Assembly: GCF_022602565.1 (NCBI RefSeq)
Contig: NZ_JALBCV010000015.1
Coordinates: 1-64,000, forward strand
From: Rosenbergiella metrosideri
GTDB taxonomy: Bacteria; Pseudomonadota; Gammaproteobacteria; Enterobacterales; Enterobacteriaceae
Direction: 5' to 3'
Length of the DNA stretch: 64,000 bases
The translations under genes were made by a program, and so were the position numbers. A model generated the notes under the pieces. The model worked only from the letters and a program-made list of their open reading frames with translations, had not been told where the DNA came from and made no database searches. Below are positions 1 to 64,000 of this stretch, piece after piece. The first letter of the stretch is position 1. The number at the start of each line of letters is the position of its first letter.

Positions 1-914
1 TCTTTGCTGAGCTTTATCACGTTGATGATGGTGACGAGTTCACATTCGAAACTAAGATGCAATATCGCGCATTGACGTTAGATAACGGCGTTTATCGTCA
101 CCGCGTCTGGCGTGAAAGCGAAGATTTACCGATTCTTGATACATACCCTACTGATTACAACGGCAAGACATTCGACCACATCCCGTTTTATTTCTACGGT
201 TCCGAAGATAACGATGCTTGCATTGATAAGTCACCGCTTGAGGACTTGGCAGAGGTAAACATTCTTCACTATGGCAACAGCGCCACGGTAGAAGAGTCTG
301 GATTTATTAGCAGCCAGCCGACATTGTTCTTCACGACTGACATCTCGCAAGACGAGTTCGTTAAGTGGAACCCTAACGGCGTGCAGATTGGTGCGACAAG
401 CGGTTACAGCCTCGGTAAAACTGGTGCGGCCACAATGGTTCAAGCCAGCGAAGGTAACTTGTCGCGCACGCTGATGCAGGACAAAGAAAACCAGATGCTG
501 ATGATTGGTGCTCGTATTGTGCAGCAGTCAGGCCAGAACGAGACAGCAGAAGCGGCGAGGATTCGATACAGCAGCGACAACAGCGTGCTAGGTACGATTG
601 CTGGCAATGTGTCTGAGGCGATTAAGTCTGCGTTGCTCGATGTTCAGCTCTACATGTCAGGCGCACCAACACCTGACGTCATTGTGTTCTGGCTAAATCA
701 AGAGTTCTTTGATGAAGCTATGGATGCGCAGATGATTCTCGCACAGGTCCAACTCTGGCAGCAGGGCATCATTGCCAAGTCTGATATTCGAACCAACTTA
801 CGGCAGGCAGCGATTATTGATGCCGACCGTACCGATGATGATATCGACACAGAGCGAGAAGCAGAGCCGCCAGTTACAGGCGTAACTACTGACGTAACCG
901 AAGAGGATGAATAA
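1..914 (+). CDS. Phage portal protein (DUF4055-like), C-terminal part only
   Basis: The reading frame is open from base 3 with no start in the window; an internal ATG at 57 is not the true start. The visible ~304 residues resemble the C-terminal part of portal-like proteins annotated DUF4055, which occur next to a gp7/Mu F-type minor head gene, as here. The portal is the dodecameric ring through which DNA enters and leaves the capsid. The end is acidic (many D and E). The family name comes from remembered similarity and gene order, not from a search. Confidence 0.7.
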   Translation, partial: FAELYHVDDGDEFTFETKMQYRALTLDNGVYRHRVWRESEDLPILDTYPTDYNGKTFDHIPFYFYGSEDNDACIDKSPLEDLAEVNILHYGNSATVEESGFISSQPTLFFTTDISQDEFVKWNPNGVQIGATSGYSLGKTGAATMVQASEGNLSRTLMQDKENQMLMIGARIVQQSGQNETAEAARIRYSSDNSVLGTIAGNVSEAIKSALLDVQLYMSGAPTPDVIVFWLNQEFFDEAMDAQMILAQVQLWQQGIIAKSDIRTNLRQAAIIDADRTDDDIDTEREAEPPVTGVTTDVTEEDE

Positions 915-916
915 CC

Positions 917-1204
917 ATGAACAGTAAACCTGTGGTGTTGGAATCTGAAAGGTTGCTTAAAGCGTTTACTCACGATGATGGCTATCGAGTGGAATTAGTT
1001 GAAGTATCTAAACAGGGCAGAGTAGACCATTTCGAGGTGGTTTCATCTGAAGCCAAAGGTTATCCGAGAGGAATATTCCCAGAAGTTGAAGGTGGAGAGT
1101 GCAAGGTCACGGCGGAATTCACCTCGATTGTAGAGGCCCTAGCGTATTTTGACTGCTCATCTTCAGTTGCTGCTCTACCATTAGCGCCAGAAGGGAGTAA
1201 TTAA
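917..1204 (+). CDS. Small phage protein of unknown function, 95 aa
   Basis: The gene starts two bases after the portal stop, with a GAGG ribosome site inside the portal end, so it is translationally linked. The predicted protein is soluble, has no signal peptide or membrane segment, and contains no motif I recognise. Its place between portal and minor head genes suggests a head-related or accessory role, but nothing in the sequence proves it. Confidence 0.7.
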   Translation: MNSKPVVLESERLLKAFTHDDGYRVELVEVSKQGRVDHFEVVSSEAKGYPRGIFPEVEGGECKVTAEFTSIVEALAYFDCSSSVAALPLAPEGSN

Positions 1205-1206
1205 CC

Positions 1207-2256
1207 ATGAGTGCAGACGGTCATCTTACTGATAGTGCCGTCCGGCATCAGGTTTATGTTCAGCGATTCGGTTCAGGGTTAACTACCAAGGCGGTTAAGT
1301 TTGTGCGCAAGGCCATTAACCGCGCTAAAAAGACCGTACAGGGCGGCTTAAGTCAATATGCTACTGCGAGATACCAAAGGCAGATAGAGACGCTCAGCAA
1401 CGATTTGAGAGCTATCTACGGCGACATGGCAGAGCAGCAGCGCATTGATTACGGTGATTTCGCGAAATACGAGTTTACTTTCAATACCAAACTGCTCGGT
1501 CAGGTCGTTAAGGCCTCGGTGAAACTCGCAGAGCCATCGGTAGAAATGATTGCAGCGGCGGTGCTGAGTGACCCGCTAGAGTTAATGGTCGGCAAAGGTC
1601 GTCAATCCATAAATATTGCTGGCGCTCTGTCACAGTTCGGCACCAAAAAGACGGCTGACATAATCAGTGAAATCGGATTGGGTGCTGCTATGGGGCAAGA
1701 TGCTCGTGATATTGTCTCTCGGCTAACTTCTCTCGGTGTGTCGCACGAAGAGAGTGCAAGGTCGCTTGTCAGCACGCTCACCAACCATGTATCGGCATCG
1801 GCTCGCAATCAGACTTTCAGCGAGAATGACGACATACTGGAAGGTAAGCAGGACATTGCCACGCTTGACGGACGCACTACGGCTTTCTGTCGCTCTATCG
1901 ACCATCGAATCATCCCGTTAGATGGACCATCGCCGCCGTATCACTGGCGCTGTCGAACGACTCAGGTGCCCGTACTCAAGGCAGAATATCGCCGAGAGAT
2001 ACCAGGCTCCATTCGTCCGGCAGTCGGGCCAGATGGAGCGCAGCAGGTCAGCAGTAAAACAACTTACGGTGATTGGCTTGCTCGTCAGCCTGTTAGCTTC
2101 CAGCGCGAAGTATTAGGCGATAAACGCTACCAACTATTCAGCAAGGGTGATTTAACTCTGGATAGATTCGTAGACGGCGAAACCGGCAAGCAATACAGCC
2201 TAGACCAACTCAAAGAATTAGAGCCGCACGCTTTCGAGCTTGCAGGCCTGAATTAA
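1207..2256 (+). CDS. Minor head / head morphogenesis protein (SPP1 gp7, Mu gpF family)
   Basis: The 349-residue protein carries the family's signature near residues 215-255: TLDGRTTAFCRSIDHRII followed by PPYHWRCRTTQVPV. That is the conserved C, H and W/R pattern of Phage_Mu_F-type proteins. Members sit beside the portal, a few copies per capsid, and act in head assembly or DNA ejection. It starts 2 bases after the preceding stop and precedes the scaffold gene, the usual order for SPP1-like head modules. Confidence 0.85.
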   Translation: MSADGHLTDSAVRHQVYVQRFGSGLTTKAVKFVRKAINRAKKTVQGGLSQYATARYQRQIETLSNDLRAIYGDMAEQQRIDYGDFAKYEFTFNTKLLGQVVKASVKLAEPSVEMIAAAVLSDPLELMVGKGRQSINIAGALSQFGTKKTADIISEIGLGAAMGQDARDIVSRLTSLGVSHEESARSLVSTLTNHVSASARNQTFSENDDILEGKQDIATLDGRTTAFCRSIDHRIIPLDGPSPPYHWRCRTTQVPVLKAEYRREIPGSIRPAVGPDGAQQVSSKTTYGDWLARQPVSFQREVLGDKRYQLFSKGDLTLDRFVDGETGKQYSLDQLKELEPHAFELAGLN

Positions 2257-2269
2257 TCCCATATCAATC

Positions 2270-2284
2270 ACTGGCGGGGCCAGT
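2270..2284 (+). other. Intercistronic hairpin before scaffold gene
   Basis: ACTGGC and GCCAGT form a 6-bp perfect stem around a GGG loop in the 51-bp gap between minor head and scaffold genes. There is no U-tract, so it is not an intrinsic terminator. A role in mRNA processing or differential expression is a guess. Confidence 0.4.
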
Positions 2285-2307
2285 AACCATTCATTCAGGA
2301 GAATGTA

Positions 2308-3000
2308 ATGATCAAATATCAGATCACCTCTGAGGAATTCGCACAGCTCGAAGAAAGCCAGCAAGGTTTCTACACGCAGAACGGCGATGTTTATCAATTA
2401 GCAGTTGAAGGCCTTCCTCAAGGTGAGGATGTAACCGGGCTGAAAACGCAAGTCGAAGCATTGTTAAGCGAAAAGAAAGCAGAGCAAGCCAAACGCCGAC
2501 AAGCCGAGCAGGAAAAAGCGCGTGAAGAATCTGAGCGGCTAGCCGCAGAAGGTAATTACAAGCAGTTGTTCGAATCCAGTCAGCAGCAGTCAGCAGATTG
2601 GGAGCAGCGCTATAAAGATTTAGAGCAAAAAATCGAACAAGGCAGCATTAGCCAAGCGGCAATTAAGGCAGCTACCGATATCGCTGACGGCGCTAACGCT
2701 GAAATCATCGCAGAGTTCATTACTCGACGATTAAAAATGGTTGATGGGCAAGTCAAAGTGACCGATGCGTCAGGAAACCTAACCGTCAGCACCATTGAGC
2801 AACTTAAAGAAGAATTCAAAAACGATTCGCGCTGGTCTTCATTGGTCCGTGGGTCGCAATCGTCTGGCGGCGGTGCCGCTAATCCTCGTGGCGGGGCCGC
2901 GAAGGAGTTCAAGGACATGAGTGAATCAGAGCGGAAAGCTCTACTACAAACAAACCCCGCCGAATTTGAACGGCAAGTTAAATTACAACGAGGTCAATAA
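2308..3000 (+). CDS. Capsid scaffolding protein
   Basis: The 230-residue protein has a long charged, Lys/Glu/Gln-rich helical segment at about residues 45-115 with coiled-coil character, then a Gly/Ser-rich stretch and a basic helical C-terminus. That is the usual build of phage scaffolds, which template the procapsid and then leave. It lies immediately before the major capsid gene and overlaps its start by one base (TAATG), implying translational coupling. No protease domain is visible. An AGGAG ribosome site supports the start. Confidence 0.75.
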   Translation: MIKYQITSEEFAQLEESQQGFYTQNGDVYQLAVEGLPQGEDVTGLKTQVEALLSEKKAEQAKRRQAEQEKAREESERLAAEGNYKQLFESSQQQSADWEQRYKDLEQKIEQGSISQAAIKAATDIADGANAEIIAEFITRRLKMVDGQVKVTDASGNLTVSTIEQLKEEFKNDSRWSSLVRGSQSSGGGAANPRGGAAKEFKDMSESERKALLQTNPAEFERQVKLQRGQ

Positions 3001-4019
3001 TGGCTATTACCACAATCGGTGACATTATCACCGGTAACGTACCTGTACTTGAGTCCTACCTAACCGTGGACCCAACCGAAAAAACTGCTTTCTTTGAATC
3101 TGGCGTATTAACTCCAGTGCCATACGCTGCCGACATCGCTAACGGCCCATCAAATAAGGCATCTCTCCCGTTCTGGAAGCCAATTGACGCAAGCATTGAG
3201 CCTAACTACAGCAACGATATCTACGCTGACGTAGCTGAGCCTCGTGCTATCGAAACTGGTGAAATGGACGTCCGTGTCGCTTACCTCAACGAAGGATTCG
3301 GTCAAGCCGACTTGACTGTCGAGCTGACGAGCCAAAACCCGCTTCAATCTGTAGCCGCTCGGTTGGATAACTTCTGGCAGCGTCAAATGCAACGCCGCTT
3401 ACTGGCAACCTGCGCAGGTATCAAAGCCGAGAACGTTGCTAACGGTGGCTCAGACATGATCGTGAGTACCACCGGCGGATTCAACGCAACTGGCTTCATT
3501 GACGCAACTCAAACTCTGGGTGATGCGCTAGGTACTGGCACACTGTCAGTTATCGCAGTGCACAGCTATGTGTACGGGCAGATGCGTAAAGAAGGTCTAA
3601 TCGACTTCATCCGTGACAACGACAACAACCTGCTATTTGCCACCTATCAAGGCGCTCGAATCGTGGTTGATGACTCCATGACCGTAAGCGGTACAGGTGC
3701 AGACCGTGTATTCACCTCGATCATCTTCGGGTCAGGCGCAGTCGGTTACGGAAACGGATCGCCTAGAGTTCCTGTTGCTACCGAGCGTCAAGAGTCACGC
3801 GGTAACGGTGGCGGCGTAGAGGTCTTATGGTCGCGTAAGACTGTCCTGCTGCACCCGCTGGGTTACAGCTTCACTAGCAACACCATCACTGGTAACGGTG
3901 ACGCTGACACTGGTAAGCGTTCAGCCTCGTGGTCTGACTTGGCTTTAGCTGCTAACTGGACTCGTGTGCTTGACCGCAAGCAAATCCCGATCGCGTTCTT
4001 GGAAACCAAGGTCGCTTAA
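3000..4019 (+). CDS. Major capsid protein
   Basis: This 339-residue protein follows the scaffold gene and precedes the connector genes, the position of the major coat subunit. It is rich in beta-type sequence with polar loops, starts MAITTIGDIITGNVPVLES, and matches what I remember of HK97-fold coat proteins from DUF4055-portal phages. It has no long N-terminal delta domain of its own, consistent with the separate scaffold gene. The fold assignment is inference. Confidence 0.82.
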   Translation: MAITTIGDIITGNVPVLESYLTVDPTEKTAFFESGVLTPVPYAADIANGPSNKASLPFWKPIDASIEPNYSNDIYADVAEPRAIETGEMDVRVAYLNEGFGQADLTVELTSQNPLQSVAARLDNFWQRQMQRRLLATCAGIKAENVANGGSDMIVSTTGGFNATGFIDATQTLGDALGTGTLSVIAVHSYVYGQMRKEGLIDFIRDNDNNLLFATYQGARIVVDDSMTVSGTGADRVFTSIIFGSGAVGYGNGSPRVPVATERQESRGNGGGVEVLWSRKTVLLHPLGYSFTSNTITGNGDADTGKRSASWSDLALAANWTRVLDRKQIPIAFLETKVA

Positions 4020-4026
4020 TTTGATA

Positions 4027-4042
4027 GGCGGGGCAACCCGCC
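4027..4042 (+). other. GC-rich hairpin with GCAA loop after capsid gene
   Basis: GGCGGG and CCCGCC form a 6-bp all-GC stem closed by a GCAA (GNRA) tetraloop, eight bases after the capsid stop. No U-tract follows. It may protect the 3' end of the abundant capsid message or lower expression of downstream genes. Confidence 0.45.
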
Positions 4043-4060
4043 ATTAAAGGAGATTTAATT

Positions 4061-4273
4061 ATGGCGAAAGGTCTACCTTACAGCCTTGCGGATGCCGACT
4101 TAGCGAAGATTGCTAGTGCCATTCCATCAGCCAGCGCTACTGAATCCGGCACGGTTAAGCAAGCAGCAGCTATTGCTGACCTTGCTGCGGATGCCGATGC
4201 TGCAACAATCGCCGCCAAAGTTAACGCTTTACTGGCAGCACTGCGCGCATCTGGTCAATTGGCCGCAAGTTAA
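4061..4273 (+). CDS. Head fibre-like / capsid decoration protein, 70 aa
   Basis: The Ala-rich 70-residue protein contains GTVKQAAAIADLAADADAAT followed by a KVNALLAALRASG-type helix. This pattern is the one I associate with the small 'head fiber protein' family found just after capsid genes. Strong AAGGAGA ribosome site. Such proteins decorate the capsid surface and are often dispensable. Identification rests on motif memory. Confidence 0.6.
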   Translation: MAKGLPYSLADADLAKIASAIPSASATESGTVKQAAAIADLAADADAATIAAKVNALLAALRASGQLAAS

Positions 4274-4333
4274 TGTCTCGTACAGTTAAAAAATCACCGG
4301 TTCATATAGAGCCGGTTATCTCAGGGGCTACTG

Positions 4334-4729
4334 ATGGCACAGTACATAACAGTAACCGAAGTGGACACGTTGTTAGGGAGCGAGTGGGCAAGCGACAGCG
4401 CAAAGCCGAAAGCAGTTCTAATGGCGAATGCTTGGCTGTCGGCGCTGAACCTTCAGGGGATTAATCTTGAAGACATTCCCGATGAAGTGAAGCAGGCTGG
4501 CGCTTATGTCGCATCTGTCGCGGCTGCTGGCAACCTGTACACTCAGAAGGAATCAAGCGGCGTTCTGGCGAGTGAATCAGTTAAGGCTGACACGGTAGAG
4601 GTGACTGAAACCTACTACACTGGCGGCACGATTAATGCTGATTCATTACTGGACCCTGACTTGCAACACGCATTGGCACTGCTCGCTCCTTGGCGGTCGA
4701 ATCCACTCAAATTTAGGGTGTATCGCTGA
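4334..4729 (+). CDS. Head-tail connector protein (adaptor type)
   Basis: The 131-residue protein has an N-terminal helical part and ends with LLAPWRSNPLKFRVYR, typical of small adaptor proteins that dock below the portal. The ATG at 4334 is preceded by CAGGGG and the stop overlaps the next start. A competing frame from 4273 overlaps this gene and is judged spurious. Function is assigned from position. Confidence 0.65.
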   Translation: MAQYITVTEVDTLLGSEWASDSAKPKAVLMANAWLSALNLQGINLEDIPDEVKQAGAYVASVAAAGNLYTQKESSGVLASESVKADTVEVTETYYTGGTINADSLLDPDLQHALALLAPWRSNPLKFRVYR

Positions 4730-5112
4730 TGGGTATTCGTGACAAGGTTCAATCGAAAGTTGCCAAGGCGTTCAACAGTAAGCTATCTGACGCGGTTTAC
4801 CCATTCACTGGTAGATATGTGACAGAGGGTGATTACGACCCTGTGACCGAGCAGTCCGATAAAGTCACTCATACCTATACTGGGCGAGGCGTCCTAGGTC
4901 AATACGACATTAAGCGCATTGATGGCATTAATATCCTGAGTGGTGACATCAAGCTTACAGCGCTACAAAGCGAGGTAAGTGAGTCTCCCAAGGTTGACCA
5001 TGTCATCACGACCACAGACCTTGTTACGCACGCCAGCCAATCATACAAGGTGATTAACGTTGGCAGTGACCCTGCCGAGGCGACTTACTCAGTTCAACTT
5101 CGGAGGGCATAG
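4729..5112 (+). CDS. Head closure / head-tail joining protein
   Basis: A 127-residue, beta-rich protein starting on the last base of the connector stop (TGATG). Its place between adaptor and gp10-like neck protein, and its length, fit head-closure (stopper) proteins that hold DNA in the filled head. No catalytic motif is visible. The call is positional. Confidence 0.6.
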   Translation: MGIRDKVQSKVAKAFNSKLSDAVYPFTGRYVTEGDYDPVTEQSDKVTHTYTGRGVLGQYDIKRIDGINILSGDIKLTALQSEVSESPKVDHVITTTDLVTHASQSYKVINVGSDPAEATYSVQLRRA

Positions 5113-5113
5113 C

Positions 5114-5539
5114 ATGGCGCAAGGTTGGGATTTTGACCCGTCATCGTTTGTCGGATTGGTTGAGAAAGACCTCGTTAAGTACACGCGAATCCTCGGAATG
5201 GCAATGCTTCGTGAGATTGTCATTAGGTCGCCAGTTGGCAACCCTGACCTATGGAAAGGTAAGGCGCCACCCGGGTACGTCGGCGGTGCTTTTCGTGCGA
5301 ATAACCAAGTCAGTATTGGCGAGCCTATTTACACCTACACAGATGAAATAGATAACGATGGTCAATCGACTATAGCCAAAGGTCAGGCGGCACTCGCAAG
5401 AGCTAATCCTTACTCAATCATTTACATTCAGAACAATAGGCCTTATGCCGAAAGACTTGAGTCTGGCGACCACTCTAAACAGGCTCCAGAGGGGATTTAT
5501 GCCGTTTCATTCCACGGAGTATCGCAGGCCTACAAATGA
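5114..5539 (+). CDS. HK97 gp10-like neck / tail completion protein
   Basis: The start is taken at 5114, behind a GGAGGG site and one base after the previous stop; an upstream in-frame ATG at 5060 lies inside the previous gene. The 141-residue product has the RSPVGNPDLWKGKAPPGYVGG stretch and a following YSIIYIQNNRPYAERLESG segment, the latter typical of gp10-like minor proteins at the head-tail joint. It overlaps the tail terminator gene by 4 bases (ATGA). Confidence 0.72.
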   Translation: MAQGWDFDPSSFVGLVEKDLVKYTRILGMAMLREIVIRSPVGNPDLWKGKAPPGYVGGAFRANNQVSIGEPIYTYTDEIDNDGQSTIAKGQAALARANPYSIIYIQNNRPYAERLESGDHSKQAPEGIYAVSFHGVSQAYK

Positions 5540-5928
5540 CACTCACAGAGATACGCAACGCTGTCATTAAACGTATGACGGCACAGGCTGCTATGCCTGC
5601 AAGTTCTGTGACTTACCCAAACGACCCGACATTTGACCCAACTGGAAAGGCTATATGGGCAAGGTTATCTAACTTGCCCGGCATGGCTGCGGCTGTCGAG
5701 ATTGGAGACGGTCCGGTAACGCATCGCACTGGAATTATCATCATTCAGCTATTTGTTCCGGTCGGCTCTCGCTCACTGCTTATCACCGAAACAGCCGACA
5801 AGTTACGAGAGTTGTTCGAGTGGAAAACTGACGGCGCTCTGGATTATTTCGCCGTGTCAGCGGTTGAAGTTGGTGAAACAGATGGTTGGTCACAGTTAAA
5901 TCTTCAAATACCTTACCGCGCGTTATAA
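5536..5928 (+). CDS. Tail terminator protein (DUF4128-like)
   Basis: The 130-residue protein resembles DUF4128/lambda U-type tail terminators: an N-terminal helix, a central RTGIIIIQLFVPVGSRS strand and a C-terminal LNLQIPYRAL end. Terminators cap the finished tail tube and give the surface for head joining. Start overlaps the previous stop as ATGA. Confidence 0.7.
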   Translation: MTLTEIRNAVIKRMTAQAAMPASSVTYPNDPTFDPTGKAIWARLSNLPGMAAAVEIGDGPVTHRTGIIIIQLFVPVGSRSLLITETADKLRELFEWKTDGALDYFAVSAVEVGETDGWSQLNLQIPYRAL

Positions 5929-5945
5929 TTTAAGGAGACAAATAA

Positions 5946-6896
5946 ATGTCATCTGGCGCTAAAGTAACGGTTGCTTACACCCGTGAGACAACCCCCGGCA
6001 CAACCCCCGCAAGCGCGACATGGGATATTTTCCGTCGCACGTCTTTCGGTGTTAAGCCAACGCAAAACATGAACGATAATAACGAAATCGGCGGCACTCG
6101 GATGGCTCAGGGGCGAACCCCCGGAACAACCGATGTAGGCGGTGACGTTGTATGTAAAACCCGATACGGACAGCACGATGCCTTTTTGGCTTCCTGCTTC
6201 GGTGCTGATTGGGTTAACGATACCCTGAATATGGGTAACGACCGCATTACCTTCTCATTGGCGACATTCGCCTCTGATATTGGCGTATCTTCAATCGCTA
6301 CCGGCTGTCAGGTTTCTACTTTACAAATCCAAATTCCGAACGATGGCGACGTGCAAACCACAGTCACCTTTGCTGGACTAGGTTGGCAGGATAAGGATGA
6401 TGGAACGAGCTACTTCGGCACGCCAACAGATATTGACGGTAAACTTCGCTACTCATTCAAAAACGTTACTGCCATTAGCCTAAATGGGGTAACGGGCGGT
6501 GATGGTTTCTGTGTCGATACCTTCAATATCCAGTTTGATAACAACATGCAGACGCAGCGTTGTATCGGTTCTGGCTCAGGTTTCGCGGGGGCAAATATCC
6601 CGACCACCTTCACGCCATCAGGTCAGATTACTCTGTCATGGTCGAAGAGCGCTTATGAAGCATGGAAGAAAACACTGACCGGCGAGGCTATGCCTTTCAG
6701 CTTTACCCTCGAGAATGCAGAAGGCTCTTATACCTTCAACTTCCCATCGGTTCAGGTTGACGGTGATTGGCCTGACGGTGGTAATACCGACATCATTCAG
6801 GTTCAGTTGAATATCACTGGCTCAGATACGCCGCCAACTATTACTCGTAAGCCAGTAGCATCACCAACTCCTGCGCCGACCCCATCCGGCGAATAA
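5946..6896 (+). CDS. Major tail (tube) protein
   Basis: A 316-residue protein beginning MSSGAKVTVAYTRETTPGTTP, a start typical of siphovirus tube subunits, with an N-terminal tube domain and a beta-rich remainder. It ends in a Pro-rich tail (PTPAPTPSGE) that may link a surface domain lost or absent here. AAGGAG ribosome site. It precedes the chaperone pair, as in lambda (V before G/T). Confidence 0.82.
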   Translation: MSSGAKVTVAYTRETTPGTTPASATWDIFRRTSFGVKPTQNMNDNNEIGGTRMAQGRTPGTTDVGGDVVCKTRYGQHDAFLASCFGADWVNDTLNMGNDRITFSLATFASDIGVSSIATGCQVSTLQIQIPNDGDVQTTVTFAGLGWQDKDDGTSYFGTPTDIDGKLRYSFKNVTAISLNGVTGGDGFCVDTFNIQFDNNMQTQRCIGSGSGFAGANIPTTFTPSGQITLSWSKSAYEAWKKTLTGEAMPFSFTLENAEGSYTFNFPSVQVDGDWPDGGNTDIIQVQLNITGSDTPPTITRKPVASPTPAPTPSGE

Positions 6897-6909
6897 TTTC
6901 AAACAATTT

Positions 6910-6945
6910 GCCCGTTACGCGCTGCATAGCGGATCGGGCCTTTTT
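6910..6945 (+). terminator. Intrinsic terminator after tail tube gene
   Basis: GCCCG and CGGGC close a stem that includes an inner CGCT/AGCG pairing, followed by TTTTT. It separates the highly expressed tube gene from the chaperone genes, a common way to lower chaperone levels. Confidence 0.75.
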
Positions 6946-6958
6946 ATGCAGAGGCACT

Positions 6959-7390
6959 ATGTTAATTATCAATAAACGTTTAGACGCAGATGAAACCCGC
7001 TGGATTGAGCCAATTAAAGGTCTAAAGTTAAAGGTCGGGAGTGTTGAGTCTCACGATTATAAGTCACGTCAGGCCATCGTCCGCCGCCATATTGACCGAT
7101 TGGACGCTGCGCTAAATGTTGGCACCAAGGAATTTAACCTATCGGCTATTGGTGATGTGGATTCACTCGACGACTTACTGCTCGATACCTGTTCGAAATA
7201 CTTATTGTTAGATTGGCAGGGCGTTGGTGAGATTGTGGGTGGCAAAGAAGTAGCCATTGAATACTCTCCGGAGAGTGGACTAGCCCTGCTGAAACAAAAA
7301 CCAGAGCTATACTGGTCAATCCTCAAGACCGGCTCTGACATCGCTCTAGGCATCAAAGAGAAGAAAGAAGAAGCAATGGGAAAGCCCTAG
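6959..7390 (+). CDS. Tail assembly chaperone, short form (lambda G equivalent)
   Basis: The start is chosen at 6959, just after the terminator U-tract and behind AGAGGC; the longer frame from 6908 would run through the terminator. The 143-residue product ends EEAMGKP at TAG 7388-7390. It is the abundant short chaperone that coats the tape measure protein during tail assembly. Its last codons contain the slip site that makes the longer form. Confidence 0.85.
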   Translation: MLIINKRLDADETRWIEPIKGLKLKVGSVESHDYKSRQAIVRRHIDRLDAALNVGTKEFNLSAIGDVDSLDDLLLDTCSKYLLLDWQGVGEIVGGKEVAIEYSPESGLALLKQKPELYWSILKTGSDIALGIKEKKEEAMGKP

Positions 7391-7722
7391 CCGCGCAGAA
7401 GTGGCTAAGCCGATACCTCGGCCCAGAAGGCGAGCGAAACCGATGGCGGGAGGAACGGTTGGGATTTAAGCCAGCCGATGAGCCGGAAATTGACGAGTTA
7501 ACCGGCCTTATTCTCTCTGCCTATGCAGTAATTAGCCGCGGCAGGCAGTATGTCGGAATGGAGGCCACGCCACTGCCCCTGTCGTTAGGTGACATTGATA
7601 AATATCTTCGCAGCAGGCCTATTCAAATCAACCGAGAGCTATTTGAGCAAGCGATATTTGCACTCGACGACTCATATCGCTCAGGGCTGGTAAGTGAAGA
7701 GGTAGAGGATGAGGAAGAGTAG
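6959..7722 (+). CDS. Tail assembly chaperone, -1 frameshift fusion (lambda GT equivalent)
   Basis: The frame ending at 7722 has no good start: its only listed start is a TTG at 7459, yet the same frame reads sensibly upstream (GKALAAQKWLSRYLGPEG) back to the GGGAAAG heptamer at 7378. A -1 slip there joins 142 residues of the short form to 112 more, giving about 254 residues. In lambda the T part recruits the tube protein to the chaperoned tape measure. The T part has an acidic end. Confidence 0.85.
7378..7384 (+). promoter_or_regulatory. Programmed -1 ribosomal frameshift site
   Basis: GGGAAAG is read G GGA AAG in frame, two codons before the TAG stop of the short chaperone. It is the same heptamer known from lambda G-GT. 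After the slip the frame is GGG AAA GCC and stays open to 7722. Confidence 0.88.
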
Positions 7723-7805
7723 ACGCTTAACTCCGGGTTTCTTGCTTCCCTTTGCACTTAATTAACATTAGGATTGCCCTTAACTTTACTAATGGGGATT
7801 GGGAT

Positions 7806-8153
7806 GTGAGACAGTTATTCGGTATTGCTTTAATGGCGTTTTTTTTAACGGGATGCGCCACAAGATCAATTGATGATGCCCGCAAAAATGGCGAACAAGT
7901 GACACTGGAGTCAAAAAGGAGTGCTGATGAGGTATCTCAGTGCATTCTTTATAAATGGCAAAACAAAAAAGACATTATTGGCAGTCCTTTTGGGGCGACA
8001 ATACAGCCCTTACCTGGAGGGAGTACTGTTTACGTCGATGGTAATTTATTCGTAGCAGATGTTACTAAGAAGAATGAAGGGAATACACAAGTCAAGTTGT
8101 ACCTGCTAAACCTTAGGAATGGTTGGGTTGATTTAACCAAAACATGTTTATAG
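7806..8153 (+). CDS. Predicted lipoprotein inserted in tail operon
   Basis: The start is taken as GTG 7806 behind GGGGATTGGG, because it places a compact signal peptide ahead of the lipobox LTGC (Cys at residue 17). The longer frame from 7752 would bury it. The mature protein of about 99 residues is polar with two further Cys. A lipoprotein has no structural role in a tail; it is more likely a host-surface accessory such as a superinfection-exclusion factor. No family recognised. It is followed by its own terminator. Confidence 0.72.
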   Translation: MRQLFGIALMAFFLTGCATRSIDDARKNGEQVTLESKRSADEVSQCILYKWQNKKDIIGSPFGATIQPLPGGSTVYVDGNLFVADVTKKNEGNTQVKLYLLNLRNGWVDLTKTCL

Positions 8154-8178
8154 TACGAATCTAAATGAAAGAATGATA

Positions 8179-8200
8179 GCCCGCTTTAGCGGGTTTTTTT
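8179..8200 (+). terminator. Intrinsic terminator before tape measure gene
   Basis: GCCCGC-TTTA-GCGGG stem followed by seven T. The U-tract ends 18 bases before the tape measure ATG. Antitermination must occur for late transcripts to read into the tape measure gene. Confidence 0.85.
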
Positions 8201-8218
8201 ATGCCCGAGGAAAATCAA

Positions 8219-11200
8219 ATGGCAGAACAAACCTCACGCCTGGCGGTTATTATTGATAGTTCTGGCGCACAGAAAAATACCGAAACACTGGCAAGCTCTT
8301 TGGTTAAATTAACGCAAGCCGGGCAGAAAGCGGCTGACGGCGCAGGCAAGGTAACAAAGTCCACTGAGGGTGAAGCTAAGGCTATATCTGACCTCAAAAA
8401 GGCAATAGACCCTGTAGGCTCTGCTATAGATACGCTTGGTAAGCGCTTTACTCAACTGAAAAGTTTTTATGGTAAAGGGCTAATTGACCAAGAAGAATTC
8501 ACCTTTCTATCTCAAAAAATAAATCAGACCACCGAAGAACTTAGCGGAGTTGCTCAAGCTCAAAGGGATGCGGAGAAAGCAGGGGAAGCGGCTGAAGCGC
8601 AACAGCAAGCACAGGCTCAGGCATTTCAGCGGATGCTTGATAAAATTGACCCACTTTCCTCTGCATTAAGAAATCTAGACCAGCAGCAGAGCGAGTTATC
8701 TAAAGCTCTATCATCTGGGAAAATTAATACTACTCAATATGACGCCTATACACAGAAGCTAAATGAAACTCGCCGGGAAATTAACGGAGAGGCGCAGGCT
8801 GAGCGTGATGCTATCAAGGCACATGATGCTCAAGCGGCATCTCTACAGCGCTTAGTGGCGCAATTAGACCCAGTGGGTGACGCATTCAGGCGTTTATCAC
8901 AGCAACAGAAGCAATTGGATGATGCCAAGTCGTCTGGATTACTTTCGCCAGAGGCTTATACCTCTCTATCTTCTTCTGTATCTACTGCCAGAGGCGAGCT
9001 AGAAAAAACTCAGCAGCAGTTGCTAAAAACTGGTCAATCAGCAAAACAGACAGCTTTCGCAATGCGCATGATCCCCGCACAGATGACGGATATTGTCGTC
9101 GGTCTATCCACAGGACAATCGCCGTTCATGGTGCTTATGCAACAAGGCGGTCAGTTAAAGGATATGTTCGGCGGTATTGGGCCAGCGATTAGAGGTGTAG
9201 GTGGATATGTGTTGGGGCTGGCTAGTCCGTTCACCATTGCGGCGGGAGCAGTAGCTGCCTATGGATTGGCATTTCATCAAGCACAGGAAGAAATGGACGC
9301 GCTTAACAAAAGCGCTAACACATTAAACAATGTCAGTGGATTAAACCTAACACAGATAACCGCACTCGCGCACAGTGCCTCAGCGCTAGGCGTTTCATAC
9401 GGTGACGCAATATCAGCAGTTGGGAGTTTGACACAATCGCTGAGCACAAACGCTGATATGTACCCGCAAATAATCAAAGCATCGAGTGATTATGCAAACG
9501 CCAGTGGTCAAGACCTAAATTCAGTTGTGGGAATGTTCAGCCAGCTTTCCGATTCAAGCGGTAAATCTATTGACCAGTTGGACGATAAGTTAGGGTTCTT
9601 AACCGCAGCCCAAAGAAAACAGATTGATGCGGCCTTGGAAGGTGGAAATACTGCCGATGCTCAGCGCCAAGCCTTTGGCGCTCTATCCGATAAGTTAGGC
9701 GAGCTAACTACAAAACTCAACCAAGGCGCTACTGGGTGGAATAATTTTTGGCACTCACTAGGCGCTGGGGCGTCAAACTCGTGGGAAGTATTCAAGGAGA
9801 TAGCAGGCGGCGACTACTTAGAAAATGCTGATATTAGAAAATACCAGCAGAGAACACAGCAGCGCAGTAACGCCATGAGTAGCGGCACATGGACTAGTGA
9901 TAATGAGCAGCACTATCAAATGCTCAATGACACGCCAATAATTAAAGCCTATGTCAGTCAGCTAAGTAATTTAGGTGATGCTCAGAAGAAGCTGCAAGAG
10001 CAAAGCTATCTCAAACAACTTAATACAGACCTGAGCAACAACGCAGACGCGACCACCAAGGCTCGGGAAGCATTAGCGAAGTTAGACAGTCAATTTAAGC
10101 AGCAACCAAAGAACATCCAAGAAGAAGGACGAAGCGATTATTTAGCTCTGAGGGCAAAGTACTCACAGAATCTTGCTGACGCACAGAGCGCCGCAGCCAA
10201 GAAGGATAGAGCGCCCGCAACTAAGGCGTATTCCGAAGATGCTGGCACAAAACTAATCGACCAACTTAACCAGCAACATGCGGCTCTTGCGGCTCAGGTT
10301 GATACGACTGACAAGCTATCTACTGCCCAGCAAGCATTAGTGAAATGGGAGCAACAACTAGCTGACATCAAGGGTAAGTCTACTCTGACCGCCGACCAGA
10401 AATCGCTACTGGCTAATCAGGACAAAATTACAGCGCTATACCAGCAAAATGCAGCGCTAGAAAGGCAGCAGCAGTTAGTTAAGCAAACGGCAGCATTATC
10501 AGGCTATCAAAGTAGCCTAAACCGTGACATTAGCAGCCGAAACTCTCAATATTCTAACGACGAATCAGCGGCGTCAGGAGCTCGTAGCGCATACCAGCAA
10601 GGAATTCTAACGCAAAGAATTACGCTTGAGCAGCAGTTAAACGACAAGATAATCCAGCTACGCCAACAAAGGACCTCGGCAACTACTGATATTGACCGGC
10701 AGACCATAGACCAAGAAATTGCTATGCAGCAGTCAGCGAATGACAAGATGCTAGCGGATTATGATTCCCATACTCAGCGCATGACAGCTATGCGTGGCTC
10801 ATGGTCAAACGGCGCAGAGAAAGCGTGGCAAGAATACGCAGACAGCGCATCTAATGCTTCGGGCATGACTCAGACGCTGTTTAGCGATACTTTCTCCAGT
10901 ATGGAGGACGCTATCGTTTCCTTCTCAACCTCTGGAAAGCTATCGTTCAAGGGGTTCGCTAACTCCGTAATTAGTGATATTGCAAGAATCGCCGCTCGAT
11001 TGGCTATATCTGGCCTTGCCAGTAGTGTTATTGGTGGGGTTAGTAGCTATTTTAGTGGCGGAGCAACGGCTACAACTTCAAGCAATTCAGGATCAGCTCT
11101 ATCCAATGCCGCAAGCAATATAAAATTTAATGCCAAAGGTGGCGTTTACGACTCCCCATCCCTCAGCTCTTACAGCAATCAGGTTTACACCTCACCAAAG

Positions 11201-11506
11201 TTATTTGCCTTTGCTAAGGGTGCAGGCGTGTTTGGTGAGGCGGGACCAGAGGCAATTATGCCACTGACTCGAGGTAAGAATGGCTCCCTTGGTGTAAGGG
11301 CAATAGGTGCTCAATCCTCTACCGGTGGAGATATTAATCTCGGTGGCATTGTGGTTAACGTCGATAGCAGCGGCAAAGCATCCAACGGGTCATCTACCGA
11401 CGGACAAGGAATCGGCAAGCAAATCCAGTCTGCCGTAATCAACACGATAAACGAACAGGCAACCAAGCAGGGGACTCCACTCTGGCGAGCCATTAAGGGG
11501 CGGTAA
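8219..11506 (+). CDS. Tail tape measure protein (lambda H-like)
   Basis: The start at 8219 is preceded by GAGG; an in-frame ATG at 8201 abuts the terminator and is less likely. The 1095-residue protein has a Gln/Ala-rich coiled N-terminal third, then the TMP_2-type segment ([20 protein letters not shown]) with hydrophobic stretches. Further coiled coil follows, then a lambda-type C-terminal region with [19 protein letters not shown] and [15 protein letters not shown]. It sets tail length and helps DNA entry. Its last ~20 residues recur in the gene at 11850. Confidence 0.93.
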
Positions 11507-11841
11507 TGGATACATTCAGTTATTGCGTCCAAATAGGCGCGACAGGAACGGTGCCGGTGAAGGTTAATTCGGCACAGTTCGACGATGGTTACAAACAGGT
11601 GAGCGGAGTTGGCATTAACTCAGTCGCCGAAACGTGGAACCTTACGAGCAAGGGCCCGCTGGCAGATATGCAGAAGGTGAGGGATTTTCTCACCTCACAC
11701 TGTGCATCATCCTTCTACTGGAAGAACCCTTGGGGCGAAAACAAGATGTATCGAGTTAAAGCGGATTCTGTTACGCCTAATTTCGTTACCGGACAGTACG
11801 TAGAACTATCATTCACATTTGAACAGGCCTTTGCGCCTTAG
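11506..11841 (+). CDS. Minor tail protein (lambda M-like)
   Basis: A 111-residue protein directly after the tape measure gene, overlapping its stop by one base (TAATG). It has the typical VNSAQFDDGYKQ segment near residues 20-31 and ends YVELSFTFEQAFAP, as in Phage_min_tail proteins. M-type proteins join the tape measure to the tail tip complex. Confidence 0.8.
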   Translation: MDTFSYCVQIGATGTVPVKVNSAQFDDGYKQVSGVGINSVAETWNLTSKGPLADMQKVRDFLTSHCASSFYWKNPWGENKMYRVKADSVTPNFVTGQYVELSFTFEQAFAP

Positions 11842-11849
11842 GGGTAGGT

Positions 11850-12602
11850 ATGAATATCGAGCAAGAGATTAAAGGCATTATTGATAATGCGATGCCTTCA
11901 CACTCACAAAGCCAAGAGATAGATGAATTGCGCGGAAAAGTTGAAAATTTAACTAAGCTTGTTAACAGCTTAATTCTGACTAACACCAACAATAACAGCA
12001 ATATGTCCGATGCTAATTTCAAAATTAATCAAGGTGAGGTATTTATCTCTCCGGCGAATATTTATGGTGAAATTTCATGCTCTCGCGAATCACTAGCTAA
12101 AGAACTCCAGAAGGCAGTTTGTGAAACTATCAACCAGCAAGCTCAGTTCAAAGGTTCTCCATTGTGGAATGCTATTAATGGAGAGGGTAAGAAGTATGAA
12201 TTGCTATTTCGTGGCTTAGAAATTACGGGTGACAAAGTTGAGGCAGTTGTCGATGTTAGTGACGCAAAGCTACCCATGTATGCAGGCTTCAGGATTAACG
12301 TATCAGTCGATCGTAATCCTGACGATTGTTTACGTGCCTACGAAAAGGCCGCTATTGAGAAAGCCGCTTCAATCATTATCGATATCGCTGATGAATTGAA
12401 AAGTAATGGCAGATGTAGTGTAAAAACAACCTCAGTTGATTTCCAAATTGTGGATGGTAAAGGCCAGATGACATGCAGAATGGAGAGACCATCTGACCAT
12501 GAATTATCAGAAAAAATTAAAGAGCTTAAAGCTTATGATGTGGACGCTAAGCTAAAATTTATTGCAGCTTTAATGCCGACTGAGCTATTGAAAAATTTAT
12601 AA
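11850..12602 (+). CDS. Unknown phage protein carrying a tape-measure-tail motif
   Basis: A 250-residue protein not expected between M and L. Residues 22-45 look coiled coil. Residues 94-111 read INQQAQFKGSPLWNAING, closely matching [18 protein letters not shown] at the extreme C-terminus of the tape measure protein two genes upstream. The C-terminal half is an alpha/beta region without a known motif. The gene is visibly more AT-rich than its structural neighbours. A tail-associated accessory protein is possible; function unknown. Confidence 0.7.
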   Translation: MNIEQEIKGIIDNAMPSHSQSQEIDELRGKVENLTKLVNSLILTNTNNNSNMSDANFKINQGEVFISPANIYGEISCSRESLAKELQKAVCETINQQAQFKGSPLWNAINGEGKKYELLFRGLEITGDKVEAVVDVSDAKLPMYAGFRINVSVDRNPDDCLRAYEKAAIEKAASIIIDIADELKSNGRCSVKTTSVDFQIVDGKGQMTCRMERPSDHELSEKIKELKAYDVDAKLKFIAALMPTELLKNL

Positions 12603-12642
12603 CGAAACTTTTCATTAACACTCAAGTGTCCTGTAGATTATT

Positions 12643-13248
12643 TTAATTGCTTAATTTAACACTGTAATCAAATTGGCTATAGTTGCTGTCCCATTTTCCT
12701 TTATGATTTTTAGCAACATGATTAGTTATTATTTTCATAGCTAAGAGTAATATCATTAATAGCTTGTATTTGTTAAGTTCTGGTGGGGATTTTATGGTTA
12801 TTTCATACTTCAATACCTCATTTTCGTCGTTTATTCTCAGGGTGTGATCTTCTATCGGTGCTTCTGAGGTTTCATTAACCATATTTGTGGCAGACTGAAT
12901 TAGGCCAACCATATCATCTTCTTTTATATCATCTGGGTTAATTTTATGCGCAAAATCGTTACGTATAGTATTTATTTTACTGATTACCTTACAAACATTT
13001 CCGGGTAGACCTAATCGTTCAGCTATGGATATTTTTTTTGAACATTCAATCAATATTCTGTCTTTCTTATTGCTGCCAAAAATATTCGGGCAAGAAGTGC
13101 GAGCGCTTATCCACGAGTCTATTAAAAGCTCTGCAATCAAGTGAATTCGAAGAACCGCACCAACTATGTCATCAGTGTCTACTGCTTTGATGAGTGGTTT
13201 GCTTATGTCCTTATTTTGAAGGCTATCCATAAAAATCCTAGCATCCAT
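12643..13248 (-). CDS. HEPN-like protein on opposite strand inside the tail operon
   Basis: A 201-residue, mostly helical protein. R96-N-D-F-A-H101 matches the R-[NDH]-x3-H signature of HEPN domains, many of which are RNases in toxin-antitoxin or abortive-infection systems. Other helical families also carry RNxxAH, so nuclease activity is not shown. Strand, AT-richness and position mark it as an accessory gene that could be expressed in the lysogen. A GAGG site precedes the ATG. Its start is 20 bp from the start of the divergent 63-residue gene. Confidence 0.7.
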   Translation of the reverse strand: MDARIFMDSLQNKDISKPLIKAVDTDDIVGAVLRIHLIAELLIDSWISARTSCPNIFGSNKKDRILIECSKKISIAERLGLPGNVCKVISKINTIRNDFAHKINPDDIKEDDMVGLIQSATNMVNETSEAPIEDHTLRINDENEVLKYEITIKSPPELNKYKLLMILLLAMKIITNHVAKNHKGKWDSNYSQFDYSVKLSN

Positions 13249-13268
13249 ACGAAACCTCGGAGTAATTA

Positions 13269-13460
13269 ATGAGAGATGAAATTAAAAGTCCAATGATGAT
13301 TTATCTTAACGAAGATGGCGTATCGATAAATCATCAAGGTCAATATGCTGCGTATAACAGCGATGGAAAACTAAACTATTTCTTTGGCACAGATGACTCA
13401 TATTTACCTAAAAGAGTTATTTTCCACGATACAAGGAATAAGAGTAATCCTTCTGGCTAA
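13269..13460 (+). CDS. Small unknown protein, 63 aa, divergent from HEPN-like gene
   Basis: A GGAG site precedes the ATG. The product is short, polar, with several Tyr and Asp, and no signal peptide or recognised motif. It sits between the HEPN-like gene and a terminator before L, so it belongs to the inserted cassette. It could be a partner or antidote of the HEPN-like protein, but only position hints at that. Confidence 0.55.
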   Translation: MRDEIKSPMMIYLNEDGVSINHQGQYAAYNSDGKLNYFFGTDDSYLPKRVIFHDTRNKSNPSG

Positions 13461-13487
13461 CTTAAAGAATCCTGATATTTGATCAGT

Positions 13488-13509
13488 GCCGCCTCCGGGC
13501 GGTTTTTTT
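13488..13509 (+). terminator. Intrinsic terminator before minor tail gene L
   Basis: CCGCC-TCCG-GGCGG stem followed by seven T. The U-tract runs directly into ATGGGTGAAATATG, where GGTGA serves as ribosome site for L. Confidence 0.85.
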
Positions 13510-13520
13510 ATGGGTGAAAT

Positions 13521-14258
13521 ATGTCATTCACAGCAGACTTACAGCAATTAGAACCCGGGTCACTTGTTCAGCTCATTGAAGTGGACGGCACCGAGTTTGG
13601 CATGGATAAGATACTTCGATTCCATGCCTACAACATATCCGAAGAGGGCTGGCAGTCATTCGCAGCCGAAAACCTGCCTTCGATAATCTGGCAGGGCAAT
13701 GAGTATGACCCGCATCCCTATGAGCTACAGGGTGTTGCGGTGTCTAGTGAGGGTTCGCAGCCTACACCTACATTATCGGTCGGCAACGTGATGAACTACG
13801 TGACGGCGCTCTGTCTGCAATACGATGATATGGTGAAGGCCAAGGTCAAAATTCATTACACCTTAAAAAAGTATCTTGATGCAGCTAACTGGAAGCAGGG
13901 CAATCCAGACGCTAACCCCAATGAAGAGCGCGAGCAGCTTTTCTATATCAACGCTAAAACCTCGGAAACCCGGAGCCAATTAGACTTCGAGCTATGCTCA
14001 CCTTTTAATTTGCAATCCCTGCAACTGCCTACTCGGCAAATAACGCCCGTTTGTACCTGGTGTATGCGCGGCTGGTACCGCTCAGGAACCGGTTGTGATT
14101 ATGCGGGGAGTAATTACTTCACTAAGGATGGCGTGGCAACTGATGACCCGTCAAAGGATGTATGCGGGGGCCGATTGGATGACTGCAAACTCAGGTTTGG
14201 CGAAAGCTCGCCTCTTTCATTTGGTGGCTTCCCGGGGGCCAACTTACAAGGAAAGTAA
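13521..14258 (+). CDS. Minor tail protein L, iron-sulfur tail tip protein
   Basis: The 245-residue protein has an N-terminal tail-hub part and a C-terminal Cys-rich part: C178, C181, C192, C215 and C222 (CTWC, GC, VCGG, DDC). Lambda gpL binds a [4Fe-4S] cluster through such cysteines. It forms part of the tail tip below the tube. It is followed after 2 bases by the K homologue. Confidence 0.87.
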   Translation: MSFTADLQQLEPGSLVQLIEVDGTEFGMDKILRFHAYNISEEGWQSFAAENLPSIIWQGNEYDPHPYELQGVAVSSEGSQPTPTLSVGNVMNYVTALCLQYDDMVKAKVKIHYTLKKYLDAANWKQGNPDANPNEEREQLFYINAKTSETRSQLDFELCSPFNLQSLQLPTRQITPVCTWCMRGWYRSGTGCDYAGSNYFTKDGVATDDPSKDVCGGRLDDCKLRFGESSPLSFGGFPGANLQGK

Positions 14259-14260
14259 TC

Positions 14261-14989
14261 ATGCGTGAGAAATTGCTCGAGGCAATACGCCAGCACGTTA
14301 TCGCTGAATACCCGAAAGAAGCCTGTGGCGTGATTATCCAGAAGAGTAATAAGCAAACTTACATGCCTTGCCACAATGATGCCGACGACCCGCTAAACAC
14401 CTTTGTGATGCGTGATAGTGATTACCGGTCAGCCGAACAAGAGGGCGAGGTAATTATGATTATCCATTCACACCCTGATGTGCCGGTGCTTATCCCCTCA
14501 GAAATGGACAGAATTCAGTGTGATTACTCTGGCCTTGAGTGGGGGATCATGTCGTGGCCTGATGGGGATTTCTGCACATTCTCGCCACGCACTGACCGAG
14601 ATTACGTTGGTCGCCCTTGGGTGCTCGGTCACGCTGATTGCTGGTCGCTGATTATGGACTACCACAAGCGAGAGTATGGAATAGAGCTGCGTAACTGGTC
14701 TGTTCCTTATGAATGGTGGGCCAGTGGTAAAGAAAACCGCTACGAGGATAACTGGCGAGCAGAGGGATTTATCGAGGTACAGACACCGCAGCCCGGCGAC
14801 ATGATAATGATGCAAATCGGCGCACCAGTGACCAACCATGCCGCCATTTACCTTGGCGATAACCTTATCCTCCATCACAACTACGGTAATCTCTCAACGC
14901 GCGTTCCCTATGGTCAATACTTCCGTGACAGGACAGTGCGCATTGTTCGACACAAGGATATTCCTGATGCTAAAAACACTCATCCTTAA
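14261..14989 (+). CDS. Tail assembly protein K: JAMM plus NlpC/P60 peptidase
   Basis: Two domains in 242 residues. Residues 1-110 are a JAMM/MPN metalloprotease-like domain with E20 and the H69-x-H71...S80-x2-D83 set. Residues 120-240 are an NlpC/P60 domain with likely catalytic C127 (ADCWSL), H193 (NHAAIYLGD) and H205/H206. Such proteins are needed for tail tip assembly and may cut peptidoglycan during entry. All key residues are present. Confidence 0.9.
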   Translation: MREKLLEAIRQHVIAEYPKEACGVIIQKSNKQTYMPCHNDADDPLNTFVMRDSDYRSAEQEGEVIMIIHSHPDVPVLIPSEMDRIQCDYSGLEWGIMSWPDGDFCTFSPRTDRDYVGRPWVLGHADCWSLIMDYHKREYGIELRNWSVPYEWWASGKENRYEDNWRAEGFIEVQTPQPGDMIMMQIGAPVTNHAAIYLGDNLILHHNYGNLSTRVPYGQYFRDRTVRIVRHKDIPDAKNTHP

Positions 14990-15581
14990 AGGCCAGGCAG
15001 CTAAGCGCTTCGGTAAGACTCATCAATTCAACGTTGCTGATTTAAACGAGATGATCCGAGCGATGTGCTCACAGGTGAAAGGATTTAAAAAGTATCTGGC
15101 TACCGCACACCATGACGGTGTTCACTTTGCCTTTTTCTCTGAGAAAGAAAACATAGGCATTGAGGGCTTTGAGCTGACGACAACAACCAAGACATTTACC
15201 ATGCAACCTGTTCCTCGCGGGGCGAAGAATGGAGGTCTTACTCAAATTATTATCGGAGCGGCTGTTCTTACCGCGGCATTTTTTACTGGCGGAGCAGCCT
15301 TAGCGGCTTACGGACTAAGCGTTACAGCAGCTACAGCAGTTACAACCGCCCTAACAGGAATTGGAATATCGATGGCGCTAGGCGGTGTCGTCCAGATGCT
15401 TACTCCTCAGCCAAAAATGAGCGTAGGGTCATCTTCAAGCGCTGACAATAAACCTAATTATGCCTTTGGCGCACCGGTTAACACTGTGGCAATGGGTTAT
15501 CCCGTCCCAGTACTTTACGGTGAGCGAGAGGTCGGTGGGGCGGTCATTAGTGCCGGTATCTTCTCAAGCGACCAGCAATAA
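14967..15581 (+). CDS. Tail assembly protein I
   Basis: The start at 14967 (ATG behind AAGGA) overlaps the K gene by 23 bases; the longer frame from 14838 lies wholly inside K. The 204-residue product has an N-terminal ubiquitin-like part and a Gly/Ala-rich hydrophobic segment (about residues 90-140) typical of lambda TAPI proteins. It ends with a conserved VPVLYGEREVGG stretch. It helps J assemble and is thought to leave the finished tail. Confidence 0.85.
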   Translation: MLKTLILKGQAAKRFGKTHQFNVADLNEMIRAMCSQVKGFKKYLATAHHDGVHFAFFSEKENIGIEGFELTTTTKTFTMQPVPRGAKNGGLTQIIIGAAVLTAAFFTGGAALAAYGLSVTAATAVTTALTGIGISMALGGVVQMLTPQPKMSVGSSSSADNKPNYAFGAPVNTVAMGYPVPVLYGEREVGGAVISAGIFSSDQQ

Positions 15582-15598
15582 CTTAACGAATTTAATCA

Positions 15599-15621
15599 GG
15601 TCACTTCGGTGGCCTTTTTTT
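15599..15621 (+). terminator. Intrinsic terminator before gene J
   Basis: GGTCAC-TTCG-GTGGCC stem with seven T. The U-tract runs into ATGGGTGAAACATG, almost identical to the joint before L. Confidence 0.85.
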
Positions 15622-15632
15622 ATGGGTGAAAC

Positions 15633-18600
15633 ATGGCATTTATTCAAGATTACCCGATACACGGCCGCAAGGGTGGCGCGGCAAAAGCCCATACGCCTGT
15701 TGAGCAAGCCGATAACTTACTTTCCGAAGCTAAGCTTAAAATGCTTCTTGCAGTGTGTGAGGGTGAAGTGGAAGGAACGGTCACCGCGCAGCAAATCTAT
15801 CTCAACGACACCCCGTTGGCTAACGATGATGGCTCTTATAATTTCACCGGGGTTAGGTGGGAGTTTAGGCGCGGTACGCAGGACCAAGAATACATTCAAG
15901 GCATGCCGGAGATTGATAACGAGCTATCAGTTGGGCAGACCATCACCACCACGAATCCATGGACGCGCCAATTTACCGACACCTCACTGGATGCTATCCG
16001 CATTAAACTCAGTGTTCCGGCGCAATACCAGTATAAAGATAATGGTGACATGGTGGGAACCGTCACCGAGTATGCTATCGACCTTTCCACTGATGGTGGC
16101 AGCTATCAAACGGTGGTGCAGGGTAAGTTCGACGGCAAGACGACTTCCGAGTATCAGCGTGACCACCGCATTGATTTAGCAAGTGGCGCAAGCTCTTCGA
16201 CTATTCGTGTTAGGCGCATCACTGCTGACTCTACCGACACTAAACTGGTCAATGCTTTTAAGATTTTCTCCTTTGCAGAAGTGATAGACAGCAAACTGCG
16301 CTATCCGAATACCTCACTACTTTTCATCGAGGTCAATTCAGAGCAATTTACCAACGGTGCACCGAAAGTCACGGTGAAGATGAAAGGGAAGTTAATCCGC
16401 GTGCCGGATAACTACGACCCGGCTACACGGACTTACTCTGGTAGCTGGTCCGGTAACTTCAAGCTGGCTTATAGCAATAACCCTGCGTGGGTATTCTACG
16501 ACCTAATTCTGGACAAGATTTACGGCATGGGAACCCGTGTTGATGCTTCGATGATTGATAAGTGGGGCTTGTATCAAATTGCGGTGTACTGTGATGAAAT
16601 GGTATCGAACGGCGCTGGCGGGACTGAGCCTCGATTTACCTGCAATGCCTATGTGCAATCACAGGAAGAAGCTTTTACTGTGATGCAAGATTTTGCAGCT
16701 ATCTTTCGCGGTATTACCTTCTGGGGCAACTCACAAGTTATCGTTAATGCAGACGTACCGGTTGATGATTTGGAATGGACTTATACCGCAGCGAATGTCG
16801 TTGATGGGATGTTTAGCTATGCAGGAGGCTCCTATAAGAACCGCAATACCTCCTGTCAGGTGAGCTATTCTGACCCAGCTAACCATTACTCCGACACTAT
16901 CGAGGCAGTCTACGACTCCGATTTAGTAGAGCGGTACGGCGTGCAGCAAATGAGCTTAACGGCTATCGGCTGTACCTCTCAAAGCGAGGCACATCGGCGC
17001 GGTCGTTGGGCGCTACTCTCCAACTCGAAAGATGCCACCGTGTCATTTAGTGTCGGGTTAGACGGTCATATCCCGTTGCCGACTTCAATTATCGGCGTTG
17101 CTGACCCGTATCGGGCCGGAAAACAAAACGGCGGTCGAATCTCAGCGGTTAATGGCCTTGCCATCACACTCGATAGAGAGGTCGATTTTGCGGCCGGTGA
17201 CAGGCTTATCCTTAACTTACCTGACGGCACCTCGCAGACTCGCACCATTGCCAGTATCGCTGCAGATAAGAAAACCATCACTGTTAACACAGCCTATAAA
17301 ACTGACCCTGTTCCCGGGGCAGTGTGGATTATCGATAGTGACAACCTAGCGGCTCAACAATTTCGGGTTACCTCGATTACCGACAATGACGACGGTACCT
17401 TTACCGTTGCCGCTGTCCAGTATGACCCGAACAAGTTTCGCTATATTGACGACGGGGTGAAAATCCAACCAGCCCCCGTCACTGTTACACCGACCAGCGT
17501 GATGAGCGCGCCACAAAATATCGTGGTCACTGAAACTGACCATATAGCGCAGGGCGTAACTGTGGCCACGTTGCAAGCGTCATGGGATAAGGTAGATGGG
17601 GCTATCAACTACTCCGCGCAATGGCGAAAAGATAACGGCGATTGGGTGAATGTCGGATTGACCAGCGCGCAGGGATTCTCTGTGCAAGGTATCTATGCTG
17701 GCGCTTATGATGTCCGTGTCAGAGCTATCAACGCCGCCGACGTTTCCTCGCCATGGGGTTATGCGCAGGGTGTCGCACTATCCGGTAAAGTCGGCAAGCC
17801 TGGCACACCTGTTAACCTACTCGCCACCGATGATGTGGTGTGGAATATCAACCTAACATGGGCGTTTCCTGATGGATCTGGTGATACCGCCTACACAGAG
17901 TTACAGGTTGCGACGACTGCTGACGGGCAAAATCCCCAGCTGCTCACGCTGGTTCCTTATCCAGGCAGTAATTATCAGCACGGGCCTATGCCAGCAGGCG
18001 TGCGTCGCTGGTACCGGGCAAGGATAATCGACAAAATTGGCAACAAGGGAGACTGGACTACGTTCGTTGAAGGTCAATCGAGCATCGATACCTCTGAAAT
18101 ACTCAGTGATATTACTAATCAAGTGCTGCAAAGCGAGGCTGGCAAACAGTTAACTGCCAAGATTGACACGAGCATTGAAGGTATTCTGCAAAACGCACTG
18201 GACAACAATGCGATTGTCGATCATCAAATGGCGGTCAACGGGCAGAACCGCGCTGACATTATCTCGGTGAAAACCACTATCGCCGATAACGATCACGCTT
18301 ATGCGCAGAAGTTTGACCAGATACAGGCAACTGTTGGTGAGAATACCGCGGCAATTTCTGAAAAAGCTACTACTCAATTCTCAACTGATGGTACGGGATC
18401 AGCGGTGTTTAGCGTCAATGCTGGCGTGACCTATAAAGGCACTTACTATTCTGCGGGTATGTCAATCGGCGTTCAGGTTGCAGGTGACGGAGGTGTTAGC
18501 TCTCAAGTGTTATTCCTCGCGGACAGGTTTGCGATGATGAGCCAAGCAGGGGGGAAAACCTACTCACCCTTCGCTGTGCAAAACGGCCAAGTCTTCATCA

Positions 18601-18827
18601 ATCAGGCTTTTATTGCTGACGGCACGATTACATCGGCAAAGATAGGCGATTATATTCAGTCAAATAACTATGTTGCGGGCAGTGTTGGTTGGAGAATCGG
18701 TAAAGATGGTTCATTCCAGATAAATGGTTCCAGTTCAAGCGGGGGGCGAACAGAAATAAACAATCAGCGTATAACAGTTTACGATGATAGTGGAAATATT
18801 GCAGTTGTTTTGGGGAGGAAAATATAG
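15633..18827 (+). CDS. Central tail fibre / host specificity protein J
   Basis: A 1064-residue protein with the lambda J start pattern (residues 1-60 include EAKLKMLLAVCEGEVEGT), a phage-tail_3 hub region, two fibronectin III-like domains around residues 610-810, a helical DUF1983-type segment and a distal beta domain. It forms the tail tip fibre and usually contacts the receptor. Lambda J is slightly longer (1132). GGTGA ribosome site. The stop overlaps the next GTG start. Confidence 0.93.
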   Translation: MAFIQDYPIHGRKGGAAKAHTPVEQADNLLSEAKLKMLLAVCEGEVEGTVTAQQIYLNDTPLANDDGSYNFTGVRWEFRRGTQDQEYIQGMPEIDNELSVGQTITTTNPWTRQFTDTSLDAIRIKLSVPAQYQYKDNGDMVGTVTEYAIDLSTDGGSYQTVVQGKFDGKTTSEYQRDHRIDLASGASSSTIRVRRITADSTDTKLVNAFKIFSFAEVIDSKLRYPNTSLLFIEVNSEQFTNGAPKVTVKMKGKLIRVPDNYDPATRTYSGSWSGNFKLAYSNNPAWVFYDLILDKIYGMGTRVDASMIDKWGLYQIAVYCDEMVSNGAGGTEPRFTCNAYVQSQEEAFTVMQDFAAIFRGITFWGNSQVIVNADVPVDDLEWTYTAANVVDGMFSYAGGSYKNRNTSCQVSYSDPANHYSDTIEAVYDSDLVERYGVQQMSLTAIGCTSQSEAHRRGRWALLSNSKDATVSFSVGLDGHIPLPTSIIGVADPYRAGKQNGGRISAVNGLAITLDREVDFAAGDRLILNLPDGTSQTRTIASIAADKKTITVNTAYKTDPVPGAVWIIDSDNLAAQQFRVTSITDNDDGTFTVAAVQYDPNKFRYIDDGVKIQPAPVTVTPTSVMSAPQNIVVTETDHIAQGVTVATLQASWDKVDGAINYSAQWRKDNGDWVNVGLTSAQGFSVQGIYAGAYDVRVRAINAADVSSPWGYAQGVALSGKVGKPGTPVNLLATDDVVWNINLTWAFPDGSGDTAYTELQVATTADGQNPQLLTLVPYPGSNYQHGPMPAGVRRWYRARIIDKIGNKGDWTTFVEGQSSIDTSEILSDITNQVLQSEAGKQLTAKIDTSIEGILQNALDNNAIVDHQMAVNGQNRADIISVKTTIADNDHAYAQKFDQIQATVGENTAAISEKATTQFSTDGTGSAVFSVNAGVTYKGTYYSAGMSIGVQVAGDGGVSSQVLFLADRFAMMSQAGGKTYSPFAVQNGQVFINQAFIADGTITSAKIGDYIQSNNYVAGSVGWRIGKDGSFQINGSSSSGGRTEINNQRITVYDDSGNIAVVLGRKI

Positions 18828-19090
18828 TGTCTAATTACGGAGTTCAAATATTCCTAGGCAATGCCGAGGTGGATGTAGTTAATTCTCTATCAGCCTCTTA
18901 CGTTCTTGGTGTCGTTAACATATCCACATCCTCAGGAAGAGTGAGCTATGACTTGCCTTCGGGGGCAACTCTAAAATACCTCCCAGACACTCAATCAATT
19001 GGATTGCCAAGTATTACGATAAATGGCGGGACAGCTACTTGGGAAGGTACTTCTGTGTCAGCCAGGCTTATTTTCTACTGCGAGTATTGA
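18827..19090 (+). CDS. Small tail-tip accessory protein (DUF6453-like), first copy
   Basis: An 87-residue protein starting at GTG 18827, inside the J stop (ATAGTG). It begins MSNYGVQIFLG, which resembles the start of the next gene (MSDYGFQIRRD). Such proteins follow J in many lambdoid phages; their role is not known to me. A beta-rich fold is likely. Confidence 0.65.
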   Translation: MSNYGVQIFLGNAEVDVVNSLSASYVLGVVNISTSSGRVSYDLPSGATLKYLPDTQSIGLPSITINGGTATWEGTSVSARLIFYCEY

Positions 19091-19091
19091 T

Positions 19092-19745
19092 ATGTCAGAC
19101 TACGGATTTCAAATAAGGCGAGACGATGGGAAACTTTTCGCCAGCCCCGACTTTACCCCATCTGTTCTATATGCAATAGAAAATATAACCGTTCCCGGGG
19201 CATTAACGCGGAAAGTAGTTAAAACTAATATTAAATATTCAAGCACGGCGTTGATATTCTATTACTGTACTAACTCTAATAAATCCGCACAGTTCTTTAC
19301 TGTTAACCAAGATGGTATGCTCGCTATTAATTGTCTAAATGAAGACTCGATGAATTTAGTGCTCTACATTTTTGATAACAAAGTTAGATACTCTACAGAT
19401 TATGGGATTTTTATTTATAGGAGCGGGTCTCTAATTTATACGGCAAATTGTATTCCTCTTGTGATAAAAACAGCGACGATACCTACCAACTCAAACGGGC
19501 CATCCGGGAAGTTTGCGGTAGCGTCTGGTCCAGCAGGAGATGCTGTGAATGTCATAAATGAAAAGGACGCCATTTATGTGGGGTTTGCTAATACAGCTAC
19601 TCAAAGCGGAATATCTAGCTCCGTGTGTGTGACATATAGCGTTGATCCATCATCTTCAGCAAGCATGGGAGAGGGGAACTATCCAGTTCAATATATAGAC
19701 CGCGCCTTATATGATAAATACAGAAAGTCAGCAATTGGCTACTAA
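19092..19745 (+). CDS. Tail-tip accessory protein (DUF6453-like), second copy
   Basis: The start is set at 19092 because it gives MSDYGFQIRRDDGKLF, matching the first copy; the frame from 19023 lies inside that gene. The 217-residue product is beta-rich, with no signal or membrane segment. It starts one base after the preceding stop and ends before a terminator. It may be part of the adhesion tip. Confidence 0.68.
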   Translation: MSDYGFQIRRDDGKLFASPDFTPSVLYAIENITVPGALTRKVVKTNIKYSSTALIFYYCTNSNKSAQFFTVNQDGMLAINCLNEDSMNLVLYIFDNKVRYSTDYGIFIYRSGSLIYTANCIPLVIKTATIPTNSNGPSGKFAVASGPAGDAVNVINEKDAIYVGFANTATQSGISSSVCVTYSVDPSSSASMGEGNYPVQYIDRALYDKYRKSAIGY

Positions 19746-19756
19746 CAACTTCAATA

Positions 19757-19778
19757 AACCCGCTTCGGCGGGTTTTTT
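19757..19778 (+). terminator. Intrinsic terminator before tail fibre gene
   Basis: CCCGC-TTCG-GCGGG stem, flanked by AA/TT, followed by six T. It separates the J cluster from the fibre genes. Confidence 0.88.
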
Positions 19779-19802
19779 ATTACCCAAATTCAGGAGCGAA
19801 TC

Positions 19803-20693
19803 ATGGCAGCAACTGGAACTATAGCGCTTAATGCAAACTCACTTACAGTCACAGGCTCAGGAACTAAATTCACCACAGAAGCACAGGTGGGCGGGGCGCT
19901 TGTAACCTATATCGGTAATGTACCCTACACCTTCGTTGTCGGCGCAATTAACAGCGATACATCTATTGCCCTCACCGCTAATTATCAGGGAACTAACGTA
20001 TCAGGGCAGTCATTCTCATTAATAGACCGCAGTGCATACACTGCTATTACAGCTGAGTTAGGCGCTAGAACAGCGCAGGCCATTCGTGGATTAAATTACG
20101 ATAAGGCGAATTGGCAGCAGATTTTAACTGGTTCTGGAAATGTGACCGTCAATGTTCCTGATGGGAGCCAATACACGGGGCCATCTTGGTTATCATTGGC
20201 GAACTCTCTAGCAAGCAAAGCTAACTCTGCGGATTTGGGAAATTCTGCAACAAAGGATGTCGGAACGGCTGCAAATACTGTTGCGGCTGGTAATGACAGT
20301 CGCATAACTGGCGCGATGCCTAAGACGGGAGGAACATTTACAGGGGCGGCCAATTTTTCAACACTTGACCTTAGTAAAAACTTTTTGCAGAACGTTGGGA
20401 TTACTGACCTTGGAAATTCTGCGCTTAGTGTACAGACAGGAGGTAGGGCATACAGAATTGTATTCAGTACTTCTGTAATAACATTAAATTCATCAGGCGA
20501 GGCAACAGTTGGCTATGACAAGACATTCCCAACAGCATTAGTATCAGTTGTTGCTATACCAGCTGATAATACCGGTGGAACCAGTCTGGCTATCATTAAC
20601 TTCTCGACATCGAGAACGACAAGCTTTGATGTGCACGTATTCGGTCAATCATCTGGTGGATTTAGGTTGAATTATATCGCAATTGGATATTAG
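19803..20693 (+). CDS. Side tail fibre protein
   Basis: The 296-residue protein has an N-terminal beta domain rich in T, S and A (residues 1-75), a linker with GNSATKDVGTAANTVAAGND-type repeats common in fibres, and a distal domain ending GGFRLNYIAIGY, typical of gp53-like fibre tips that bind receptors. AGGAG site. The downstream assembly gene confirms a fibre module. Confidence 0.85.
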   Translation: MAATGTIALNANSLTVTGSGTKFTTEAQVGGALVTYIGNVPYTFVVGAINSDTSIALTANYQGTNVSGQSFSLIDRSAYTAITAELGARTAQAIRGLNYDKANWQQILTGSGNVTVNVPDGSQYTGPSWLSLANSLASKANSADLGNSATKDVGTAANTVAAGNDSRITGAMPKTGGTFTGAANFSTLDLSKNFLQNVGITDLGNSALSVQTGGRAYRIVFSTSVITLNSSGEATVGYDKTFPTALVSVVAIPADNTGGTSLAIINFSTSRTTSFDVHVFGQSSGGFRLNYIAIGY

Positions 20694-20704
20694 GAGTAGA
20701 AAAG

Positions 20705-21136
20705 ATGGGTAATATGTATAGCCTTAAAACGAAGGGGATTTATCCAAGTGATAAAGATGGACAGCAAGCGTATATTGACGCAGGTAGTTTGCCTGACGAC
20801 CTTCAGCCAATAAGTGATGAAGATTATAATAACTACATCAATCCTCCTGATGGTTACTATTCTGTTTTTGATGATAAGGGGCCGAGAATAGAGAAATTAC
20901 CCCCACCTGATTACGTTGCTATAGCTGAGAAAAAGAAACAGATAATCCTTGATGGTATAGCCTCCAATATCACAGTTTACCAAACTAAACTATTGATAGG
21001 CAGAACACTCACTGGCGAAGAGAAATCAGATTTGAACGCATGGCTTGACTATAGCGACAAAGTAAATGCTATTGATACATCTACCGCACCTAACATCACA
21101 TGGCCAACCTCGCCAGACGATGAATCGACAACCTAA
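20705..21136 (+). CDS. Tail fibre assembly protein (Tfa family)
   Basis: The 143-residue protein carries the Caudo_TAP C-terminal pattern, including AIAEKKKQIILDGIASNI, then a TKLLIGRTLTGEEKSDLNAW stretch and WPTSP at the end. Tfa chaperones trimerise the fibre and may stay attached. It lies 11 bases after the fibre gene with an AGGAG site. Confidence 0.88.
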   Translation: MGNMYSLKTKGIYPSDKDGQQAYIDAGSLPDDLQPISDEDYNNYINPPDGYYSVFDDKGPRIEKLPPPDYVAIAEKKKQIILDGIASNITVYQTKLLIGRTLTGEEKSDLNAWLDYSDKVNAIDTSTAPNITWPTSPDDESTT

Positions 21137-21186
21137 AAAACTACTGCTACAACTAAAGGATATGCAGAAAATCCTAAGAGGTAGCT

Positions 21187-21510
21187 ATGGCCTTCCCATC
21201 CCCTGCACTAGATTACGTTGAAGCACGACTCACTCCTAATTCACTCATGCACATTAACCAATCGTCAATCGTCATTTCGACCGATGAAGGATGGGCTGTG
21301 GCTGAACCGGGCTATAAGGTGACGAAAGGTAGAACGGTGTTGCTCGACGTAAACGGTAAATTGATGTTTGCCGAAGTGGGGTATGGGAGATTTAAAAGTA
21401 ACGATGGCATTATCGAGGGTGACGCTCTTGATGATGCCAAAGTGTTAGGAGTAGTGACATTTATGGTGAAGGAATTGCCGAGAGGTGAGGGTGAGGATTT
21501 CCAGAAATAG
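21187..21510 (+). CDS. UmuD'-like (S24 fold) protein without visible catalytic residues
   Basis: The 107-residue protein starts MAFPSPALDYVEARL, matching FPSPAADYVEQRI just after the self-cleavage site of E. coli UmuD, and ends VLGVVTFMVKEL like UmuD's VFGVVIHVVKAM. The GDSM serine motif and the catalytic lysine region are not recognisable, and the segment between is shorter. It looks like a naturally pre-cut, inactive UmuD' relative. A role in modulating SOS mutagenesis is possible but unproven. AGAGG site; no LexA box seen upstream. Confidence 0.55.
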   Translation: MAFPSPALDYVEARLTPNSLMHINQSSIVISTDEGWAVAEPGYKVTKGRTVLLDVNGKLMFAEVGYGRFKSNDGIIEGDALDDAKVLGVVTFMVKELPRGEGEDFQK

Positions 21511-21649
21511 CCATTCGAAATGGTAGCGTAACTGATTGATCTATATGTAGCATAATGTGGTATTTTATGGTGTAATATCGTATATTAACTAAGCAGAAAA
21601 CAAGCTTAAGTGGTTGTTTTCAAACGAAATAACAGATATAGAGCGACCA
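21511..21649 (+). other. Prophage/chromosome junction and accD leader
   Basis: This 139-bp AT-rich gap holds the small palindrome CCATT-CGA-AATGG right after the last phage stop, then TA-rich sequence with possible -10 elements (TATTTT 21561, TAATAT 21573) but no convincing -35. The right attachment site must be here or close by. The accD promoter may also lie here. Confidence 0.45.
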
Positions 21650-22564
21650 ATGAGCTGGATTGAACGCATTCTTAACAAAACAAATGTTGCCCCTGCCCGT
21701 AAGGCGAGTATTCCTGAAGGGATTTGGACAAAGTGTACAAGTTGTGGCCAAGTACTCTATCGTGCTGAGCTAGAACGTAATCTCGAAGTCTGTCCAAAAT
21801 GCGACCACCACATGCGTATGCATGGACGTGTCCGTCTGAATACTTTTCTTGATCAAGGAACCACTCTTGAGCTGGGAAGCGAATTAGAACCGCGTGACTT
21901 ACTTAAATTCCGCGATTCCAAAAAGTATAAAGACCGTATTATCGCGGCGCAAAAAGAGACCGGTGAAAAAGACGCTCTGATTGCAATGAAAGGGCAGCTT
22001 CATGGTATGCCTGTCGTGGCGGTTGCCTTTGAATTCTCCTTTATGGGGGGATCGATGGGTGCAGTCGTCGGAGCGCGTTTTGTAAGAGCTGCAGAACAAG
22101 CATTAGAAGATGGTTGCCCACTTATCTGTTTCTCCGCGAGTGGCGGAGCACGTATGCAAGAAGCGTTAACATCATTAATGCAGATGGCCAAAACCAGTGC
22201 AGCGTTAGCAAAAATGCGTGACCGTGGTTTACCTTATATCTCGGTACTGACTGACCCTACAATGGGTGGTGTTTCCGCAAGCTTTGCGATGCTGGGTGAT
22301 CTGAACATCGGTGAACCTAAGGCGCTCATTGGTTTTGCGGGTCCGCGCGTAATCGAACAGACCGTACGTGAAAAATTACCGCCAGGTTTCCAGCGCAGTG
22401 AATTCCTTATCGAAAAAGGGGCGATTGATATGATTATTCGTCGTCCTGAATTACGCTTTAAGCTGGCAAGCCTATTGGCGAAGATGATGAATCTTCCGGC
22501 TCCGCTTCCCGAAGAGCTGCCGCCACAGCCTGAGAAGGTTGAGCAAACGCCTAGCGACGCTTAA
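21650..22564 (+). CDS. accD: Acetyl-CoA carboxylase carboxyltransferase subunit beta
   Basis: AccD with AccA moves the carboxyl group from biotin-BCCP to acetyl-CoA, giving malonyl-CoA for fatty acid synthesis. The start at 21650 (MSWIERIL) gives 304 residues, the E. coli length; an in-frame ATG at 21614 would add 12 residues not found in the family. The zinc ribbon has C29, C32, C48 and C51, followed by the crotonase-type carboxyltransferase domain. It is essential, and here it is the first host gene after the prophage. Confidence 0.97.
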
Positions 22565-22582
22565 TTCTATATTGCACATTGA

Positions 22583-22607
22583 AAGACGCTCTGGTAGCGT
22601 CTTTTTT
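22583..22607 (+). terminator. Intrinsic terminator after accD
   Basis: AAGACGCT and AGCGTCTT form an 8-bp stem followed by a run of T. It lies 28 bases before folC. Confidence 0.85.
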
Positions 22608-22635
22608 ATCATTGTTTTAGCGAAAAATTCATACC

Positions 22636-23889
22636 ATGTCTAAGCCTCATCACCCACACTCGTCTTCCTCACTAGAGGAATGGCTGGTTTACCTTGAACA
22701 GTTACATGGTCAAGCCATTGAACTTGGCTTAGATCGTATCCGTCATGTTGCGACCGAACTGAATCTTCTCAAGCCAGCGCCATTTGTGTTCACGGTAGGG
22801 GGGACGAATGGTAAGGGGACAACGTGCCGTACCTTAGAAGTCTTATTATTGGCAGCAGGGTATCGCGTTGGCGTTTACAGCTCCCCGCACTTTATTCGCT
22901 ATGCTGAGCGCGTACGGATTAACGGTCAAGAACTGAGTGACCAACAGCATATCTCGAGCTTCGACAGCCTTAACCAAGGACGTGGTGAAACCTCGTTAAC
23001 CTTTTTTGAATTTAGCACTCTGTCAGCGTTACAGCTGTTTAAGCAATCTGATCTCGATGTGGTGATTCTTGAGGTGGGATTAGGTGGACGACTCGATGCG
23101 ACCAACATTGTCGATGCGGATGTTGCGGTGCTGACATCGATCGCCCTCGACCATACTGATTGGCTAGGGCCTGATCGCGAAAGTATTGGCCGAGAAAAGG
23201 CCGGTATATTCCGTCAAGGCAAACCTGCGGTGGTCGGTGAACCGGATATGCCTGTCACCATCAGTAAGGTGGCGCAGGATAAAGGCGCGATTCTCTTAGC
23301 TCGGGGTAAAGAGTGGTCCTATAGCGCTTCGTCGCACAGCTGGCAGTTTCAAGATATTCAAGGAAAATTGGCAGAATTACCGCTACCACAGGTCCCCCTA
23401 GCAAACGCCGCTACCGCGCTGGCTGCATTGCGCGTTTCTGGACTCACGCTAAGTGAAGCTGTACTGAGAAAGTCCATTGCTTCGGCAACGTTACCTGGAC
23501 GGTTCCAGATAGTGCAACATTCTCCATTAGTGATTTTAGATGTTGCGCATAATCCCCATGCGGCACGTTATTTGGTGGAAAAAATCGAACAGCTCGCCCC
23601 CAAAGGAAAGGTCCACGGCGTACTGGGTATGCTTCACGATAAAGATATCGAGGGAACAATTACGATATTATCTGAAGCCGTGGATCAGTGGTATTGCGCA
23701 AGCCTAGACGGACCACGAGGGGCCTCGGCACAGCGGCTACAGCAATCATTGCCCGAGGCAGAGTGTTATGAGCGAGTTGAGCCGGCCTGGCAGGCAGCGT
23801 TATCGCAAGCGGATGCAGATGATGTCGTCTTAGTTTGTGGATCTTTTCATACCGTTGCGGCGGTTATGACATTGAGCAATAAGGAGTAG
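22636..23889 (+). CDS. folC: Dihydrofolate synthase / folylpolyglutamate synthase
   Basis: FolC adds L-glutamate to dihydropteroate and then further glutamates to folates, in the cytoplasm. The 417-residue protein has the Mur-ligase type P-loop VGGTNGKGTT at residues 54-63 and the later LDVAHNPHAA motif. Length is close to E. coli (422). It follows accD as in E. coli and is followed after 4 bases by dedD. Confidence 0.97.
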   Translation: MSKPHHPHSSSSLEEWLVYLEQLHGQAIELGLDRIRHVATELNLLKPAPFVFTVGGTNGKGTTCRTLEVLLLAAGYRVGVYSSPHFIRYAERVRINGQELSDQQHISSFDSLNQGRGETSLTFFEFSTLSALQLFKQSDLDVVILEVGLGGRLDATNIVDADVAVLTSIALDHTDWLGPDRESIGREKAGIFRQGKPAVVGEPDMPVTISKVAQDKGAILLARGKEWSYSASSHSWQFQDIQGKLAELPLPQVPLANAATALAALRVSGLTLSEAVLRKSIASATLPGRFQIVQHSPLVILDVAHNPHAARYLVEKIEQLAPKGKVHGVLGMLHDKDIEGTITILSEAVDQWYCASLDGPRGASAQRLQQSLPEAECYERVEPAWQAALSQADADDVVLVCGSFHTVAAVMTLSNKE

Positions 23890-23893
23890 TAAC

Positions 23894-24637
23894 GTGGCCA
23901 GTAAATTTCAAAATCGGATGGCGGGAACGATCATTCTGGTGGCTCTCGGCGTGATTATTTTACCCGGCTTACTGGATGGTAAAAAAAAGCATTACCATGA
24001 AGAGTTCGCGGCTATCCCTTTAGTGCCTAAACCGGGTGATCAACTGAATGATGAGATGGTTCCCCCCGTCACTCAGTCAATCCCGTCAAAAACGATCCGT
24101 CAGCAGGCAGCCCAGCACATCCCGGCCGAGGCTAGCTCACAAGAGGCTTCTCGCGGTAGTGTGGCGACACAACCTCATGAAGCAGGGGAAAATGCCACGC
24201 AGTTACAGATGCAACGCGACCAAGAGCAGCTGGCACAGCGTGAAGCGCAACGGCTAAAAGATCAAGCACGCCAACAGCAAGAAGCTCAACGTCAGGCGCA
24301 AGTGAAGCAACAACAGTTGGCCGCACAGCAACAGCAGGCTGAGGCGCAGCAACGTCAACAAACCGCAGCACAGAATAGCGCCTCAACGCCTACCGGTCAG
24401 GCATATGTGATTCAGCTAGGTGCGCTGCGTAATGCCTCACGAGTTTCTGAAGTAGTTGAACAGCTACGAGGTGCGGGCTTTAAAGCCTATTCCATTCCTG
24501 CTACACCGGTCCAAGGGCAAATTAACCGTATTTTGGTGGGGCCGGATACGTCGAAGAGCCATCTTCAGTCACAGGTTGCTGAATTGAAGGCGAAAACAGG
24601 ATTATTTGGGGTAGTCATGCCTTACCGGGTGCATTGA
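23894..24637 (+). CDS. dedD: Cell division protein DedD, SPOR domain
   Basis: GTG start 4 bases after the folC stop, behind AAGGAG. The 247-residue protein has a single N-terminal membrane helix (about residues 9-27) and a long periplasmic linker very rich in Q and A with helical repeats (residues 105-165). A C-terminal SPOR domain from about residue 170 (YVIQLGALRNASRVSEVV) follows. SPOR binds denuded septal peptidoglycan and brings DedD to the division site. The Gln-rich linker explains the larger size than in E. coli (about 220). Confidence 0.93.
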   Translation: MASKFQNRMAGTIILVALGVIILPGLLDGKKKHYHEEFAAIPLVPKPGDQLNDEMVPPVTQSIPSKTIRQQAAQHIPAEASSQEASRGSVATQPHEAGENATQLQMQRDQEQLAQREAQRLKDQARQQQEAQRQAQVKQQQLAAQQQQAEAQQRQQTAAQNSASTPTGQAYVIQLGALRNASRVSEVVEQLRGAGFKAYSIPATPVQGQINRILVGPDTSKSHLQSQVAELKAKTGLFGVVMPYRVH

Positions 24638-24678
24638 TTATCCCAAGATAACCCCCTTACAGGGGGAAGAACAGGGCA

Positions 24679-24713
24679 GGGCAATTCCTAAAAATAAGGA
24701 ATTGCCCTTTTTT
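24679..24713 (+). terminator. Strong intrinsic terminator after dedD
   Basis: GGGCAATTCCT and AGGAATTGCCC form an 11-bp perfect stem followed by six T. A smaller CCCCC/GGGGG hairpin precedes it at about 24651-24665. Confidence 0.92.
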
Positions 24714-24734
24714 AACTTGGCGCAGGAAAACCAT

Positions 24735-24750
24735 ACGCAAACGTTTTCTT
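24735..24750 (+). promoter_or_regulatory. PurR operator of cvpA-purF
   Basis: ACGCAAACGTTTTCTT matches the PurR consensus at every usual position. A likely -10 (TAGAAT) follows at 24758. PurR with hypoxanthine or guanine would repress cvpA-purF. Confidence 0.9.
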
Positions 24751-24811
24751 TTTCTGTTAGAATGCGCCGCGATAGAGGAAACACTGTCATGAAGTGGTAT
24801 AGGTTACGCGG

Positions 24812-25297
24812 ATGAATTGGATTGATTACGCCATATTAGGCATCATTGGACTCTCTTCATTAGTGAGTCTCATCCGTGGATTTGTGAGGGAAGCCCTCTC
24901 ATTAATTACCTGGGGTTGTGCATTTTTTGTCGCGAGCCATTACTACCCTTTATTGGCGGATTGGTTTTCGGGTTTTGAACAACCCATGGTCCGAAATGGT
25001 ATCGCCATTGCGGTGCTCTTTATCACTACGCTAATTGTGGGCGCTCTGGTCAATTATGTGATTGGTAGTTTAGTGGATAAGACCGGCCTGTCAGGAACCG
25101 ATCGTGTATTAGGGGTCTGTTTCGGCGCGCTACGCGGTGGATTAATCGTCGCGGCTATCCTCTTTTTTCTCGACACTTTTACGGGGTTCTCTAAAAGTAT
25201 CGATTGGACACAATCACAGTTGATTCCACAGTTCAGTATCGTCATCAGATGGTTTTTTGACTATCTACAGAGCACATCGAGTTTTCTACCCCGATAG
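24812..25297 (+). CDS. cvpA: CvpA inner membrane protein
   Basis: The 161-residue protein has four hydrophobic helices (about residues 4-22, 29-47, 62-84, 97-118) and the conserved DYAILGIIGLSSLVSLIRGF start. CvpA is needed for colicin V production and affects envelope stress tolerance in E. coli; its biochemical job is unclear. It heads the PurR-controlled operon with purF, 35 bases upstream. Confidence 0.95.
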   Translation: MNWIDYAILGIIGLSSLVSLIRGFVREALSLITWGCAFFVASHYYPLLADWFSGFEQPMVRNGIAIAVLFITTLIVGALVNYVIGSLVDKTGLSGTDRVLGVCFGALRGGLIVAAILFFLDTFTGFSKSIDWTQSQLIPQFSIVIRWFFDYLQSTSSFLPR

Positions 25298-25332
25298 TGA
25301 GTCGGGACAAGCGGCTATGAGGAAATGACACC

Positions 25333-26850
25333 ATGTGTGGGATTGTCGGTATCAGCGGATTTTTACCTGTAAACCAAGCAATTTATGATGCGTTATCGGT
25401 GCTACAACACCGTGGACAAGATGCAGCAGGCATCTGTACGATTGATCAGCTTAATTGCTTTCGCTTACGTAAAGCGAATGGACTCGTTAGTGACGTGTTT
25501 GAAGCGCGCCATATGCAACGTCTTCAAGGAACAATGGGTATTGGCCACGTTCGTTACCCTACTGCAGGTAGCTCAAGCGCCTCGGAAGCACAGCCATTCT
25601 ATGTGAACTCTCCGTACGGTATTACGCTGGCACATAACGGCAATTTAACCAATGCCCATGAGCTGAGAACCCGTCTGTTCGAACAAGGGCGTCGCCATAT
25701 CAACACGACGTCTGACTCGGAAGTTCTGCTCAATGTCTTCGCTCAAGAACTCGATCGTTTCCAAGATTACCCCCTGACAGCGGATAATATCTTTACCGCT
25801 ATCGAGTGTGTGCACCGCCAAATCCGTGGTGCTTACGCTGTCGTGGCGATGCTCATTGGTCACGGCATGATTGCCTTTCGCGATCCTAATGGTATCCGTC
25901 CTTTAGTTTTAGGTAAGCGCCAATTGCCAGATGGCCGTAACGAATATATGGTCGCCTCAGAGAGTGTTGCCTTAGACACACTCGGTTTTGAATTTATCCG
26001 TGACGTTGTGGCCGGTGAAGCCGTTTATATTACTGAACAGGGTGAACTCTTTACACGTCAATGTGCGGATGCGCCGAAGAATAATCCTTGCTTATTTGAG
26101 TACGTCTATTTCGCTCGTCCCGACTCCTTTATCGATAAGATCTCTGTCTATAACGCAAGAATTCGCATGGGTACCAAGCTAGGTGAAAAAATTGCCCGTG
26201 AATGGCGTGACTTGGATATCGACGTCGTCATTCCTATCCCTGAAACCTCGACAGATGTTGCACTGGAAATTGCGCGCATCTTAGATAAGCCTTATCGTCA
26301 GGGATTTGTGAAAAACCGTTATGTTGGACGGACCTTTATTATGCCTGGACAGCAGCTGCGCCGCAGTGCCGTCCGCCGTAAACTGAACGCCAACCGTGCT
26401 GAGTTCCGTGATAAGAATGTACTGTTAGTCGACGATTCAATCGTTCGCGGAACCACCTCCGAGCAGATTATCGAGATGGCTCGTGAAGCAGGCGCCAAAC
26501 GCGTTTACCTCGCTTCTGCCGCACCCGAAATCCGCTTCCCTAACGTGTATGGCATCGATATGCCAAGCGTCACTGAGCTGATTGCGCATGGTCGTGAAGT
26601 GGATGAAATTTGCCAATTAATCAAGGCTGATGCCCTTATTTTCCAAGATCTGAATGATCTGATTGAGGCGGTGAAAGAAGAGAACCCGGATATTACAGAC
26701 TTCGAGTGTTCCGTCTTTAATGGTGTCTACGTCACTCAAGATGTTAACCAAGAATATCTGGATTACCTGCAATCCCTGCGTAAAGATGATGTGAAAGCCG
26801 TAGCACGGCAAAATGAGGTGGAAGGGCTGGAACTTCATAACGAAGGTTAA
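25333..26850 (+). CDS. purF: Amidophosphoribosyltransferase
   Basis: PurF makes 5-phosphoribosylamine from PRPP and glutamine, the first committed step of purine synthesis. The start MCGIVG exposes Cys2 as the glutamine-hydrolysing nucleophile after Met removal. The N-terminal Ntn glutaminase domain is followed by a phosphoribosyltransferase domain with the PRPP loop [13 protein letters not shown] near residue 365. 505 residues, as in E. coli. A terminator follows. Confidence 0.98.
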
Positions 26851-26867
26851 GCGCTTTTTCTTCTTGT

Positions 26868-26893
26868 AAACAGGGCGAATATCGCCCTGTTTT
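26868..26893 (+). terminator. Intrinsic terminator after purF
   Basis: CAGGGCG-AATAT-CGCCCTG stem flanked by AAA and TTTT, 18 bases after the purF stop. Confidence 0.88.
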
Positions 26894-26952
26894 GCTTTCT
26901 GCTATACTAAGCCTTCGCAAAATAGCGCTCAGTGTGTGGGATACTCGTCATT

Positions 26953-27525
26953 ATGACCAAAAGATTAATCGTTGGCCTTTCTGGGGCAAGCGGAGCACAG
27001 TATGGTGTACGGTTGCTCGAGGTATTAAAATCAGTCCCCGAGGTTGAAACCCACCTTGTTGCGAGCATGGCTGCCCGTCAGACCCTCTCTTTAGAAACTG
27101 ACTACAGCTGGCGAGATGTCCAAGCGATGGCAGACGAAGTCTATGACGTGCGTGATATTGGTGCATCCATCTCATCGGGATCATTCAAAACGCTGGGTAT
27201 GGTGATCCTGCCTTGTTCGATTAAAACCCTCTCCGCTATCGTCCACAGCTACAGCGACACCTTGCTTACCCGCGCCGCTGATGTGGTATTAAAAGAGGGC
27301 CGTAAACTAGTACTCGGGGTGCGTGAAACGCCCTTACATCTTGGACACTTACGGATGATGACCACTGCGGCTGAACTTGGGGCGATTATCATGCCGCCCG
27401 TCCCGGCGTTTTACCATCGTCCTAACGCTATCAACGATATTGTCGATCAGACCGTTAACCGTATCATCGATCAGTTCGATATCGAGCTACCCGAAGACCT
27501 CTTTACCCGTTGGCAAGGTCACTAA
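26953..27525 (+). CDS. ubiX: Flavin prenyltransferase UbiX
   Basis: UbiX makes prenylated FMN, the cofactor of the UbiD decarboxylase in ubiquinone synthesis. The start is set at 26953 (MTKRLIVGLSGASGAQYG), giving 190 residues as in E. coli (189); the frame from 26932 adds an unsupported 7 residues. The Rossmann-like flavin-binding motif is at residues 8-18, and a conserved MPPVPAFYHRP stretch lies near the end. Confidence 0.96.
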   Translation: MTKRLIVGLSGASGAQYGVRLLEVLKSVPEVETHLVASMAARQTLSLETDYSWRDVQAMADEVYDVRDIGASISSGSFKTLGMVILPCSIKTLSAIVHSYSDTLLTRAADVVLKEGRKLVLGVRETPLHLGHLRMMTTAAELGAIIMPPVPAFYHRPNAINDIVDQTVNRIIDQFDIELPEDLFTRWQGH

Positions 27526-27544
27526 TGGTGCACACATGTTTTTT

Positions 27545-27561
27545 TGCACCACATTCGTGCT
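27545..27561 (+). promoter_or_regulatory. Probable NtrC-binding site
   Basis: TGCACCACATTCGTGCT closely matches the NtrC dyad TGCACC-N5-GGTGCA. A further half-site, GGTGCA, lies just upstream near 27528. The site is centred about 74 bp before the predicted start of transcription, a usual NtrC enhancer distance. Confidence 0.68.
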
Positions 27562-27599
27562 AATTTTCGCGCGAATCGCGATAAAATCCCACTAAACTT

Positions 27600-27615
27600 T
27601 GGCATGTTTTGTGCA
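27600..27615 (+). promoter_or_regulatory. Probable sigma-54 promoter for the basic amino-acid ABC operon
   Basis: TGGCATG-TTTT-GTGCA matches the -24/-12 consensus TGGCACG-N4-TTGCA with two differences and exact GG-to-GC spacing. The argT promoter of Salmonella is known to be sigma-54/NtrC dependent, so the same control is expected here. Confidence 0.7.
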
Positions 27616-27650
27616 TTTCCAGTGAGAATTCTCTCTCACTGGTGATAGAC

Positions 27651-28433
27651 ATGAAAAAGTTGACGGTATTTGCTTCGCTGTTTTTAGGATTAACCCTTTC
27701 TAGCCATGCTTTCTCTGCACTGCCTACGCATCTTCGCTTTGGTACTGACCCGAGCTATCCACCTTTTGAGTCGAAAAGCCCTGATGGCAAACTTGTTGGC
27801 TTCGACATTGATTTAGTCAATGAAATTTGTAAACGCATTGCGGCGCAATGCGAATTTGTACCAGGGGATTTCGATGGCCTCATTCCTTCCTTAAAAGCTG
27901 AAAAAATTGATGCGATAATCTCAGCCTTATCAATTACTGAGAAACGCCTACAACAGATTGATTTTTCTGATAAATTATACGCATCCAATGCGCGTTTAGT
28001 CGCAGTGAAAGGCTCTTCTTTACAACCGACCGTGGCCTCATTAAAAGGGAAAACTATCGGAGTCGAGCAGGGGACCACTCAAGAAAACTATGCTGATAAA
28101 TACTGGCGTGGTGCAGGCGTCACCATCGTACCTTACCAAGCACAAGATCAAGTTTATCAAGATTTAGCCTCAGGGCGCTTAGATGCAGCGTTTCAGGACG
28201 AAGTCCAAGCTAGCGAAGGCTTCCTAAAATCGGCGGAAGGCAAAGGTTATAGTTTTGCGGGGCCTGCCGTTAAAGATAAGGCTATTTTCGGGATTGGAAC
28301 AGGAATTGGTCTACGCAAAGGGGATACGGAAGTAACCCAAGCCATCAATAAAGCCATCGCTTCAATGCACAAAGATGGAACCTACGACAAATTGGCGAAA
28401 AAGTATTTCGATTTCAATATTTACGACGAGTAA
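27651..28433 (+). CDS. Lysine/arginine/ornithine or histidine periplasmic binding protein
   Basis: The start at 27651 gives a signal peptide ([22 protein letters not shown], cut near residue 22) and 260 residues, the length of both ArgT and HisJ. Conserved binding-protein segments include GFDIDL, LSITEKR and the C-terminal [12 protein letters not shown]. coli has two such genes in tandem (argT, hisJ); here there is one, and the sequence does not settle which. It feeds HisQMP. The inverted repeat AGTGAGA/TCTCACT lies just upstream at 27621-27640. Confidence 0.9.
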
Positions 28434-28445
28434 GTCCGACAGTGA

Positions 28446-28472
28446 CAGAGCGTCATCTGGCGCGGCGCTCTG
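28446..28472 (+). other. Intercistronic hairpin between binding protein and hisQ
   Basis: CAGAGCG and CGCTCTG form a 7-bp stem with a 13-base loop and no U-tract. In enteric ABC operons such structures keep the binding-protein message more abundant than that of the membrane parts. Confidence 0.6.
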
Positions 28473-28498
28473 TATTCGTAAGTTAAGAGGAGTCGTAG

Positions 28499-29185
28499 AT
28501 GTTAGAAGGTTACGGACAGGTGATTCTACAAGGAACGTGGATGACAATCGAGCTTGCGCTCAGTGCTCTAATTTTAGCAGTGATTATTGGGTTGGCTGGC
28601 GCCGCGGCGCGTCTCTCCCGTTATCCTTGGTTACAGGCTATCGGTGCCACCTATACCACGATCGTGCGGGGTATTCCTGATTTAGTACTAATGTTACTGA
28701 TCTTTTATGGTTTACAAATTGCGCTGAACCAAGTGACTCATGGTTTGGGTATCGCCCATATCGATATAGCCCCACTGCCAGCCGGAATTCTGACCTTGGG
28801 GTTTATTTATGGGGCATATTTTACGGAAACTTTCCGTGGTGCAGCATTATCAGTCCCCCACGGACAACGTGAGGCCGCGGTTGCCTATGGGATGACACCT
28901 TGGCAATGTTTTGCCCGCATTACCTTTCCCTTGATGATGCGCTTTGCATTGCCGGCAATCGGGAATAACTGGCAAGTGATCTTAAAAGCCACGGCGTTGG
29001 TGTCGATTTTAGGCTTAGAAGAGTTGGTCAAAGCGACGCAACTTGCCGGAAAAAGTACCTGGCAACCTCTCTTTTTCGCATTGGTGGCGGGGGCGATATA
29101 TCTACTTTTCACCTTAGTTTCACAACTTATCCTAGCTGGATTGATGCGATTCTATGCTGTTGGCGTGAAGAAGGTGACATTATGA
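28499..29185 (+). CDS. hisQ: Histidine/lysine/arginine ABC transporter permease HisQ
   Basis: The 228-residue protein has five predicted membrane helices and the permease EAA-type loop (AAVAYGMTPWQCFARI). With HisM it forms the membrane channel. A GAGGAG site precedes the ATG, and the end overlaps hisM by 4 bases. Confidence 0.94.
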   Translation: MLEGYGQVILQGTWMTIELALSALILAVIIGLAGAAARLSRYPWLQAIGATYTTIVRGIPDLVLMLLIFYGLQIALNQVTHGLGIAHIDIAPLPAGILTLGFIYGAYFTETFRGAALSVPHGQREAAVAYGMTPWQCFARITFPLMMRFALPAIGNNWQVILKATALVSILGLEELVKATQLAGKSTWQPLFFALVAGAIYLLFTLVSQLILAGLMRFYAVGVKKVTL

Positions 29186-29889
29186 ATGCAATCCTTCAAC
29201 AATATTGGCAGTCGCTGCTTTGGACCAATGGTTACCAACTCAGTGGGTTAGCTATGACACTGTGGCTACTGGTCTTTTCGATGGTAGTGGGGGGGATACT
29301 CGCTTTATTCTTATCGATTGGCCGCATCTCATCCCGTCGCTGGCTGTCGCTGCCGATTGCGCTGTTTACCTTTGTGTTTCGGGGCACACCTTTGTATGTC
29401 CAACTATTAATTATCTACACTGGGATCTATACCTTACAGGTGGTTAAAGATCATCACTTGCTGAATGAATTTTTCCGTAGCGGGTTACATTGTACGCTGC
29501 TGGCGTTAACGCTGAACACTGCAGCCTATACCACTGAAATCCTTGCAGGAGCGATAAGGGCCGTTCCCGCTGGGGAGATTGAGGCCGCCCAAGCTTACGG
29601 TTTTCGTGGCTTGACCTTATGGCGTTCAATTATTCTTCCCTCAGCATTTCGCACTGCATTACCGGCATACAGTAATGAAGTCATTTTATTATTACACTCG
29701 ACCTCGTTGGCATTCACCGCGACAGTTCCGGATATCTTAAAAGTGGCTCGGGATATTAACGCTGACACCTACCAACCTTTTACGGCCTTCGGTATTGCCG
29801 CAGTCCTTTATCTTTTTATCTCCTGCGTTTTGATTATGGCATTTCGCCAGCTAGAGAAGCGCTGGTTACCGCATATCAGTTCACGCTAA
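29182..29889 (+). CDS. hisM: Histidine/lysine/arginine ABC transporter permease HisM
   Basis: The 235-residue partner permease, five membrane helices, EAA loop at [19 protein letters not shown]. It overlaps hisQ as ATGA and is followed by hisP after 10 bases, the conserved hisQMP order. Confidence 0.94.
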
Positions 29890-29899
29890 GGGTTTACGT

Positions 29900-30676
29900 A
29901 TGGTGTCCACCGAAAAATTAAGAATTGAACAGCTACATAAATCTTATGGTCAGCATGAAGTATTAAAAGGCATCAGCCTTACCGCCAATGAGGGTGATGT
30001 CATTGCGATTATCGGCGCGTCTGGATCAGGGAAAAGCACCTTTCTACGTTGCCTAAACTTCCTTGAGTCGCCGAATAAGGGCGATATTTGGCTCAATCAA
30101 CGGCAGATCGCGCTCGCCGCTGATCGTACACAACAGTTACAGGTTTCGGATAAACAACAACTGAAGTTATTACGTAGCAAATTATGCATGGTATTCCAAC
30201 ACTTCAATCTGTGGAGCCATATGACCGTGCTGCAGAATGTCATGGAAGCCCCGTGCAAAGTCCTTGGTATAGCCAAAGCCGAGGCGCAAGAGAAGGCGGA
30301 ATATACGTTACGTAAAGTAGGGATCGATCCGGTGAATTGGAAAAAATATCCCGTCCACTTATCGGGGGGACAGCAACAGCGGGTAGCTATTGCTCGGGCA
30401 TTAGCCATGGATCCTGAGATTCTATTGTTCGATGAACCGACCTCGGCCTTAGATCCTGAGTTAGTGGGAGAAGTGTTGCGGATTATGCTGCAGCTGGCTA
30501 AAGAAGGCAAAACCATGATTATGGTGACCCACGAGATGGCGTTTGCCAAAGAGGTTTCCTCGCAGGTAATTTTCCTCCATCAAGGCAAGATTGAAGAGCA
30601 GGGTTCCCCTGAGGAAATTTTTAACTGTCCTCAGTCGCCACGTTTGCAACAATTTCTCAGTAATAACTTAAAATAA
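29900..30676 (+). CDS. hisP: Histidine/lysine/arginine ABC transporter ATPase HisP
   Basis: The 258-residue ATPase has Walker A GASGSGKS (residues 39-46), signature LSGGQQQR (about 154-161), Walker [13 protein letters not shown] (about 174-185) and the switch His in VTHEM. All catalytic residues are present. It powers uptake of basic amino acids through HisQM. No terminator is obvious in the 117-bp gap that follows. Confidence 0.97.
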
Positions 30677-30793
30677 AATGAAAAGCATTTCTTCATAATG
30701 CTAGAGATTGCGAAATTAAATTTTACTTATTACTCTTAGGGTAAATCAAAGCACATAGCGTCGAGTAGCGACTCGCGTTAAAAAGGGTTAACC

Positions 30794-31315
30794 ATGGTTG
30801 AACAAATGCCTGTAGGTCAGATTGAATGGGTTGATATTGTTGATGAGAATGATGAAGTTGTCGCGACGGCTGCTCGTCAACAAATGCGCGCGGAATCTCT
30901 ACGTCATCGCGCAACCTATATCGTTGTGACACAAGGCACTGGCCGTATTTTGGTCCAACGTCGCGCAGAAAATAAGGATTTTGCCCCGGGGAAGCTCGAT
31001 GCGACAGCCGGTGGGGTGGTGCAATCGGGGGAAGAGCTTCTTGCTTCAGCGCGCCGCGAAGCAGAGGAAGAGTTAGGTATCGCGGATGTGCCTCTCGCGG
31101 AACATGGGAAGTTTTATTTTGAAGATGAGGGATGTCGGGTGTGGGGAAGCTTGTTTAGCTGCGTCTGCCATGGCCCTTTTGCGTTACAAGATGGTGAAGT
31201 GACAGAAGTGTTTTGGATGACACCCGAAGAGATCACCGCTCGTTGCGATGAATTTACCGATGATTCGCTAAAAGCCTTAGCGTTGTGGTTAGCCCGTAAC
31301 GGCGAAAACCGTTAA
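30794..31315 (+). CDS. yfcD: Nudix hydrolase YfcD
   Basis: The 173-residue protein contains a complete Nudix box, G74-x5-E80-x7-R88-E89-A-x-E92-E93-x-G95-I96. It resembles E. coli YfcD, an IDI-like Nudix protein whose substrate is not established. It lies convergent to pta, as in E. coli. The start has GGG-type ribosome sequence upstream (AAAAGGG). Confidence 0.92.
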
Positions 31316-31332
31316 GGCATACACACTGAATC

Positions 31333-31360
31333 GCCACCTGTTACCAAGGTCGCAGGTGGC
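31333..31360. terminator. Hairpin between convergent yfcD and pta
   Basis: GCCACCTG and CAGGTGGC form an 8-bp perfect stem with a 12-base loop in the 52-bp convergent gap. Neither side has a good U-tract, so it may act as a weak two-way terminator or 3'-end stabiliser. Confidence 0.5.
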
Positions 31361-31367
31361 TTATCGG

Positions 31368-33518
31368 TTAGCCTCTGTTTTCAGCTTGCTGAGACTGAAT
31401 TGCAGTGAGTGCAATGGTATAGACGATATCGTCGACCAATGCCCCCCGCGACAGGTCATTCACTGGCTTGCGCATACCTTGCAGCATGGGTCCAATGGAA
31501 ATCAATTCCGCCGAACGCTGTACGGCTTTATAAGTCGTGTTACCGGTATTGAGGTCAGGGAAGATAAACACTGTCGCGCGGCCCGCCACCCGTGAATTCG
31601 GTGCTTTAGACTTCGCCACATCTTCCATAATTGCGGCATCGTATTGCAATGGCCCATCAATGAACAGGTCAGGGCGCTTCTCTTGCGCAAGACGCGTCGC
31701 TTCTCGCACTTTATCAACATCGCTACCGCTGCCAGAATTTCCCGTTGAGTAAGAGATCATCGCGACACGTGGTTCAATACCGAACGCTGCAGCGGAGTCT
31801 GCCGACTGAATAGCAATTTCCGCTAATTGTTCAGCGTTCGGGTCCGGATTGATCGCACAGTCTCCATATACCAGCACTTGTTCAGGTAATAACATAAAGA
31901 ACACGGAAGAGACGATGCTGCTGTTAGGCGCGGTTTTGATTAACTGTAGCGGTGGGCGAATAGTATTGGCAGTAGTATGGACTGCGCCAGAGACCAATCC
32001 ATCTACTTCACCTTTTTCCAACATCAGGGTACCGAGTACAACGTTATCTTCCAGCTGTTCACGGGCCACAACTTCCGTCATACCTTTGTTTTTACGTAGC
32101 TCGACCAGTCGAGAGACATAGTCTTCTCTGACTGCCTGCGGATCCACAATGCTGACACCATTCCCTAGTACGATCCCTTGTACGGAGGCAACGCGTCGAA
32201 TTTCTGCGGGATCCCCGAGTAATACGCATTGGGCAATTTTACGTTCTGCACAAATTGCGGCGGCACGTAAGGTTCGGGGTTCGTCGCCTTCCGGTAACAC
32301 AATACGTTTAGCAGCTTGACGGGCCAGCTCGGTTAATTGATAACGGAATGCAGGTGGCGAGAGGAGACGGCTACGTTCGGCGACCGATCCAAGGGAGTCA
32401 ATCCACGGTTTATCAATATAACCGGCAATAAACTCCTGCACCTTCTCAATACGCTGAGTATCATCTACCGGAATTTCTGAGTTGAAACTTTGTAGCGTTA
32501 GTGAGGTTTGCCACGTATTGGTTTTCACCAAGAAAACGGGAAGGCCAGTTTGGAATGCCCGCGAACAGAGTTCCTGTACCGCTGGATCAATCTGGTAACC
32601 GCCTGTTAATAAAATCGCACCGATTTCAACGCCGTTCATTGCTGCTAGACACGCTGCCACGAGTACATCGGGGCGGTCAGCTGAGGTCACCAACAAAGAG
32701 CCTGGACGGAATAATTTAAGCATATTCGGTAGGCTACGTGCGCAAAAGGTCACTGATTGAATCCGGCGAGTGGTGATATCACCCTCGTTAATAATCTCAG
32801 CCTTAAGATGTCGACACATATCAATGGCACGCGTAGCAATCAGATCGAAATTCCAAGGGATCGCCCCAAGTACCGGAAGAGGGGAGGGTTGACTAAACTG
32901 TTCGAAGGTGAAATTGGCCACGGTGGCTTCATTGGTATCATCGAACATTTCCGACAGGTCGGGTCTGGTACGGCCTTCTTCATCAGTTGGGGCATTGATC
33001 TTATTAATGATCAGCCCAGCGATATTTTTATTCTTACGACCACCGAAGCTATTGAGTTGTAGCTCAACTCTCTCTTTCAACTGAGTGGGCGTGTCGGTGC
33101 CAGGCGAAACGACAAAGATAATTTCAGCATTGAGGGTTTTGGCAATTTTATAGTTAAGGGTTTGCGCAAATTGACGCTTGCGCGTTGGGACTAATCCCTC
33201 AACTAATACCACTTCCGCATTCGCGGTATTATTATGGTAGTGAGCAATAATCTCTTCCATTAGGATATCTTGCTGATTATTACTCAGTAAATTCTCAACA
33301 TAGCTTAAGGCTAAAGGTGCCACGGCTGGAATCGAGGATGTTGCGTTGATAATTTCCGTAGTATGGTCCAGCGACTTATCGGAATCACGCGCTTGGGCGA
33401 TGGGCTTGAACACGCTAATACGCATGCCTTTGCGTTCCATCGCACGGATCACCCCTAAGCTCACGCTAGTCAGACCCACACCTGTGCTCAGTGGCACTAG
33501 CATAATAGTACGAGACAA
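31368..33518 (-). CDS. pta: Phosphate acetyltransferase
   Basis: Pta interconverts acetyl-CoA and acetyl phosphate, the first step of overflow acetate production. The 716-residue protein has the long enteric form: an N-terminal P-loop-like and DRTGG domain (about residues 1-390) and a C-terminal catalytic PTA_PTB domain with [19 protein letters not shown]. It lies 42 bases after ackA on the same strand, an ackA-pta operon. Confidence 0.97.
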
Positions 33519-33560
33519 ATTAACCCCCCTCTACAATTCTTGAAACTAATAGTAAATCTG

Positions 33561-34763
33561 TTAAGCCGTAAGTGTTGCTGCGTCTTGTGCAATGACCCAT
33601 TCTTCATTAGTTGGAATCACTAAGATTGGGCAGCTACCGTCACGTTGAATCGCTCCAGTCTCGCCAAAGCGAGCAGCTAAGTTTTTTGTCTCATCGATAG
33701 CGAGATTTAAGAGTGCAAGCTTCTGCACCGTTTGTTCACGAATTTTAGCTGAGTTTTCGCCAATTCCTCCCGTGAAAATTACCGCATCGAGTCTACCGTC
33801 CATCAGCGAGGAGTAGGCGCCGATATATTTTGCTAGACGATGGCAGAAGACATCTAAAGCACGTTTGGCCTCAGGTTTGTCGGCGAAATTATCCTCGACA
33901 AAGCGGCAATCACTCGTCACACCCGTCAGCCCCAGTAATCCTGACTCTTTGGTCAGCATCTGATTAATCTGTGCGACGTCCATTCCTAAATTATCGTGAA
34001 GATAGAAAATGATAGCAGGATCAATATCGCCACTGCGGGTACCCATTACTAATCCTTCCAACGGCGTGAGACCCATTGAGGTATCAACACATTTACCTTG
34101 GCGGATAGCGGCGACCGACCCACCGTTACCGAGGTGGCAAGTGATAACATTCAGATCGTCTACTGATTTTTCGAGGAGCTTAGCCGCTTGACGAGAGACA
34201 TAGAAATGGCTTGTACCGTGGGCACCGTATCGACGAATACCGTGTTGCTCATAGAGCGCATAAGGCAGCGCATAAAGATAGGCTTCCTCCGGCATAGTCT
34301 GGTGAAAAGCGGTGTCAAAAACGGCCACGTTTTTGGTCGTTAGATGAGGGAAGTTTTTAAACGCCTCGTGAATTCCAATTAGATGGGCAGGATTATGCAG
34401 CGGCGCGAAACAGGTCGCTTGTTCAATGGCGCTGATGATTTGATCGGTAATTATTACCGATTGAGTCAGATGCTCGCCACCATGGACAATGCGGTGACCG
34501 ATAGCACGAATTTTTTCAGAAAGCTCAGGTGCGTCGACGAGAATACGATTAACGATAAAGCCCAATGCCTCACTGTGGGCGGCACCTGCACCCAGTGACG
34601 ACTCTTGTTTCGCTCCCGCATATTTCCATTTTATACGGGCTTCTGGCAACGAAAAACATTCGGCTAAACCGGAAAGGTATTCTGCGCCAGTAGCGGGATC
34701 AAGAATGGCAAACTTCAGAGAAGAACTGCCACAATTTAGAACCAGAACTAAGTTATTCGACAT
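33561..34763 (-). CDS. ackA: Acetate kinase
   Basis: AckA makes ATP and acetate from acetyl phosphate. The start at 34763 ([20 protein letters not shown]) gives 400 residues, the E. coli length; the upstream extension to 34841 would include the leader hairpin. Conserved parts include the N-terminal NCGSSSLK, the HLGNGGS motif and the GIGENS motif. An AGGTG ribosome site precedes it. Confidence 0.97.
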
Positions 34764-35058
34764 AAACGCACCTGAAAATGTTATATGTAAGCCCCCAAAA
34801 ATCCTCTGAAAAGGGGGCGCTATCGTTATGCTAATATACACTGGTCAATAGGAATAACTATGTTCTGAGGCAACACTCTAGCGATTTATAGGATTGTTCA
34901 GAGTAATCAGTGTAAGTTTGTGTCATCTTTCTCATCGATTGACGATCGGGGTGGTATCCTTGACCCATTTATGCACGCAGAGAGTGTGGTGTGAATGGTA
35001 CTCCCAATTAATCGGGATTTAAAACTTTTTAAACTCTTCGGCTTTTGAGGCAAAAATA
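34764..35058. promoter_or_regulatory. ackA-yfbV divergent intergenic region with ackA leader hairpin
   Basis: This gap of about 295 bp holds the ackA leader (- strand) and yfbV upstream region (+). GCCCCC (34791-34796) and GGGGGC (34813-34818) form a 6-bp GC stem in the ackA leader, 28 bases before the start. Promoter elements are not clear enough to name. Confidence 0.5.
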
Positions 35059-35508
35059 ATGAACGATACGCATCGACCAGGGCTGTTTGCTACGCTGCGT
35101 CTTGGCAAAAAGTATATGAAAAGTTGGCCACAGGAGAAGAGTCTCTCTGCCATTTTTCCTGAAAATAGAGTGTGTCGAGCCACACAGTTTGGTATTCGTT
35201 TTATGCCACCTATAGCAGTCTTCATTCTATGCTGGCAACTCGCGTTCCATGCACAAATTGGCCCCGCCATTGCGACGGCGGTGTTTGCCTGTAGTTTACC
35301 TGTGCAAGGTCTTTGGTGGCTGGGCAAAAGGGCGCGTAAACCGTTAGCTGGCGGAACGTTAGAGTGGTTCCACACTATTCGTGAAAAGCTACAAACCTCT
35401 GGTCAAGCCATCAACCTACCTCAAGGCGAGGTGACCTATCAGCATCTTGCAGAATTATTAATGAAGGCTTTCAAACAGTTGGATAAAGCCTTTTTGGATG
35501 AACTGTAG
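35059..35508 (+). CDS. yfbV: UPF0208 membrane protein YfbV
   Basis: The 149-residue protein has the family start (RLGKKYMKSWPQEKSL) and two membrane helices around residues 47-90, with a helical cytoplasmic end. E. coli YfbV has been linked to Ter macrodomain insulation, though its mechanism is not settled. Location beside ackA, divergent, is as in E. coli. Confidence 0.93.
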   Translation: MNDTHRPGLFATLRLGKKYMKSWPQEKSLSAIFPENRVCRATQFGIRFMPPIAVFILCWQLAFHAQIGPAIATAVFACSLPVQGLWWLGKRARKPLAGGTLEWFHTIREKLQTSGQAINLPQGEVTYQHLAELLMKAFKQLDKAFLDEL

Positions 35509-35525
35509 CGACAAGGGAAGTAATT

Positions 35526-36164
35526 ATGTATCAAGGATTCCTTTTTGACTTGGATGGCACGTTAGTTGACTCCTTAACCGTGGTGGAAACGGTATGGTCG
35601 AAATGGGGAGAACGCCATGCCATTCCTGCCTCAGAAATTCTAGCGTTTATTCACGGTAAGCAAGCTATGACCTCTTTACGTCATTTTCTCCCGCAAGCGG
35701 ACGAAGCGACTCTGCGTGAAGAGTTTTTGTGGCTGGAACATCTTGAGTCGACGACGGTGGACGGGATTGTCCCGCTGCCGGGTGCGAAAGCGTTACTGAC
35801 TTATTTGACTGAGCAGAAAATTCCTTGGGCAATTGTCACCTCCGGCAGCCTGCCTGTCGCGACAGTGCGTTTCGAGGTTTTGGCGCTCCCCCGTCCGGCA
35901 GTGTTTATTACTGCTGAACAGGTTGCGAAAGGCAAACCGCATCCGGATCCCTACTTGTTAGGGGCTGAACAGCTAGGGTTGGCACCAGAGCGCTGTGTGG
36001 TGGTGGAAGATGCTGTGGCAGGAATCGAAGCTGGCTTGGCGGCAAAATGCGCTGTCGTCGCAGTGAATGCTCCCGTCGAGGCCGCTCACTTAAAGGCGAC
36101 GTACCCGGTGAAGAGTTTAACCGATCTTGTTATTACACCAACGACTCAAGGTTTCAGACTTTGA
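35526..36164 (+). CDS. hxpA: HAD-type sugar phosphatase (YfbT/HxpA)
   Basis: The 212-residue HAD protein has motif I DLDGTLVDS (residues 8-16), motif II TSG, motif III lysine in KGKPHPDPY and motif IV VVEDAVAGIEAG. A small helical cap lies between motifs I and II. E. coli YfbT hydrolyses sugar phosphates such as hexose and polyol phosphates. It follows yfbV by 17 bases, probably one operon. Confidence 0.88.
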   Translation: MYQGFLFDLDGTLVDSLTVVETVWSKWGERHAIPASEILAFIHGKQAMTSLRHFLPQADEATLREEFLWLEHLESTTVDGIVPLPGAKALLTYLTEQKIPWAIVTSGSLPVATVRFEVLALPRPAVFITAEQVAKGKPHPDPYLLGAEQLGLAPERCVVVEDAVAGIEAGLAAKCAVVAVNAPVEAAHLKATYPVKSLTDLVITPTTQGFRL

Positions 36165-36183
36165 GTCTATAGCGGACTGAGCG

Positions 36184-36208
36184 AAGACATCGAGTGGCTC
36201 GATGTCTT
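36184..36208. terminator. Two-way hairpin between convergent hxpA and yfbR
   Basis: AAGACATCGAG-TGG-CTCGATGTCTT is an 11-bp perfect stem between convergent genes. U-tracts are poor on both sides, but the position fits shared transcript ends. Confidence 0.7.
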
Positions 36209-36215
36209 ACTAACG

Positions 36216-36821
36216 CTACTGATAGTTCTCTGAGATACGATCAAGTGTTGTGGTGCAACTCTCCGCGAAAATCTCCATAAAGTCATTCACCTCTGGCATG
36301 GTTCGGCGAAGATGGTTGAGTCTCTCCTCAAGCCCTTCTTTTACGTGGATAAATTCATCATTATTGAAGCGTAGCTCATTTAACGTCTTGATATAGGCCG
36401 CTAATATATCGGCAGCTTTGACGATTTTTTTATATTCGCTGTCGACGTTATCTTGAATAATCAGCCCAGAGAAAGCGTCACGAAGGTCATCGGGGAGGGT
36501 AGTTAAACACTCTTGTTCGGCGATTTTTTCGAGATGTTTAAAGGCTTGAGTAAATTCTGGATTATGGTATTTAGTCCGGGAGTTGATATCTTGAAGTTTT
36601 GTTTCTGACACTTCATGGTACAGGGCGACAACCGCTGCACGGTCGGGGTTAAGCGTATTCCCATAGCGTTTATTGCCGATAACCGTGAGTAAATGGGCAA
36701 TGACCGCGACTTGGTGGCTGTGCTCTGCTACGTTCTCTTTCTGTACACAGTGCATCAAGGCCCAGCGTTTGATCAGTGGCATGCGAGTTATCCATGCCAT
36801 AAACGTACTTTGGATCGCCAT
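36216..36821 (-). CDS. yfbR: 5'-deoxynucleotidase YfbR-like, altered HD motif
   Basis: The start at 36821 (MAIQSTFMAWITRM) follows AGAGGA and gives 201 residues; E. coli YfbR has 199. YfbR removes phosphate from deoxynucleoside 5'-monophosphates using an HD metal site. Here H34 (EHSHQV), H69 and D138 (KAADIL) are present, but the HD aspartate is replaced by Glu: LYH69-E70-VSE instead of MYHDASE. The protein is clearly more diverged from E. coli than neighbouring AlaA. Activity may be changed or lost. Confidence 0.88.
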   Translation of the reverse strand: MAIQSTFMAWITRMPLIKRWALMHCVQKENVAEHSHQVAVIAHLLTVIGNKRYGNTLNPDRAAVVALYHEVSETKLQDINSRTKYHNPEFTQAFKHLEKIAEQECLTTLPDDLRDAFSGLIIQDNVDSEYKKIVKAADILAAYIKTLNELRFNNDEFIHVKEGLEERLNHLRRTMPEVNDFMEIFAESCTTTLDRISENYQ

Positions 36822-36879
36822 ATTATCCTCTTTACAAACCGAATAAAAAGACGCCTTGCGGCGCCTGGGTGAATATTGA

Positions 36880-38097
36880 TTATTGATGGTAGTGACTGAG
36901 AAAGCGACCAAATTTATTAATCGCCATTTCCAAATCATCTACCCTTGGTAAGGTGACGATACGTACATGGTCAGGCCATGGCCAGTTAAAGGCAGTGCCT
37001 TGTACCAGCAGCACTTTTTCCTGTAGAAGGAAATCGAGGACCATTTTTTGGTCATCGTAGATATTGAACTTCTTGATATCTATTTTCGGGAACATGTATA
37101 AGGCGCCCTGAGGTTTCACACAGCTAACCCCAGGGATTTGGTTAACTAATTCCCACGCGCGCTCGCGTTGTTGATAGAGGCGACCATCAGGAACGATAAA
37201 TTCACTGATACTCTGGTACCCCCCCAAAGCGGTTTGGATGGCATGCTGTGCTGGCACGTTCGCGCAGAGTCGCATTGAGGCAAGCATCTCCAAGCCTTCG
37301 ATATAACCTTTCGCATGTTTCTTCGGTCCATTGAGTACCATCCAACCTTGGCGAAAACCGGCGACCCGATAGGTTTTAGAAAGACCATTGAAGGTAACGG
37401 TTAATAGATCTGGCGCTAAAGCGGCGATCGAATGGTGTTGAGCAGCATCATAAAGAATCTTATCGTAGATTTCGTCAGCAAAAATGATGAGATTGTGCTC
37501 GCGTGCGATCTTCACCACTTCAATTAGCAATTCTTTGCTATAGACCGCACCAGTTGGGTTATTTGGGTTAATGATAACAATACCGCGAGTGCGGGGGGTA
37601 ATTTTTGCCCGAATATCGTCAAGATCGGGGAACCAATCACTGCTCTCATCACAAAGATAGTGCACCGCTTTACCACTGGACAGTGAAACGGCCGCCGTCC
37701 ACAGCGGGTAGTCTGGTGCAGGAACCAGCATTTCATCGCCCGTATTCAGGAGCGCCTGCATAGACTGTACGATAAGCTCGGAAACCCCATTACCGATATA
37801 AATATCTTCGACCGTAATATCACGCATACCCAATGCTTGGTAGTGTTGCATAATTGCTTTACGAGCCGAGTAGAGGCCTTTTGAGTCAGAATATCCTTGC
37901 GAAGTGGGGAGGTGTTTGATGACATCGACTAAAATTTCATCCGGTGCCTCAAAACCAAATGGCGCGGGGTTACCAATGTTTAACTTAAGTACTTTATTAC
38001 CTTCTTCTTCAAGCCGTTTTGCTTCTTTTAGTACTGGACCACGAATATCGTAACAAACATTCTCTAATTTTGCGGATTTTTCTATTTTTATGCTCAT
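36880..38097 (-). CDS. alaA: Glutamate-pyruvate aminotransferase AlaA
   Basis: AlaA makes alanine from pyruvate and glutamate. With the start at 38097 (MSIKIEKSAKLENVCYDIRG) the protein has 405 residues, like E. coli, and is nearly the same along its length. The PLP lysine lies in FNGLSKTYRVAGFR, and NPNNPTGAVYSKE is the conserved cofactor-pocket motif. yfbR follows 58 bases downstream on the same strand. An in-frame ATG at 38106 is an alternative start. Confidence 0.97.
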   Translation of the reverse strand: MSIKIEKSAKLENVCYDIRGPVLKEAKRLEEEGNKVLKLNIGNPAPFGFEAPDEILVDVIKHLPTSQGYSDSKGLYSARKAIMQHYQALGMRDITVEDIYIGNGVSELIVQSMQALLNTGDEMLVPAPDYPLWTAAVSLSSGKAVHYLCDESSDWFPDLDDIRAKITPRTRGIVIINPNNPTGAVYSKELLIEVVKIAREHNLIIFADEIYDKILYDAAQHHSIAALAPDLLTVTFNGLSKTYRVAGFRQGWMVLNGPKKHAKGYIEGLEMLASMRLCANVPAQHAIQTALGGYQSISEFIVPDGRLYQQRERAWELVNQIPGVSCVKPQGALYMFPKIDIKKFNIYDDQKMVLDFLLQEKVLLVQGTAFNWPWPDHVRIVTLPRVDDLEMAINKFGRFLSHYHQ

Positions 38098-38903
38098 GCG
38101 CTTCATCTCGGCTTTAGGAATAGGAAATGACACTACTATTTCTTGTAAATGTACTCTGGTCAGACAGTTAAATGAAGCGTCTCAATGAAGTCAGCGTTGA
38201 TTACAGACGGGAAATCTACTAATCTGGTGTTTTATGCTTAATATTTGAAAATATTAACATAATATGCTGTTATAACCGTACCTTTATGCCAGGAAAGCCA
38301 CCTTGCAGCATTATCTCTATTTTCGAGGATCTTCAGTTTCAGAACACTTTCTTACGTAGCGTAAACAAGAGGTAAATCTTTATAAGAATTTTTGGCGTGA
38401 CTATTAATTATGTTTTTAATTGAGTGATCAAAAGAAATGGCTCAGATTTGTAGGGTTAATTATTAATTTGTCTTAAAGGTTTTTGTTTTATTAATTATTA
38501 ATAATTTAGGGTAAAAAAATTAATCGTTAGATGATTTCTTATAACTATCGTTACGAGTAGTGAGAGCTAGGGGTTGGGGCTAGATAATATGAACTAAGTC
38601 AAAGAATGTTCAGTTTTGTCGAAAAATAATTCCAATTTATGCCTAGAAATGATTAAGTCGAATTAACAAATTAAAACTTATCGTAGAAGGGGTATTAACT
38701 TAATTTTTTTGTCCACTATAGATAATTTATTATTCCTAATGGCCAATAACAATGAGTAATTAGCGCGACTCAAAAACAGCAAGGATAAGCTTTGGGCTGT
38801 TAAAGCGCATTGAGGTTATTGAGTCATTTTAAAATATCGTCTCTCTTGACCAGTAATAAACAACACCAGTAAGTATTAAAAATAAAATTAAAAGTGAATA
38901 ATT
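38098..38903. promoter_or_regulatory. Long AT-rich divergent region between alaA and lrhA
   Basis: This 806-bp gap has no credible open frame on either strand. It is strongly AT-rich with many A/T runs, such as at 38460-38530 and 38690-38740, which fits H-NS-type binding and divergent promoters. I could not fix -35/-10 boxes or see an RNA gene with a clear terminator. Confidence 0.6.
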
Positions 38904-39842
38904 ATGACAACCCATAACAATATATCGGTCAATCTCGATCTGGATCTGCTGCGCACTTTTGTTGCGGTAGCCGATTTAAATACTTTCGCCGCGGCCGCTG
39001 CTGCGGTATGTCGTACGCAATCTGCCGTGAGCCAACAGATGCAGCGATTAGAGCAAATCGTCGGCCGAGAGCTTTTCGCCCGTCATGGTCGTAATAAACT
39101 GCTGACAGAGCATGGCATTCAATTACTAGGTTATGCCAGGAAGATCCTTCGCTTTAACGATGAAGCCTGTGCCTCATTAAAATACAGCGATGAGCAGGAA
39201 AAACTCATTGTCGGGGCGACTGAAGATACGTCAGAGAGTTTACTCCCTTTTATGCTTAACCGTATCACTGCACTCTATCCGTCTCTGGAAGTTGAAGTTC
39301 GCGTAAATAAAACAGAAACCATACTGTCATTGCTGGATCAGCAAGAAATTGATGTCGCGTTAACCACACAGGGCGATCCCCGTTTCGAACAACAATTATT
39401 ACGTACGTCACCGACGTTATGGTTTTGTGCAGCCGATTTCGCAATCACTTCAGGCGAAGCGATTCCCTTAGTTATCCAGAATGAAGGGGAGTTATTTAGA
39501 GAGATCGCCATTAATGCACTCGACGAGCACCAAGTTCCTTGGCGTATAGCTTATGTTGCAAATTCCAAAGCGGCTATCGATGTCGCGGTGAAGTCTGGTT
39601 TAGGGGCTACTGCTAGACCCGCTGAAATGCTAAAGCCAGAGCTACGCGTATTGGGCACGGCTGAAGGCTTACCTTTATTACCCGATACTCGGTATCTTTT
39701 GTGCCGCCTACCTAAAACAGAAAAGGCGTTCGTACAATCACTTTTCAACGTTTTAGCCCCAACACCCGATACGGTTCATCGCTTAGCAGAAGTCGCTATC
39801 GCAGAGACCGATATGTGTGAAGAGGTGGAAGCCGTTAACTGA
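38904..39842 (+). CDS. lrhA: LysR-type regulator LrhA (HexA/PecT family)
   Basis: The 312-residue protein has an N-terminal winged helix-turn-helix (residues about 12-71, including SAVSQQMQRLEQIVGRELFAR) and a LysR effector domain. In E. coli LrhA represses flhDC and fimbrial genes; the plant-pathogen forms HexA/PecT control virulence and motility. Its place between alaA and nuoA is the conserved one. The ribosome site is weak. Confidence 0.92.
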   Translation: MTTHNNISVNLDLDLLRTFVAVADLNTFAAAAAAVCRTQSAVSQQMQRLEQIVGRELFARHGRNKLLTEHGIQLLGYARKILRFNDEACASLKYSDEQEKLIVGATEDTSESLLPFMLNRITALYPSLEVEVRVNKTETILSLLDQQEIDVALTTQGDPRFEQQLLRTSPTLWFCAADFAITSGEAIPLVIQNEGELFREIAINALDEHQVPWRIAYVANSKAAIDVAVKSGLGATARPAEMLKPELRVLGTAEGLPLLPDTRYLLCRLPKTEKAFVQSLFNVLAPTPDTVHRLAEVAIAETDMCEEVEAVN

Positions 39843-40319
39843 AGACCTAGGAATAACCTCGGTGTTTCACGTCTCTTATGCATAAAGGCGTTCGCTAAGA
39901 AGAGGCTTTACCCACAAGGATTCCGAGCTTCATCGGCGTTTTACTCCACAGACTGAATTGAGAGTAAATCGCCGTTTTAGCCATAACTCAGCGAATTTAT
40001 GAGTCAGATCAAAAAAACCTTACTTATTGTGCGTCAAAATTCTTATAAACCTGCCACACTTATTTGAGATTTCTCGGGAATTTGTGACAGAGATCTAATG
40101 TTAAGACTTTACATTTCGTGTTTGTCAATTGTTAAAAAATATTTATATTTATTCTCCCAGGTTGACAAAAGGTTATTAAAAGGAGTAAAAAAAACCAATA
40201 AAAATACTGTTAATTTTTTATTTAACAGACATTACTAAAAGGTGTTACACCTTCCGTAAACTTTTGTGGTCACTCCTTGCGCAGTTTTGCAAACTGTCAC
40301 CCACACTTGAAGAGTAAGC
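39843..40319 (+). promoter_or_regulatory. nuo operon upstream region with two palindromes
   Basis: The 477-bp gap between lrhA and nuoA is AT-rich and holds no gene. A TTGACA lies at 40162, with only a weak -10 (TAAAAA at 40186). CTGTTAA-N8-TTAACAG (40207-40228) and AAGGTG-TTA-CACCTT (40239-40253) are exact inverted repeats. ATTGTTAAAAAATATTTATATTT near 40129 resembles an ArcA site. E. coli nuo is controlled by ArcA, NarL, FNR and IHF, so such sites are expected; none is proven here. Confidence 0.6.
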
Positions 40320-40763
40320 ATGAGTATGTCAACCACTACTGAAGTAATCGCTCATCATTGGGCTTTTGTCGTTTTTGTCGTCGTCGCTTTCGGACTTTGT
40401 GCATTCATGTTAACCGGCGGATGGTTACTGGGTGGACGCGCTAAAGGCCGGCATAAAGACACCCCATTCGAATCAGGTATTGAGCCTGTCGGCTCCACAC
40501 ATCTTCGCCTCTCTGCCAAATTTTATCTTGTCGCGATGTTCTTCGTCATCTTCGACGTGGAAGCACTATTCCTCTACGCCTGGGCTACCTCTGTCCGCGA
40601 AAGTGGGTGGATTGGCTTTGCTGAGGCAACAATCTTTATTCTTATTTTGTTAGCTGGACTCGTTTATCTCGTCAGAACGGGTGCGCTTGATTGGGCGCCA
40701 GCACGTCGTCGTATTGTCGTCAAATCAGAGAACGGACGCGGCAATTCTCCTCAAAAGTCATAG
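40320..40763 (+). CDS. nuoA: NADH-quinone oxidoreductase subunit A
   Basis: The 147-residue membrane subunit has three helices and the conserved loop [14 protein letters not shown] that lies near the quinone site. It heads the 13-gene operon for proton-pumping complex I. Length equals E. coli. Confidence 0.97.
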
Positions 40764-40775
40764 AGAGGCATTAAG

Positions 40776-41456
40776 ATGGATTACACACTCACCCGCGTCG
40801 ATCCCAATAGCAATGGTGAGAACGATCGCTATCCTTTACAAAAACAGGAAATTGTTAGCGATCCTCTTGAACAGCATGTCCATAGAAGCGTTTACATGGG
40901 CAAATTGGAGCATGCGCTGCATGATATGGTGAACTGGGGACGTAAGAACTCCTTATGGCCCTATAACTTCGGCCTCTCTTGTTGCTATGTTGAAATGACC
41001 ACCTCGTTCACTGCGGTCCACGACGTCGCCCGTTTCGGTGCCGAAGTTATGCGTGCGTCACCCCGTCAGGCTGACTTCATGGTTATCGCGGGTACACCTT
41101 TCACCAAAATGGCACCGGTTATCCAACGTCTCTACGACCAAATGTTAGAGCCGAAATGGGTTATCTCGATGGGGGCCTGTGCGAACTCTGGCGGCATGTA
41201 CGATATCTATTCGGTCGTGCAGGGCGTCGATAAATTCCTCCCCGTCGATGTTTATATTCCAGGTTGTCCTCCTCGTCCTGAAGCTTACATGCAGGCCTTA
41301 TTGCTATTGCAAGAATCGATTGGCAAAGAGCGTCGCCCACTTTCTTGGGTGGTTGGGGATCAGGGCGTTTATCGCGCCAATATGCAATCGGAACGTGAGC
41401 GTAAACGCGGTGAGCGTATCGCCGTTACAACGCTACGTACCCCAGACGAAATTTGA
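40776..41456 (+). CDS. nuoB: NADH-quinone oxidoreductase subunit B
   Basis: The 226-residue peripheral subunit carries cluster N2, the last electron donor to quinone. The adjacent pair C69-C70 (GLSCCYVE) and two more cysteines in MGACANSGG and PGCPPRPE are present. The C-terminal tail is basic. Confidence 0.97.
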
Positions 41457-41558
41457 CCCGAAAACCATTAGGCGGCGTTAGGAACGAAAACAATAATTCT
41501 CTCGCCTAAGGGGAGCCTTCTTTGTCGTGCCACTACTGGCCGGAATGGTGAACAACGT

Positions 41559-43358
41559 ATGACACATATCAACACGCAACAGCAAAACCCCGCTGCTTGG
41601 CAGACACAAGATCACCTTGATGATCCAGTGGTCGGTGAGCTGCGTAATCGTTTTGGACCTGATGCTTTTACGGTCCAACCCACGCGAACTGGGATCCCTG
41701 TGGTCTGGGTACGCCGCGAGCAACTGCTCGAAATTATCAGTTTCCTGCGTCAACTGCCGAAACCTTATGTCATGCTGTATGATCTGCATGGCGTTGATGA
41801 GCGGTTAAGAACACATCGTCAAGGGTTGCCTGAAGCAGACTTTTCAGTGTTTTATCATTTTATTTCGATCGATCGTAATCGCGATATCATGCTGAAAGTG
41901 GCATTGCTTGAGCGTGATCTCAACTTACCGACTTTGACCAATATTTTCCCAAACGCTAATTGGTACGAGCGCGAAACCTGGGAAATGTTCGGTATTACCT
42001 TCGAAGGGCATCCGCATTTGACGCGTATCATGATGCCCGATACATGGACCGGACACCCATTACGTAAAGACTATCCGGCGCGTGCGACTGAATTCGATCC
42101 TTTTACGCTGACAAAAGCAAAAGAGGATATGGAAATGGAAGCGTTAACCTTCGACCCTGAGAAATGGGGAATGAAACGCGGCACCGCCAATGAGGACTTC
42201 ATGTTCCTTAACTTGGGACCGAACCACCCCTCCGCGCACGGTGCATTTCGTATCATCCTACAACTCGACGGCGAAGAAATCATCGATTGTGTACCGGATA
42301 TTGGTTACCACCACCGTGGGGCCGAGAAGATGGGTGAGCGTCAATCTTGGCACAGTTACATCCCCTATACTGACCGGATTGAGTATTTAGGTGGTTGTGT
42401 TAACGAGATGCCTTATGTTCTCGCGGTGGAAAAATTAGCGGGTATTACGGTACCTGAGAAAGTCGACGTGATCCGCGTGATGCTTTCTGAACTCTTCCGT
42501 ATCAATAGCCACTTGCTTTATATCTCTACCTTTATTCAAGACGTCGGTGCGATGACGCCCGTCTTTTTCGCCTTTACTGACCGTCAGAAAATTTACGACT
42601 TGGTCGAAGCGATTACCGGTTTTAGGATGCATCCCGCATGGTTCCGTATTGGTGGTGTAGCCCATGATTTACCGAAAGGCTGGGAACGTCTGCTGCGCGA
42701 TTTCTTAGATTGGATGCCTAAGCGTCTGAAAGAATATGACAAAGCCGCGCTACGTAACTCCGTGTTAGTTGGCCGTTCGAAAGGCGTTGCGGCCTATAAT
42801 CAAGAAGAAGCATTACGGTGGGGAACCACTGGTGCAGGCCTGCGTGCAACGGGACTAGACTTTGATGTGCGTAAATGGCGTCCTTATTCTGGTTACCAAA
42901 ACTTTGACTTCGAGATCCCGGTCGGGGATGGTATCAGTGATGCTTATAGTCGCGTGCAATTAAAGATGCAGGAGATGTGGCAATCGCTGCGTATTTTAGA
43001 ACAGTGCTTGAAGAATATGCCAGAAGGGCCATTCAAAGCCGATCATCCACTGACTACACCACCGCCGAAAGAGCGCACATTACAGCATATTGAGACCTTA
43101 ATTACGCACTTCTTGCAAGTGTCGTGGGGGCCGGTAATGCCTGCGAATGAATCATTTCAGATGATTGAAGCCACAAAAGGTATCAATAGTTATTACTTAA
43201 CCAGTGATGGCTCGACCATGAGTTATCGCACCCGGGTTCGTACTCCTAGTTTCCCTCACCTGCAGCAGATCCCTTCAGTGATCAATGGCAGTTTGGTATC
43301 AGACCTTATCGTCTATCTAGGCAGTATTGATTTTGTTATGTCAGATGTGGACCGCTAA
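41559..43358 (+). CDS. nuoC: NADH-quinone oxidoreductase fused subunit C/D
   Basis: The 599-residue fusion (nuoCD) has an N-terminal 30-kDa part (about residues 1-190) and a C-terminal 49-kDa part forming the quinone pocket ([23 protein letters not shown]). Fusion is typical of enteric bacteria. A 102-bp gap before it holds the inverted repeat TTAGGCG/CGCCTAA (41468-41509). Confidence 0.97.
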
Positions 43359-43360
43359 TT

Positions 43361-43876
43361 ATGCACGATCAAACTATTTCCATTAAAACGATCAACACGC
43401 AAGCCAGTTTTATGCTGAGTGATGTCGAACAGCAGGCGATTGAGCATGAGAAGCACCATTATGAAGACCCGCGTGCTGCCTCGATTGAAGCGCTAAAAAT
43501 TGTTCAAAAACAACGGGGCTGGGTGCCTGATGGTGCGATTGACGCCATTGCTGAAGTACTGGGTATTCCGGCCAGTGACGTGGAAGGCGTGGCCACTTTT
43601 TATAGCCAGATTTACCGTCAGCCTGTGGGTCGCCATGTGATTCGCTATTGCGACAGCGTGGTTTGCCATATTACGGGTTATCAAGGTATTCAAGCAGCAC
43701 TAGAGGAAACTCTTCAGATCAAACCGGGACAAACGACGGCTGATGGTCGTTTCACCTTGTTACCGACATGCTGCTTAGGGAATTGTGATAAGGGGCCGAC
43801 GATGATGGTTGGCGAACACACTCATGTGCATCTAACACCTGAGTCCATCGCCGAGCTGCTGGAGCAATACTCATGA
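43361..43876 (+). CDS. nuoE: NADH-quinone oxidoreductase subunit E
   Basis: The 171-residue thioredoxin-like subunit binds cluster N1a through cysteines in YCDSVVC and CCLGNC. The N-terminus is a few residues longer than in E. coli (166). It overlaps nuoF by 4 bases (ATGA). Confidence 0.96.
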
Positions 43877-45219
43877 CTTTCAAAACTATTGTTCGCACTG
43901 CGGAAACGCATCCACTGACTTGGCGCCTGCGCGACGATAAACAACCGGTCTGGTTCGACGAGTATTGCGCCAAAAATGGTTACGCTGGCGCGCGCAAAGC
44001 GTTAGGCGGGATGTCACCCGATGAGATCGTGGCACAGGTAAAAGAGTCAGGCCTGAAAGGGCGTGGCGGTGCAGGCTTCTCCACCGGTTTGAAATGGAGT
44101 CTGATGCCGAAAGATGAGTCGATGAACATCCGCTATCTCTTATGCAATGCAGATGAGATGGAACCCGGCACCTACAAAGACCGTTTATTGATGGAGCAAA
44201 TGCCCCATCAATTGGTGGAAGGTATGCTGATCAGCGCCTTCGCCCTCAAGGCGTATCGTGGCTATATCTTCTTACGAGGAGAATACGTCGAGGCGGCTGA
44301 GAATTTACGTCGTGCGATTGAAGAGGCGAAGCAAGCAGGCCTACTCGGCGAGAATATTCTGGGGACTGGCTTCAATTTTGAACTTTTTGTCCATACCGGT
44401 GCAGGACGTTACATCTGCGGGGAAGAGACAGCCTTAATTAACTCTTTAGAAGGACGTCGCGCCAACCCTCGGTCGAAACCACCATTCCCTGCTAGTGCAG
44501 GTGTATGGGGAAAACCGACCTGCGTGAACAACGTTGAAACGCTATCGAATGTTCCGGCCATCCTAGCGAACGGTGTTGAGTGGTACAAAGGTCTCTCCCA
44601 AAGCGACGATGCGGGTACCAAAATGATGGGCTTTTCTGGCCGAGTTAAGAACCCGGGGGTGTGGGAACTGCCTTTTGGGATCACCGCACGGGAAATTTTA
44701 GAGGACTATGCGGGCGGGATGCGTGACGGTTTACGCTTTAAAGCTTGGCAGCCTGGCGGAGCGGGGACCGACTTCTTAACTGACTCTCACTTAGATTTGC
44801 CCATGGAATTCGCCAGTATCGGTAAAGCAGGGAGCCGCTTAGGTACCGCCCTAGCCATGGCCGTCGACCATGAAATTAACATGGTTTCCTTGGTGCGTAA
44901 TCTGGAAGAGTTCTTCGCCCGCGAATCTTGTGGATGGTGTACACCTTGCCGTGACGGCTTACCTTGGAGCGTCAAGATACTGCGTGCGTTGGAACAGCGC
45001 AAAGGTCAACCGGGCGATATTGAAACCTTAGAGCAACTCTGTCGCCAACTGGGGCCGGGGAAAACATTCTGTGCCCATGCGCCGGGTGCGGTTGAACCGT
45101 TACAGAGCGCAATTAAATACTTCCGCGAAGAGTTTGAAGCAGGCATAGCGCCGCAAGTTTTTGGCAACACACGCAGTATCAGCGGGATTCAACCGAACTT
45201 ATTAAAAAGCCGTTGGTAG
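43873..45219 (+). CDS. nuoF: NADH-quinone oxidoreductase subunit F
   Basis: The 448-residue subunit holds FMN, the NADH site ([13 protein letters not shown]) and cluster N3 ([10 protein letters not shown] plus a later Cys in KTFCAHAPG). It is the electron entry point of complex I. Confidence 0.97.
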
Positions 45220-45311
45220 AACGCTCGCCCGTTAAAGCTAGCGATCACACAAAAATAAGTATTAATGTTTAACGCTCGCGTCAAACCGAGCCTTACTTGA
45301 GCATGTTGACT

Positions 45312-48035
45312 ATGGCTACAATTCATGTAGACGGAAAAGAGTATCAGGTAGACGGTGCAGAGAACTTGCTGCAAGCTTGTCTCTCCATGGGCCTCGATAT
45401 TCCCTATTTTTGCTGGCACCCAGCACTGGGTAGCGTCGGTGCATGTCGTCAATGCGCGGTAAAGCAGTATCAAAATGCCGAAGATACCCGTGGGCGTCTG
45501 GTGATGTCATGTATGACACCTGCAGCCGACGGTACCTTTATCTCGATTGATGATGCTGAAGCGCGTGAGTTCCGAGAAAGTGTGGTGGAGTGGTTGATGA
45601 CCAATCACCCGCATGACTGCCCAGTATGTGAAGAAGGCGGAAACTGTCATCTCCAAGATATGACCGTCATGACCGGCCATAACTTCCGTCGCTACCGTTT
45701 TACCAAACGAACCCACCAAAACCAAGATTTAGGGCCTTTTATCTCTCATGAGATGAACCGCTGTATTGCATGCTATCGCTGTGTGCGTTACTACAAAGAT
45801 TACGCTGGCGGTACTGACCTTGGGGTTTATGGTGCACATGATAATGTCTACTTTGGTCGTACTGAATCAGGCACCTTAGAGAGTGAATTCTCTGGTAACC
45901 TCGTTGAGGTCTGTCCGACTGGAGTCTTTACCGATAAAACGCACTCTGAACGCTATAACCGTAAATGGGATATGCAGTATGCGCCAAGCATCTGTCATCA
46001 ATGCAGTATCGGTTGTAATACCAGCCCCGGTGAGCGTTATGGTGAACTGCGCCGTATTGAAAACCGTTTCAATGGCAGCGTAAACCACTACTTCCTCTGT
46101 GACCGAGGCCGCTTTGGTTATGGTTATGTCAACCGTGAAGATCGCCCTCGTCACCCACAACTTCGCCATGGCGATAATTGGGTGACGATGAATGCGGAAC
46201 AAGCGATCACCGCGACTGCCGATCTGCTTCGTCAGGCAAAACGTGTGGTCGGAATCGGCTCGGGTCGCGCAAGCGTAGAGAGTAATTTCGCACTGCAACA
46301 GCTGGTGGGAGCGGAGAATTTTTCTACCGGGATGCCCGCTACCGAGCAGCGTCGGGTTGAATTAATCATCGATATCCTGCAGAACCGTGGCCTGTATACA
46401 CCGTCGCTGCGTGAAATTGAAAATTATGATGCGGTGTTGGTATTAGGCGAAGATTTAACACAGGTCGGTGCCCGTGTCTCACTCTCTGTCCGTCAAGCCG
46501 TTAAAGGCAAAGCTCGCGAATTAGCCGCGGCGCAGAAAGTCGCCGATTGGCAGATTGCTGCAATTCTTAACATCGGACAACATGCAAAGCATCCTCTCTT
46601 TATGACCACGGCACAGCCGACACGTCTGGATGATATCGCGGCATGGAATTACTGTGCACCCGTCGAAGATCAAGCCCGACTGGGCTTTGCCATTGCGCAT
46701 GCGATTGACGGTTCTGCCCCTGCGGTAAACGATTTTGATACCCGCCTCACCGCTAAGGTCGATGTGATCGTTCAAGCACTCAGTGGCGCTAAAAAACCGC
46801 TGATTATCGCGGGTACTCATGCCGGAAGTGACGATCTGCTGCATGCCGCAGCAAATGTCGCCCAAGCCCTGAAGGCGCAAGGTTGCGAAGTCGGTATCAC
46901 GCTTCTGGCTCCGCAGGCCAACAGTATCGGACTGGGATTGCTGGGCGGACAACCGTTGGAGTCGGTATTGGCTAAGCTTACCGAGGGTGAAGCCGATGCG
47001 GTGGTCGTGATGGAAAATGATCTCTACCGTCACCTTCCGGCTGATGTCGTTGATGCAGCTTTAGGTCGCGCTGATCAGGTGGTGGTGCTTGACCACCAAG
47101 CCACGTCAACCTTAGCTAAGGCTTCAGTGATTCTCTCTGCGGCCAGCTTTGCCGAAGCGGATGGTACCTTGATCAACCAAGAGGGTCGTGCGCAGCGCTT
47201 CTTCCAAGTTTATGACCCAGCCTATTACGACACCACGGTGACTCAACTTGAGAGCTGGCGCTGGCTTCATGCCTTAGAGCGTGCCGTGAATCGTCGGGAA
47301 ACCGATTGGTCTCAGCTCGACCATGTCATTGATGCCGTGATTGCGGAAAAACCTTTCCTCAATGCCATCAAGGATGCCGCGCCGGATGCGTCATTCCGTA
47401 TCCGTGGTCAGAAACTCGCCCGTTCGCCGCACCGCTCGAGTGGTCGTACCGCGATGCGTGCCAACATCAGTGTGCACGAACCGCGTCAGCCACAAGATAA
47501 GGACACTATGTTTGCCTTCTCAATGGAAGGTAACAACCAGCCGCAAGCGCCGCGCTCACAAATACCGTTTGCTTGGTCGCCAGGTTGGAACTCGCCGCAA
47601 GCTTGGAATAAATTCCAAGACGAAGTGGGTGGGCATCTGCGCCACGGTGATCCCGGTGTGCGTCTCTTCGATGGCCAAGGTACCGGTGGCGAGTGGTTTA
47701 CAACGATCCCTGCGGCTTATCATCCGCAAGCGCACTGGCGTGTTGTACCGTTGTGGCGTCTATTCGGTAGCGAAGAGCTTTCTCAGCGCTCCGAAGTCTT
47801 TGCACAACGTGCCGCACCTGTGGAAGTCGTATTACATCCAGAAGATGCTCAGAAGCTTGGGCTGCAAGCGGGTCAATTCGTTACTTTACAAGCATCAGGG
47901 GTTGGGTTGACCTTACCTTTACGTCTCTCTGACACCTTAACGCAAGGTTTAGTGGGACTGCCGGTGGGCATGCCGGGTATCCCTCCTTACTTAAGTGGGG
48001 CAGAGGTGGAGATGTTGCAGGAGGCACAAGCATGA
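45312..48035 (+). CDS. nuoG: NADH-quinone oxidoreductase subunit G
   Basis: The start is set at 45312 ([20 protein letters not shown]) to match E. coli NuoG; ATG 45303 and TTG 45297 are in-frame alternatives. The product is 907 residues. The N-terminal ferredoxin-like part carries 2Fe-2S and 4Fe-4S clusters ([39 protein letters not shown]), followed by a molybdopterin-oxidoreductase-like domain. In the 92-bp gap before it, AACGCTCGC occurs twice. Confidence 0.96.
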
Positions 48036-49009
48036 GCTGGTTCACACCTGAAGTGATCGATGTCATTCTGCAAGTGGTAAAATCTGTGGTGATTTTACTG
48101 GTCGTGGTGGCGTGTGGCGCATTTATGAGCTTTGCAGAGCGTCGTTTGCTCGGCTTATTCCAAAACCGTTACGGGCCTAACCGTGTCGGCTGGGGAGGCT
48201 CACTCCAACTCGCGGCAGATATGATCAAGATGTTCTTTAAGGAAGACTGGATTCCTCCTTTTACTGACCGTGCAATTTTCACTATGGCACCAGTGATAGC
48301 CTTCGTTTCCTTACTCCTGGCATTTGTCATTGTCCCTGTCTCGCCAACCTGGAAAGTAACGGATCTCAATATCGGTCTGCTATTTTTCCTGATGATGGCA
48401 GGTTTAGCCGTCTATGCCGTGCTCTTTGCGGGCTGGTCAAGTAACAACAAATACTCGCTACTGGGTGCGATGCGTGCGTCAGCTCAGACACTGAGTTACG
48501 AAGTGTTCCTTGGCTTATCCCTGATGGGGGTGGTGGCACAAGCTGGCTCTTTCAATATGACGGAGATCGTCAACAGCCAGACGCATTTATGGAATATCAT
48601 CCCGCAATTCTTCGGGTTCGTGACTTTCTGTATTGCTGGCGTGGCGGTCTGTCACCGACATCCTTTTGACCAACCCGAAGCCGAGCAAGAGCTGGCGGAT
48701 GGTTATCACATCGAATATGCCGGAATGAAATTCGGCCTGTTCTTCGTCGGCGAGTATGTGGCGATCACCACCGTTTCTGCGCTGATCGTTACCCTGTTCT
48801 TCGGCGGCTGGCATGGGCCTTGGTTACCGCCGTTTATCTGGTTCGCCGTGAAAACAGCGTTTTTTATGATGATGTTTATCTTGATCCGTGCGGCGCTGCC
48901 TCGTCCACGTTATGACCAGGTAATGACTTTTGGTTGGACAGTTTGTTTGCCACTGACGTTATTGAATTTACTGGCGACCGCAGCCGTCATTCTCTATAGC
49001 GCGCAGTAA
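48032..49009 (+). CDS. nuoH: NADH-quinone oxidoreductase subunit H
   Basis: The 325-residue membrane subunit has eight helices and lines the quinone entry channel; the conserved [18 protein letters not shown] loop and the acidic [13 protein letters not shown] loop are present. It overlaps nuoG as ATGA. Confidence 0.97.
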
Positions 49010-49020
49010 GGAATAACACC

Positions 49021-49563
49021 ATGAAAATAAAAGATATAGTGGTGGGTTTTGGAACCCAAGTCCGAAGCATTTGGATGATTGGGATGCATGCCTTCGCCAA
49101 GCGTGAGACACAGATGTACCCGGAAGAGCCGGTTTATTTACCGCCACGCTATCGTGGACGGATTGTGTTAACGCGTGATCCGGATGGTGAAGAACGTTGT
49201 GTCGCCTGTAACTTATGCGCCGTGGCCTGTCCAGTAGGTTGCATTTCGCTACAGAAAGCAGAGATGGATGATGGTCGTTGGTATCCTGAGTTTTTCCGGA
49301 TTAACTTTTCTCGTTGTATTTTCTGCGGCCTTTGCGAAGAAGCCTGTCCTACGACAGCGATCCAATTGACGCCTGATTTCGAGCTAGGAGAGTTTAAACG
49401 CCAAGACCTTGTTTACGAAAAAGAAGATTTATTAATCTCAGGACCCGGTAAATATCCTGAATATAACTTCTATCGTATGGCAGGCATGGCGATTGACGGG
49501 AAAGAGAAGGGCTCTGCAGAAAACGAAGCCAAACCTATCGATGTTAAAGGCTTATTACCCTAA
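49021..49563 (+). CDS. nuoI: NADH-quinone oxidoreductase subunit I
   Basis: The 180-residue ferredoxin subunit binds clusters N6a and N6b through two CxxCxxCxxxC sets, [15 protein letters not shown] and [12 protein letters not shown]. It passes electrons towards NuoB. Confidence 0.97.
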
Positions 49564-49573
49564 GGAGTCGGGC

Positions 49574-50128
49574 ATGGAATTTGCGTTTTATCTTTGCGGC
49601 ATTATTGCCATTCTGGCAACGCTACGCGTCATTACACATAGCAACCCGATTCATGCGTTGCTCTACCTTATTGTGTCGCTGTTAGCCATTGCTGGTGTGT
49701 TCTTCTCCCTTGGGGCTTACTTTGCCGGTGCATTAGAAATCATTGTCTATGCGGGGGCGATCATGGTGCTGTTTGTCTTCGTTGTGATGATGCTCAACTT
49801 AGGGAAGAGTACGGTGCAACAAGAGCGTGAGTGGTTAAAACCCTCTCTATGGATAGGGCCGGGCGCTATTGCCTTGTTGCTATTAGTCGTTATCGTTCGG
49901 TCAATTCTGACCATTAACGATCAAGGCATCGATGGGACAGTCATTGCGGCGAAAGAAGTGGGAATTAGTCTATTCGGGCCGTATGTCTTAGCTGTTGAAT
50001 TAGCGTCAATGTTATTACTGGCCGGTGTCGTGGTGGCGTATCACGTGGGGCGCGAAGAGCGCCGGGGTGAAGTCCTCGCCAACCGCGAAGATGATCGGGC
50101 AGATAATGAGAAGGAGAACCGTTCATGA
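49574..50128 (+). CDS. nuoJ: NADH-quinone oxidoreductase subunit J
   Basis: The start at 49574 ([14 protein letters not shown]) follows AAGGAG and gives 184 residues, as in E. coli; the longer frame from 49493 lies in nuoI. Five membrane helices, including the conserved [17 protein letters not shown] helix with its pi-bulge. It overlaps nuoK by 4 bases. Confidence 0.96.
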
Positions 50129-50427
50129 TCCCATTACAACATGGATTAATTCTTGCGGCGATTTTATTCGTCATGGGGTTTACCTCCATTATCCTACGTC
50201 GCAATTTGCTGTTTATGCTGATTGGACTTGAGATCATGATTAATGCAGCAGCTTTAGCATTGGTTGTGGCAGGAAGTTATTGGGGACAAGCAGATGGGCA
50301 AGTGATGTATATCTTGGCCATCAGTTTAGCTGCGGCGGAAGCAAGTATTGGCCTAGCCTTATTACTCCAACTCCATCGTCGTCGTCAGACACTCAACATT
50401 GACTCAGTGAGCGAGATGCGCGGATGA
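50125..50427 (+). CDS. nuoK: NADH-quinone oxidoreductase subunit K
   Basis: The 100-residue, three-helix subunit keeps the two buried glutamates needed for proton transfer (IGLEIMINA and [10 protein letters not shown]). It overlaps nuoJ and nuoL by ATGA. Confidence 0.96.
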
Positions 50428-52259
50428 ACTTACTCTATTTAACCGTCCTTTTTCCCTTAATTGGCTTCGTATTATTGGCGTTCTCCCGCGGGCGTTGGAG
50501 TGAAAATCTCTCTGCGACAGTAGGAATCGGCTCAATTGGTCTGGCAGCGTTAACCACGCTGTATGTGGGAATGGACTTCTTCGCTCACGGACGCGCAGTG
50601 TTTGAACAAACACTGTGGACTTGGATGAGCGTGCCACCTTTTACTATTCCTGTGCGCTTTACGTTGGATGGTCTCTCAATGACCATGCTATCGGTGGTGA
50701 CCGGAGTGGGCTTTTTCATCCATATGTTTGCTTCGTGGTATATGCGTGGTGAAGAGGGCTATTCGCGTTTCTTCGCTTACACCAACCTGTTTATCGCCAG
50801 TATGGTGGTGTTGGTGCTCGCCGATAACTTGATGCTGATGTACTTGGGTTGGGAAGGGGTAGGGCTATGTTCCTATCTATTAATTGGTTTCTACTATACC
50901 AATCCTGATAATGGTAAAGCGGCGATGAAAGCCTTTATCATTACGCGAGTCGGGGATGTGTTCTTAGCCTTTGCCTTATTCATTCTTTACAACGAATTAG
51001 GAACCCTGAACTTCCGTGAAGTGGTAGAGCTCGCACCGCAACATTTCGCTTCAGACAATCATATGTTGCAGTGGGCAACCTTAATGTTATTAGGCGGAGC
51101 GGTAGGTAAATCGGCGCAACTTCCGCTACAAACTTGGTTAGCGGATGCCATGGCTGGTCCAACGCCTGTTTCCGCGTTAATCCATGCAGCAACCATGGTT
51201 ACGGCAGGGGTTTATCTTATCGCCCGTACTCATGGTCTATTCCTGCTAACGCCGGAAGTGCTGCACTTAGTCGGGATCGTTGGTGCAGTCACCCTCGTCT
51301 TGGCAGGTTTCGCGGCACTGGTGCAAACCGATATCAAGCGGGTATTAGCTTATTCAACAATGAGTCAGATCGGCTATATGTTTCTGGCTCTGGGTGTGCA
51401 AGCGTGGGATGCAGCCATTTTCCACCTGATGACACACGCCTTCTTTAAGGCATTGCTCTTCCTCTCCTCAGGCTCAGTCATTTTGGCCTGCCATCATGAA
51501 CAGAATATTTTCAAAATGGGTGGCTTACGTAAATCCATACCCTTGGTCTATATCTGCTTCTTGGTGGGCGGTGCGGCGCTGTCAGCATTACCGATTATTA
51601 CCGCAGGTTTCTACAGTAAAGATGAAATCCTGTTTGGTGCCATGGCGAATGGCCATCAAGGATTACTGATTGCCGGTCTGGTTGGAGCTTTCTTAACCTC
51701 TATCTACACCTTCCGGATGATTTTTATCGTTTTCCATGGCGAAGAGAAGATCAAGGCACATGCGGGTAAAGGGATTACTCATCACCTACCGCTCTTGGTG
51801 CTATTGATCTTATCCACTTTCGTCGGCGCAATGATTACGCCACCTTTAGCGGGCGTTCTGCCAGAGAATCATTTCTCTTCTGAAGGCAAAGAAATGCTGG
51901 AAATGGTGTCGGGTAGTATTGCGATTATCGGTATTCTGATTGCGGCAGCGTTATGGTTAGGCAAGCGCCGTCTGGTAAATGCTGTGGCAGCCAGTGGACC
52001 AGGACGTTTCCTCTCAACCTGGTGGTTTGCTGCATGGGGATTCGATTGGCTCTATGACCTGCTGTTTGTGAAGACCTTTAAAGCAGTGGGTTGGTTACTG
52101 AAATCCGACCCTCTCAACGCGTTAATGAATCTGTTTGCTGTGTTCTCCCGCTTATTTAATCGTGGATTAGTGGTCGGTGAGAATGGTTATGTGCGTTGGT
52201 ACTTGGCGTCAATGGGTATCGGTGCTGTGGTTGTGCTAGCGTTACTGCTGGTGATCTAG
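50424..52259 (+). CDS. nuoL: NADH-quinone oxidoreductase subunit L
   Basis: The 611-residue antiporter-like subunit is the distal proton pump, with about 16 helices and the lateral helix near the C-terminus. Conserved [17 protein letters not shown] and [17 protein letters not shown] segments carry the Glu, Lys and His of the proton path. Confidence 0.97.
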
Positions 52260-52358
52260 GGTGCGTAGGTAAGGGCGAATACTGTATCGCCTTGACCTCC
52301 AAGCGTAAATTTTTTGAGCAATATGACTCAGAATCACTAAAAAAGGGAACTCTACGCC

Positions 52359-53879
52359 GTGTTACTACCTTGGCTAATTATCCTCCCCTTCGTTGGCGGC
52401 TTACTCTGCTGGTTGGCTGAACGCTTAGGCGTTAAAGTACCGCGCTGGATTGCGCTCGTCACAATGGGGCTAACGCTAGCACTTGCTTTGCAACTTTGGT
52501 CGCAAGGCGGGTTTTCATTTACTCAGACTACTGGTGTCGATCACTGGCAGTCTTCATTTACCGCAACGTGGATCCCGCGTTTTGGCATTACTTTCCACCT
52601 CGCGATTGATGGTTTATCGCTGTTGATGGTGGTGCTTACCGCGCTACTCGGTTTGATGGCCGTACTCTGTTCATGGCAAGAGATCCAAAAACGCCAAGGC
52701 TTTTTCTACCTCAACCTGATGTGGATTTTGGGCGGCGTGATGGGCGTATTCCTCTCTCTGGATATGTTCCTCTTCTTCTTCTTCTGGGAACTGATGCTGG
52801 TGCCGATGTACTTCCTGATTGCGTTATGGGGACATAAAGCGTCTGACGGTAAGACACGGATTTCGGCTGCGACCAAATTCTTCATCTATACCCAGGCATC
52901 GGGCCTTGTGATGCTGATTGCGATCCTTGGGTTAGTGTTCACGCATTACTCGGCCACCGGCGTTTGGACCTTTGCCTATGAGCAACTGCTGAATACGCCG
53001 ATGTCGCACAACGTCCAGTATTTACTGATGCTCGGCTTCTTTATTGCTTTTGCGGTAAAAATGCCGATTGTTCCGCTGCATGGCTGGTTACCGGATGCAC
53101 ACAGCCAAGCACCGACGGCCGGTTCCGTCGACCTCGCGGGTATTTTGTTAAAAACTGCTGCCTATGGGTTACTGCGTTTTAGCCTGCCACTGTTCCCGCA
53201 AGCGTCAGCAGAGTTTGCGCCGATTGCGATGGGACTCGGATTAATCGGCATCTTTTATGGTGCGTGGATGGCTTTCACTCAGACCGATATCAAGCGCCTG
53301 ATTGCATATAGCTCAATTTCGCATATGGGCTTTGTGGTGATCGCCATCTTCACCGGTAGCCAGCTTGCCTACCAAGGTGCAGTGGTGCAGATGATTGCAC
53401 ACGGCCTTTCGTCGGCGGCACTGTTCATTCTTTGTGGCCAGTTGTATGAGCGTTTGCACACCCGTGATATGCGTCAGATGGGGGGATTATGGGCACGCAT
53501 TAAATGGATCCCTGCGATGTCACTATTCTTTGCCGTGGCAAATCTCGGGATGCCAGGAACGGGTAACTTCGCCGGTGAATTTATGATGTTGACCGGAAGT
53601 TTCCAAGTGGTGCCAGTGATTATTGTGATTGCGACCTTCGGCTTAGTTTTCGCCTCGGTTTATTCGTTAATCATGATGCAGCGAGCCTATTACGGCGCGC
53701 CTAAGTCCGAGACGCCGCTGGCGGCGATGAATGCACGCGAATTCACCATGATTCTGATCTTAGTCGTATTGGTTGTGTTGTTGGGGATCTTCCCTCAACC
53801 AATCCTCGATACCTCTTCGTCAACCATGGGTGCCATTCAGCACTGGTTTAACGCTTCACTTACAATGACAAGGCAGTAA
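52359..53879 (+). CDS. nuoM: NADH-quinone oxidoreductase subunit M
   Basis: GTG start giving MLLPWLIILPFVGG, matching E. coli. The 506-residue antiporter-like subunit keeps FFFFWELMLVPMYFLIALWG and AFAVKMPIVPLHGWLPDAH. A 99-bp gap separates it from nuoL. Confidence 0.97.
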   Translation: MLLPWLIILPFVGGLLCWLAERLGVKVPRWIALVTMGLTLALALQLWSQGGFSFTQTTGVDHWQSSFTATWIPRFGITFHLAIDGLSLLMVVLTALLGLMAVLCSWQEIQKRQGFFYLNLMWILGGVMGVFLSLDMFLFFFFWELMLVPMYFLIALWGHKASDGKTRISAATKFFIYTQASGLVMLIAILGLVFTHYSATGVWTFAYEQLLNTPMSHNVQYLLMLGFFIAFAVKMPIVPLHGWLPDAHSQAPTAGSVDLAGILLKTAAYGLLRFSLPLFPQASAEFAPIAMGLGLIGIFYGAWMAFTQTDIKRLIAYSSISHMGFVVIAIFTGSQLAYQGAVVQMIAHGLSSAALFILCGQLYERLHTRDMRQMGGLWARIKWIPAMSLFFAVANLGMPGTGNFAGEFMMLTGSFQVVPVIIVIATFGLVFASVYSLIMMQRAYYGAPKSETPLAAMNAREFTMILILVVLVVLLGIFPQPILDTSSSTMGAIQHWFNASLTMTRQ

Positions 53880-53885
53880 TCCGCC

Positions 53886-55343
53886 ATGACAATAACTTCT
53901 CAACAATTGATCTCACTGCTACCGATGTTAATCGTTGGATTAACTGTGGTAGTGGTGATGCTATCCATTGCTTGGCGTCGCAATCATTTTCTCAACGCAA
54001 CGCTAACGGTGATTGGGCTTAACCTTGCGCTATTTTCCATCTGGTTCCCGGCGCGTCAACCTGTTACGACGGTAACGGACTTATTAAGAGCCGACCATTA
54101 TGCCTTCTTCTACAGTGGGTTAGTGATCTTAGCGAGTTTGGCTACCTGTACCTTTGCCTATCGTTGGTTAGAGCGCTACACGGACCATAAAGATGAATTC
54201 TATCTATTAGTCCTGATAGCAGGCCTCGGTGGGATAGTCTTGGCTTATGCGGATCACTTTGCTTCTCTGTTTATTGGCGTAGAACTGCTATCGCTGCCAC
54301 TGTTCGGCTTGGTCGGTTATGCCTTCCAACAAAAACGGTCGTTGGAAGCGGCGCTAAAATACATGATCCTGTCTGCGGCAGCCTCGTCATTTATGCTATT
54401 CGGTATTGCACTGATTTACGCGGCAAGCGGCAGCCTTGGTTTTCCAGCCTTAGCCAAGGCACTGACGGATGGGGTGGTCGAGCAATCACTCTTGATCACG
54501 GGTTTTGGTCTGTTAATCATCGGTCTTGGCTTCAAATTATCCTTAGTCCCTTTCCACTTGTGGACGCCGGATGTGTATCAAGGTGCACCCGCTCCGGTCT
54601 CGGCATTCTTGGCGACAGCCAGTAAAATTGGGATTTTCGCGGTATTGATTCGCTTATTTGTATCCATTCCGGTGGCTGATAATGAATCGATCCGAGTGGT
54701 GCTGATCGTTATCGCCTTAGCCTCCATGCTGGTGGGTAACTTGATGGCGATCTCGCAAAGCAATATCAAACGGTTGATGGGCTACTCGTCGATTGCCCAC
54801 CTCGGCTATCTATTAATTGCCTTGATTGCAACGCCTTCTCATCAACTTTCTTTAGAAGCGACAGGAATTTACCTGATCGGGTATCTATTCAGTAGCCTTA
54901 TTGCTTTTGGGGTGATCAGCTTAATGTCTTCACCGGCGAACGGCAGCGATACTGACTCGCTCTACTCTTACCGCGGATTATTCTGGCAGCGCCCAGTGCT
55001 GGCCAGTGTGATGGCGGTCTCGATGCTCTCTTTAGCTGGGATCCCATCAACCTTTGGTTTTATCGGTAAGTTTTATCTGTTAGCGAACGGTGTGCAGGCT
55101 CAGCTCTGGTGGTTAACGGCAGCGGTCGTTGTGGGCAGTGCTATCGGCCTCTATTACTACTTACGGGTAACAGTCAGCCTGTTCTTAAAAGGGCCTGAGC
55201 AGCGCAGTCGCGATACCAACAATAATTGGGCTTACACCGCTGGCGGTATTGTCGTACTCCTGTCAGCCGTAGTGATTATTGTGGCGGGCTTCTACCCACA
55301 ACCGCTGATTGCGTTAGTACAGATGGCACAACCGCTGTTGTAA
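53886..55343 (+). CDS. nuoN: NADH-quinone oxidoreductase subunit N
   Basis: The 485-residue third antiporter-like subunit closes the operon, 6 bases after nuoM. The [14 protein letters not shown] and [19 protein letters not shown] segments are conserved. After the stop, TTGCACC/GGTGCAA (55362-55396) could form a weak 3' hairpin; no U-tract is seen. Confidence 0.97.
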
Positions 55344-55502
55344 GGTTTTAAAGAATCACTTTTGCACCGAAAAGCTGTCACGCTGAGTAGGTGCAAGCTC
55401 CCACCCTGCATATTGCTAGTCATCATTGAAGTTTTTCGCCGTCAAAGCGTTCAAAAACCTATCTTACCGTTATGCCCATAACAGCTTTTTCAAGGATGAA
55501 TG

Positions 55503-55871
55503 ATGGAATTTATAAAATTACTCTTACCACTGGGGATTATAGCGGTCACTGCTTGTGCAGAACCTTCCACTATTGCTGAGGAAAAATTGTCGACTTGGAC
55601 AGATGATGAATTGTGCCGTGGTTTAGGTACTTACCACAGCGATGGTAGCTCGGTGTTGAAAATTCATGCAGAATTGGACCGCCGTGGATCGCGCATTAAA
55701 AATGAGCGCTGTCATGCGCTTGAGCACGCCATTCGAAGCGAAGTTTCTGACTTTTCAATAACGCCTACTGCAAGGCATCCAGTGCAGGAGCGGGTTTTTG
55801 ATAGAGAGAAGGGGAGATACATATTACAGCAGAGTGGCCCTCGAGCAGGGTTGGACATCCATGTGCCTTGA
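55503..55871 (+). CDS. Predicted small lipoprotein of unknown function
   Basis: The start at 55503 is 7 bases after AAGG; the ATG at 55500 directly before it is the alternative. The 122-residue product has a signal peptide ending in the lipobox VTAC (Cys18). The mature part has a DDELCRGLGTYHSDGS segment and another cysteine in NERCHAL, suggesting a disulfide. I do not recognise a family. It lies downstream of nuoN but with 159 bases between, so it is probably separate. Confidence 0.75.
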   Translation: MEFIKLLLPLGIIAVTACAEPSTIAEEKLSTWTDDELCRGLGTYHSDGSSVLKIHAELDRRGSRIKNERCHALEHAIRSEVSDFSITPTARHPVQERVFDREKGRYILQQSGPRAGLDIHVP

Positions 55872-55912
55872 TGTGCGGGTAGATAACCGATAATCGTGAT
55901 AGCGCTCAAACA

Positions 55913-55945
55913 TAAAAAATAACAGCCCTAAATTCGGACTGTTAT
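55913..55945 (-). terminator. Intrinsic terminator of the 55957-56262 gene
   Basis: Read on the minus strand, ATAACAG and CTGTTAT form a 7-bp outer stem followed by TTTTTT. It lies 11 bases past the stop of the minus-strand gene. Confidence 0.75.
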
Positions 55946-55956
55946 CTTTAATACAC

Positions 55957-56262
55957 CTACAGAGATGTGCTTTTCAAATGATGGAGCGATTGGCCGACTA
56001 ATTTTTTGCACTGCTCAACATTTGCATTAGTTGGATTTTGTGCTAATTGCGGATTTTTCTTTAATACATGGTTATAGGCTAAACGAACTTCATTGCCGAC
56101 GAACATAGTTTTGGCTTCGGTTTCCGAAATAGCGTGGCTATTTAATTTGATATGAGAGCATACGCCATTAATTTGTGTTCCTTCTGATTGTCCAGCCGCC
56201 ATATTCGCCATCGCGGTACCACTCACTAACATCCCAATAACTAATAAACTAGCTTTACGCAT
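55957..56262 (-). CDS. Small secreted periplasmic protein, unknown function
   Basis: The start is set at 56262 because the AAGGAAA ribosome site lies between it and the in-frame ATG at 56280. The 101-residue product has a signal peptide (cut after ALA-type TAMA, near residue 19) and a mature part of about 82 residues with two cysteines, C35 and C85, that could form a disulfide. It has its own terminator. No family recognised. Confidence 0.78.
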   Translation of the reverse strand: MRKASLLVIGMLVSGTAMANMAAGQSEGTQINGVCSHIKLNSHAISETEAKTMFVGNEVRLAYNHVLKKNPQLAQNPTNANVEQCKKLVGQSLHHLKSTSL

Positions 56263-56405
56263 AGCGATTTCCTTTTTCATGTTAAGAATTAAGCGATCAT
56301 AGAGTAATGATAGGTGACGATTTCAAAGCTTGCCTGTTTTTACTATAGCAAATTCTTGTGGATAGCAAAGGACACGTAGCGGGCCAGAAATGGTTTGCAA
56401 GATAC

Positions 56406-56446
56406 CCCGAATCACCGAGCCAGAGATTCGGGGGGTGGGGTGGGGG
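56406..56446 (-). other. C-rich tract and hairpin after opgD
   Basis: On the + strand there is a G-run of 6, 4 and 5 separated by single T (56430-56446), right after the opgD stop. CCCCGAATC (56406-56414) pairs with GATTCGGGG. In the opgD message this gives a C-rich stretch then a 9-bp stem, with only a weak U-tract. It may end the transcript or stabilise it. Confidence 0.5.
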
Positions 56447-56447
56447 A

Positions 56448-58106
56448 TTAATTACCTGCCGTCATCTTACGGTCATCAACGTATTTACGTTGGTCAGCCG
56501 CAGGGGGGAAGTATTGATATAACCAAGTTTCCGATAGCGTCTGATCCTTGGTGCGTAGGAACATCCGCATATTGACCGGCGTTGTACTGTCGTTGTTCGG
56601 ATACCAATCAAAGAGGATACGATAAGTATTGGTAGGTTCGACATAAAGAATTTCAACTTGCTTAAACGTGCCTGACGAGACGGTGATCACCGGTTCAATA
56701 CCTTTTGGTGCAGCATCTTTCAATTCAGCACCGGTAAAGTCGACAGCAAAACGACGACACCAAGTCTCAGGGAAGTGTTCGCCAGGTGCCCAACCTTCTG
56801 GGAATCCACCCATACCAGTACGGGTAGAGACGACACGAGATAAGTTGCTCTCTACCGGCGGTAAGGCACTCCAGTAAAGGTTGTAGGCGAAATCAACTTC
56901 GCTACCTGCTTTAATCGCGGTTGCGGGCTGCCAGAAGCAGACAACGTTATCGAGTGTTTCACCTGTGGTCGGAATTTCCATCAAATTAATCGTGCCTTTA
57001 CCCCAGCTTCCTACGGGCTCTACCCATAGACTTGGGCGCTTATCGTACCAGCCGATAACATCTTGGTAATCGTTGAAGTTGTGGTTGAGTTGTAATAAAC
57101 CGAAACCTTTTGGGTTCTCATCAGTGAAGTCATTAAAGGACAGCTGGCGCGGATTATTCAGTGGGCGGCAGATCCATTCGCCTTTACCTGTCCACATCGC
57201 GAGGCGATCAGAATCGTGAATTTGCGGGTGATAGGTGTTACACATTCTGCGTTCGTTGGTACCGCAGCTGAACATACTGGTCATTGGCGCGATACCCAGT
57301 TGTTCAATGTCCTTCCGGGCATAAAGGCTGTTTTCGATCTTCATCACGGTGCGTTGATCTTCGCAGGCGATGGTGAACTTGTATGCACCGGTTAGGCTTG
57401 CACCCTCCAGTAACGCATAGACGACGAAAGTGGTGGCATCGGCTTTTGGCGTTTCGAACCAGAATGCAGTGAAATCGGGGAATTCTTCATGCTGCGTTAA
57501 GGTATTGATTGCAACCCCACGTGCCGATAGACCATATTGGAAAGTGTCATCCACGGCACGGAAATAGCTAGCACCTAAAAACGCAACAATATCGCGACGT
57601 GCCAGTTCAGGTGCTTTAAACACACGGAAGCCTGCAAAGCCGAGGTCTTTTTTGCCCTGTATCTGTTTTACATCGACATTGGCATCGTGATAGTTGAATA
57701 ACTCAGGTCGAAAGTGGATTTCTCGTGCATCTTGGCTAGCAGTATCGATTGAAAACATTCTAATGGGACGCTTAAAACCCATACCGACATGGAAGAATTG
57801 CACATCTAACTTACGATGAGGTATGTTAGCCCATAACGACTGTTTAGCATCATATTGAATATTATTATAGGCCTGTGGTGTCAGGTTAGCTAAGGTCTCA
57901 GGTAGGGCGCCTGGGGCACCCGACCAAGGGCTGCTGGCCATTTGTTTAGCGTGCGCTTTGAGCTTATCGAAGCTGAATTTTTTGGCTGTGCCATCGGCAA
58001 TCCCATCTGCTGCCCACACTTGATTTGACAACAATCCTGAGATCCCAGAAAGGCCACCGAGGGCGGATAATGCAACTGAGGCTTTAACAAACTTTCTACG
58101 ATTCAT
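56448..58106 (-). CDS. opgD: Glucan biosynthesis protein D (OpgD/MdoD)
   Basis: OpgD acts in the periplasm on osmoregulated periplasmic glucans, helping set their backbone structure. The 552-residue protein begins with a twin-arginine signal ([10 protein letters not shown], cut near VWA at residue 32) and then matches E. coli OpgD along its length, including the [15 protein letters not shown] and [17 protein letters not shown] segments. It stands alone, between an unknown gene and elaB. In E. coli, as I remember it, opgD is in a different region. Confidence 0.96.
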
Positions 58107-58359
58107 GCCGAAAACATTTCCTTAGAACTATGAAAGAATGGAGGAAGCTCTCCTCCGCGATGAATAACTTTCAGATACTATAGCGTGCTTAAAATTCGTT
58201 TTACTACTGCTTTTCAGAGTAATCTTGTCTGCTAATATTCTTGCATAAAATTAAGGGATAAGCAGCGTATGCTAAGATTAATAAAGCGTAGCACTGATCA
58301 GTAAAAACGTGCATGACCTCGACTGTTACCCATTGACTTTAATCGTATGAGGAGAGCGT

Positions 58360-58665
58360 ATGTCTAAGAAACAGCAGCAGGAGCAACTACAGCAGCAATT
58401 ATCTGCACTAGCAGAGAGTGTTGAGGCGTTACTGGCAGCGGAAGTCGACCTAACCGATACCTACTATCTAGGATTAAAAGCTAAAGCGGAACAAGCGCTC
58501 GAGCACGCCCGTGAATCACTTGAGGCTAATAAAGAAGGACTGATCGCCAGAAACCGCCGTCGGGCGCGTTGTGTCAACCAATTCGTGACTGAATGTCCAT
58601 GGCGCACATTGGCATTAGGATGGGCAGCAGGGATGATTTGCGGTATTGTTTCGTTTAAACGTTAA
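58360..58665 (+). CDS. elaB: ElaB/YqjD family tail-anchored membrane protein
   Basis: The 101-residue DUF883-type protein has a Gln/Glu-rich helical front part and a single C-terminal membrane helix (WRTLALGWAAGMICGIVSF, residues 81-99). In E. coli these proteins bind ribosomes at the inner membrane in stationary phase. GAGGAG site. yfaY starts 19 bases downstream. Confidence 0.85.
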   Translation: MSKKQQQEQLQQQLSALAESVEALLAAEVDLTDTYYLGLKAKAEQALEHARESLEANKEGLIARNRRRARCVNQFVTECPWRTLALGWAAGMICGIVSFKR

Positions 58666-58684
58666 CGAAAATGAGGTCGTCTCT

Positions 58685-59872
58685 GTGAAGGTCGAAATGT
58701 TATCTACTGGCGATGAAGTACTCCATGGTGAAATCGTCGATACCAATGCTGTTTGGCTTGCCAACACATTTTATGAAGCCGGTTACGCAATGACCTTTCG
58801 CACGACCTCAGGAGATTGTCTGCCGACACTGGTGGAGACACTCCAACAACGCAGCCGGGTCGCTGACGTGTTAATCGTCAACGGTGGATTAGGTCCCACT
58901 AGCGATGATTTTACCGCCCAAGCCGCGGCACAGGCAGCGGGCGTTGGCCTAGTCCGTAACGCCGAATGGTTGAGCGAACTGAAGGACTTCTTCGACCGTC
59001 GGGGAAGGGAAATGGCAGCCATTAACCTTAAACAAGCCGATATCCCTGATACGGCAGAAATGCTACCGAACGGTAACGGTACGGCTTGTGGTTTTCGGCT
59101 TGAGCTTAATGACTGCCAGATCTTTTTTACGCCGGGACCGCCTGCTGAATTTAAGTTAATGATCACCGAGCAGGTACTACCAAGGCTTACCCAATACTTT
59201 CCCATATCAGATAAATTATCCTGTTTACGCTTGACCACTTTTGGTCGTGGAGAAAGTTTTATTGCCGCGTTATTGGCCGATATCAGTCTACCTGTCGGGG
59301 TAACTCTAGGCTATCGTGCCGCAGCGCCTATCGTTGAGATTAAACTGAGCGGTAATCAGACTCAACTCGCCGATATGCAAGCCTGTTGGCAAATTATCAA
59401 GGGCCGCGTCAAAGATTTTGTTCTTTTTGAAGGGAAGGCAGGTTTCGCCGCAGAAATCGCCACGTTACTGAGTCAGCGCCATTATCGATTGCAGTTACAT
59501 GAAGGCTTTTCAGCCGGATTGCTCAACTGGACGTTAGCTAATGGAAATGCTGCGCTCTGTGGGGCCGAGATCACGGGAAATAACGAAACGCGGGATGTGG
59601 AGAACTGGATGCGATCCTTAGCGGTAAAACCCGCGGACCAAACACTCTTCTTAGCGATTAGCCCCTTGGTCAAGGGGAGAGAAGTGGGATTTATTCTCGT
59701 TACGCCTCACCAAACCTATACTTTTCACGTGGTGGTTTCTGACGCGCTATTGAGTGTGCCGCAACGTCTTCAGGAAGTGCTGGTGGTACAGGCGATGTAT
59801 TTGGTTCATCGTTGGTTAACCGGACAACCGGTAACGCTTATCTATCAAGGCTTAGCGCTGAGTCGCGATTAG
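58685..59872 (+). CDS. yfaY: CinA-like protein YfaY
   Basis: GTG start at 58685 behind GAGG gives VKVEMLSTGDEVLHGEIVD, as in E. coli YfaY; the frame from 58646 overlaps elaB. The 395-residue protein has the MoCF/COG1058 domain (LIVNGGLGPTSDD, FFTPGPPAEF) and a degraded CinA-type C-terminal part. Related proteins hydrolyse ADP-ribose or NMN; E. coli YfaY is reported to lack NMN deamidase activity. Confidence 0.9.
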   Translation: MKVEMLSTGDEVLHGEIVDTNAVWLANTFYEAGYAMTFRTTSGDCLPTLVETLQQRSRVADVLIVNGGLGPTSDDFTAQAAAQAAGVGLVRNAEWLSELKDFFDRRGREMAAINLKQADIPDTAEMLPNGNGTACGFRLELNDCQIFFTPGPPAEFKLMITEQVLPRLTQYFPISDKLSCLRLTTFGRGESFIAALLADISLPVGVTLGYRAAAPIVEIKLSGNQTQLADMQACWQIIKGRVKDFVLFEGKAGFAAEIATLLSQRHYRLQLHEGFSAGLLNWTLANGNAALCGAEITGNNETRDVENWMRSLAVKPADQTLFLAISPLVKGREVGFILVTPHQTYTFHVVVSDALLSVPQRLQEVLVVQAMYLVHRWLTGQPVTLIYQGLALSRD

Positions 59873-59883
59873 GGGAGAGCGGG

Positions 59884-60150
59884 CTACAGTTCAATCTCGA
59901 TGTCGCCATCGGGCTGGCAACAACAGGGCAAAATTTCGCCCTGTTGAATAAAAGCTAAGGGCTGACTCGCATAGCACACTTGGCCCTTACATAATTTCAC
60001 TCGGCAAGAGCCACAGTAACCTTCGCGACACTGGTATTCTACCTGGAGCTGATGATGCTCTAAGGTTTGTAACAAACTAGAATGGTGGAGCTCTGGCTCC
60101 ACCATTTTCCCAGAGTGGCTGAGTGTGATTCGCGCGGGTTTAGTGGTCAT
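59884..60150 (-). CDS. yfaE: 2Fe-2S ferredoxin YfaE, NrdB cofactor maintenance
   Basis: The 88-residue ferredoxin has C41, C46 and C49 (CREGYCGSC) and a fourth ligand in the CCC at 76-78. In E. coli YfaE supplies electrons to rebuild the diferric-tyrosyl radical of NrdB. It begins 2 bases after nrdB on the same strand, the conserved nrdAB-yfaE unit. Confidence 0.95.
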   Translation of the reverse strand: MTTKPARITLSHSGKMVEPELHHSSLLQTLEHHQLQVEYQCREGYCGSCRVKLCKGQVCYASQPLAFIQQGEILPCCCQPDGDIEIEL

Positions 60151-60152
60151 GA

Positions 60153-61283
60153 TTACAGTTCGAAATCGTTAAAACCATCAGTGTCGACGACGCTATCGAT
60201 TTGGCCGACAAGGTAAGAGCTGACTTCCACTTCTTGCGGAGCCACTTGCACGTTATCGGAGACTAACCACGAATTAATCCAAGGGATTGGATTAGAGCGG
60301 GTTTTGAATGGCAGTTGCAGCCCCACGGCATGCATACGAATATTGGTAATATATTCGATGTATTGGCAGAGAATATCTTTATTCATTCCGATCATCGAAC
60401 CATCACGGAACAGGTATTCTGCCCACTCTTTTTCCTGCTCAGCAGCCTTTTTAAACAGCTCAAAGCACTCTTGCTCACACTCAGCAGCAATCTCTTTCAT
60501 TTCCGGATCATCTTCACCGCTTCGCAGCAGATTTAGCATGTGTTGCGTGCCTGTCAGGTGCAGGGCTTCGTCACGTGCGATAAGACGGATGATCTTGGCA
60601 TTACCTTCCATCAGCTCACGCTCGGCAAACGCGAATGAACAGGCAAAGCTCACGTAGAAACGAATAGCTTCCAGGGCATTGACGCTCATCAGGCAGAGGT
60701 AAAGCTGTTTCTTTAATTCACGCAGGGAAACGGTGACGGTTTTTCCTGCAACCTGATGGTCACCTTCACCTAGAAGATGCCAGTAGTTGGTCATTTCGAT
60801 CAGGTCGTCATAGTACTTAGAAATATCTTCAGCACGGCGCAGGATCTGGTCATTCGTCACGATATCGTCGAATACCAGTGCGGGGTCGTTTACGATATTA
60901 CGAATAATATGAGTGTATGAGCGGGAGTGAATCGTTTCGGAAAACGCCCAGGTTTCAACCCATGTTTCCAGTTCAGGAATGGAGATTAACGGCAACAGCG
61001 CAACGTTTGGACTACGCCCTTGGATAGAATCCAATAGCGTTTGGTATTTTAAGTTACTTAAAAAGATATGACGTTCGTGTTCAGGAAGTTTTTGAAAATC
61101 GATCCGATCGCGTGAGACATCGACTTCTTCAGGACGCCAAAAGAAGGAGAGTTGCTTTTCAATCAGTTTTTCAAAAATTTCATATTTTTGTTGGTCATAG
61201 CGCGCAACGTTGACCGGTTGGCCAAAGAACATTGGCTCTTTGAGCTGATCGTTTTTATTTTGTGAAAAAGTAGTGTAAGCCAT
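60153..61283 (-). CDS. nrdB: Ribonucleoside-diphosphate reductase 1 beta subunit
   Basis: NrdB holds the diiron centre and tyrosyl radical of class Ia reductase. The 376-residue protein has the E. coli length and keeps the iron ligand segments, e.g. [15 protein letters not shown] and [13 protein letters not shown], and the C-terminal NrdA-binding tail rich in acidic residues ([11 protein letters not shown]). Confidence 0.97.
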
Positions 61284-61320
61284 TGAGGTATCCCAATCAT
61301 TAGCAAATAAGAATATGTTG

Positions 61321-61350
61321 AAGGTAAGCAGGGTATTACCTGCTTACCTT
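61321..61350 (-). other. Strong hairpin between nrdA and nrdB
   Basis: AAGGTAAGCAGG-GTATTA-CCTGCTTACCTT is a 12-bp perfect stem in the 82-bp gap of the nrdA-nrdB transcript. No U-tract follows on the minus strand, so it is more likely an mRNA-stability or dosage element than a full stop. Confidence 0.65.
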
Positions 61351-61365
61351 AAGCCGATTCAGTAA

Positions 61366-63651
61366 TTAGATCTTACATGCTCCGCCTGCACAGCCATCGT
61401 CTTCCGCTTCAGGTAACAGATCTTCTTGGGAATCTTCGGCACCGTCACGCGTGTTTTGATAGTAAAGTGTTTTTACGCCGAATTTGTACGCGGTGAGCAG
61501 ATCTTTAAGTAACTGCTGCATCGGTACTTTTCCGCCAGTGTAACGTGTCGGATCGTAGTTGGTGTTTGAAGAGATCGCTTGGTCGACGAACTTCTGCATA
61601 ATCCCGACAAGTTGTAGGTAACCATCGTTAGAAGGCATTTCCCATAGCAGCTCATACTGATCTTGTAAGCGCTCATACTCTGGAACGACCTGACGTAAAA
61701 TACCGTCTTTCGAGGCTTTGATACTGACATAGCCGCGTGGAGGTTCGATACCGTTTGTGGCATTAGAAATCTGCGAAGAGGTTTCTGATGGCATTAACGC
61801 TGAAAGTGTTGAGTTACGTAAGCCATGCGTCTTGATTTCTTCACGTAAGCTTTCCCAATCTAAATGCAGCGGTTCGTTACTGACCGTATCCAAATCTTTT
61901 TTATAAGTATCGATCGGTAAGATTCCTGCGGCATAGGTTGTATCATTAAACCATGGGCAAGCGCCGGCTTCTTTCGCTAATTGGTTTGAGGCTTTCAATA
62001 AGTAGTATTGAATGGCTTCAAAGGTTTTATGCGTCAGATTGTTCGCCGATCCATCGGAATAACGCTTACCGTGCTTCGCTAAGTAGTAAGCGAAGTTGAT
62101 CACCCCTATCCCCAGCGTACGACGGCCCATCGCGCCGCGTTCTGCCGCAATCAGCGGGTAATCTTGATAATCGAGCAGGGCGTCAAGTGCACGTACAGCG
62201 AGGGTGGCTAACTCTTCCAACTCACTGAGGTCATTGATCGCGCCCAAGTTGAAGGCTGATAGCGTACAGAGAGCGATCTCACCACTTTCGTCGTTAATAT
62301 CGTTTAACGGTTTAGTCGGCAGCGCGATTTCTAAACAAAGGTTTGATTGGCGTACAGGGGCGACCGCTGGATCAAATGGGCTATGGGTATTACAGTGGTC
62401 GACGTTTTGGATATAAATACGGCCTGTCGAAGCACGTTCTTGCATCATTAGGGCAAACAGATCAACAGCTTTGATTTTTTGCTTACGAATAGCGTCATCC
62501 GCTTCGTACTGAGTATAAAGACGTTCAAATTCTGCTTGGTCAGCGAAGAAGGCATCGTATAGTCCTGGCACATCCGATGGACTGAATAGCGAGATATCGC
62601 CGCCTTTTACCAGACGTTGATACATGAGTTTGTTGATTTGTACACCGTAATCTAGGTGACGGACACGGTTACCTTCAACACCACGGTTATTTTTCAGGAC
62701 TAATAAGCTTTCAATTTCCAAGTGCCACATAGGGTAAAACAGTGTCGCGGCCCCCCCGCGAACGCCGCCTTGCGAGCAAGATTTCACGGCCGTCTGGAAG
62801 TGTTTGTAGAACGGGATACACCCGGTATGGAAAGCTTCACCACCACGGATTGGGCTACCTAGCGCACGAATACGGCCAGCATTGATCCCGATCCCTGCAC
62901 GTTGTGAAACGTACTTAACGATAGCACTAGAGGTGGCGTTGATAGAGTCTAAGCTATCGCCACACTCAATAAGTACGCATGAGCTGAATTGGCGAGTCGG
63001 CGTACGTACCCCAGCCATGATTGGCGTAGGTAAGGAAATTTTAAAGGTCGACACGGCATCATAAAAACGACGAATATAATCGAGACGCGTTTCTTTCGGA
63101 TAGGCCGAGAACAGACAGGCTGCAACCAGGATGTATAAAAACTGCGCACTTTCGTAGATATCACCGGTAACACGGTTTTGAACTAAATATTTGCCTTCAA
63201 GTTGCTTCACCGCCGCGTAAGAGAAGTTCATATCACGCCAGTGATCGATGTAGCTATCGAGTTCCGCAAACTCTTCTTCGGTGTAGTCGCTCAGTAGGTG
63301 TGCATCGTATTTACCCAGTTCCACCATTTTTTTCACGTGGTCGAGGAGTACGGGTGGCTCGAACTGACCATAGGCTTTTTTGCGCAGATGGAAAATAGCG
63401 AGGCGCGCAGCGAGATATTGATAGTCTGGTGCCTCGCGCGAAATCAGATCCGCTGCCGCTTTAATGATAGTTTCATGAATGTCAGAAGTCTTGATGCCAT
63501 CATAAAACTGGATATGAGAGCGTAGTTCAACTTGTGAAACGGAGACGTTATTTAATCCCTCAGCAGCCCAATCAAGTACTCGGTGTATCTTATCCAAGTT
63601 GATACGTTCTTGCTGGCCATTGCGCTTAGTCACGAGCAGACTCTGATTCAT
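61366..63651 (-). CDS. nrdA: Ribonucleoside-diphosphate reductase 1 alpha subunit
   Basis: NrdA is the catalytic subunit that makes deoxyribonucleotides. The 761-residue protein starts with an ATP-cone domain (LLVTKRNGQQERINLDKIHR) that senses ATP/dATP and has the active-site cysteines, including one in SSCVLIECGDS. The C-terminal redox pair is CAGGACKI. Length equals E. coli. Confidence 0.98.
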   Translation of the reverse strand: MNQSLLVTKRNGQQERINLDKIHRVLDWAAEGLNNVSVSQVELRSHIQFYDGIKTSDIHETIIKAAADLISREAPDYQYLAARLAIFHLRKKAYGQFEPPVLLDHVKKMVELGKYDAHLLSDYTEEEFAELDSYIDHWRDMNFSYAAVKQLEGKYLVQNRVTGDIYESAQFLYILVAACLFSAYPKETRLDYIRRFYDAVSTFKISLPTPIMAGVRTPTRQFSSCVLIECGDSLDSINATSSAIVKYVSQRAGIGINAGRIRALGSPIRGGEAFHTGCIPFYKHFQTAVKSCSQGGVRGGAATLFYPMWHLEIESLLVLKNNRGVEGNRVRHLDYGVQINKLMYQRLVKGGDISLFSPSDVPGLYDAFFADQAEFERLYTQYEADDAIRKQKIKAVDLFALMMQERASTGRIYIQNVDHCNTHSPFDPAVAPVRQSNLCLEIALPTKPLNDINDESGEIALCTLSAFNLGAINDLSELEELATLAVRALDALLDYQDYPLIAAERGAMGRRTLGIGVINFAYYLAKHGKRYSDGSANNLTHKTFEAIQYYLLKASNQLAKEAGACPWFNDTTYAAGILPIDTYKKDLDTVSNEPLHLDWESLREEIKTHGLRNSTLSALMPSETSSQISNATNGIEPPRGYVSIKASKDGILRQVVPEYERLQDQYELLWEMPSNDGYLQLVGIMQKFVDQAISSNTNYDPTRYTGGKVPMQQLLKDLLTAYKFGVKTLYYQNTRDGAEDSQEDLLPEAEDDGCAGGACKI

Positions 63652-63703
63652 GCAGGAGTTTCCTATTGTTACGGAAGTCTTAGGGAGCTACCTATTAACA
63701 GAG

Positions 63704-63741
63704 TTATGCACAGTCATATTTGTGAATAAGACTGTGGATAA
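63704..63741 (-). promoter_or_regulatory. Cluster of DnaA boxes upstream of nrdA
   Basis: TTATGCACA (63704-63712), TGTGAATAA (63721-63729) and TGTGGATAA (63733-63741) lie 53 to 90 bases before the nrdA start. The third is the reverse complement of the perfect box TTATCCACA; the other two differ by one base. DnaA control of nrdAB is known in E. coli. Confidence 0.85.
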
Positions 63742-63757
63742 ACACTACATGTAGTGT
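63742..63757 (-). promoter_or_regulatory. NrdR box of nrdA
   Basis: ACACTACATGTAGTGT is a perfect palindrome and matches the NrdR consensus. A weaker second copy, TCACTATACAAGTACA, is at 63808-63823. NrdR represses reductase genes when dATP is high. Confidence 0.82.
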
Positions 63758-63960
63758 CTTGCTGTCAAAGAGGTAACAATATGGTGTTTTATTGTAGTGA
63801 GAATTAATCACTATACAAGTACAAAATTATACGCAGAATGGCTTGTTTTTTTCGAAAACCGCATGGCAAAAGGGAGGAGGGCTTGTCAATAAAATCAGGC
63901 TTTTTTTTCATCCTGAATTCGTATGATGAGAATTCGGTCAAATTGATTATTCAGGCGACA
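63758..63960. other. Upstream flank of nrdA, no gene seen
   Basis: AT-rich sequence with homopolymer T runs near 63848 and 63900 and a repeated GAATTC (63915 and 63930). No open frame or RNA gene could be supported. The nrdA promoter is probably in 63758-63840. Confidence 0.4.
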
Positions 63961-63997
63961 ACTTCCCTTCCTCTTGAGAAGAAGGGAAGTACTTTTT
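63961..63997 (+). terminator. Intrinsic terminator with no visible + strand gene
   Basis: ACTTCCCTTC and GAAGGGAAGT form a 10-bp perfect stem with a 10-base loop, followed on the + strand by ACTTTTT. The other strand has no T-run after the stem. No + strand gene precedes it in the window. Confidence 0.75.
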
Positions 63998-64000
63998 AGG

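Follow-up and report, generated by a model that had tools for sequence, protein, structure and literature searches.

The three genes described here lie in the tail region of a phi80-type prophage within the window, by which we mean the whole 64,000-nucleotide stretch of Rosenbergiella metrosideri DNA that was analysed. Reading of the open reading frames (ORFs) in the window confirmed the layout given by the first-pass annotation: between the tail genes M and L stand P0001 and a divergent pair, P0002 and P0003, all at the positions, and with the spacing of the divergent starts, that had been reported (Table 1). The insert had also been called AT-richer, and its G+C content is indeed 0.384 (P0001), 0.343 (P0002) and 0.339 (P0003), compared with 0.479–0.501 in the surrounding genes H, M, L, K and J. 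Each ORF matches a phage protein family (phrog_2735, E 4.1e-13, for P0001; phrog_5483, E 3e-31, for P0002; phrog_20632, E 3e-8, for P0003), indicating that these are not chance ORFs. The terminator-like site before L had been read as closing the cassette. The M–L gap of phi80, however, is 56 bp long and free of the cassette, yet has a matching stem and T-run, and the terminator is thus better assigned to the phi80-type M–L junction of the tail operon.

Table 1. Features of the M–L slot and of the J gene of the same prophage (window coordinates)
Feature	Coordinates	Strand	Basis
M, left flank	11506..11841	+	blastp to phi80, N15 and HK97 M
P0001, 250 aa, probably a separate accessory gene in the slot	11850..12602	+	ORF; Pfam and PHROG matches
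P0001 residues 76–111, resembling the C-terminus of the tape measure H	12075..12182	+	identity and profile
DUF1327 domain of P0001, residues 114–186	12189..12407	+	PF07041, phrog_2735
P0002, 201 aa, putative Tai-family HEPN defence protein (by homology)	12643..13248	-	phi80 orf63 match; phrog_5483; model and fold match
HEPN motif RNDFAH, P0002 residues 96–101	12946..12963	-	alignment, motif position
Gap between the divergent start codons of P0002 and P0003, 20 bp	13249..13268	.	sequence reading
P0003, 63 aa, putative Ati-family antidote (by homology), short class	13269..13460	+	phi80 orf64 match; phrog_20632
Intrinsic-terminator-like site before L	13488..13509	+	stem and T-run shared with phi80 and L068
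L, right flank	13521..14258	+	72% DNA identity to phi80-type L (aligned part); 80% protein identity between relatives
Hairpin at the C-terminus of J in this prophage, the type of end that Tai would be predicted to read	18753..18824	+	sequence reading

To place the slot among its relatives, we read the best 30 L loci, the window among them, from the 48 of 394 Enterobacterales genomes in which an L homologue was found. The M–L gap measured at most 62 bp in 25 of the 29 other loci, in line with the earlier statement that M is followed directly by L in lambda-type tails. Three further slots were filled, the first with 366 bp, the second with 654 bp carrying an H-end-like gene and an antisense gene, and the third with 2.7 kb carrying a HicAB-like pair and a 457-aa protein; at one more locus a search of about 3.4 kb did not reveal M. 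Because most of the gaps are empty, M–L is an occasional accessory or swap site, and the cassette is not, as the first-pass annotation had allowed it might be, a fixed part of all related tail operons. A similar arrangement is seen in HK97, where gp22 and the reverse moron gp23 are accessory genes in the tail operon, one of them on the opposite strand, with a terminator after them; the genes themselves are different there and occupy another slot (I–J).

The divergent pair has homologues in phi80. A tblastn search of 50,697 phage records with P0002 returned three matches, two phi80 records (PHI80_63, orf63; 35.5% identity over 199 aa, E 2e-30) and Salmonella phage SP-016 (28%, E 1e-6); N15 gave no Tai match in these records. 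P0003 matched phi80 PHI80_64 (orf64) with 38% identity over 58 aa (E 5e-13), and P0002 and orf63 fall into the same PHROG, as do P0003 and orf64. P0002 is antisense between M and L, consistent with Tai genes as antisense accessory genes of the late region, and P0003 faces it in the late-gene sense, the position of an Ati gene. In the phage record the phi80 tai gene likewise lies antisense to the late genes and faces PHI80_64; the two modules share homologous proteins, the head-to-head order and about 20 bp between the starts, and differ in that the phi80 pair is next to cos, whereas the pair in the window sits between M and L with P0001 before it. The phi80 record attaches Fur regulation to orf64 as a name only, and a literature search gave nothing on this gene and Fur among the papers listed, apart from bringing up the Tai paper discussed next.

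The products of orf63 and orf64 have been studied. TaiEcA (orf63) blocks tail assembly of other lambdoid phages, and AtiEcA (orf64) is its antidote, on the evidence of plaque, deletion, electron-microscopy and western-blot experiments (He et al. 2024, PMC11364771). In that account phi80 without orf64 is crippled unless tai is broken, and HK106 is protected once orf64 is placed in it; function was demonstrated for AtiEcA, and binding for the pair TaiSalB/AtiSalB. The two genes are described as a "noncontiguous operon", with tai expressed constitutively and ati together with the Q-dependent late genes, and overexpression of Q lowered the amount of Tai (PMC11364771). These results bear out the earlier suggestion that the opposite-strand gene can be on in the lysogen and serve defence. 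For TaiEcA they rule out exclusion in the sense of blocked entry, since the authors saw phage DNA enter and replicate while tails were not made; and the insert cannot be called an undescribed system, as had been proposed, because its last two genes are homologous to a pair described in 2024 (PMC11364771). The same authors list 57 non-redundant Tai proteins, five Ati-like homologues and several hotspots (PMC11364771), so that a further copy at another site is to be expected. They also note that PADLOC and DefenseFinder overlooked both Pectobacterium Tai genes (PMC11364771), in line with which PADLOC-DB gave zero matches for P0001, P0002 and P0003.

We therefore propose, with a probability of about 0.87, that P0002 and P0003 are a Tai/Ati module, that is, a HEPN defence protein with its Ati antidote, and that this copy would be active as its phi80 counterpart is; two of ten phage Tai homologues tested by others had no activity (PMC11364771). 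Homology gives the defence reading good support. The Tai/Ati family is known; new are another copy, its slot M–L and its chimeric neighbour.

Scans of viral and genome contigs yielded 51 other Tai loci (18 + 10 + 3 + 20) with 32 distinct Tai sequences; many of the loci are near-identical, and neither 51 nor 32 is a count of independent events. One Morganella contig carries both the labels L005 and L066, and one Xenorhabdus contig both L011 and L064; only L064 and L066 are counted among the 51. A viral contig scan with P0002 alone as query gave 8 pattern matches and a genome contig scan with query A4 gave 48, with zero relatives in either. Of the 51 loci, 50 have a divergent ORF facing tai; the exception is L044, where the antidote is only a broken remnant, readable in pieces. 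The start codons are 18–21 bp apart in 27 of 28 relatives of the first locus set (taking the start codon that aligns), 74–76 bp apart in the 20 SP-016-type loci, and 23, 23 and 2 bp apart (the last with a TTG start) in the three genome loci. For 31 of the 32 distinct sequences, tai runs antisense to those late-side genes that could be recognised (lysis, packaging, structural, HNH or Q genes), and for none does it share their strand; L064 is uninformative in this respect, and in L042, L065 and L066 the recognised genes were limited to HNH or Q. The insertion sites are of at least four kinds: M–L (the window and L050), between the lysis genes and cos (phi80, L037–L045 and SP-016), beside a V-like major tail gene (L046, L049), and upstream of holin or lysozyme genes (L051, L057, L059, L060). 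When we checked whether the insert moves as a unit among unrelated phages, as the first reading had asked, the P0002/P0003 pair did so.

The conservation of the pair bears on whether the copy in the window is a defective or silent module, a remnant moron retained by chance in an AT-rich slot. A convincing promoter for P0002 was not found in the region (8 promoter-like sites, with 7.5 expected; the best site directly upstream of P0002 scored 9/12), decay occurs elsewhere, as in the early stop of the L050 Tai frame at residue 170 and the broken antidote of L044, and the M–L content is often swapped among close relatives. On the other hand, the window retains three intact frames and the motif residues, and the architecture of the pair is conserved across the 32 distinct Tai sequences; we consider a remnant very unlikely.

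The first-pass annotation had further called P0002 HEPN-like, and the RNDFAH motif it carries meets the RX4-6H pattern of the HEPN superfamily. RNxxxH is present in 32 of 32 distinct Tai sequences, and R96, N97 and H101, together with H36, E40 and K72, are invariant in 20 aligned ones. P0002 reached the cut-off of no Pfam HEPN model (best PF18735, HEPN_RiboL-PSP, 21.1 against 28.4 bits); the call is backed at the level of the family despite this, as HEPN families head the Pfam list compiled across 20 Tai members, with 8, 6, 6 and 2 members at E ≤ 1. An AlphaFold model of P0002 (pLDDT 87, pTM 0.85) supports a predicted HEPN fold. Its best fold match is HepS of Gifsy-1 (PDB 9oik/9oij; Foldseek E 1.9e-3; structural alignment Z 14.0, rmsd 3.3, 164 residues aligned, 17% identity), followed by YggD (Z 11.7), MtlR (11.2), the sacsin HEPN domain (10.8) and HEPN-MNT toxins (8.1–8.8). 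Since helical bundles can reach Z of about 13 from their arrangement alone, weight falls on the sequence-profile match between HepS and Tai (E 5.4e-7), which covers only about 64 positions (profile positions 68–131). According to the PDB titles, one of the two HepS entries shows the protein bound to the lambda J tail tip, and the residue changed in the construct H105A aligns to the motif histidine of Tai. HepS is reportedly an abortive-infection protein; its biology is otherwise taken here from the PDB titles. Sequence searches did not recover the lambda J fragment present in 9oik. HepS and P0002 thus share the predicted fold and RNxxxH and are set apart by their low structural-alignment identity and the limited reach of the profile match; motif, fold and match together suggest a tie between Tai and HEPN sensors concerned with the J tail tip.

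A closely analogous logic is known from Staphylococcus prophages. Tha of S. aureus prophages is a HEPN RNase activated by tail protein, its RX4H histidine is required, and its antidote Ith is antisense to it (PMC11087260). Tha/Ith and Tai/Ati have in common a phage-borne HEPN protein with RX4H, a concern with tail proteins and an antisense antidote against autoimmunity; by description, on which this comparison is made, Tha differs in its 301 aa, an extra N-terminal part, its place in the cI region and an antidote with its own promoter (PMC11087260). The authors of the phi80 study themselves compare the logic of Tai with that of Tha; the word HEPN is absent from their main text, which attributes the effect of Tai to direct interference with tail assembly and describes no RNase (PMC11364771); the HEPN site may therefore be of no importance.

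A HEPN fold and motif in P0002, the small gene beside it and the HEPN-MNT toxins among its fold matches would also suit an ordinary HEPN toxin–antitoxin pair that maintains the prophage and has no link to tails. The HEPN-MNT form was rejected, as there is no MNT-like neighbour: P0003 gave no Pfam match, MNT-like or other, up to E 10, and is modelled as a small four-strand beta protein (predicted; searches with the Ati fold gave nothing usable, the best Foldseek E being 0.69, with zero matches at Z ≥ 5). For a toxin–antitoxin pair in general, the divergent order and the antidote's place in a late operon are unlike a toxin–antitoxin operon, long-class antidotes resemble the end of J (see below), and the phi80 homologues exert their effect on tail assembly by way of J (PMC11364771). 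Such a pair is most improbable, and we retain the Tai/Ati assignment.

The remaining gene, P0001, is a chimera. Its tape-measure-like segment is 47% identical over 36 aa to the end of the upstream H (E 4e-8) and scores 28.3 bits (E 1.9e-7) with an H-end profile, and its DUF1327 domain scores 27.6 bits against a cut-off of 25. A J-like hairpin seen by eye in residues 38–71 was dropped (4.6 bits, iE 2.7; 18.9 bits, E 0.2–0.4). Among the control genomes, E. coli gives a signal with phrog_2735. Similar parts recur in other combinations. Genes in the same place in L068 and L069 begin with nearly the same 15 residues as P0001 and continue into an Ati-like domain, which in L068 scores 37.8 bits (iE 1.3e-10, profile made without L068) and in L069, where the gene ends at the contig end, was read by eye; the L068 slot also holds an 81-aa antisense ORF and DUF1327 as a separate ORF, and has no Tai match within 10.8 kb. 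In L085, a gp59-like gene beside Ati combines an Ati-like start (18.0 bits, iE 1.9e-4) with a part resembling the J tail tip and an H-end-like tail. Of the 51 Tai loci, 15, L050 included, have a gene of less than 450 aa in which a part resembles the end of H; gp59 of N15 has such a part, though N15 gave no Tai match, and phi80 orf66 also matches Phage_Tail_Tip. Members of this gp59/orf66 family have the tape-measure-end-like stretch at the C-terminus, whereas P0001 has it internally, and they lie near cos and are without DUF1327. Because of this swapping of modules in L068, L069 and L085, we suspect P0001 of being a further tail-tip mimic.

Whether P0001 belongs to one system with the pair, as a co-factor or second antidote that P0002 requires, can be judged from the same loci. 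L050, the other complete M–L cassette, has the identical three-gene order, the P0001 scaffold bears an Ati-like domain in L068 and L069, and genes with tape-measure-like ends accompany 15 of 51 Tai loci. Yet L050 also stands alone among the 51 other Tai loci in having a P0001 homologue (in flanks of up to 6 kb), and its identity to the window is 85–87% for P0001, 48% for Tai, 37% for Ati, 95% for L and K, and 50% for M; divergence this unequal indicates that the parts of the cassette have different histories. In addition, N15 has gp59 and no Tai match, and orf66, the neighbour in phi80, is not an antidote to TaiEcA (PMC11364771). A single three-gene system is thus unlikely; what had been presented as a three-gene cassette holds as an accessory insert, in which P0001 is probably a separate late gene of the slot, another tail-tip-related accessory that Tai and Ati do not need.

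Comparison of the antidotes with J points to how they may act. A search for J in 19 Tai records and in L068 identified it in 16 of these 20, and most J ends were readable. Profiles of 16 J ends, or of two J types, were made without any Ati and run on the Atis and 2,524 other ORFs. Left out of the profiles were the J ends of L060 and HK97 (unlike the hairpin), L074 (the same end as in L072 and SP016), L072 (for which SP016 stands in) and L045 (J was not the ORF picked), as well as second matches of one J; L075, L076, L083, L084, L085 and L089, labelled as background, are Ati variants and were excluded from it, as was an extra long-Ati-like gene of L045. With the SP-016-like J type, six distinct long Atis scored 21.1–23.8 bits and L088 scored 11.8, against 10.2 for the best non-Ati ORF; with the other type, L051, L057, L059 and L060 scored 18.0, 14.6, 9.6 and 8.8 bits, against 5.2 for the best other ORF. 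The match pairs a stretch within Ati residues 1–27 with the end of J. Pair scores against the antidote's own J gave z of 7.0–10.0 in six SP-016-type records (five distinct pairs), 6.0 in L051 and 3.3 in L057; the long-class L060 gave nothing against its own J, the end of which has no such hairpin, and the long-class L064 and L065 scored low (2.9 and -0.1 bits; 3/200 and 4/200 shuffles). The cognate J was the single best J in few cases, indicating a match of type and not of pair. These data suggest that most long-class antidotes start with a stretch like the C-terminal hairpin of J, and so may act by decoy mimicry. Escape mutants known for other Tai proteins map to the C-terminal region of J (PMC11364771), which makes a decoy the simplest reading for the long class.

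Short antidotes behave differently in these comparisons. The Ati of the window was not significant with the DNG-type J profile (0.6 bits, rank 44, 14/200 shuffles), the GGG-type profile (6/200) or all J ends (20/200), nor as a pair with J (z 0.5, 89/300 shuffles); the same holds for phi80 Ati (69/200 shuffles, z -0.1), and the short-class L043, L046 and L049 gave z of -0.4, 0.1 and 0.7. The short-class Ati of L050 reached z 3.4, and a profile–profile comparison of the window Ati with J scored 16.46 over 14 columns, with an HHalign probability of 11%; the highest score among 200 column shuffles was 14.67. For the window's own short Ati, decoy mimicry is an extrapolation with a weak hint behind it.

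On the Tai/Ati assignment, Tai would be made in the lysogen from its own leftward transcript and await an incoming lambda-like phage with its tail-tip protein J. On meeting the C-terminal end of J it would leave tails unassembled, which is the result of others for TaiEcA carried over to P0002, and its HEPN site might cleave RNA as that of Tha does. Upon induction, rightward late transcription through M, P0001 and Ati would oppose the tai transcript and make Ati, and Ati would neutralise Tai, as in phi80, allowing the prophage's own J to assemble. A fuller version, in which Ati copies the J hairpin that Tai reads, chimeras such as P0001, orf66 and gp59, built from Ati-like, J tail-tip-like and tape-measure-end-like modules, shield the tail tip, and Tai is a HepS-like RNase triggered by J, is doubtful when all of its parts are taken jointly.

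An unannotated prophage cassette can thus be placed in a tested defence family, in a new slot between M and L. The J-like start of most long Atis offers a concrete and cheap test of how the antidotes act. The phi80 pair is present in 80 of 5426 E. coli genomes, with DH5alpha, TOP10 and DH10B among the matches listed, and Tai/Ati in these common cloning strains could affect phage work carried out in them.

The slot between tail genes M and L holds different genes in some other Enterobacterales genomes. In one of these loci (L151), HicB-like and HicA-like genes are accompanied by a 457-aa protein that carries what we take to be a Fic motif, and in another (L149) the 77-aa product has a motif resembling a tape-measure end (22.1 bits) and the antisense gene belongs to phrog_6806. 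In L068, a relative of the window's tail region with a P0001-like start in the slot, the Tai position is occupied by an antisense ORF that had no match in Pfam or PHROG.

The junction before the tape-measure gene H looks to be another variable site, because distant 95-aa relatives of the window's moron lie at the same position in L068 (45%) and in a second such relative, L069 (37%). At the other end of the tail region, the two genes behind the tail-tip gene J have gp22 and gp23 of phage N15 as positional counterparts. A short distance behind the tail-fibre genes lies a gene that we presume to be accD-like, and the prophage boundary is therefore probably near 21.5 kb.

Coordinates of the features discussed
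Locus	Position	Feature	Remarks
Window	7752-8153	Putative lipoprotein-like moron	Directly before H; phrog_914 (unknown function)
Window	18827-19745	Two genes 3′ of J	Matches to phrog_557 (outer membrane protein) and phrog_425 (membrane associated moron)
Window	21614-22564	Presumed accD-like gene	
L151	994-3720	M-L slot	HicB-like and HicA-like genes on opposite strand; 457-aa protein
L149	825-1279	M-L slot	77-aa gene; 74-aa antisense gene
L068	5837-6082	81-aa ORF, antisense	Tai position of M-L slot
L045	6675-7034	Second Ati-like gene, long class	Adjoins lysis genes
L044	upstream of 6001	Broken antidote remnant	
NZ_MN057686.1	6447-6611	phi80 Tai residues 1-55	100% identity; E. coli plasmid record, 9,690 bp

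A plasmid record carries a stretch of phi80 Tai, and in the Tai locus L044 the antidote is reduced to a remnant next to an intact Tai frame. Another Tai locus, L045, encodes, in addition to its own short Ati, a long-Ati-like gene (59% to the antidote of Salmonella phage SP-016), which might serve as a stand-alone antidote to foreign Tai.
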